Virus record (IMG/VR): IMGVR_UViG_3300009167_000028
Location: 1-29,444 of that record
Reading direction: 5' to 3' (one strand)
Length of the DNA stretch: 29,444 nt
Source: a virus
Within the stretch, counting starts at the first letter, position 1. Each line of letters opens with the position of its first letter. Positions 1 through 29,444 of this stretch are shown here, in pieces. A program made the translations under genes and the position numbers. Below the pieces are notes generated by a model. The model did no database searches, was not told the DNA's origin, and saw nothing but the letters and a program-made list of their open reading frames with translations.

Positions 1-26
1 ACGTGTTGCACGTGGAATCCTAAAGG

Positions 27-308
27 ATGCCAGGCTCCCGTCCGTTCGCCACAATCGTGCTTCTCACCCGCGCCCTCGTTCTGGTACTCAGTCTACCGCT
101 CGCTCTGGTGCGTTGCGGATCGGCGTCCCCCCCCTCCGTCCCCGAAGACCGCCAGAGCGAGCGATCTAACGACGGTGGGGTAAGTGGCTGCGGGCTGTCC
201 TTCGACGACGCTCTCGAAGCGTACGCGCCCGAACGCGTCTGCCAGACGACCGTGTACGACCGGGTCACCGGGTATTGCACCCACTGGGTGGCGTGCTCGT
301 CGCTCTGA
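27..308 (+). CDS. Possible small secreted protein (93 aa)
   Basis: I do not recognise this ORF. Residues 7-29 are strongly hydrophobic with two interrupting arginines, like a signal peptide or membrane anchor, and are followed by Cys30. The sequence around that Cys (LVRC) is a poor lipobox because of the Arg at -1. The rest is polar with four further cysteines, which would suit an exported disulfide-bonded protein. It runs towards the tailspike gene and stops 4 nt short of the tailspike stop. No well-spaced ribosome binding site precedes the ATG (AAAGG abuts it). A spanin or lysis-accessory role is conceivable at this end of a structural operon but is not shown. The opposite strand is also open here, so coding status is uncertain. 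Confidence 0.33.
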   Translation: MPGSRPFATIVLLTRALVLVLSLPLALVRCGSASPPSVPEDRQSERSNDGGVSGCGLSFDDALEAYAPERVCQTTVYDRVTGYCTHWVACSSL

Positions 309-312
309 GCGG

Positions 313-3300
313 TCACGGGTTAATCTGCCCGACGATTGAGATCACGCGCCAACGTGAACTGGAGCCGTCGTACCAGAGGGTCCAGTTGGCCCCCCCGACG
401 ATATTCGGGGCGTCGAACAGGTGGACGATCCGGTTAGCGGCGGTGGAGGATGCATCCTCATTCGCCATCACGAGCACGTTGGCGCCTCCACCGCCGGAGA
501 TGTTGATGATGGTCAGGACCGTGCCTGATGCCTGTGCCGCTATGCCGGTGATGGTGCATGAGCCGGTCACGGTGGCGCGGATGATGTTCGCGGTGGATAG
601 TCCGGACGGGTTCCAGTTGTTCTGGCTGGAGCTGACAGACGGGGTGATGATGCCGGTTAGCCGCAGGGTTCCGGTTAGGTTCGGCGCTGCGATCTCGGAC
701 GGGCTCGGGATGAGCACCGACGTACTCGCGGCGAGCGTGATGGTGCCGCCAGCGGTCAGCCCGATGTTGGCCGTCGTGTCGACCGTGTGATTCGTGCCCG
801 CGACGGCCACGGTGCCCGTGGCTACGGCCGTAACCGGCGTCGTCGCGTGCGCGTTGATGGCGATGCCGCTCACGGCGTTGATGACCACGTCGTCGTTGGT
901 GGGATTCGTGACGGCGTGCCCGGCGCCTACCGCAACGCCGCCGGCTGTCGTCTCCACCCGCACGTCGCCGCTCGCCGTGACCGCGTGGGTCGCCCCCGTA
1001 AACGAGTGAGCCCCTGTCCAGGTCGGGCTCTCTCCATCGATGATGGCCACGACCTGCGTCGGGGTGAGCGCCGTGGGCACGCCCGTCCCCGCCCCCTCGG
1101 CGCGCCCGATGATGCGCGACTGCGCGAGGTCGGCCATCTTCGCGAGCGTCACGGCGGCGCTGTCGATGGTCCACACCGTCCCGCTCGAGGCGACCGTGAT
1201 GTCGCCCTTGTCGCCGTCTTGGATATTGGCGAATCCAACGACCTGGAGCCGGGTGTTGTCCCACGCGATGAGCACGGCGTCCCCGGCGCGCGACATGACG
1301 TAGTCCACGCCATCCGGGCACGACACGCGATTCGCGGCAGCGCTGCTCGCGCTCTGGTGGGAGATGGTGATGGTATTGCTGGCCCCAAATTTCGTGAGCC
1401 AGAACCAGGCGCCCGTGTTGCTCGAGCCGTAGGCGAACCCCGTGAAGACGACGTTGCCGCCCGACGCGGCAACGTCGAGCACGTGGACGCCGTCCGTGAT
1501 GGCCTGGTCGTTGAACGTCCCGTTGATGAACCCCGTCGAGCCGCTCGTGAGCCGCACGATGTCGCCAGTCTGTAGACCCGTGAGCGCCGTTGGCACCCCT
1601 GTCCCGGCGCCGACGGCGCGCCCGATGATGCGCGACTGCGCGAGGTCGGCCATCTTCGCGAGCGTCACGGCGGCGCTGTCGATGGTCCACACCGTCCCGC
1701 TCGAGGCGACCGTGATGTCGCCCTTGTCGCCGTCCGTGAGGGGGATGGTGACGGCCACGTCATTCGCGTTGACCGAGATGCCCGTGCCCGCGCCCACGGC
1801 CAGGACTGCCGTGCCCCCTCCGGTGAGCCCTGCTCCCGACGCATTCGTGTCGAACAGAGTGGCGTTACTGTTCTGGGCCGCCGTGATGGCGCCGGTCAGC
1901 GCCGCGCGCTGGTAGGTGTTCGACCCGATGACAATCGACGTCGAGTCGGTGGCGGCGAGGAACTCCGCCCAGTCCATGGATACCGTGTTTGCTAAAACGG
2001 CAATGAAGTCTCCCGCCCCCACCGCGAGCGGGGTGCCGGCGCCGCCCGTGAGCCCGTCGCCGGCGACGGCGACGTCGAGCTGCCACACGGTGCCGCTCGA
2101 CGAGACGACGACGTCGCCATAGTCGCCGTCCGGGACGATCCCCGTCGCCGTGTCGGGGATGTTGTTCCTGACGATGCGCGTCGTCGCGACTCCGGGTGTG
2201 TTGAGGATGCCCCCCGTCTGGTGGCCGACGTTGCGGTTGCTCTGGACCGAGTAGTTGTCACACCCAGCGGCGATGCTGATGCCGTAGCGCGTGGCAGGCG
2301 ACGCCGACCCCGGCACGATGCCCGTCTGGCAATTCTCGATTGACCAGCGCGAAACGCTCGCGTCGACCCGGATGGCGTCGTACGTGTTCGCCGTGAATAG
2401 GCCGTAGCCGCCGATGATGAGCCCGGCGATGATGAGGTCGCCCGCACCGACGATGATGGCCTCGACGCCCCCAGCAAACAGGACGCCGCCGTTGAAACGC
2501 ACATCTCCCTCGAAGGACGAGCCGATCTCGATGGCGGGCCCGTTCAGCATCGAGGTGATGAAGGTCTGCTCGAACTCCGCTTGCCCCCCGCCCTCGAGCA
2601 GGATGCCGCAGGACGCTACGTGGTCGAACTCGCAATTGAGCCCGCGCGCGAACTGAGGCGGGGACAGGCCCGCCGAGCTGTCGATCATGCGGAAACCGAC
2701 GCCGCCTTGCAGGGCGCCCGAGTCGATGAGGCGGAAGGTGTGCGCGTAATTGTCATGGAGGAACCAATCGACCAGCGGCATCGCGAGAACCCACGTGACC
2801 GAACCGTCCGTGACGGTCGCCGTGTGGGCCGTGGCGACCGTGGCGCCCGGAATCCCGCTCGGCCCGGTGCCTCCGCTCGTGCCCCCCACCGTCGCTTGGT
2901 AGATGTTGCCGTTGATGGTGACGGCGTTGCCCGCCACATAGGCGGTGCTCGCCTGCCAGTCGCGAGTGAATCCGACCACGGAGCTCGGGAAGTCGGTCCC
3001 GCACACGACGTGGTCGACGTGCAGCGAGTGTGCCACGTTCCCCGCCGTGCCATGGAAGCGGATTCCAAACGAACCATACAGGTCCGCGATGCCGCTGTCG
3101 TCGATGTGGGTGAGGACTGCCGACTCGACGTCGATGCCGTCTCCGAGCTGGCTGATGTTGAGCCGTCGCGCGTGGCAGCCGTAGGTGCCATCGAACTTGA
3201 CCGCGGCGCCCGAGGTATAGAGCGCGCCGACGCCGCGGATGCGCGTGTCCTGAATGCCCGAGTACTGGCACCCGTCGAACGTGATCCAGTCGGCCGCCGC

Positions 3301-4770
3301 CGCCGCATCGACGGTGAGGTCCGTGCCGCCCGCGAAGCGCCCGCGCCCCTGGAACACGACGCAGCTCGCGGTGACCGGGGTGAGCGCGGCCGTGACGCGG
3401 TGCGCGGCGCCGAAGTAGATCATGCCTGCCTCCGCGTTCGCGGCGGCGATGGCGGCGTTGATGGCGACCGTGTCGTCCGTCGTCCCGTCACCGGCGGCGT
3501 AGAAGGGGGAGGCCATCACGTCGTAGATGGGCGCGCCCGGGAACGTGGAGCTCAGGGTCGAACCCGTGATGACCTGGAGCCGGGTGTTGTCCCACGCGAT
3601 GAGCACCCCCGAGCCCGCGCTGCTCAGCACGAAGTCGACCGAGCCCGGGGTGCTCACCCTGTTGCCCGATGCCGAGCCCGTGTTTTGGTGCCGGATGATG
3701 ACGTTGCCGCCGGTGCCAAACTTCGTGAGCCAGAAGAACGCCCCCGTGTTCGAGCTGCCGTAGGCGAAGCCCGTGAAGATCACGTCCCCGCCGGTTGGGG
3801 CGATGTCGACGACGTGGACGCCGTCGGTGATGGCGTGATCGTTGTACGTGCCCGCGGCGACGAAACCGCTGTTGCCCGACAGTAGCCGCGCGATGCTGCC
3901 GAGCTCGAGCCCAGTCAGGTCCGTCGGGGCGCCCGTGCCCGCGCCCACGGCTCGCCCCTTGACGCGGGAAGCGACCATGTCCGCGAGCTTCGCGTTCGCG
4001 ATCGTCCCGTCCGTAATCTGTGCGTTGACGAGCTGCGCGGCGACGATGTTGCCGGCGACGCGCCCAAGCACGGTGTTCGTCCCGACCGAGACCGCAGTCG
4101 GCGCGGCGCTCGACGCCGTTGCGTTGGCGAGCACGGTGTTGGCCGCGATCGCGCTCATCGAAGTTGGAGGCACGGTCGCCGGCGTCACGCCACCAACGCC
4201 CGGGATGAACGAGACGACGACCGCGCCGCCGTCGGCGAACGGGTCGTCGTGGCTCGACTCGATGACGGCGACCGTGAGATCCCAGTACGCCCCTTGGTCG
4301 ACCATCGTCGACAGGTCGAAGCGGATGAAGCGCGCGGGGTTGATGGCGTCGGTGAGCGTGACCACGCCGAGCGGGGTCGTCGCCCCGCCCGCCATCACGT
4401 CGAGCCAGGGCGCCACGTCCACGAGCCGCCCGCTCGACTGCGACACGCGCATGACGGTCGCCGTGTCCTGGGGCGAGGCGTTCAGTCGGATGCGCCCAGC
4501 CGTTGGATCGGCCGCGCCCGTCTCGGTCGAGAAGTAGTAGCCGAGGGGGTTGCCGCTCGGGGCGTTATCGACGACCGGCAGGTAGATGTCGTTGACCTTG
4601 TTCCGCGTCGCCTTCACGGCGGGATAGAGCTCGCGGTTGATGTAGTCGACGAGGTTCTCGACGGTCGGTCGCCCGCTGAAAGGGCGCACCGCTTGCGCGA
4701 CGCCCGTGCGCTGGTTCTGGTAGCCCGCTACGCGCTGGGCTTCGGTCAGCTGCCGGTCGTCACACGCCAT
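313..4770 (-). CDS. Tailspike / tail fibre with pectate-lyase-like beta-helix (1485 aa)
   Basis: This is the last and largest gene of the virion operon and the likely receptor-binding protein. Residues 1-190 are probably the virion-attachment part. Residues 205-405 are low-complexity Thr/Ala/Gly/Val beta repeats. At about 419-450 there is the GDGTTDDTVAINAAI motif of the pectate-lyase superfamily, which opens a right-handed beta-helix of roughly 450 residues. After the helix the repeat modules return, including a second copy of the 278-405 module at about 1055-1183. The C-terminal 110 residues (SQNNWNPSGL, then ANEDASSTAANR and LWYDGSSSRWRV) match a tip domain I know from other phage fibres. 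Ala/Gly/Thr-rich modules are typical of recombining fibre genes. Depolymerase activity is plausible but no catalytic residues could be assigned. ATG start, 3 nt after the upstream stop. Confidence 0.88.
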   Translation of the reverse strand: MACDDRQLTEAQRVAGYQNQRTGVAQAVRPFSGRPTVENLVDYINRELYPAVKATRNKVNDIYLPVVDNAPSGNPLGYYFSTETGAADPTAGRIRLNASPQDTATVMRVSQSSGRLVDVAPWLDVMAGGATTPLGVVTLTDAINPARFIRFDLSTMVDQGAYWDLTVAVIESSHDDPFADGGAVVVSFIPGVGGVTPATVPPTSMSAIAANTVLANATASSAAPTAVSVGTNTVLGRVAGNIVAAQLVNAQITDGTIANAKLADMVASRVKGRAVGAGTGAPTDLTGLELGSIARLLSGNSGFVAAGTYNDHAITDGVHVVDIAPTGGDVIFTGFAYGSSNTGAFFWLTKFGTGGNVIIRHQNTGSASGNRVSTPGSVDFVLSSAGSGVLIAWDNTRLQVITGSTLSSTFPGAPIYDVMASPFYAAGDGTTDDTVAINAAIAAANAEAGMIYFGAAHRVTAALTPVTASCVVFQGRGRFAGGTDLTVDAAAAADWITFDGCQYSGIQDTRIRGVGALYTSGAAVKFDGTYGCHARRLNISQLGDGIDVESAVLTHIDDSGIADLYGSFGIRFHGTAGNVAHSLHVDHVVCGTDFPSSVVGFTRDWQASTAYVAGNAVTINGNIYQATVGGTSGGTGPSGIPGATVATAHTATVTDGSVTWVLAMPLVDWFLHDNYAHTFRLIDSGALQGGVGFRMIDSSAGLSPPQFARGLNCEFDHVASCGILLEGGGQAEFEQTFITSMLNGPAIEIGSSFEGDVRFNGGVLFAGGVEAIIVGAGDLIIAGLIIGGYGLFTANTYDAIRVDASVSRWSIENCQTGIVPGSASPATRYGISIAAGCDNYSVQSNRNVGHQTGGILNTPGVATTRIVRNNIPDTATGIVPDGDYGDVVVSSSGTVWQLDVAVAGDGLTGGAGTPLAVGAGDFIAVLANTVSMDWAEFLAATDSTSIVIGSNTYQRAALTGAITAAQNSNATLFDTNASGAGLTGGGTAVLAVGAGTGISVNANDVAVTIPLTDGDKGDITVASSGTVWTIDSAAVTLAKMADLAQSRIIGRAVGAGTGVPTALTGLQTGDIVRLTSGSTGFINGTFNDQAITDGVHVLDVAASGGNVVFTGFAYGSSNTGAWFWLTKFGASNTITISHQSASSAAANRVSCPDGVDYVMSRAGDAVLIAWDNTRLQVVGFANIQDGDKGDITVASSGTVWTIDSAAVTLAKMADLAQSRIIGRAEGAGTGVPTALTPTQVVAIIDGESPTWTGAHSFTGATHAVTASGDVRVETTAGGVAVGAGHAVTNPTNDDVVINAVSGIAINAHATTPVTAVATGTVAVAGTNHTVDTTANIGLTAGGTITLAASTSVLIPSPSEIAAPNLTGTLRLTGIITPSVSSSQNNWNPSGLSTANIIRATVTGSCTITGIAAQASGTVLTIINISGGGGANVLVMANEDASSTAANRIVHLFDAPNIVGGANWTLWYDGSSSRWRVISIVGQINP
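1098..1734. repeat. Pair of identical 121-bp repeats within the tailspike gene
   Basis: Positions 1098-1218 and 1614-1734 are identical over 121 bp by direct reading, 516 bp apart and in the same frame (516 = 172 codons). They encode the DKGDITVASSGTVWTIDSAA segment and the following LAKMADLAQSRIIGRA. A more diverged copy of the neighbouring module lies on the other side of the beta-helix; for example a stretch near 1250-1285 recurs near 3571-3606 and encodes IAWDNTRLQV. Exact identity at the DNA level suggests recent duplication or gene conversion. Confidence 0.9.
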
Positions 4771-4773
4771 GGC

Positions 4774-5121
4774 TCACGGGCTATCGAGGAACCCGATCTC
4801 CACATGCCGAACGAAGAGCGTCTGCTGCACGGCGTCGAACACCGTGCCCGTGCCGACCCAAAGCCCCGTCACGCGCTCGGGCTTTCTCGTGTCGTAAGCG
4901 AGCGTGAAGAGACCCGCGCTGACCCGCACGAGCGGCTGCATGCCGACCGGGTAGTGTGTGCCCGCCGTGGGGGATGCGGCGTAGGTCCACTCGAGCTCGG
5001 TCCCGTCGATCTCCTCGCGCAGGTAGAACTTGGTCGCGACCGTCGGATCCGTCGCCGTGCCCGCCGAGGTCTGGAAGGTGGGAGAAGTGAACGTGTAGCG
5101 GTTGCCGAGGGCGACGCTCAT
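4774..5121 (-). CDS. Small beta-rich virion protein (115 aa)
   Basis: I do not recognise this protein. It is short, rich in Thr, Val, Gly and aromatic residues, with alternating hydrophobic patterning that suggests a beta-sandwich and no membrane segment. Its ATG overlaps the upstream stop (ATGA) and it ends 3 nt before the tailspike start, so it is translated with the tail genes. The position suggests a tailspike-associated, connector or decoration role, as inference only. The ELEWTYAASPTAGTHYPVG region reads like a module for describing or binding ligands in other phage fibre-adjacent proteins, but I cannot name a family. Confidence 0.75.
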   Translation of the reverse strand: MSVALGNRYTFTSPTFQTSAGTATDPTVATKFYLREEIDGTELEWTYAASPTAGTHYPVGMQPLVRVSAGLFTLAYDTRKPERVTGLWVGTGTVFDAVQQTLFVRHVEIGFLDSP

Positions 5122-5531
5122 TGGAGAGTGAGGCTCGCCTCCACCGAGACGGAGCCGTCGGCGTCCATGCGGAGCACGAGCGAGTTGAGCGTCTGGGTCG
5201 CCGCCGCCGTCACGGTGAGAGTCGGCGTCTCGATGTCGGTGCCGCTACCGATGGCGCCGATGCTGCCGCTCTTGGCCGTGTCGCCGTTCTGGTTGGTGAT
5301 GACGAAGCGGTTGGCCTTGCCGGCAACCTCCGTCCCGGTCGAGCTGATGGGGGTTGACGAGGCGACGATGCTGTCGAGGTTGCCCGCGCCGAACGGGGTC
5401 GCCGCGAGCGGGAAGACCGCGAGCGATGTGTTCGTCTGGTAGACGGTGAAGTTCGCCGTGCCCGTGCCGGACTCCATGTAGTCCTCGAACCCGTCGAGCA
5501 TGAGCGCGCGCGCGCCGAGTGAGAGCGTCAT
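5118..5531 (-). CDS. Small Ser/Thr-rich virion protein (137 aa)
   Basis: Unrecognised. The N-terminus (LGARALMLDGFEDYMESG) is followed by a Thr/Ser/Ala/Val-rich body of predicted beta strands and no cysteines. It is linked to both neighbours by ATGA overlaps (start over the stop of the 139-aa gene, stop over the start of the 115-aa gene). Together the three genes form a tightly coupled trio between the ejection proteins and the tailspike. The trio probably contributes small structural subunits at the tail tip or on the capsid surface. Confidence 0.75.
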   Translation of the reverse strand: MTLSLGARALMLDGFEDYMESGTGTANFTVYQTNTSLAVFPLAATPFGAGNLDSIVASSTPISSTGTEVAGKANRFVITNQNGDTAKSGSIGAIGSGTDIETPTLTVTAAATQTLNSLVLRMDADGSVSVEASLTLQ

Positions 5532-5947
5532 GCGAGCGCGTTCACCAGCACGTCGGTGGCCGTGAACTTGCTCGACGGCTTCGAACAGTGGAGCGAGAGC
5601 GCCGCTCGGAACACGGTCGCGTCCTGGGTGGCCGCCGTGAACAGGAAGCGCACGTCCTCGAACATCCCGACGTACACCTCGTCCTCGTTCGACACGTCAT
5701 CGTTTAGCGTTCCGGACGCATAGAACTCGTTCCACGTGACCCCGAGGTCATCTGACCACTGCCCGGTGACCGTGCCGGTGATGGTCCCGCCGGCGCTGTC
5801 GAACACGAGCCCGTATTGAAACCACTGCTGCCCGAGCAGGTGGAAGCTGCCTCCGGGCGGGAACGCCGTCACGCTGTTGAAGAGAGTTACCGCTGCGCTC
5901 GTCGTGGGCAGCGCCGTGTCCGAGTACTTGATGATGGTCTGGCTCAT
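5528..5947 (-). CDS. Small beta-sandwich virion protein (139 aa)
   Basis: Unrecognised, but the pattern is that of a compact beta-sandwich: GSFHLLGQQWFQYGLVFDSAGG, then GTVTGQWSDDLGVTWNEFYASG, then EDVRFLFTAATQDATVFRAALSLHC. The WSDDLGVTW piece resembles repeats in phage proteins that sit on the virion surface. It is the first of three coupled small genes and starts 22 nt after the stop of the 912-aa ejection protein, with ATG and a weak upstream purine stretch. The C-terminal ten residues overlap the next gene's start. Confidence 0.75.
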   Translation of the reverse strand: MSQTIIKYSDTALPTTSAAVTLFNSVTAFPPGGSFHLLGQQWFQYGLVFDSAGGTITGTVTGQWSDDLGVTWNEFYASGTLNDDVSNEDEVYVGMFEDVRFLFTAATQDATVFRAALSLHCSKPSSKFTATDVLVNALA

Positions 5948-5969
5948 TGTCGTTTCACCTTGCTGCTAC

Positions 5970-8708
5970 TCATCGTCTCCTGCGGATCTGCTCGCTCTGC
6001 CTGCGGCCCTGCGCGGCCGAGTCGGCCGCCTTCTCGTCCGCGATCTCTTTCAGCCGCCGGTCACGGGCGGCCTCATACCGACCGCGCGGGCCCGACTCGG
6101 CTCGCCGCTGCGCGGCCTCCGTCTCGCCGCCGCCCATCAGCGCCGGGCGCCCCGCGGTGCTGCCGCGGAGCGGCCCGAGCGGGCCCTCGAGCGACTTGAG
6201 CGCGGGGAAGGCGAGCCGCAGCTGGGCCGCGTCCATCACGTTCTGCGGCGCGAACGGCGAGCGGGTCTGCCCCTGGGGGCCGCGGAAGCTCGCGCGGTTC
6301 TGGATCGCGAGCGTCTCCTGGAGCCCGCGTAGGCGCTCGAGCTGCTCGCTCACCCCGCTCTGACTGGCAAGCGCCCGGACGCTGTCGACGAGCTGCTTCT
6401 CGCCGGGGTTCGAGCGGTAGAGGCCCGCAATGGGCTGGAAGGCGTCGCCGCCAGGGGCGACGGATTTCTCGATCTGCGCGTGGCGGGCAGCCTCGGCGCC
6501 CTGCTTGTCGAGCAGCTCGTGGTAGCCGCCCTTCTTGCCGCCCGCGCTGAACTGCCGACGGTCGAACTGCGCCGCCTTGCCGAGGGCGCTGTCGGCGCCG
6601 TGGAGCTCGATGAGCCGGTCGAGCCGCTCCGCGTCGAGCGCCCGAGGCGTGACGTAGACCGCGTCGATGCCGCGCTGCTCGAGGTACTTGCCGAGGGAGC
6701 CCCCGAACGGCTCGAGGGGCACCTCTGCGCCCACGCGGTCGCGCAGGGCCTGCTGCTCGGCGTCCTTGTACGGCTTGCCCCGCTTGTCGATGGGCCTGTC
6801 GCGCAGGGTGCCGGTGTTCTGTTCCTTGAACAGCTCGTCGATCTCGGCCTCGATCTCTTCGTCGACGCCCGCGCGCGCCTTGCCGCTCTTGGTGCCGAGG
6901 TAAGCCTGCCGATCGATCGGCTTGCTCAGCCGCTCGCGGGTTGCCGCGTCGAGGTCGTCTTTGAGCAGCTTGGCCTGCGCCCGGGGGTTCAGGAACCTCT
7001 CGGCCTGCTCCGGGGTGAGCTTCGTCGCCGCTGCCCCGCCCTTTACGGACACGTCTCCGATGAGGCTGTTGAACACCTTCTGTTCAGGCGGGGGTCGGTC
7101 GTCGATCGCGCGCAGTCTGCCGTCCGGCTGCGGCTGGTAGTGCGAGCGCACGCCCCTGAACGACTCGTCGAACGCCTGCCTCACCGGCAGCTGCTCGCGG
7201 CCCTCGGGCGAGGCTTGATAGCCCGCTCGTGCGGCCCCCGCGCGGTCGGCGGCTACGCGGCTGTTCTGCTGCGCCGCTTTGCCGACGGGGCCGGCGATCT
7301 CTTCGGCCAGGGCGTCGCTCGGCAGGTACCCGCCCGCGCTCGACTCTTTCACGAGCGCCCGCGTCTCGCCGCTCAGCCTCGGCTCGCGACCGATGCGGTA
7401 CTCCATGTTGGGCTCCGTCCGGCGCACGGCGCCGGGGCCTCGCGGGCCCGTAAAGCGCGGCGAGTCCCGGATGCCCTCGGCGCCCGCGCCCGCCAGGCGC
7501 CGAGCGCCGCTGCCGAGCCCCCCGAGGACGCCACCCGTCTCACCCACGTCCAGAATGCGCTCTCCCACCTTGCGCAGATCGGGCGGCTCGGCGCGACCCG
7601 CGGCGTCGACGCCCTCCTGGACGAGCTGCCCCGTGGCGGCGGCTCCGGCGCCCACGGCAGCGTCGCCGAGCGCGCCCGCCGCGCTCTTGAGCACGGGGGC
7701 CACCGTCTCCGCCGCATAGGCCCCGAGGCGCGTCTTCGCCGCCGCCTGGGCCAGCCACTGCCCGCCCTCCTCGAGCCCGCTCCAGACCCTATTGAAGATG
7801 CTCCTCGGGTTCAGCATCCCGACCACCTGCCCCGCGCCGTAGGAGAGCGGGTACTCCTGCTCGGTCCAGGCGTTCACGTCCGCGCTCGACTGCGGGACGC
7901 TCTCGTTCAGCCCGACCCTCGGCTGGGTCAGCATCGTGGTCGGCTCGGTCAGCTCCTGGTTGGCGCGCATGATGCCGGCGGCGCCCATGTCGTCGACCCC
8001 GAGCACGAAGGCTTGCGCCTGGTTGGCGGCCTCGGAATCGGCGCCCTGGATCTTGAGCTTCAGCGTCTCGGGAATGCCCTTGTCGCTCCAGAGCCAGGGC
8101 GCTTTCGAGTAGCGGATGATCTTCTGACCCTTCTCGGTCGCCGCCTCGTCTGCCTTCCGGAACATGTAGTCGGCGGCCGTCTTGTAGAGAGTCGACTCGG
8201 CGGTGAGCCCCTCGATGTCGCCGACGGATGGCACCTCGTCGGGGCTGATGGCGCGCAGCATCCCGGGGTTTTCGAGCAGGTGCCGGCGCACCACGTCGAC
8301 CGGCGGCTCGTAGATGAAGATCGCGTCCTTCTGCCCCGCCTGGTACTTCGCCTTCGCCGCCTCGTCGCCCGCCGGATCGTTGGTCGCCGGCTGGAGGGCG
8401 AGGATTTGGGGCACGAGCGAGAAGCGCGGATCGAGCATCCCCGCCACCCGCTCCGCCTCCGCGTCGATGGCCGCGTCGTCGCGCGCGCGATCGCCCTGCG
8501 TCTGCGAGATCGGCTGCCCGCCGGGCGCATACGGCGTCCAGTCCTTGCCGTAGACGGCCTTGATGCCGCCGAGCCCCTCCTCGGAGCCGGGCGTCGGCTT
8601 CTGGTCGATGACGGCGCCCTTCTTGGGCGCGGCCGCCGCGAGGAACTCGGGGCCGACCTGCTTCTCGAGCTCCGCGAGCTCGGCTTCTTCTTCGGGGGTG
8701 AGGGCCAT
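5970..8708 (-). CDS. Large internal virion / DNA-ejection protein candidate (912 aa)
   Basis: A long, soluble, Ala/Glu/Arg-rich protein. The N-terminus is acidic and helical (LTPEEEAELAELEKQVG). Residues about 330-420 are an Ala/Gly-rich amphipathic region (for example AAVGAGAAATGQLVQEG and GGVLGGLGSGARRLAGAG) that could insert into a membrane. The C-terminal third is charged helix ending in an Arg-rich tail (QIRRRR). Size, composition and position (behind the gp10-like tail gene and the other internal proteins, ahead of the tailspike) match the largest ejection protein of P22-like and T7-like podophages, which is expelled into the host envelope before DNA. No enzymatic motif is visible. ATG start, 1 nt after the TAG of the preceding gene. 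Confidence 0.6.
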   Translation of the reverse strand: MALTPEEEAELAELEKQVGPEFLAAAAPKKGAVIDQKPTPGSEEGLGGIKAVYGKDWTPYAPGGQPISQTQGDRARDDAAIDAEAERVAGMLDPRFSLVPQILALQPATNDPAGDEAAKAKYQAGQKDAIFIYEPPVDVVRRHLLENPGMLRAISPDEVPSVGDIEGLTAESTLYKTAADYMFRKADEAATEKGQKIIRYSKAPWLWSDKGIPETLKLKIQGADSEAANQAQAFVLGVDDMGAAGIMRANQELTEPTTMLTQPRVGLNESVPQSSADVNAWTEQEYPLSYGAGQVVGMLNPRSIFNRVWSGLEEGGQWLAQAAAKTRLGAYAAETVAPVLKSAAGALGDAAVGAGAAATGQLVQEGVDAAGRAEPPDLRKVGERILDVGETGGVLGGLGSGARRLAGAGAEGIRDSPRFTGPRGPGAVRRTEPNMEYRIGREPRLSGETRALVKESSAGGYLPSDALAEEIAGPVGKAAQQNSRVAADRAGAARAGYQASPEGREQLPVRQAFDESFRGVRSHYQPQPDGRLRAIDDRPPPEQKVFNSLIGDVSVKGGAAATKLTPEQAERFLNPRAQAKLLKDDLDAATRERLSKPIDRQAYLGTKSGKARAGVDEEIEAEIDELFKEQNTGTLRDRPIDKRGKPYKDAEQQALRDRVGAEVPLEPFGGSLGKYLEQRGIDAVYVTPRALDAERLDRLIELHGADSALGKAAQFDRRQFSAGGKKGGYHELLDKQGAEAARHAQIEKSVAPGGDAFQPIAGLYRSNPGEKQLVDSVRALASQSGVSEQLERLRGLQETLAIQNRASFRGPQGQTRSPFAPQNVMDAAQLRLAFPALKSLEGPLGPLRGSTAGRPALMGGGETEAAQRRAESGPRGRYEAARDRRLKEIADEKAADSAAQGRRQSEQIRRRR

Positions 8709-8709
8709 C

Positions 8710-10920
8710 CTAGCCGCCTCGCTTCTTCAGGAGCTCGAGATAGCGCTTCTCGGCCGCCGTCTTCGGCTCGGGCAGAGCCCCCGCCGCCTTCGCCTCCGTC
8801 TTCGTCGGAGCCGCCTCCGCGGTCTTGCCGCCTCCGAGCCCGTAGAACTTCAGGATGCTGCCGACCGTGATGTCGCCGCCGCCCGCCGGGCGCCACCCGG
8901 GATTCTGCGCCCAAGCCGACTTGGGGTCGTCGCTCTTCGGGTAGACGACCGTGTCCGCGGGTTTGCCGATGAAGGCGGGCGCCGCGACGGCCATCGCGTA
9001 GTCCTCCGCGCTGCTGTCCTTCGTGATGCCGTGGCCCGCGAGGTAGCGGATGTTGTAGGGCATCTGCTCGGCGGGCGAGAGCTTCTTGAAGTCCTCGGGC
9101 TCGATGCCCATGGCCCGGAGGTTATCGGGCATGATCTGCATGGTGCCACTCGCGCCCGCCGAGCTCGTCGCCGTCGGGTCGCCCTGGCTCTCGTGGCCGA
9201 TGACGCGACCGAGCTTGTCCGCGTCGAGCTCGCCCGCGTCGAGCGGGGCGCTCTGCTCGACGCTCGAGCCGCGTCCCGAGCGGCCGCGCCGAGCGCCCGA
9301 TCCCTTCTCGCTCTTCTCCCGCTCTTCCCAGTACCGGTTATAAACCGACGCCGGCACGGAGCGCTCGAGGCGGCTCTTGAAGCCGGCGAGCTCCTCCGGA
9401 TCGAGCGATCGATCGTTGTCGATGGTGTCGAAGGCGTTGTCGAGGTAGTCGGTGAGGTTGCGCTGCTGCGTCTCCTCGACCGCCTTCATGTAGCTCTTGA
9501 CCGCCGCCTTCTGCGCCTGGCTCATGCCGCCGCGCACGGCCTCCTCGATGATGGCGATGCCCTTGGTGATGAGGCTGCCCTTCGGAATATTGAACGCGAA
9601 CTCGAGGTCGGTGTTGCTCGGCGCTCCCTTGAGGTTCTGGGCTTCCATCACGGCGTTGGCGACCATGCCGTCGTCTTCGAGGATGTCGTTGTCGAGCACG
9701 CGCGAGACCTCGGCGGCCTTGTTGACCGAGTTGAGCGATTTGTCGATGCCGCGCTCCTTGTATAGATCCTCGAGCTTGGTTGCGCCGCGCGCCTGCAGCG
9801 CGCTCTTGTCCATGCGCGACAGCCGATTGTCCTTCTCCTTCTGCGCCAGGATGTTTTGCTGACCCTTGTAGATGTCGACGGCTGGGCCGATCGCCTTGTC
9901 GAACGCGCCGAGCGCGTCGCCCGCCTCGAGGCCGAGCCCGGCCGTGGCCCGAGCGGTCGCTTCGGCTCCGGGCTGAAGCTCGCTCGGGAGCGAGCCCGCG
10001 ATGCTCTTGAGCATGGGGCTGAGCCGCGCGTTCGTCTCCGCTGCCATCGCCGGCAAGTCGATGACGTTGCGCGGCACGGCTCCCTGCCAGTCCTCCTCGT
10101 CGGGCCCTCTCCGGGGGGCGCGCGTCTCGCGCGCGTACTGGCTCGCGGAGAGGGCCTGCGCGTAGGCGTCTCCGGTCGACAGCGACCCCGGGGTCATGCC
10201 GCGCCCGACGCTCACGGTCGCGGCTTCGTCGCCGCCGAACTCGGCCGCCGTCGCGAAGTCCGGCTCGCCCGGGGTGAGCGCATCCGTCGTCGCCGCGTCG
10301 AGCGCGCCCGCCGGCTCGAAACCGAGCTCTCCTCGCGCCGCCGTCTCGCGCGGGGGGCTCGCCCCGTCGAGCGTGCCGCGCTCGTTCGTGGGGTAGCCGA
10401 GCCCGTCCATGCGGACGAGAGACTGGGTCGCGCTCTCCTCGCCGTCCCAGCCGTCGATGGCGCGCGGCCCGCGCTCGAACTCTTCGCCCGCCTTCGCCGC
10501 CTCCTCTGCGCGGTTCTGCATCTGGAAGACGGGCAGGCCCCCGACGCTGCCGAGGGTACTGACGTCGATGCCGAGCTGCTCGAGGTACGGAAGCATCGCC
10601 TGCGCCTGCTGCACCTTACCGGTCCCGGCGAGCTCGCCGAACTTCTGTTGGGCCCCTTGCTGCTGCTCGAGCAGCTTCGCTTGGCGCGCCGCCTCCTCCG
10701 CGCGGAGCTTCTCTCTCTGCTCCATCGCGGCGCGCGCGTTGCGCCCCGCCTCCTCCGTCTTGGCCCACTCCCGCTCGCGCTCGTTCTGGCGCTTGGCCTC
10801 CTCGAACTGCTCGCGAGCGAGCGCGAGCCGCTGGCGCTCGAGCGAGCCGGGGCCGCTCGATAGATCCCAAGCGCTCGTCTTGCTCGGCTGGAGCAGCATG
10901 CTCGCGAAGTCGATGGCCAC
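8710..10920 (-). CDS. Ejection protein with C-terminal lytic transglycosylase domain (736 aa)
   Basis: Residues 25-100 are a highly charged coiled coil (LERQRLALAREQFEEAKRQ onward). The middle is polar and helical. Residues about 565-665 form a soluble-lytic-transglycosylase-like domain: GRVIGHESQGDP with the presumed catalytic Glu577, then SSAGASGTMQIMPDN, then PYNIRYLAGHG. The usual AYNAG motif is replaced by VAAPAFIG, as in some phage SLT enzymes. The domain would open peptidoglycan during DNA ejection. T7 gp16 has a comparable domain at its N-terminus; here it is near the C-terminus, followed by a Lys/Ala-rich tail. GTG start, with a strong AGGGAGG 7 nt upstream lying in the end of the preceding gene. 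Confidence 0.82.
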   Translation of the reverse strand: MAIDFASMLLQPSKTSAWDLSSGPGSLERQRLALAREQFEEAKRQNEREREWAKTEEAGRNARAAMEQREKLRAEEAARQAKLLEQQQGAQQKFGELAGTGKVQQAQAMLPYLEQLGIDVSTLGSVGGLPVFQMQNRAEEAAKAGEEFERGPRAIDGWDGEESATQSLVRMDGLGYPTNERGTLDGASPPRETAARGELGFEPAGALDAATTDALTPGEPDFATAAEFGGDEAATVSVGRGMTPGSLSTGDAYAQALSASQYARETRAPRRGPDEEDWQGAVPRNVIDLPAMAAETNARLSPMLKSIAGSLPSELQPGAEATARATAGLGLEAGDALGAFDKAIGPAVDIYKGQQNILAQKEKDNRLSRMDKSALQARGATKLEDLYKERGIDKSLNSVNKAAEVSRVLDNDILEDDGMVANAVMEAQNLKGAPSNTDLEFAFNIPKGSLITKGIAIIEEAVRGGMSQAQKAAVKSYMKAVEETQQRNLTDYLDNAFDTIDNDRSLDPEELAGFKSRLERSVPASVYNRYWEEREKSEKGSGARRGRSGRGSSVEQSAPLDAGELDADKLGRVIGHESQGDPTATSSAGASGTMQIMPDNLRAMGIEPEDFKKLSPAEQMPYNIRYLAGHGITKDSSAEDYAMAVAAPAFIGKPADTVVYPKSDDPKSAWAQNPGWRPAGGGDITVGSILKFYGLGGGKTAEAAPTKTEAKAAGALPEPKTAAEKRYLELLKKRGG

Positions 10921-10923
10921 CGG

Positions 10924-12846
10924 TCAGCCTCCCTTTGCCGTGGCCTCGGCCACGCCCTTGACCATCTCGTGGACCTGGTCGATCTGCTTCTGGTCCATGT
11001 TCGCCTCCTGCATCGCGGGCAGCATCTCGGCCTCCCAGGCCGCCTCCCAGTCGGCCACGCTGCCGTCGATGATGCCCTGCATCGCGCTCGAGATGGCGCC
11101 CTGCACCTGCTGGCTGTAGCCGCGCACGTCCTCCATGGTCTGCTGCATGCGCGCCTGCCGGCTGCCCTCGGCGCCGCTGGCCGCGCGGTTGAAGGAGTCG
11201 AGGCGGTTCAGATCGTTCTGCGAGAGCGTGTTGGCGATGTCGGCGCTCGTCTTGTTCCGGTCCATGCCGAGCCGGCTCGCGGCCTCCGCCGCGCGCATCG
11301 ACGAGTCGTAGTTCAGCCTCTTGGTGTCGTCGCTGCGGAAGGCGATGTCGGCGCCCGAGTTCATCCGGTCGAGCGCGGTCTTGTCCGCGTTGTTCATGGC
11401 GGTGGTGCTCGACTCGTAGCGGCGAGCTTCGGCGCTGTCGGCGTTGCTCGCGATGTTGCCGAAGGCATTGAGCCCCGCGATGTTCGCCTCCTGCGCACGC
11501 GCTGCCTGGCTGTCGGCGTTGTTCGCCATGTTGCCGAGCAGCTCGTTCCGCCCGAGCTCTTGAGACGCGAGCTGGTTATTGACGTTGCCGAAGGCCGTCA
11601 CGGCGTTGATGTTGCCGTTGAAGGCGTCGAGCGACGTCTGGTCGGCGGCGCGCGCTTGGTTGCCGAGCATGGTCTGCTGACCCAAGGTCTGATTGCCCGC
11701 CTGGTTGGCGAGGTTACCGAAGGTCTCTACGCCCGAGAGGTTCGCCCCGAAGGCGGCGAGGCTACTCAGATCCCCCATGCGCGCCTGGTTACCGAGCAGC
11801 TCCTGCCGCGCCCGCTGCTCCTGCGCCCGCTGCATCTCGGCATCGAAGGAGCGGTTGGCGCGCTGGGCCTCGATGTCGGTGATGACGTTACCGACGCCCG
11901 AGAGGGCCTCGCTCGAACCGTAGACGCCCCGCCCCGCGCTCTGGCGGTTGTAGTCCTGGGTCGCCAGCTGCCGCGCCCGATCGTAGAACGGGTCGAAGTT
12001 CGCAATCGGCATGTCGCCGAACGCGCCCTGGGTCTGGGCGTACTGCCCTGCCGCCAGGTTCGGATCCGAGTAGGTGCCCTTGGTCCCGTAGTCGCCCTGC
12101 ACCTGGTCGTAGAACTGCTGCGCCGCGAGGGGCCCCGAGGCGGCGTTCTGCTGGTACTGGCTCGAGGCTTGGTTGCCGCCCTGGTACTGGCCAATCGAGC
12201 CGTACTGCCCGGCGAGCTGCCCGAGGCCCTGCTCGCCCCCCGTGCCATTGGCGAGACTCGCCGAGCTCTGGCCGTACTGGCCTTGGGCGTTCTGCGGACC
12301 CGAGTAGCCCGTGAACTGATCGTATTGCCCCATGGCGTTGCCGTAGAAGGCGCTCGCCGGGCCCTGCGCGCTGAAGTTCTGCGTCGCCTGCCGCGCGTAC
12401 TGCTCGCCCGCAAACGGGTCCATGTATTGGCCCTGGACCTGGTTCCAATACTGATCGCCCTGGCCCGGACCATCGAGCGTGCCGAGGTTCTGGTTCAGGT
12501 AGTTCTCGCCCTGCGTCGGGTTCTGCAGGTTGCCGTACTGGTCCTGCAGCATCCCCGCCGCGGGGTCTTCGAGGTAGCGGTTCTGCGTGTAGAGCAGCGC
12601 CTGCTCGTCGTAGCCCGGGTTCACCATGTTGTTGCCCGGGTTCTGGAGCGGGTCTTGGACCTGGCCACTCGTGCCGCCGCCGGCCCACTCGGGCAAGCCC
12701 ACGCCGTACGTCTGCGGCGCGTTCGGGCGGTTGCTCGTCGCCGGGCGCGCCGTGGTCGAGAGCTGCCCCGATGGGTACACCGGCATGTTGCCGTAGATGT
12801 CGGTGTTGACCTTGTTGTTGACGACCGGTTCGCTCCAGCGTGCCAT
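10924..12846 (-). CDS. Gln/Asn/Gly-rich internal virion protein candidate (640 aa)
   Basis: The first 300 residues are unusually rich in Gln, Asn, Gly and Tyr with short QYG/QGQY repeats. Residues 351-479 are three tandem 43-residue repeats, and the last 150 residues are mixed charged helix. There is no signal peptide and no cysteine-based motif. Its place between a small coiled-coil protein and the transglycosylase ejection protein suggests another internal (ejection) protein, since P22-like phages carry three. A fibrous or scaffold role is the alternative. It starts at an ATG that shares one base with the preceding stop (TGATG) and ends 3 nt before the GTG of the next gene. Confidence 0.6.
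   Translation of the reverse strand: MARWSEPVVNNKVNTDIYGNMPVYPSGQLSTTARPATSNRPNAPQTYGVGLPEWAGGGTSGQVQDPLQNPGNNMVNPGYDEQALLYTQNRYLEDPAAGMLQDQYGNLQNPTQGENYLNQNLGTLDGPGQGDQYWNQVQGQYMDPFAGEQYARQATQNFSAQGPASAFYGNAMGQYDQFTGYSGPQNAQGQYGQSSASLANGTGGEQGLGQLAGQYGSIGQYQGGNQASSQYQQNAASGPLAAQQFYDQVQGDYGTKGTYSDPNLAAGQYAQTQGAFGDMPIANFDPFYDRARQLATQDYNRQSAGRGVYGSSEALSGVGNVITDIEAQRANRSFDAEMQRAQEQRARQELLGNQARMGDLSSLAAFGANLSGVETFGNLANQAGNQTLGQQTMLGNQARAADQTSLDAFNGNINAVTAFGNVNNQLASQELGRNELLGNMANNADSQAARAQEANIAGLNAFGNIASNADSAEARRYESSTTAMNNADKTALDRMNSGADIAFRSDDTKRLNYDSSMRAAEAASRLGMDRNKTSADIANTLSQNDLNRLDSFNRAASGAEGSRQARMQQTMEDVRGYSQQVQGAISSAMQGIIDGSVADWEAAWEAEMLPAMQEANMDQKQIDQVHEMVKGVAEATAKGG
11410..11796 (-). repeat. 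Three tandem 129-bp (43-residue) protein repeats
   Basis: Reading the 640-aa protein, residues 351-393, 394-436 and 437-479 align without gaps. Each begins LGNQAR or LGNMAN, has a central AFG/AFN and a second FGN at about position 27-29, and runs to exactly 43 residues. The copies are diverged in sequence, so this is an old duplication. The regular length and Asn/Ala/Gly content suggest a repeating structural unit, perhaps alpha-helical hairpins. Confidence 0.75.
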
Positions 12847-13382
12847 CAGTACCTCCGTGCTGGCGCTGGCGCCGGCAGCTTGAGCGGAGCCGGCCCCGGG
12901 CCGAGCGGCGTCGTCTGCTGCTGCACCATGGCCATGCGCCGCTGGTTGTCTTGCATCCGCTTCTTGTCGGCTTCCGTCACGCCCTGGAGGCGTTTGCCGG
13001 TGCGGGCGCTCTCCTGATAGGCGCGATCATAGTCGGCTTGCGACATGGCGCCCGGATCGGCACTCATCTGCGCCATCTGCTGCGGGCTGAACGCCGCCTG
13101 CGGGCCGTACATCTGGGCCATCATCTGGTTTTGCGGGTTGAAGGCGAGCATGCTCTGGCCGAGCGCCTGCATGCGCATCTGCGCGTTCTTCTTCTTCTGC
13201 AGCTCGGCATCCTTGGCGAGCTCCTCCTGCTTCTTGATGAGCGCCTTCTGGGAGTCGGGCTGGTAGCCGCCGATGGCGTTGAGCCCGGGGATCTTGGACA
13301 TGGTGTTCTCGCCGAGCAGCTCCGAGCCGCCGAGCGTCGCCACGCCGATGAGGCTCCTGCCTGAAAACGGATTCCATCCCAT
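12846..13382 (-). CDS. Small coiled-coil internal virion protein candidate (178 aa)
   Basis: The N-terminus is hydrophobic and Gly-rich (MGWNPFSGRSLIGVATLGG). Residues 44-70 are a Lys/Glu/Gln helix (KALIKKQEELAKDAELQKKK). The middle is Met/Gln-rich, and the C-terminus is a Pro-rich basic tail. Size and position behind the gp10-like gene match the smallest of the ejection proteins in P22-like phages. An excellent AAGGAG lies 8 nt before the ATG. The stop overlaps the next start (TGATG). The functional call rests on position and composition only. Confidence 0.6.
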   Translation of the reverse strand: MGWNPFSGRSLIGVATLGGSELLGENTMSKIPGLNAIGGYQPDSQKALIKKQEELAKDAELQKKKNAQMRMQALGQSMLAFNPQNQMMAQMYGPQAAFSPQQMAQMSADPGAMSQADYDRAYQESARTGKRLQGVTEADKKRMQDNQRRMAMVQQQTTPLGPGPAPLKLPAPAPARRY

Positions 13383-13394
13383 CGCTTCACTCCT

Positions 13395-14993
13395 TCAATT
13401 GCCGAGGTCATCGAAGGTCTCGGTCGCCTTCACGAGAAACAGCCCCTTGTCGTCGGGGAACCGGAACCGCCACTGCCGCCGGCGGTAGACGCCGAGCGAG
13501 TAGAGCGGGACGACCGGGTTCAGATCGCCGTCGTCGGCGCTGAGCTCGATGTCGACCACGTTCCACTCCTCCGAAAGATCATCGCGCCACTCGAGGTAAC
13601 AGACGACGTCGCGCGACAGCTCGGGCTCGCGCTTGAAGGCGAGGTGCACGGCGGTCGTGCGCTTTCGGTTATTGCTCTCCCGGTCGATGAAGCCCGTGCG
13701 CACGTAGGCCACGATGGCGGCGCCGAGATCCGTGCCCGCGTCGAGCGTGAGCAGGCGGATGGTGCCGTCCGAGAGCCCCACGACGTTGAGGCCCCCGTCC
13801 TGACGCACGAGGTGCGACAGCACCGGGAACATACTGAACTCATCCGTTGCCGCGCTGTGCAGTGCCCAGCGGCACCAGCCGATGCCGGGCTGAAGCACGA
13901 GCGTCTCGGCGTCCGTCTCGAAGCGGAAGACGATGGCGTCGGCGAAACTCTCGCTGAACCGGTAGCCGTAGCACTCGCTCGGCGCGGTGAGCGCGTCGAG
14001 CGTCGCCTGGATGGGCTTGCCCACGTCCTCCCATTCGCGCCCGTCGCTGATGACGATGCGGGTCAGGTGGTCGAGCCACACGTAGCGATCGTCGACCTTC
14101 ACGGGGCTGTAGGCTGCGAGGCAGCCGACTTCGCGCGTGACGCTGGGCGCGAAGGTGACGCTCGTGTCCGGGGAAAAGAGCTGCAGGCTCGTCCGACCGA
14201 AAACGAAAATGTCGTTCGTGTTCTCGGCGCACGCGACGATGCTGTCGGGGCGCGCCTCCGCGGTGAAGAAGCCGGGGCCGCCGGGGCTCGGAGCCCAGAG
14301 CTCGTGCCCCGAGAAGTCGACGATGCCCTGGGTGATGTCCGAGTAGCGGAGCTTGGTCTGGTCGAGCTGCGTGTCGTTGGCGAGCAGACGCGAGCTGTTG
14401 CCGAGGATGTGACTCGCGAGCGGCGGGCAGCCGCCGAGGAAGCTCATCTCGTGGTAGTCGGCATTCGTCGTGAAGTTCGGCGCGCTGAAGGTCTCGGGGC
14501 GGATGTCGATCTTGCCAACCTCGGCCCCGCCTGCGATGACGAGAAGTGCTTCCGTTTCCGCGAACACGGGCCTGGGGAATCGCGTTGTGGCGATGGCTGC
14601 TGGAGTTGCCAGACGATCTTCGTCTGCGACTCCTGTCCCCACGAGGGTGGCGGTGCCTCCCGCGATACGGTAGACGTTTCTGCCCGCGTTGTGGCCTCCG
14701 CCCGAGGCGTTCACCGTGGCGCCCACCGCATAGAGTACGCCCGGGTGCGTTCCGCTCACGGTCGGCGATCCGCTCGTGTGAGCTACCTTCGCTTCCGTGA
14801 GGTACAGTCCGAGCACCCCGCTCGCGTCGACGGCAGTAGCGGGAGCGACACCCGTGTAGGCGACGAGGCCAGGGCGCTTTCGGAGCACACCGCGAGCGTC
14901 GAGGATGACGTTGAACGCCTCGCTCGACGCGCCGCTGATCGGCTCACCGCTGGTCTCCAGCGTTGGCCCGAAGGGGATGGGGGAAGTGGGCAT
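13395..14993 (-). CDS. P22 gp10-like tail hub / DNA stabilisation protein (532 aa)
   Basis: The beginning (SSEAFNVILDARGVLRKRPGL, Arg38-Lys39-Arg40-Pro41-Gly42) is the usual opening of phage stabilisation proteins of the P22 gp10 type, in which a beta-propeller plugs the portal after packaging. Further typical segments are SRLLANDTQLDQTKLRYSD at mid-protein, NDIFVFGRTSLQLFSP, and a repeated blade pattern up to RRRQWRFRFPDDKG near the C-terminus. P22 gp10 is about 470 residues, so this one is slightly larger. It follows the gp4-like gene, as in P22. A 62-nt gap precedes the ATG; it contains a short GC-rich inverted repeat and no obvious promoter. Confidence 0.8.
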   Translation of the reverse strand: MPTSPIPFGPTLETSGEPISGASSEAFNVILDARGVLRKRPGLVAYTGVAPATAVDASGVLGLYLTEAKVAHTSGSPTVSGTHPGVLYAVGATVNASGGGHNAGRNVYRIAGGTATLVGTGVADEDRLATPAAIATTRFPRPVFAETEALLVIAGGAEVGKIDIRPETFSAPNFTTNADYHEMSFLGGCPPLASHILGNSSRLLANDTQLDQTKLRYSDITQGIVDFSGHELWAPSPGGPGFFTAEARPDSIVACAENTNDIFVFGRTSLQLFSPDTSVTFAPSVTREVGCLAAYSPVKVDDRYVWLDHLTRIVISDGREWEDVGKPIQATLDALTAPSECYGYRFSESFADAIVFRFETDAETLVLQPGIGWCRWALHSAATDEFSMFPVLSHLVRQDGGLNVVGLSDGTIRLLTLDAGTDLGAAIVAYVRTGFIDRESNNRKRTTAVHLAFKREPELSRDVVCYLEWRDDLSEEWNVVDIELSADDGDLNPVVPLYSLGVYRRRQWRFRFPDDKGLFLVKATETFDDLGN

Positions 14994-15055
14994 ACTAGGA
15001 GCCCCCGGTTCCGCAGGCAGCTACCGCAGCGGTCGGTTCCAAAGCGCGACACATC

Positions 15056-15787
15056 TCACGCGCTCCATTGGGTCGGGTAGTCCACGACCGCTTGCGGCCC
15101 GCTCGTGTGCTCGAAGGAGAAGCCCACGCACTGCTTTTTCTTCGCCTCGGCGACGCCCGCGAGCAGCGCGACGCGCTCGGCCGGCATCGAGGTGTCGATG
15201 GCAATGTAGTAGGCGAGCTGCCAGACGAGGCAGTCGTACCAGAAGCGCTCGAGGTCGGCGCTCTGCGTTCCGTCACTGCTCGACCCGAAGAGCCGCGTGG
15301 TGTTCAGCCGCAGCACCCCGGACTCGCTCGGCACGGGCCAGAGCCGCAGGTTCACGAGCGCGCCGTGGCGGAAGACGCAGTAGAGCTGGGGGCGCGTCGA
15401 GATGCTGCCCTTGACGGTGAGCGTGCTCCACTTGAAGAGGTCCACCTGCTTGCACACGAGCTCGCCCGTCGTGTGCTTCGTGTCGGGATTCTCGCTCGGC
15501 ACGAACATCGCGTCCTCGTGCACGTCGAGCACGTCCTCGGGCAGCGTGTAGTAGGGCTCGCCCGCGACGAGCTGGAGGTCATGGAAGCCGAGCGTGCGGG
15601 CGACGAAGCCCTCGGTCGCGAGCGCGTCCATGATGAGGTTCAGGGTTGCCCGGCCGTGCTCGAGCTTGGGCGCCATGTTCGCGCCCGACAGACGCGCCTC
15701 GACCGGCAGCACCCCCGCCCGCTTGTAGGCGAGGAGGATGAGCTGGTTGATGCTCACGCGCGGGGCGGGCGAGGTCGCGATGGTCAT
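15056..15787 (-). CDS. P22 gp4-like head-to-tail adaptor (243 aa)
   Basis: The opening INQLILLAYKRAGVLPVEARLSG followed by a helical LEHGRATLNLIMDALATEGF is typical of P22 gp4-like tail accessory factors. These bind the portal ring and receive the gp10 hub. The middle contains YYTLPEDVLDVHEDAMF, and the C-terminal half contains LERFWYDCLVWQLAYYIAIDTSMPAERVALL, both common in this family. P22 gp4 is 166 residues; this protein is longer. Its ATG shares a base with the previous stop (TGATG). Gene order gp4-like, gp10-like, ejection proteins matches P22 podophages. Confidence 0.78.
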   Translation of the reverse strand: MTIATSPAPRVSINQLILLAYKRAGVLPVEARLSGANMAPKLEHGRATLNLIMDALATEGFVARTLGFHDLQLVAGEPYYTLPEDVLDVHEDAMFVPSENPDTKHTTGELVCKQVDLFKWSTLTVKGSISTRPQLYCVFRHGALVNLRLWPVPSESGVLRLNTTRLFGSSSDGTQSADLERFWYDCLVWQLAYYIAIDTSMPAERVALLAGVAEAKKKQCVGFSFEHTSGPQAVVDYPTQWSA

Positions 15788-16131
15788 CAGAACCCCGTCG
15801 GCGGCGTGCCGTCGTAGACGTCCTCGGCGGTGAAGCGCCGGGTCGGTCCCGTGTAGGAGGAGGACGAGCTCGGGCGCCCGTCGCTATCGACGTCGGGGAC
15901 GGCGCCGTCGCTGGGCGCCGTCATGCCGACGCGCTGGCTGAGCGCGGCGGCGCGGTTCGCGGTCAGCTCCGCGAGCGTGAGCTCGTCGCGACCGGGCTGG
16001 TCGTTCTCACAACGGAGAAGCCCGTCACGCCCTCGCCGGAGCGCGCTCCGCAGGTAGGGCACCGAGCACACGTCGCAACGCGATAGGTGCTCGCCCTTCC
16101 TGTCGATGTTGCGCGGGACGCTCCGGGTCAT
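15787..16131 (-). CDS. Zinc-ribbon phage protein near capsid genes (114 aa)
   Basis: Residues 19-42 contain CDVCSVPYLRSALRR followed by GLLRCEND, giving a Cys-x2-Cys plus one later Cys; a fourth ligand (His or Asp) would be needed for zinc. The remainder is acidic and Ser-rich and ends in a short conserved-looking tail (FTAEDVYDGTPPTGF). Small proteins with this pattern are common between capsid and tail-completion genes of other phages and have no settled function. ATG start 9 nt after the beta-helix gene's neighbour region; the stop overlaps the gp4-like start. Confidence 0.7.
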   Translation of the reverse strand: MTRSVPRNIDRKGEHLSRCDVCSVPYLRSALRRGRDGLLRCENDQPGRDELTLAELTANRAAALSQRVGMTAPSDGAVPDVDSDGRPSSSSSYTGPTRRFTAEDVYDGTPPTGF

Positions 16132-16140
16132 TCATCTCCA

Positions 16141-17139
16141 TTACTCGATGGTCGCCGCCGAGGTCATGACGGAGGCGATGCCCGCGCCCTGGTTCTCGTC
16201 GTGCCCGAGGTTCTCGAACGCGCGCATGGCGTGGTTGCTCGTGCCAGCCGCGCTGAGCGCCGCCGTCGCCACGGTCACGTCCGCGGTGAAGCCGAGGTAG
16301 TTCTTGGCGATGATGCCCGTCAGCGCCGCCGTGTCCGTCCAGCGCACCGCCACGGCCGCTGTCGCGCGCCGGTTGACGATGGTGTTGTTCAGGATGCGTA
16401 CCTGCACCGCCGCCGCCGAGATGTCGATGACGCCGCCCGTTGCGGCCGACGCCTCGATATCGAAGTCGTTGCCGACGATGATGCAGCGGTCGACTGCCGC
16501 GGTGATCGCGATGGCGTTCGTCGACACGGCGCCGCCTGCGCTATGACAACGGTTGCTCGCAAAGAGGAAGTCATGGGCGCCCGTGTGGACGGTGACCCCG
16601 ATCGCGCATTCCAGGGCCGAGGAGGTCCCGTAGTTGATGTAGTTGCCGAACATCGCGCAGCCGGCGCCGGTAACGGTGATGGGCGCCGTCACGTTGTCGG
16701 CACCGCCGAACACGAGGTTCATGCCCTGGATGCTCACGTCTGCTACGTCGAGCAGGAACGTGCCGGCAACCGCCGACCAGGTGAGGGTCGGGTTATTGGA
16801 CGCGCCCGGGCGACCCGTGCCGATGATCTGCGTGCCAGCGACCAGGCTGCTCATCGCGTCCGCGGACGAGATATTCTCTGTGTGACCAGGCAGCACGTAG
16901 ACGATGTCGCCCTGTCCCGAGCGGCAGCGAGCCAGCCCCGCGTTCAGCGTGGACACCAGGTTGCCGCTCGCGGCGAAGTGATCCTCGCCGTCCTGCGCGC
17001 CCGTGCTCCGGACGTAGGCGGCGATGCGCCCACCCGGCTTGAGCAGCGTGCCGTAGGGCGTCATGATGCCCGGCATGCTCTGGTAGTAGGGCAGAGCCGA
17101 GGATAGGAAGTTGCCGTAGGCGTTTGCTAAGAGGCTCAT
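16141..17139 (-). CDS. Capsid-adjacent right-handed beta-helix protein (332 aa)
   Basis: Residues 76-90 (QGDIVYVLPGHTENI) and the following alternating hydrophobic rungs (GTQIIGTG, VADVSIQGMNLVFGG, CAMFGNYINYG, HDFLFASNRCHSAG, DRCIIVGNDFDIEA, VQVRILNNTIVNRR, LTGIIAKNYLGF) describe a right-handed beta-helix. The N-terminal 60 residues (ALPYYQSMPGIMTPYG) are probably a virion-attachment segment. Proteins with the same PGH-E-I opening are encoded next to major capsid genes in many phages and are thought to decorate the virion. A capsid decoration or head-fibre role is likely; polysaccharide lyase or hydrolase activity has not been shown for this type. ATG overlaps the preceding stop (ATGA). Confidence 0.75.
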   Translation of the reverse strand: MSLLANAYGNFLSSALPYYQSMPGIMTPYGTLLKPGGRIAAYVRSTGAQDGEDHFAASGNLVSTLNAGLARCRSGQGDIVYVLPGHTENISSADAMSSLVAGTQIIGTGRPGASNNPTLTWSAVAGTFLLDVADVSIQGMNLVFGGADNVTAPITVTGAGCAMFGNYINYGTSSALECAIGVTVHTGAHDFLFASNRCHSAGGAVSTNAIAITAAVDRCIIVGNDFDIEASAATGGVIDISAAAVQVRILNNTIVNRRATAAVAVRWTDTAALTGIIAKNYLGFTADVTVATAALSAAGTSNHAMRAFENLGHDENQGAGIASVMTSAATIE

Positions 17140-17216
17140 TTCTTACCGTCCTTCGGCGTGGGCATGGGTTTGCCGCCCTTGCCCTTCTTGGTTCCGGGTG
17201 CGCATTTCTTGGCCAT
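17136..17216 (-). CDS. Tiny lysine-rich peptide between capsid and beta-helix genes (26 aa)
   Basis: The short ORF begins MAKKCAPGTKKGKGG and ends PKDGKK, so ten of its 26 residues are lysine, with one Cys. It starts 8 nt after the capsid stop and its TGA overlaps the beta-helix start (ATGA), the same coupling used by its confirmed neighbours. The ribosome binding site is weak. It could be a basic capsid-interior or DNA-binding peptide, or simply a translational coupler. A longer version of the frame runs 47 codons upstream into the capsid gene but is a shadow. Confidence 0.5.
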   Translation of the reverse strand: MAKKCAPGTKKGKGGKPMPTPKDGKK

Positions 17217-17224
17217 CGTCGTGC

Positions 17225-18136
17225 TCAGGCGTTCGAGAAGAAGAAGGAGCGGGGGTTGACCCAGCCGCGAGACCAGCGAGCCGTGATGCCGTAGTTCATC
17301 ATGGTCTTGTCCTCGGTGACCCACGTGTTGCTCTTGGGCTTGCGCCGCCAGAACCACATGAGGCCGAGCTCGGCGTCCGTGATGAGCCCCCAGTTGGTGG
17401 TGGTCGTGTTCCAGTACTTCAGCGGCACTGGCTTAATGTCGAGGTCGCGGTTGATGACGTTTATCGCGTTGAACGCGCCCGGCGTCGGGTCGTGGGAGCT
17501 ACCGAGCACTTCCCGCCAGATACCCCACTGCTGCACCGGGAATACGGCTTTCTTCGGCGTCACGCCGTCGATGAGGCCGTCGTGGCCGACCATCTGCATG
17601 AGCTGAGCGTTGGCGATGACGAGCGCCGCCTTGCTCGGGCTCATCGCCGTGGCGAGCATGTTCGAGTAGGTGCCGCCGCCGGGCAGCACGTGCGCCGTGC
17701 TCGCGAGCGGCTGACCGTCGCCGCCGACGTAGCTCGTGTTCGTGGCGCGCACCAGGATGAGGACCGAGTCGAAGTCGACGAGCTTCCAGAGCGAGCGGTT
17801 GTTGCGCTTCGCTGCCTGGATGACCTTGTCGTACTTCATGTCCTCCATCGCCTCTTCGCTCACGATCATGCGCTGACCGTAGGTGCGGGCGTTGAAGCGG
17901 GTGAGCGGGCCCTCGACGATGGTGCCTACGGGGATGCTCTCACCCTCGGGCTTCTCGCCCGCCATGCCGCCGCCGGCGATCTCGTAGTACTCGATGTAGT
18001 TGTCCGTCATGTTCTTGACGGTCATCCACTTGCCGACGTCGGCCTTGCTGCCCTCCGAGCCGTGCTCATCGGTGTCGATGTCCTCGAGCGTGTCCTTGAG
18101 CGCGAGGGCTGCCGTGCTGGTGAAGGTCTCACTCAT
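17225..18136 (-). CDS. Major capsid protein (303 aa)
   Basis: The N-terminus (ALALKDTLEDIDTD) is followed by a region with FNARTYGQRMIVSEEAMEDM. Residues 138-160 contain GGDGQPLASTAHVLPGGGTYSN, a signature I associate with HK97-fold major head proteins of the Mu gpT-like and related type. The C-terminal strand (PKSNTWVTEDKTMMNYGITARWSRGW) also fits. It is shorter than P22 coat (430 residues), so the P22-like tail genes are paired with a different capsid lineage. The gene follows a probable scaffold and two small head genes, the usual head order. ATG start 3 nt after the upstream stop. Confidence 0.88.
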   Translation of the reverse strand: MSETFTSTAALALKDTLEDIDTDEHGSEGSKADVGKWMTVKNMTDNYIEYYEIAGGGMAGEKPEGESIPVGTIVEGPLTRFNARTYGQRMIVSEEAMEDMKYDKVIQAAKRNNRSLWKLVDFDSVLILVRATNTSYVGGDGQPLASTAHVLPGGGTYSNMLATAMSPSKAALVIANAQLMQMVGHDGLIDGVTPKKAVFPVQQWGIWREVLGSSHDPTPGAFNAINVINRDLDIKPVPLKYWNTTTTNWGLITDAELGLMWFWRRKPKSNTWVTEDKTMMNYGITARWSRGWVNPRSFFFSNA

Positions 18137-18139
18137 GGC

Positions 18140-18805
18140 TTACTCCTGATTTCCAGTGATGCGCCATGGCGTTGCCTGGACTTGGTTGAAGCTCACGAGC
18201 AGCGGCACGTTGGCGAGCGTCAAGTCGTACTGACCCGCGCCTGCCCCCAGGCCCTCGACGCGAAGCTGGCGCGTCTCCGTGCTCTCCGCGAAGGAGAGGA
18301 CCGCCATCGGGTTCGCCTTCGGGTTGTTCGTGGTGGAGTTGATCTGGGTGTAAGAGAAGCTGCACACGGTGCCGAAGATGGCTTGGTACTCCGCCAGCGT
18401 ATCGAAGCTCGCGCTCGTCGTGGCCGTGTCGATCTCCCAGAGGCAACCCTCCACCGGGATGACCTGGACCAACGTCTGCGCGTTCAGGTTGGTCCCGTAG
18501 ACGGTGCCCGTCGGGTAGAACGCATTCGGGCGGACGGCGCCGCTGATGAGCACCTGCGGGAATCCGGCGACGATGCCGTACGTTCGCTCGTTGGCGTCGT
18601 CGTCGTCGAGCTCGCCCGGCTCCGTCAACGCGAACGCGCCGCTATTGAGGCGCCGAACCGGGTCGCCAATGTTGAGGTTGCAGGTCGTGGCGCCCGTCAC
18701 GTTCGGCGTGTAGCCGCTCGCGATGAAGCCGGTGTAGATCTCGGGGACGTCGCCGCCCCAGCGGTTCTTGCGAAACCGGAAGCCGTATCGATGTGGGTTT
18801 GCCAT
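18140..18805 (-). CDS. Head protein, possible capsid decoration (221 aa)
   Basis: A beta-rich protein with IYTGFIASGYTPNVTGATTCNLNIGDPVRRL at the N-terminal third and VIPVEGCLWEIDTA at the middle; no transmembrane segment. The IGDPVR segment and the VxPVExCxWE segment recur in proteins encoded just upstream of major capsid genes in other phages, where they are usually listed as structural or decoration proteins. It sits directly before the major capsid gene (4-nt spacing). Decoration or cementing is the best guess. ATG start. Confidence 0.65.
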   Translation of the reverse strand: MANPHRYGFRFRKNRWGGDVPEIYTGFIASGYTPNVTGATTCNLNIGDPVRRLNSGAFALTEPGELDDDDANERTYGIVAGFPQVLISGAVRPNAFYPTGTVYGTNLNAQTLVQVIPVEGCLWEIDTATTSASFDTLAEYQAIFGTVCSFSYTQINSTTNNPKANPMAVLSFAESTETRQLRVEGLGAGAGQYDLTLANVPLLVSFNQVQATPWRITGNQE

Positions 18806-18816
18806 CTAGTTCCTCG

Positions 18817-19293
18817 TCAGAACTGCCACTTGCGCCGGTCGTCAGACTCGGCGCGTACACTCTTGATCCCCTTGAACCGAGCCGCTTCGTCGCCCGAGAG
18901 CGGGTCGATGTCGCGCTGGCGGATGGTCTCCTGGATCGCATCCGCACGCTTCCAGCCGACCTCGTCGAGCGCTCGCTTGCGGTCGAGCGGGATCTCCATC
19001 AGGACCATCCCCATGCTCTTGATGGCGTCCCCAGGCTTGTACTCCTGGTAACCGATGGTCGGCTTCGCCTCGTCCGGATCGAACTGCGAGATGGTGTAGC
19101 CCTGAGCGAGATACGAGCCGACGTTGAGCGTCGGGTCGTTGACCTCGCTCACGAACACGTAGTGTTTGCCCGGATCGGCGTCGGCGAGGTAGCCGCGGTT
19201 GGCGACCTGCTCGAGGGGCCTCGGCGGAGGGTCCTCACGCCGCACGCCCTTCTTCGGTTGCCCCTGAATCTGCTCCGCTGTCGGCTCTGCCAA
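18817..19293 (-). CDS. Small head-module protein of unknown function (158 aa)
   Basis: Unrecognised. The first 30 residues are Pro/Lys-rich and probably disordered (QPKKGVRREDPPPRPLEQ). A folded part follows with YLADADPGKHYVFVSEVNDPTLN and FDPDEAKPTIGYQEYKPGD, then a charged helical C-terminus ending in RRKWQF. It starts with TTG, chosen because a GGAG lies about 7 nt upstream and there is no in-frame ATG nearby. It follows a 128-nt gap with stem-loops. Position suggests a minor head protein. Confidence 0.7.
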   Translation of the reverse strand: MAEPTAEQIQGQPKKGVRREDPPPRPLEQVANRGYLADADPGKHYVFVSEVNDPTLNVGSYLAQGYTISQFDPDEAKPTIGYQEYKPGDAIKSMGMVLMEIPLDRKRALDEVGWKRADAIQETIRQRDIDPLSGDEAARFKGIKSVRAESDDRRKWQF

Positions 19294-19384
19294 AGATCGC
19301 TCCGCCTGAGACCCATCGGTTCAGACGGAGGCCACGTGGGAGTCGTGGGCTCGCCGGGAGGTTGTCGAGCTACAGGGAAGCACA

Positions 19385-19423
19385 GGGCTATCAGCCCGTC
19401 AAGGCGGATAGCTTAAGGCTATC
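19385..19423 (-). promoter_or_regulatory. Stem-loops in the scaffold-to-head intergenic gap
   Basis: The gap 19294-19421 is the longest non-coding break inside the minus-strand operon. It holds two small inverted repeats: arms GGGCT/AGCCC around GAT at 19385-19397, and arms GATAGC/GCTATC around five bases at 19407-19423. The second overlaps the scaffold stop codon. They share the sequence CTGATAGCC, so they may also be repeated protein-binding sites. A TTGACG hexamer lies between them on the minus strand but no good -10 box follows. No T-tract follows either, so a classic terminator is not supported. mRNA processing or attenuation that adjusts scaffold to capsid expression is a possible role. 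Confidence 0.4.
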
Positions 19424-20321
19424 AGACGACCTTCTTTTCCCTGAGTCTTTTCCCGGTCTTGTTCGTCCACGCCTTGATCGCTTCCGCCTCTGGGAGGTGG
19501 TCGTAGGCGGCGACCGCCATGCGCCGGAGCTCGGGGGTGAGCGTGATGCCGCCGTCGCCTCGACCCCCTCCGCCGCCTCCGCCGCTCGCGGGCATGCCGC
19601 TGAGCTTCGCCCGATCGCTCTGCGACGGGGCGGGCCTCGGCCCCATCTTGAAGGTCGTCATGGTCTCCGTCATGATCTCATCGACGACCTGCGGAGTAAT
19701 CTGCTCGCCGAGTGCGAGGCGCTGTTGGGCGCGGCCCTGCGCGTACTGGAAAGCGTTCTGATTCCGGTAGACGTCCGGATACTTCTGCACCCAGACCTGC
19801 TGGGCCTGGTTCTGCTGACGGCTGCCCTCGGTCTGGGCGAGCACGCGGCGGGTGTGCACCTCGGTCTTTCGAGCCTCGATGTCGCGCGCGATGTCCTCGT
19901 AGTAGCGCTGCCGCTTCTCGTCGAAGGTGCCGCTCTTGACCTCGGCCTGCGCGGCCTTGTAGGCGTTCTGCTGCTGCTCGTAGATCGAGTCGAGCTCGCG
20001 CGTGTAGTCGTCTTTGCCGTCGGCGGGCCGCTGCGGCTGGCGCTGGCCGGCGCTGACGACGCCCTCGAGGCGCGCGAGCCGCTCGCGCAGCTCGGCCTTT
20101 TCTTTGCGCTCGGCTTCGAGCTCCTCCTTGGCCCTGGCCCCCTCCTGCAGCTTCGACTGCAGCCGCGCCTGCCGCTTCTCTTTCCGAGTCTTGCGCTCCT
20201 CTTCGCTCGCCGAGGGCCGCTCCTCCTCGGTGATGAGCTCGGAGTCGCTCACCGTCTCGTCGTCGCTGAACGGGACGACGACGGAGTTCTTGTCGGGATT
20301 GCCTTCGAAGTAGTCAGCCAT
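19422..20321 (-). CDS. Probable capsid scaffolding protein (299 aa)
   Basis: The N-terminus is acidic, residues about 36-90 form a highly charged coiled coil (EEERKTRKEKRQARLQSKL onward), and residues 108-165 form a second helix rich in Gln, Lys and Glu. Residues about 220-265 carry a Gly-rich linker (GMPASGGGGGGGRGDGG). The C-terminus is basic (KTGKRLREKKVV), as expected for a scaffold's coat-binding end. P22 scaffold gp8 is 303 residues, nearly the same size, and lies between portal and coat as here. No protease gene is visible in the window, so the scaffold may exit intact as in P22. ATG start 3 nt after the upstream stop. Confidence 0.72.
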   Translation of the reverse strand: MADYFEGNPDKNSVVVPFSDDETVSDSELITEEERPSASEEERKTRKEKRQARLQSKLQEGARAKEELEAERKEKAELRERLARLEGVVSAGQRQPQRPADGKDDYTRELDSIYEQQQNAYKAAQAEVKSGTFDEKRQRYYEDIARDIEARKTEVHTRRVLAQTEGSRQQNQAQQVWVQKYPDVYRNQNAFQYAQGRAQQRLALGEQITPQVVDEIMTETMTTFKMGPRPAPSQSDRAKLSGMPASGGGGGGGRGDGGITLTPELRRMAVAAYDHLPEAEAIKAWTNKTGKRLREKKVV

Positions 20322-20324
20322 GAA

Positions 20325-21008
20325 TCACCACGTGTCGTTGATGTAGAGCGATTGCTTCTTGCGGCTGACCCACTCGCCCTCGGTCTCGACCGACGGCTCC
20401 GCGAGCTGGTGGGCGTAGCCGTCGCCGCCGCCCACGTCGACGACGCGGCGCTTGCCAGCGAGGATGTCCGCCTGCAGGGTCTCGTTACCGGCGAGGTCGC
20501 CGTCGCGCATCACGAGCACGAACATCGGCTCGCCTTCGAGCAGCTCGACCCGGCGCGCGAAGGGGACGTTCTTATTCGTCATCACGATGTCGCCGAGCTC
20601 GTAGCCGTGGCTCATCAGGCGATCCATCGCCGTGAGCCCCGCGCTGATGAGCACGCCGCGAAAGCCCTCTTGCAGGTCCTTCTGCTTGGTGATTTGCGGG
20701 CGGTAGAGCATCGAGCCCGGGATCTTTTCGTCCTGGTCGAAGGGGTCGAGCGGGAAGACGAAGATACGGTCGAAGCCTGCGCACGCGCGAAAGAAGCCGT
20801 CCGGGATGCCGTGCTTCAGCCGCGCCGCCTCGAGCTTCTCGGGCAGCCGGAGCGCGCCCGGCGGGCTCATCTTTTCTTTGATGAGCTTCGTTCGTTTGAT
20901 GGCCTTGTCGAGCTCGTGGTCGCGCATCACGACCGCCTCGGGGCGGTCTTTGGGCGTCCACGCGGTCGTCTTCTCCGGCTCGGGGAATGAGTAGATGGGG
21001 GCTGTCAC
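20325..21008 (-). CDS. GroES-like co-chaperonin candidate (227 aa)
   Basis: Residues 79-172 resemble the GroES fold in order and spacing. FDRIFVFPLDPF corresponds to the GroES start DRVIVKR. KIPGSMLYRPQITKQK is a loop where the GroEL-binding mobile loop sits. FRGVLISAG matches GEVLAVG, YELGDIVM matches VKVGDIVIF, and EPMFVLVMRDGDLAG matches EEVLIMSESDILA. A 75-residue N-terminal extension and a 55-residue C-terminal tail are extra. T4 encodes such a protein (gp31) to fold its capsid protein with host GroEL, and this gene lies just ahead of scaffold and capsid. The family call is by eye only. The GTG at 21008 is preferred because it overlaps the upstream stop (GTGA); the longer frame to 21362 is Arg-rich shadow. 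Confidence 0.5.
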   Translation of the reverse strand: MTAPIYSFPEPEKTTAWTPKDRPEAVVMRDHELDKAIKRTKLIKEKMSPPGALRLPEKLEAARLKHGIPDGFFRACAGFDRIFVFPLDPFDQDEKIPGSMLYRPQITKQKDLQEGFRGVLISAGLTAMDRLMSHGYELGDIVMTNKNVPFARRVELLEGEPMFVLVMRDGDLAGNETLQADILAGKRRVVDVGGGDGYAHQLAEPSVETEGEWVSRKKQSLYINDTW

Positions 21009-21472
21009 AGTGTCTCCGCTTTCGCGAGGAAGGTTTCGAGGACATCGGCCTGACGTCGCATGTCGGCGATGAAGCCACGGATGGTCGGCGCGCGCAGTTG
21101 GACCGCTTCTCGCGCCGACGGCGCGAGTTCCTCGGTGAGCACGCGCCCTGGCCCGAGGTCGAGCTCGGCGTCTGCGCAAAGGGTCCAGAGCGCGCTCGGT
21201 TCGAGGACATCGAGAGTCTGGACGCTGGCGTCGAAGATGACCCCCATCGCTTTCAAGCGGCAGTGGTAGACGCGCTCGGGGGCGCTGAGCTTTCGGTGGA
21301 TGGCAGCATCGATCTCGACGAGCACGAGCTTCGCTTGCTCTTCGTGCGGAAGCAGCTCCCACGCGGGACCCAGGGCGGCGGCGAGCGACTCCCCCTCGAC
21401 GCGCCGATATCCCTTTTCGAGGTACTCGGGCAGCGCGGCCTCGTCGACGACGACTCGTTGCTTCTCTGTCAC
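21005..21472 (-). CDS. Hypothetical protein in portal-to-scaffold interval (155 aa)
   Basis: Unrecognised. It is a mostly helical soluble protein with LEKGYRRVEGESLAAALGP near the N-terminus, AIHRKLSAPERVYHCRLKAMG in the middle, and a helical C-terminus (RGFIADMRRQADVLETFLAKAE). GTG start overlapping the upstream stop (GTGA), and its own stop overlaps the GTG of the GroES-like gene. Tight coupling to head genes suggests a role in assembly or in early takeover, but nothing specific can be claimed. Confidence 0.7.
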   Translation of the reverse strand: MTEKQRVVVDEAALPEYLEKGYRRVEGESLAAALGPAWELLPHEEQAKLVLVEIDAAIHRKLSAPERVYHCRLKAMGVIFDASVQTLDVLEPSALWTLCADAELDLGPGRVLTEELAPSAREAVQLRAPTIRGFIADMRRQADVLETFLAKAETL

Positions 21473-21684
21473 GTCAGATATCCTTTGATGAATTGACCGG
21501 GATCCGCCGCGAGCTCCTTCACGGCGCCCCGGATGCGCTCGATGAGCTCGGCCTGTTGCGCGAGCCCCCGGGCTTCGCGCATGGCCAAGTCGTTCGCGTC
21601 GCCGATGAGGGTGTGATGGCTCGCCGCGAGCTTCTCTCGTCGCAGGAGAGCCAGGTACTGTTGAAGGAGGTCGAGGTCACGCAC
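21469..21684 (-). CDS. Small helical hypothetical protein (71 aa)
   Basis: Unrecognised. The sequence is almost entirely helical with leucine-rich heptads (RDLDLLQQYLALLRREKLAAS, then MREARGLAQQAELIERIRGAVKELAAD), so a small coiled-coil dimer is likely. GTG start one nucleotide after the Acb2-like stop, with GGAG 4-5 nt upstream. Its stop overlaps the next start (GTGA). It may work with the Acb2-like protein or with the head genes, but the sequence does not decide. Confidence 0.65.
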   Translation of the reverse strand: MRDLDLLQQYLALLRREKLAASHHTLIGDANDLAMREARGLAQQAELIERIRGAVKELAADPGQFIKGYLT

Positions 21685-21685
21685 A

Positions 21686-21889
21686 TCACTCCGCCACCTT
21701 CGCGCGAACGGCCGCGTCCTTCGCCTCGAGTAGCTTTCGCAGCGCCACCGTGCGCTCGGGGTTGCGCGGCAGGCTCGCCACGATGTGGTCCGCCAAAATG
21801 CGGAAATGGTGAGCCACCTCGCTCAGGTGCGGAGGAAGATGCGCGTATCCGAAGAACTGCATGATGTGATCGGCCTGTGACTCGTCCAT
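21686..21889 (-). CDS. Acb2-type anti-CBASS cyclic-nucleotide sponge (67 aa)
   Basis: The protein carries the signature of the Acb2/Tad1 hairpin family: FGYAHLPPHL at residues 13-22, then a helix with FRILADHIVASL, LPRNPER at 40-46 and ALRKLLEAKDAAVRA at 49-63. Known Acb2 proteins (Pseudomonas phage PaMx33, T4 Vs.4) form small helical oligomers that sequester cyclic di- and trinucleotides made by bacterial CBASS enzymes, so the host effector is not activated. The length fits the short members. The gene begins directly after the portal stop (TAA-ATG) with GGGAG 8 nt upstream, so it would be made with head proteins. Ligand choice cannot be read from sequence alone. Confidence 0.8.
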   Translation of the reverse strand: MDESQADHIMQFFGYAHLPPHLSEVAHHFRILADHIVASLPRNPERTVALRKLLEAKDAAVRAKVAE

Positions 21890-24151
21890 TTAAGCGGCTC
21901 CCTGCTGTTGCTGGTTGGCGGGCGGCGGCGGCTTCTGCTGCCCCGGGGCGGCAGGCGCGGGGCCGCCCTGCGGAGGACCGCCAGGGCCAGGCGGGGCGCC
22001 CGGCGGCGGCATCATCCCGGGCGGGGGCGCGGGCGGGCTCGTCGGCATCCCGAACGTCTGGGGCGGCTGAGGCGCGGCGCCGAGCAGCGAGATGAGATCG
22101 TAGCGGTTGCGAGCCTCGAGGCTCTTGCTGATGACGGCGTGCTTGAAGGCGAAGTTCCCGCCGAGTTCGGGTACGGCCTGCGGCATCTGCACGAGCGCAT
22201 CGGCCTCGCTGATGCGTTGCGACGTACTCGTGAACTTGAGGTCTGCCGATATCTCGACGTCGAAGGGTCGGTCGTACATGGCGCGACCGACCGAGAACAT
22301 CTGTCGACCCATGGGTCCGACGGACGGGTCGTGGTTATTGACGCTGAACCACTCGACGTCTTCCAGGAAGATGGCGTTGAGCAGGGCGTTGTTGATGAGC
22401 ACCTGCGTGACGAAGTCGGCGTACTTCTGCGTCGGGACCGAGAGCATCTTCGTCGCCTGTTCGATGCGGGCGCTGATGCCCTGGGCGGTCTCTCCGCTCT
22501 TGCCCGCTTCGCCCGAGAGCACCTCGGGGGTGTTGCTCACGGTGTTGCCGTAGCGGACGAGCATCTCGATGAGCTGCAGGAACTGGGGGTTAGCCTGCCC
22601 GAAGTCGAGCGGGATGATGTCCTTCGAGAGATCGAGCGAGCCCTGCACCGTGTGGATCTTGCCCGGAGCGAGCTGGATCTTGTCGCCCGAGGCGAACTTC
22701 AGCCCGCCCTTGGCGAGGAAGTTCTTCATGTTGCCGAGCATCGCCTGGTCGATGAAGGCGCTGAGCGAGATGTTGGCGGCCTTGTTCTGGGCCGCGTGGA
22801 TCATGCCCGTGCCGAGCCCGAGCACGCCCTGCAGGGGCTCGATGTTGACCCCGTGCGCGAACATGCGAATGGGCACGCTCTCGGGCTCACGCGGCATCGC
22901 TTGGGGGTTTCCCGCCATCCAGTCCGGCATGACGGGCTCGGGCGGGGGCGGCATCTCGGCGAGCGAGCGGGCCATGATGATGGCCTGCGCCGGGCCGTCG
23001 CCGTCGGGCGGCAGCTCCTGCGCGAGCGAGAGCGCGGCTACCTGCGTCTGCTGCAGCTCCTGCTGGAAGAGCTGGATCTCCTGCATGCCCTGCTGGTAGC
23101 GCTGCAGCTCCTGCATCTGGAACTCGTGCCGGCGCTTGTCGTACGGGTCGACGCGCTCGTGAATGGAGAGCGCGAGCACGGTCTGCGTCTGGTAGTCGAT
23201 GACGACCTTGCAGTAGCGGTCCTTGTCCTCGTTCTCCTCACCCTGCTCGTTCTTCTTCGTGGACGGCGGCAGGTTCGTCCAGCCTTCGTACTGGATGATG
23301 CGGTACTGGCCCTTCTGGTAGGCAGACGAGTCGACGCCGATGCTCTTGTCGACCATCTCGCGGAGCTCCTGGGTGATGGTCGCATCATCCCAGTCGGGCG
23401 GCATGTGTTTGAGCGTCGTGTCGAGATCTTCCCACGTGCCCTTCATCTTCCGGAGCTCGTGGCCGTCCATGTAGATGACTTTGGCCACCCAGGAGACGTC
23501 GGAGAAGTCGGGCATGGTGGAGACGTGGGCGTTGGCGCACACGAACTCGTTACCGCCGAGGATCTCGTGCCTGTTGCACCGTGACTGCGGATCCCAGTAG
23601 CTGTGACAGACGACGTCGCCGAACAGATCGAACATCAATAGGCCGCGGTGGCCTATCTGGCGCTTGAAGTCCTTGATGCGCTTTCGGATCTGCCAGTTAC
23701 CGTGCAGAGACAGGAGCTTGGCGGTCTTCTCGTCGTCGGGCCCGATGGGCGTCACGCCGAAGACATTCGTCCAGTTGCCGAAGAGCTCGTAGGCCTGCCG
23801 CGTCGTCATCCTGATGGTGTTCTCCATCAGGATGGGCACGTGGGCGTTGGCCATGTCCTTGAACGCGCCGTCCTTCGGATCGAGGATGCCCGAGAAGAGC
23901 TTCCAGACGTCGGCGTTGTTCTTCCGGAACTTCTCGGTCGCCTCCCACGCTCGTTCGAAATCGCCGAGGCACTTGTGCGCGATGCGCTTCAGAGTCTCTC
24001 GCCCCTCGGGGTGCGCCTTGAACTCGACGACGAGGTTCATCGCCTCCGCGTCGTATTCGAAGGGCGTACCCGCCGGCATGTCCTGCCCGAGCGCCTGCAG
24101 GTTCACCTCTTCGGAGGCCTCGGCCTCGCGGGTGTCGGCGTCACGCGCCAT
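21890..24151 (-). CDS. Portal protein (753 aa)
   Basis: Size (P22 portal gp1 is 725 residues), position behind the large terminase and sequence layout identify the portal ring subunit. The N-terminal part contains KFRKNNADVWKLFSGILDPKDGAFKDMANAHVPILMENTIRMTTRQAYELFGNW, and then DLFGDVVCHSYWDPQSRCNRHE. The middle has a Gln-rich coiled coil (QMQELQRYQQGMQEIQLFQQELQQ). Later come the GIQ-like DFGQANPQFLQLIEMLVRYG and VSNTPEVLSGEAGKSGETAQGISARIEQATKM segments typical of P22-like portals. The last 60 residues are Pro/Gly/Gln-rich and probably disordered. The ATG lies inside the end of a tiny upstream zinc-ribbon gene. Confidence 0.85.
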   Translation of the reverse strand: MARDADTREAEASEEVNLQALGQDMPAGTPFEYDAEAMNLVVEFKAHPEGRETLKRIAHKCLGDFERAWEATEKFRKNNADVWKLFSGILDPKDGAFKDMANAHVPILMENTIRMTTRQAYELFGNWTNVFGVTPIGPDDEKTAKLLSLHGNWQIRKRIKDFKRQIGHRGLLMFDLFGDVVCHSYWDPQSRCNRHEILGGNEFVCANAHVSTMPDFSDVSWVAKVIYMDGHELRKMKGTWEDLDTTLKHMPPDWDDATITQELREMVDKSIGVDSSAYQKGQYRIIQYEGWTNLPPSTKKNEQGEENEDKDRYCKVVIDYQTQTVLALSIHERVDPYDKRRHEFQMQELQRYQQGMQEIQLFQQELQQTQVAALSLAQELPPDGDGPAQAIIMARSLAEMPPPPEPVMPDWMAGNPQAMPREPESVPIRMFAHGVNIEPLQGVLGLGTGMIHAAQNKAANISLSAFIDQAMLGNMKNFLAKGGLKFASGDKIQLAPGKIHTVQGSLDLSKDIIPLDFGQANPQFLQLIEMLVRYGNTVSNTPEVLSGEAGKSGETAQGISARIEQATKMLSVPTQKYADFVTQVLINNALLNAIFLEDVEWFSVNNHDPSVGPMGRQMFSVGRAMYDRPFDVEISADLKFTSTSQRISEADALVQMPQAVPELGGNFAFKHAVISKSLEARNRYDLISLLGAAPQPPQTFGMPTSPPAPPPGMMPPPGAPPGPGGPPQGGPAPAAPGQQKPPPPANQQQQGAA

Positions 24152-24320
24152 AGGGGCCCTCTTCGAGCATTTCCCAGCAGATGGTGCAGTAGGGCGGGAG
24201 GCTGTCGACCACGCATGGGTGCGTGCACTTCACGGGTGAGAGCGGCGCCGTCTCGCCCGTCTCGGGGTCGACGAGGGGGCGGTCTTCGCGCGAGCGCGGT
24301 GGTGTGACAAAAATTGTCAT
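24141..24320 (-). CDS. Tiny zinc-ribbon protein upstream of portal (59 aa)
   Basis: This ORF sits exactly in what would otherwise be a 165-nt gap between the HNH gene and portal. It starts with an ATG that overlaps the HNH stop (ATGA) and ends 11 nt inside the portal gene, the usual coupling here. Cys32, Cys36, Cys45 and Cys48 (with His34 nearby) form a probable zinc site: VKCTHPCVVDSLPPYCTICWEM. The first 30 residues are Pro/Arg/Asp-rich. Function unknown; small treble-clef or ribbon proteins are common in phage operons. Confidence 0.65.
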   Translation of the reverse strand: MTIFVTPPRSREDRPLVDPETGETAPLSPVKCTHPCVVDSLPPYCTICWEMLEEGPYGA

Positions 24321-24817
24321 GGCTCAGCTCCTGTACCTGAACTCAGCCGTTTTGGGCAGAGGTGCGACCAGCTCTCGCCGGACAAGATCCGCCGGACGTG
24401 TTCGTGGCTCACCCCGTAAAGCCCCGCGATGTAAACAGGATCGGTGCCTCGGCGCCTACGGATATCGAGCACGTCGGCCTCGGTGAGTTTCGCCCTCCCG
24501 TTCAGTGCGCCCTTCGGCGCCCGGCGGCGTCTCTTCGCTTCCCGGTCACGGGCGTTGTCTTTATGGGTGCCCAGGAACAGGTGCGCGGGGTTGACGCAGC
24601 TCGGGTTGTCGCATCGGTGCAAGACGCAAAGCGCCGGCTCCTCACCGTGTGCCCACTCCCACACGAGACGATGTGCGGAGTACCATCTCTGCTTCCATGG
24701 TGCGACACGGATGCTGAACCGCCCGTAGCCCTGGGTGTTCTTCGTCGACAGCCAGACCCAGCACCCGCTGGGTGTCTTGTCGACCTTGCTCCAGAATCGT
24801 TCTTCGTTCGTCATCAC
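24317..24817 (-). CDS. HNH homing endonuclease with C-terminal HTH (166 aa)
   Basis: Residues 48-80 carry the HNH_3-type nuclease core: HRLVWEW with His49, then LHRCDNPSCVNPAHL with Cys64, His67, Cys69, Cys74, Asn76 and His79. This is followed by GTHKDNARD. Residues 107-150 are a helix-turn-helix DNA-binding module (AKLTEADVLDIRRR, then IAGLYGVSHEHVRRILSG). Free-standing enzymes of this type cut phage DNA and spread themselves. It is inserted between terminase and portal, with GTGATGA and ATGA overlaps to both neighbours, so it is integrated in the operon. The GTG at 24817 or the ATG at 24814 may be the start. Catalytic residues look intact. Confidence 0.88.
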   Translation of the reverse strand: MMTNEERFWSKVDKTPSGCWVWLSTKNTQGYGRFSIRVAPWKQRWYSAHRLVWEWAHGEEPALCVLHRCDNPSCVNPAHLFLGTHKDNARDREAKRRRRAPKGALNGRAKLTEADVLDIRRRRGTDPVYIAGLYGVSHEHVRRILSGESWSHLCPKRLSSGTGAEP

Positions 24818-26322
24818 GATCCGTAGCCGTACCCGCTTGCGCGCTGGAGCGGCTCGTCGGCGTCGTTGTCGGGGCGGTCGAATTCATGCAGCTCCATCAC
24901 GATGCTGCCGGGCCCTCTACTGGCCCTAGCAGCAGCGTAAGCCACAGTGTCAAACCAATGCTTAAGCGGGCTCTTCTTGTCGGGCACGAGCGAGTCGCCC
25001 TCGTCGACCTTGATGCTGGAAAACATCTCGGCCGTCTTCTTGCAGTTGTCGAAGATCATGAGCGCCGGCGGGCGCTTGTCGTCGTAGTCACGCAGCCGCT
25101 CGCTCACGCGCTCGGCGTTGCGCTGGATCGAGGCCTTGTCGGCGGGCTCCCAGTAGATGCCGTGGTCGGCAAAGACCTGCGCCTTGCTCACGCCCGAGTC
25201 GCCGCGCTCCTCCCAGAGCTGGGTGTCGGCGACCGAGCTCATCAGACGGCTGCGGTGCTCGCGCTTATCCCAGAAGCCAAAGCTCTGCTCTATCTCCGCG
25301 ATGCGAAGGGCGCACTCCTTGTCCTTCATCAGGCGGAAGTTGAACTCATAGAAGACGTACATGTTCTCGTCCGGATCGAGCGCGACCCAGATGCACGTAC
25401 CGTGGGTCTTGTAGCCCCAGTCCATCACGCGGAACTTGGGCCAGTCGCGCGGGATCTTGAACGGCGCGATGACGTGCACGCCCGGGTTGTAGTCGTCCTC
25501 GAAGTAGCCGCCCTCGACGCTGTCCCAGTCGCCATAGAGGTAGCGCGCTCGCATGTGGGCGGGCTTGCTGAGGAGCTTGAACTTGTAGTCCCGGACGAAG
25601 CCCTTGTCGGGGTTATCGTCGAGTGTCGCAGGAAGAAACAGGCTCGTCTTCCACTCGAACTCGCCCGTGAGCGGGTCGAGCACCTTGCGCTTGAGGATGA
25701 CGTTGCCCTTGCGCTCGGGAACGACGAAGGTGTCTTTGAGCCAACCCGGCGCGGGGTTGCTCATGAGGCGCGTGCGCTTGAAGAATTTGAGCACGGGGTC
25801 GGCGGTGCGGACGCGGCCGTCGAGCTCCTCGAATTGCTTTTCTTCGAACTGGTAGGCTTCGTCGAGGACGAGGTGGGTGTACTGCTTGGAGAGATAGTCC
25901 TCGTGGCTGTTGCTCTCGCGGCAATGGCCGAACGTGTACTTGAAGCCCGAGGAGAACTCCCAGCGATGCAGCTCCTTGCTGTACTTCGCGTACGGGTCGA
26001 ACTTCGGGAACATGCGCATGGAGCGGTCGATGGTTTCCTGCAGCATGGGCATGGTGCGGCGCATGTGGAGGGCGTGCCCCTCGCTCTCGCCCTGGCGGAT
26101 CGGGTGCTTCTTGCAGAGGTCAGCGAGCCACTCGGGGAATTGCTCGAGCAGCTGCCCCGTCATGCGCGCATGCTCGATGACGGCCTGGACGACGATGGGG
26201 TCCCAGAGCGCGGTGAGGCTCTTGCCGGGTCCGGCGGCTCCTCCACCGAGCACCTGATCGCAGGTCGTCTCATGGTACTTCGCGCTCCACGGGCTCGGCT
26301 GGTAGAGGGAGCGGTCGAGCAC
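24814..26322 (-). CDS. Terminase large subunit (502 aa)
   Basis: The DNA-packaging motor. The ATPase domain has a Walker A motif GAAGPGKS at residues 28-35, Walker B LVLDEA around Asp154-Glu155, and the coupling region TRLMSNPAPGWLKDTF after it. The nuclease domain shows the expected acidic triad positions: Asp301 in VMDWGYK, Asp366 in SSVADTQLW and Asp458 in KHWFDTVAYA. Length is normal for a phage large terminase. GTG start, immediately after the TAG of the preceding gene, so the two are probably coupled. Portal follows after the HNH and zinc-ribbon genes. Confidence 0.92.
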   Translation of the reverse strand: MLDRSLYQPSPWSAKYHETTCDQVLGGGAAGPGKSLTALWDPIVVQAVIEHARMTGQLLEQFPEWLADLCKKHPIRQGESEGHALHMRRTMPMLQETIDRSMRMFPKFDPYAKYSKELHRWEFSSGFKYTFGHCRESNSHEDYLSKQYTHLVLDEAYQFEEKQFEELDGRVRTADPVLKFFKRTRLMSNPAPGWLKDTFVVPERKGNVILKRKVLDPLTGEFEWKTSLFLPATLDDNPDKGFVRDYKFKLLSKPAHMRARYLYGDWDSVEGGYFEDDYNPGVHVIAPFKIPRDWPKFRVMDWGYKTHGTCIWVALDPDENMYVFYEFNFRLMKDKECALRIAEIEQSFGFWDKREHRSRLMSSVADTQLWEERGDSGVSKAQVFADHGIYWEPADKASIQRNAERVSERLRDYDDKRPPALMIFDNCKKTAEMFSSIKVDEGDSLVPDKKSPLKHWFDTVAYAAARASRGPGSIVMELHEFDRPDNDADEPLQRASGYGYGS

Positions 26323-26676
26323 CTACGCTCGCTTGTTCAAGTAGTCGGTGATGGCGTCGACGAGGCCCGGATCGTGGGGGACGTCGTCGCCGCTCGGAGT
26401 CTGCCAGAAGTGAAAGGGCTGGTTTCTGTCGAGGGCTTGGAGCGCGCGATCGGCGAACCACGCGACCTGCACGATCTCGGCGACTCGCAGCTTGCGAGGC
26501 GGCTCCTTCTCGGGCTCCCAGACTTCGCGCTTGCCGGCGACGCGGCGCTCGCCCCGGTCGAGGTAGACGACGCGCTTTTCGGTCTCGCCCTCGAAGCCCG
26601 GGATGGCGACGAGTTCGACGGTGCCCCTCATGCCGTCGTCGGTGCGGACCATGTGCTGACCGACGACGGGGTTCAC
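26323..26676 (-). CDS. Hypothetical protein upstream of large terminase (117 aa)
   Basis: Unrecognised. The N-terminal half is beta-like (GMRGTVELVAIPGFEGE, then KRVVYLDRGERR) and the C-terminal half helical (LRVAEIVQVAWFADRALQALD), with a short tail (DPGLVDAITDYLNKRA). The GTG at 26676 is chosen as it overlaps the upstream stop (GTGA); the longer frame to 27090 is Arg/Pro-rich shadow. Adjacent to the large terminase, it could be a packaging accessory, but no small-terminase signature is seen. Confidence 0.68.
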   Translation of the reverse strand: MNPVVGQHMVRTDDGMRGTVELVAIPGFEGETEKRVVYLDRGERRVAGKREVWEPEKEPPRKLRVAEIVQVAWFADRALQALDRNQPFHFWQTPSGDDVPHDPGLVDAITDYLNKRA

Positions 26677-26894
26677 GGGCGGAGGCCCTTGTTCCGGCGA
26701 CGCCCCGTCACGTGAGTCCAGGTGACACCGGTGTTGATGTGGGTAATGGCCACGCGCGAGACGTCGTAGCAGTCGGCGATGACGTTCTGGGGGAAGCCCT
26801 TGGCGAGTTGCTCGAGGACGCGCCGGACGTCGAACTCGGTGAGCTTTGCCTTCGGGTGGCGCTCGCCGTGGCACCAGCTCGTGCGGGTTTTCAA
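26673..26894 (-). CDS. Stand-alone HTH module like the tail of HNH endonucleases (73 aa)
   Basis: The core WCHGERHPKAKLTEFDVRRVL, then VIADCYDVSRVAITHINTG, then WTHV parallels the C-terminal module of the HNH endonuclease at 24317-24817 (AKLTEADVLDIRR, IAGLYGVSHEHVRRILSG, WSHL). No HNH core precedes it: the upstream DNA codes for a zinc ribbon in another frame. So it is either a remnant of a homing endonuclease or a domesticated DNA-binding protein. The start taken is a TTG overlapping the preceding stop (TTGA); an ATG-started longer frame to 26978 has an Arg-rich shadow beginning. A small terminase is conceivable because those also carry HTH domains. Confidence 0.62.
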   Translation of the reverse strand: MKTRTSWCHGERHPKAKLTEFDVRRVLEQLAKGFPQNVIADCYDVSRVAITHINTGVTWTHVTGRRRNKGLRP

Positions 26895-27109
26895 GACAGG
26901 GCTTCCATGCGGGGCACGAGTTTGCCGCCGACGTCGTAGTGGGTGACGGCGAAGGCGTAGGCTCCGCACGCGTGGCACTCGGCGTGGTCGATGGGACAGC
27001 CCTGGGGCTGGATGCTGATGGCCTCGGCGTGGCAGGCGCGGCAGTGGCCTTTGACGACCCGCCAGATGCGCCGTCGGGAGTCGAGCTCAATCACTTGGGC
27101 GGTCATCAT
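26891..27109 (-). CDS. Small zinc-ribbon protein (72 aa)
   Basis: Cys23 and Cys26 (GHCRACHAEA) and Cys45 and Cys48 (AECHACGAYAF) make a Cys-x2-Cys/Cys-x2-Cys zinc ribbon, with an additional Cys38. The C-terminus is VTHYDVGGKLVPRMEALS. The frame starts with two consecutive ATGs, and an AAGGAGG sits 4 nt before the first and 7 nt before the second, so the second may be used. It overlaps the stop of the preceding gene (ATGATGA). Function unknown; DNA or RNA binding is possible. Confidence 0.75.
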   Translation of the reverse strand: MMTAQVIELDSRRRIWRVVKGHCRACHAEAISIQPQGCPIDHAECHACGAYAFAVTHYDVGGKLVPRMEALS

Positions 27110-27534
27110 TCGACCTCCTTCGAGGGGTAAACGGGGGCACCGGGCATGCCGGCGGCGGTGGGGGCGGGGAGCGCAATCTTGGCGTTCACTTCGCGGGGCC
27201 CCTGGGTCAGGTGTGGGGAGCGCCGGGCGCGGCTGATGCCGATGACCATGCTCTTGGCGAGGTCGATGCCGCTGGCGGACAGGGATTTGGGGGCCCAGCC
27301 CTGTTTGGCGACCTCGAGCCTCCGTTTGGCGGCCTCCGCCCCGTACTGCTCGACCCATTCGGGTGGGGGGTCTGCCTGATCGGGGGCGATGTGGCAGAAA
27401 TCGAGGGCGGCGCGCAGGATTCCGGAGGCCTGTTGGTAGACCTCGTCCTCGATTTCGAGCATCCGGGTGAGGCGGGAGGCCTTGCCCTCCTCGCCGTGGA
27501 TCTCCCGGAGCAGTGGCGTCGGGTAGAACGTCAT
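27106..27534 (-). CDS. First gene of the packaging operon, small-terminase candidate (142 aa)
   Basis: The protein is helical in the first 60 residues (ASRLTRMLEIEDEVYQQASGILRAALDFCHI), then PPPEWVEQYGAEAAKRRLEVAKQGWAPKSL, a helix with SGIDLAKSMVIGISRARR, and an extended tail ending VYPSKEVE. Proteins of this shape occur ahead of large terminase in other phages and may be the small subunit that recognises DNA, but I cannot see a clear helix-turn-helix. The ATG at 27534 is taken; a GTG 18 nt upstream at 27552 is the alternative and would overlap the divergent plus-strand gene's start. No good ribosome binding site precedes either. Confidence 0.6.
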   Translation of the reverse strand: MTFYPTPLLREIHGEEGKASRLTRMLEIEDEVYQQASGILRAALDFCHIAPDQADPPPEWVEQYGAEAAKRRLEVAKQGWAPKSLSASGIDLAKSMVIGISRARRSPHLTQGPREVNAKIALPAPTAAGMPGAPVYPSKEVE

Positions 27535-27545
27535 GCGGGAGCAAT

Positions 27546-27878
27546 ATGACACGCCGTCCGGTCAGTGACGAACGTTCAGTGGTGGGGCCGGCCGAGAAGA
27601 ACGCGAAAACCGAGAGGTTTTACCTCGTAGAGATCGCGTTGTTTCTGCGGGCGAAGCGGAAGGATGTGGCGGAATTCCTTCGTGCACGGCATCTGCTGCG
27701 CAGGGGGAGGCCCGGGACGGGTCGGCAGGATGTGCACTGGACGTCGGCGCGCGGGGTGGCCCTCGCGGTGGCTCATTTCCGGGCAATTCAGGGGTACAAG
27801 CTCGAGCGAGGGGTGGATCGGATCGGACTGTCGGAGCGAGAACGGGCGAAGAGGGCCCTGCTCAGGGATTCAGGCTGA
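27546..27878 (+). CDS. Probable winged-helix DNA-binding regulator (110 aa)
   Basis: Residues 25-80 look like a small winged-helix or MerR-like DNA-binding domain: FYLVEIALFLRAKRKDVAEFLRARHLL, a GRPGTGRQ wing and DVHWTSARGVALAVAHF. The C-terminus is basic and helical (ERERAKRALLRDSG). It is the first gene of the plus-strand cluster and diverges from the packaging operon with at most 11 nt between start codons. GGGAG precedes the ATG by 5 nt. A GAACGTTC palindrome lies in its 5' part and a CTGAACAT/ATGTTCAG inverted repeat at its stop codon. It may be the regulator that reads these sites, which is inference. Confidence 0.6.
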   Translation: MTRRPVSDERSVVGPAEKNAKTERFYLVEIALFLRAKRKDVAEFLRARHLLRRGRPGTGRQDVHWTSARGVALAVAHFRAIQGYKLERGVDRIGLSERERAKRALLRDSG

Positions 27879-27896
27879 ACATCCGGATATGTTCAG
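27875..27896. promoter_or_regulatory. Operator-like inverted repeat CTGAACAT-n6-ATGTTCAG
   Basis: Two perfect 8-bp arms around a 6-bp spacer (CCGGAT), overlapping the stop codon of the 110-aa regulator gene and preceding a 199-nt stretch with at most one tiny ORF. The same CTGAACATCCG 11-mer recurs at 29092-29102. The geometry fits a dimeric repressor or LexA-type operator controlling the small plus-strand cluster. There is no T-tract, so it is not a terminator. Confidence 0.6.
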
Positions 27897-27925
27897 TATT
27901 GCAATCCCATTGGCCGGGACAGAAG

Positions 27926-28057
27926 ATGAGTACTGCGGAGGCCGCCGCAGCAGTACGAGACGACATCGCCGAAACCGCGGTGGTGTCAGACTACCTGTTC
28001 GTCTGTTCAGCTACCCGTGGGTGGGGAAATCCGGTATTCGGCGGGGATGGGGACTGA
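27926..28057 (+). CDS. Possible tiny protein in the operator region (43 aa)
   Basis: An ATG-started frame beginning MSTAEAAAAVRDDIAETAVV and ending NPVFGGDGD, with AGAAG touching the start codon. The amino acid composition is protein-like (Ala/Asp/Val, one Trp, one Cys), unlike the Arg-rich shadows. It fills most of the 27879-28077 gap; the rest of that gap holds the operator-like repeat and no other feature I could see. Without homologues this remains a guess. Confidence 0.38.
   Translation: MSTAEAAAAVRDDIAETAVVSDYLFVCSATRGWGNPVFGGDGD
27995..28011 (+). promoter_or_regulatory. LexA-box-like site
   Basis: The sequence CTGTTCGTCTGTTCAGC matches the Myxococcus xanthus LexA box as I remember it (CTRHAMRYBYGTTCAGS) at 16 of 17 positions, the fifth base being the mismatch. 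It lies within the possible 43-aa ORF and upstream of the 61-aa gene. The match depends on my memory of the consensus. It may equally be one more copy of the phage's own TGTTCAG repeat family. Confidence 0.3.
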
Positions 28058-28077
28058 GGACGAAAACGTGCGCTGCG

Positions 28078-28263
28078 ATGACGTTGATCGAGCCCGTGCG
28101 CTGCGATGACGCGGAGCAGATCATCGCGGCCATCAAGATGATCAAGGGCGTCGTCGACGTCGTGCCGGTGGTGGCTGATGCGGGCACGTACTGGGGGCGG
28201 AGCACGGCGCGGCGGGAGCTGCTCAAGAAGATCTGGGATCTGATGCAGCAGGAGAACGTGTGA
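28078..28263 (+). CDS. Small ferredoxin-like-fold phage protein (61 aa)
   Basis: The pattern IEPVRCDDAEQIIAAIKMIKGVVDVVPVVAD (strand, helix, strand) followed by ARRELLKKIWDLMQQ (helix) is that of small phage proteins with a ferredoxin-like or ACT-like fold whose role is unknown. The 138 codons upstream in the same frame are Arg/Gly-rich shadow, so the internal ATG at 28078 is used. A 17-bp direct repeat (28067-28083 and 28095-28111, CGTGCGCTGCGATGACG) spans the start codon. Its stop overlaps the next start (GTGTGA). Confidence 0.7.
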   Translation: MTLIEPVRCDDAEQIIAAIKMIKGVVDVVPVVADAGTYWGRSTARRELLKKIWDLMQQENV

Positions 28264-28454
28264 CGGAGTGGACGAGCAAGGGGCGGTACCCCGATCGGGT
28301 GACGAGCGTGCGGGTGGAGCTACGGGGCGCTCACGCGCACCTCACCGTGTTCTGGTGCGGCAAAATCGCGGGCACGCTGGTCGTGGGTGAGGACGAGGCT
28401 CTGGCGCTCGAGAGCGTGCTGCTCGGCGAGGTGTTGCCGGAGGAGCGGGAGTGA
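28260..28454 (+). CDS. Small hypothetical protein A of plus-strand cluster (64 aa)
   Basis: Unrecognised. RVELRGAHAHLTVFWCGKIAGTLVVGEDE suggests three beta strands, and ALALESVLLGEVLPEERE a C-terminal helix. GTG start overlapping the previous stop and GTG of the next gene overlapping its own stop (GTGA). The segment LVVGEDEALALESVLL is repeated, from identical DNA, in the 52-aa gene 280 bp downstream. Confidence 0.65.
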   Translation: MTEWTSKGRYPDRVTSVRVELRGAHAHLTVFWCGKIAGTLVVGEDEALALESVLLGEVLPEERE

Positions 28455-28703
28455 CGGAGTGGACGCCGGAGTTGCGGCTCATGCTGGTGCTCGAAGCCGC
28501 TCTCGAACAGTTTGACGAAGCCAACCGAGTGGCGCCCGACGCTCACGCGAAGGAGTGCGACTGCGAGTTATGCGCGTTCGTGGCCGCGATTCGGGAAGCG
28601 TTGTCCCGGCCTCCCGGTTCCTGATGGCGCCCCCGATGCAGTACCTGACGAGCGACTTGGTCGTGGGTGAGGACGAGGCTCTGGCGCTCGAGAGCGTGCT
28701 GCT
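28378..28703. repeat. 46-bp perfect direct repeat, 280 bp apart
   Basis: Positions 28378-28423 and 28658-28703 are identical over 46 bp. The flanking bases diverge at once. Both copies are read in the same protein frame within their own small genes, giving LVVGEDEALALESVLL twice. Such exact identity over coding DNA indicates recent duplication, gene conversion or selection on the DNA itself. Confidence 0.92.
28451..28624 (+). CDS. Small hypothetical Cys-cluster protein (57 aa)
   Basis: GTG-started ORF overlapping the previous stop (GTGA) and ending where the next ATG begins (TGATG). The beginning VTEWTPELRLM echoes the MTEWTSKGR opening of the gene before it. After a helix (LMLVLEAALEQFDEANR) comes Cys-x-Cys-x2-Cys (KECDCELCAF), possibly a metal site, and a helix (VAAIREALS). 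It is too short for many gene finders. Function unknown. Confidence 0.55.
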   Translation: MTEWTPELRLMLVLEAALEQFDEANRVAPDAHAKECDCELCAFVAAIREALSRPPGS

Positions 28704-28782
28704 TAGCGATGTGCTCCCCGAGGCCCGGGCCTTCTGGTTCCGAGTTGTAAATTTCAGATGGGTGGGCTCGGGGGTGAGATGA
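28624..28782 (+). CDS. Small protein with duplicated segment (52 aa), possibly a degenerate copy
   Basis: Begins with an ATG sharing the last base of the previous stop and ends with a stop overlapping the next ATG (ATGA). Residues 12-27 (LVVGEDEALALESVLL) duplicate a part of the 64-aa protein. The remainder (AFWFRVVNFRWVGSGVR) is unrelated, aromatic and basic. It may be a chimera made by the 46-bp duplication rather than a functional gene, although both stop and start coupling are preserved. Confidence 0.45.
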   Translation: MAPPMQYLTSDLVVGEDEALALESVLLSDVLPEARAFWFRVVNFRWVGSGVR

Positions 28783-28988
28783 GCAAAGCGAAGCATCGGT
28801 CAGAGCCAGATCCGGCGTTCGACTATCGGGCGTTCGATCGCGACCAGGTGCCTGCTCTGGAGGCAAAGCGCTGGGTGCGGTGCACGAAGGCCGAGGCGCA
28901 CGACTACTGGCTGATGGGGCTCGACGAGACGCTCGAGGCAGCTGGGCTCGTGGCGATGAAGCGGCTTCGCAAGCCGGCCCGCGGGTGA
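28779..28988 (+). CDS. Small hypothetical protein ending the plus-strand cluster (69 aa)
   Basis: Unrecognised. N-terminus SKAKHRSEPDPAFDYRAFDRDQVPALEAKRW, then helical VRCTKAEAHDYWLMGLDETLEAAGLVAMKRLRKP. Charged and soluble. ATG chosen at 28779 because it overlaps the upstream stop (ATGA) and follows a GGGGTGAG stretch; an ATG 21 nt upstream is in frame too. A small stem (CGGCTT/AAGCCG, 28962-28976) lies near its end but no T-tract follows. Confidence 0.6.
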   Translation: MSKAKHRSEPDPAFDYRAFDRDQVPALEAKRWVRCTKAEAHDYWLMGLDETLEAAGLVAMKRLRKPARG

Positions 28989-29416
28989 TCGGGTCCGGCC
29001 GCTCGGGTCCGAGTTCTGTGAGTTAGAAATACGGGCTGGGGTGGTTCGCCCTGCGTTCGCCGGGGGTGGGGGGCCGGGGGGTACCCGGTACCTGAACATC
29101 CGAGGAGTGGCACTGAACACTCGAGGAGCTGCAGCCGCATGTTCAGTGTCAAGCGCGCAGCGTCCGATCGCATGCTGAACAAACGAGCGGTGTCAGCTGC
29201 GCAGTGTCATACGCACCACTGAACAGCCGGCACTGAGCACTCGAGGAGCGTCACGGTCCGTTCAGTAGCAGGCGAGCAGCCCTGCCCCGGATCGGCGAGC
29301 TATCTGCTCCCCTGCCTCGATTGATAGGTGCGCCGCACCCGTGGGTGAGCTAGGTTTGTGAGGCCCGGTGAGCTGCGGGGGTCACTTCAGACCGGCCCGC
29401 TCCCATCGGTAAGGCC
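28989..29416. other. Non-coding control-like region
   Basis: No convincing ORF on either strand. It contains G-runs of 5, 6 and 6 at 29062-29081, a GGTACC-C-GGTACC inverted repeat at 29080-29092, the CTGAACA repeat array at 29092-29269, and a GGTGCG/CGCACC inverted repeat at 29327-29339. Such density of repeats in a phage that otherwise leaves almost no gaps points to an operator cluster, origin or partition site. Confidence 0.6.
29092..29269. repeat. CTGAACA / TGTTCAG repeat array
   Basis: Seven copies of a CTGAAC-type core in about 180 bp, in both orientations: 29092 (CTGAACAT), 29113 (CTGAACAC), 29139 (ATGTTCAG, reverse), 29174 (CTGAACAA), 29219 (CTGAACAG), 29233 (CTGAGCAC, one change) and 29260 (CGTTCAG, reverse). 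Two copies extend to a 20-bp unit, GCACTGAACACTCGAGGAGC at 29110-29129 and the same with one substitution at 29230-29249. Between them a GTGTCA-n-GCGCAG-n-GTC element occurs twice (about 29145-29163 and 29190-29208). The first two copies are 21 bp apart, that is two helical turns. Confidence 0.75.
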
Positions 29417-29444
29417 ATGTCGGCCGCCCAACCCACGGAGTTAC
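29417..29444 (+). CDS. Possible start of next gene (partial)
   Basis: An ATG followed by nine open codons (MSAAQPTEL) to the end of the window, with AAGG 2 nt upstream, a poor spacing. It would be the first gene after the repeat array. Too short to judge. Confidence 0.25.

Follow-up and report, generated by a model that had tools for sequence, protein, structure and literature searches.

BldC of Streptomyces, a small MerR-type winged helix-turn-helix protein, uses same-strand repeats as its binding units; these repeats are 9 bp long, AT-rich and arranged head-to-tail (PMC5859096). The operators and stoperators of L5-type mycobacteriophages are short asymmetric multi-copy sites at a promoter and in intergenic positions; they are 13-mers, number more than 20, occur genome-wide and are oriented with transcription (PMC9283540). 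In lambda, the cosB R sites are clustered near the terminase genes and are read by gpNu1, which has a MerR-like DNA-binding domain, and the iteron origins of plasmids or phages consist of clustered intergenic repeats. We examined an array of short repeats with likenesses to each of these systems, located in a 29,444-base virus record (the window, meaning the whole stretch analysed). On balance, we regard the array as a multi-site operator element. The phage lineage that carries it is probably temperate and probably infects a myxobacterium.

The window covers part of a tailed-phage genome of ~48 kb, in which the portal and other structural genes are read leftward, as is the large terminase. Among the matches listed, the best identity of this terminase to isolated phages, which include Pelagibacter, Roseobacter and HMO-2011 phages, was ~27-30% or less. 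Relatives were drawn from IMG/VR by means of the large terminase. One of them, G003 (48 kb), closed into a circle through the array with a 127-base exact end overlap, and G006 likewise wrapped. Among the proteins of the relatives are SSB, an exonuclease, one protein with an integrase domain and one with a LexA-type DNA-binding domain, suggesting that the lineage is probably temperate. The only host lead is L057 (JAICQQ010000184.1), whose terminase is 92% identical to that of the window and whose contig was binned into a Polyangiaceae (Myxococcota) MAG; it may be co-binned virus DNA. The array had no DNA match among 50,697 phage records, and the lineage is barely known. G003 also encodes a 575-residue protein (L019:539-2266, plus strand) with an N-terminal part matching a 5'-3' exonuclease family and a C-terminal part matching the single-strand annealing protein family phrog_3290 (2.8e-49), an apparent exonuclease-annealase fusion. 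In the window, a 1485-residue protein (313-4770, minus strand) had weak beta-helix/rhamnogalacturonase-like and carbohydrate-binding-module matches and is a possible tail depolymerase.

A preliminary description counted seven motif copies in mixed orientation at 29092-29269, and this count held, with the copies spanning 29092-29265. Five copies are exact CTGAACA/TGTTCAG, at 29092(+), 29113(+), 29140(-), 29175(+) and 29219(+), and two are one-base variants, CTGAGCA at 29233(+) and CGTTCAG ending at 29265(-). The two copies reported as extended, GGCACTGAACACTCGAGGAGC and GGCACTGAGCACTCGAGGAGC, are identical at 20 of 21 positions. Exact CTGAACA occurred 11 times in the window compared to 1.58 expected (maximum over 100 shuffles, 6); five of the 11 fall in 29092-29225, and no other 200-bp stretch of the window is as rich in the motif. 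The isolated copies listed earlier are real, with two coordinates shifted by one base: a CGTTCAG variant lies at 27573 (given as 27572), and exact copies lie at 27875, 27890 (given as 27889) and 28004. The placement of the array beyond a small-gene cluster is correct for the window, but the window is only part of the genome, and in relatives a rightward gene, of differing identity, begins past the array.

Motif density was not equal genome-wide. ACTGAAC(A/G) was found eight times inside and never outside the segment from the 110-residue gene to the array (2.3 kb in G003) in G003, six times inside and once outside in G006, and six times inside and twice outside in the window. In contrast to the L5 sites, the sites here are nearly confined to one segment, and both orientations occur within one array. 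The array was present in every relative whose sequence reaches the locus, close relatives included. It is real, conserved, locus-specific and operator-like, and its anatomy and the selection described below suggest that it functions as an operator.

The half-site reads CACTGAAC(A/G). Half-sites on one strand form pairs at 14-bp spacing, and two such pairs converge on a core of 18-20 bp, which often reads GAGGAG(C/T)TGCA. The commonest unit in an alignment of seven arrays was ACTGAACA-N3-GAGGAG(C/T)TGCA-N5/6-(C/T)GTTCAGT, with outer half-sites frequently 14 bp outside the inner ones. Compared to 5000 random placements, same-strand pairs at 14-15 bp numbered 18 against 1.8 (maximum 8) and convergent pairs at 32-33 bp numbered 16 against 0.8 (maximum 6) in nine arrays, which come from non-independent relatives, so that the excess reflects conserved architecture and not independent events. 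A phase of 21 bp between the first two copies, earlier taken to favor cooperative binding on one DNA face, was seen in this window only; the spacings shared with relatives are 14-15 and 32-33 bp. Whereas the BldC repeats are AT-rich and head-to-tail, those seen here are 14-15 bp apart, GC-rich and arranged as two facing pairs, with the 110-residue protein as their putative binder. Coordinates are given in the table.

Features of the array locus and of the neighboring leftward operon in the window (strand "." where the feature has no single orientation)
Feature	Position	Strand	Remark
Large terminase	24814-26322	-	PHROG terminase family match, 4e-25
First gene of leftward terminase/structural operon, 142 residues from ATG 27534	27106..27534	-	
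110-residue protein gene (predicted MerR-like winged helix-turn-helix)	27546..27878	+	Candidate site binder
Promoter-proximal site ACTGAACGTTCGTCACTG: half-site and degenerate second copy 14 bp on	27563..27580	-	Within 5' end of 110-residue gene
CTGAACA-N8-TGTTCAG palindrome at stop codon of 110-residue gene	27875..27896	.	Window only
Conserved single site; + strand reads TGTTCAGCTAC	28004..28014	-	
Conserved block GGTTCGCCC, upstream of array	29043..29051	+	
Conserved block GGGGGTACCCGG, array left edge	29077..29088	+	Retained where array motif drifted
Single half-site CTGAACA with extension CTGAACATCCGAGGAG	29092..29107	+	
Unit 1: ACTGAACA...GAGGAGCTGCA...TGTTCAGT, half-sites convergent	29112..29147	.	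Shared with L005, L006, L009, L014, L015
Single half-site CTGAACAAACGAGCGG	29175..29190	+	
Unit 2: tandem ACTGAACA / ACTGAGCA 14 bp apart, core GAGGAGCGTCACGG, convergent CGTTCAGT	29218..29266	.	
Conserved block GGCGAGCTATCTGC, right of array	29294..29307	+	Candidate promoter element
Conserved inverted repeat GGTGC-GCC-GCACC	29327..29339	.	

Convergent arms such as ACTGAACA...TGTTCAGT are able to pair, and the array could conceivably be an RNA-level element forming transcript hairpins. This is highly improbable: the arms vary independently, with TGAGCAGT opposite ACTGAACA in L009, L014 and L015, single and same-strand copies are unable to pair, and the first unit is inverted in L057. The lack of arm co-variation and the inverted unit led us to reject hairpins. 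The inversion and the arms that are unable to pair both suggest that the array acts as double-stranded DNA.

The seven aligned arrays share a conserved non-coding module in the order GGTTCGCCC(C), GGGGGTACCCGG, the half-sites, GGCGAGC-NANN-TGC, GGTGC-N3-GCACC and the start of the rightward gene. Read by eye, the GGCGAGC..TGC block showed GG-N10-GC spacing, as in sigma-54 -24/-12 elements, in 11 of 12 sequences; a sigma-54-type promoter at this block is a lead only. Different small rightward genes to the right of the array in L006, L014, L015 and L057, and at 29433-29444 in the window, are preceded by a leader resembling CCAACCnGAGTTACAGCC immediately before the ATG.

A further copy lies within the start of the divergent 110-residue gene. 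CAGTGAC-N3-CGTTCAGT was kept in the first twelve codons of this gene in 12 sequences; 11 of these are identical through GAA, and the other, L035, has ACC for GAA and retains both half-sites. Synonymous differences among the 12 sequences were 2.6% over codons 6-12, which hold the promoter copy, compared to 37% in the rest of the gene, showing DNA-level selection at this site. Read leftward, the half-site is followed by one base, TCGTCA, 17 nt, CATATT and then the terminase/structural operon. Of the 11 sequences listed, 10 have the arrangement ACTGAACG-N1-TCGTCA-N17-CATATT ahead of the operon, and the eleventh has GTGTCA. Because the hexamers are weak (8/12) and were not among the predictions of a generic promoter scanner, this candidate -35/-10-like promoter remains a proposal. 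In L006, L007 and L057 a perfect TTGACA adjoins the site; it overlaps a conserved RNA-like element and may for that reason not be a -35. The protein encoded by the operon's first gene (148 residues if counted from an upstream GTG) is small-terminase-like by position only, and structure comparison of its fold gave no informative match.

More distant relatives showed joint presence or joint loss of the two kinds of site. The promoter copy and the CTGAAC array were both present in the close group and in L035 and L039, whose terminases are ~75% identical and which carry CTGAAC-type sites within the array as well as at the promoter (with one mismatch in L039). Both were absent from L038, L047, L054 and L056. 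The flanking block GGGGGTACCC was retained in L047, L054 and L056, and L047 and L056 have ACTGCGC-like sites in place of CTGAAC. Joint loss of this kind is what a change of operator specificity would be expected to look like, here in few lineages.

Under the operator reading, a phage-encoded DNA-binding protein would recognize the half-site and bind tandem half-sites 14 bp apart, two such pairs facing across the 18-20-bp core and two or three facing units making up an array. Further targets of this protein would be the scattered sites near 27.9-28.0 kb and the one conserved site that immediately precedes the -35-like hexamer of the leftward operon. Cooperative binding would then switch both the leftward operon and the putative rightward promoter by the array (29294-29307, the GGCGAGC-N4-CTGC-like block), thereby coordinating early and late expression. 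The most likely binder would be the winged helix-turn-helix protein of 110 residues, since the promoter-proximal site lies in its gene. We infer the identity of the binder, both promoters and the sign of regulation.

A more specific proposal, which we advance tentatively, is a new type of switch in an uncultured myxobacterial phage lineage: a small MerR-like protein would act on facing 14-bp direct-repeat pairs in a multi-unit array, a copy in its own gene would control the terminase/structural operon, and specificity would have changed between sub-lineages. If true, it would add an operator grammar of a new kind, with an operator inside the coding start of the binder's own gene, and would offer a protein and its site for direct testing. 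The switches of myxobacterial phages are poorly known, and a full-text literature search on operators and repressors of myxophages or Myxococcus phages found nothing.

The regulator of 110 residues (counted from ATG 27546) named in the preliminary description is a predicted MerR-like winged helix-turn-helix protein. Its family comprises 30 loci entries, distant lineages included, some of which are overlapping copies of one contig. The AlphaFold2 model (mean pLDDT 82.6) consists of a winged helix-turn-helix followed by two helices, and its structural matches are MerR-type DNA-binding domains, RacA, BldC, MerR-family regulators, phage Xis and lambda gpNu1 among them; fold alone shows no function. 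Viral matches of the protein are annotated as MerR-like or HTH. The prediction is credible for the fold class and tentative for the family. Viral contigs gave no match in a protein search that used only the 110-residue query, and among 318 genomes from the class of the candidate host, the protein was found only on the MAG contig already known. We know of no lysogeny-repressor function for this protein. Its recognition helix differs among relatives that have an identical site, which weakens it as a binder; it nevertheless remains the most likely candidate.

The best structural match (Z 8.0 over 53 residues) was to the DNA-binding domain of pSK1 Par in complex with centromere DNA. This match, and the clustering of repeats near the 110-residue gene, would suit a partition site, with the protein as a single-protein partition factor and the array as its centromere. 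However, by the tool's own warning a Z near 8 may reflect a common arrangement, no ParA-like gene was found among the partial set of proteins searched, and the integrase-domain protein in relatives suggests that these phages probably integrate. We consider a partition site very unlikely.

The gpNu1 match (Z 4.3) raises the possibility that the array is the terminase-recognition part of cos or pac, read by a small terminase subunit in the manner of the lambda cosB R sites. Relative to the terminase operon, the array lies ~1-3 kb upstream of the first gene, a side on which cos is often found, and the conserved inverted repeat adjoins the array. In contrast to the lambda case, the 110-residue gene is divergent from the terminase operon, and its start holds a conserved copy. 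G003 is closed through the array and G006 also wraps, and contigs ending near the array end at differing homologous positions, which together argue against fixed genome ends. A packaging site is an unlikely reading, though the position and the gpNu1-like fold would fit it.

It is similarly unlikely that the half-sites are iterons of a replication origin bound by a phage initiator. The array is intergenic with sites in both orientations, it was the highest-scoring tandem repeat found in G003, and no obvious iterons surround the replication-protein-like gene. A likeness to the iterons of P4 or RK2 is conceivable. Unlike iteron origins, the array lacks an AT-rich stretch, a recognized adjacent initiator gene and a skew change. 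In G003 and G006, the 60-bp segments of lowest GC lie away from the array, and the GC-skew analysis suggested earlier revealed no switch at the array. The nearest recognized replication gene, ssb, is 3 kb off and the replication-protein-like gene 11 kb off, and a copy is under DNA-level selection at the start of a divergent operon. The 110-residue protein could conceivably itself be an initiator. Of the three readings offered in the preliminary description, operators of a phage regulator are the best supported, and the evidence speaks clearly neither for nor against iterons or a centromere.

Host LexA had been named as a second possible binder, which would make the sites SOS operators. The Myxococcus SOS box, CTRHAMRYBYGTTCAGS (PMC9705874), ends in the same GTTCAG half-site, and one relative is in a Polyangiaceae MAG. 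However, this box was absent from the window, G003 and G006, and the array spacings of 14 and 32 bp contrast with the 4-bp gap of LexA boxes. We reject host LexA as the binder on spacing, leaving SOS operators a negligible prospect. A phage protein of ~80 residues, encoded at L018:14719-14970 (-) and L021:16574-16813 (+), has only a LexA-type DNA-binding domain (PF01726, 5.8e-7) and is a probable lysogeny repressor. It is an unlikely binder of the array because the region upstream of its own gene has GTCTACATGTCGAC-like palindromes and no CTGAAC. The same upstream region holds the lowest-GC spot of G003.

A separate conserved element of ~80-110 nt, with middles of variable length across the lineage, lies at 27898-27987 (+) in the window. 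It follows the pattern CTTGCAATCyC..GCCGG..CAGAAGATGAG - variable loop - GA..AATCGCCGAAACCGCGG(T/C)GGTGT and is also present in L006-L009, L012, L014, L015, L037, L042, L044, L045, L047, L056, L057, L059, L063 and L066-L069. In Rfam, L018 and L015 gave nothing at the gathering threshold, and window 27500-29444 gave a single miRNA hit at chance level. A 4-bp stem after GATGA co-varies (GUAC/GUAC, GUCC/GGAC, GCGC/GCGC, GCUC/GAGC), with 11 compensatory cells compared to 3.5 in shuffles for hand-chosen segments, and slid controls failed. The element looks like an undescribed structured RNA. At 28378-28449 and 28658-28729, a 72-bp direct duplication with 89% identity takes in the end of a small rightward ORF.
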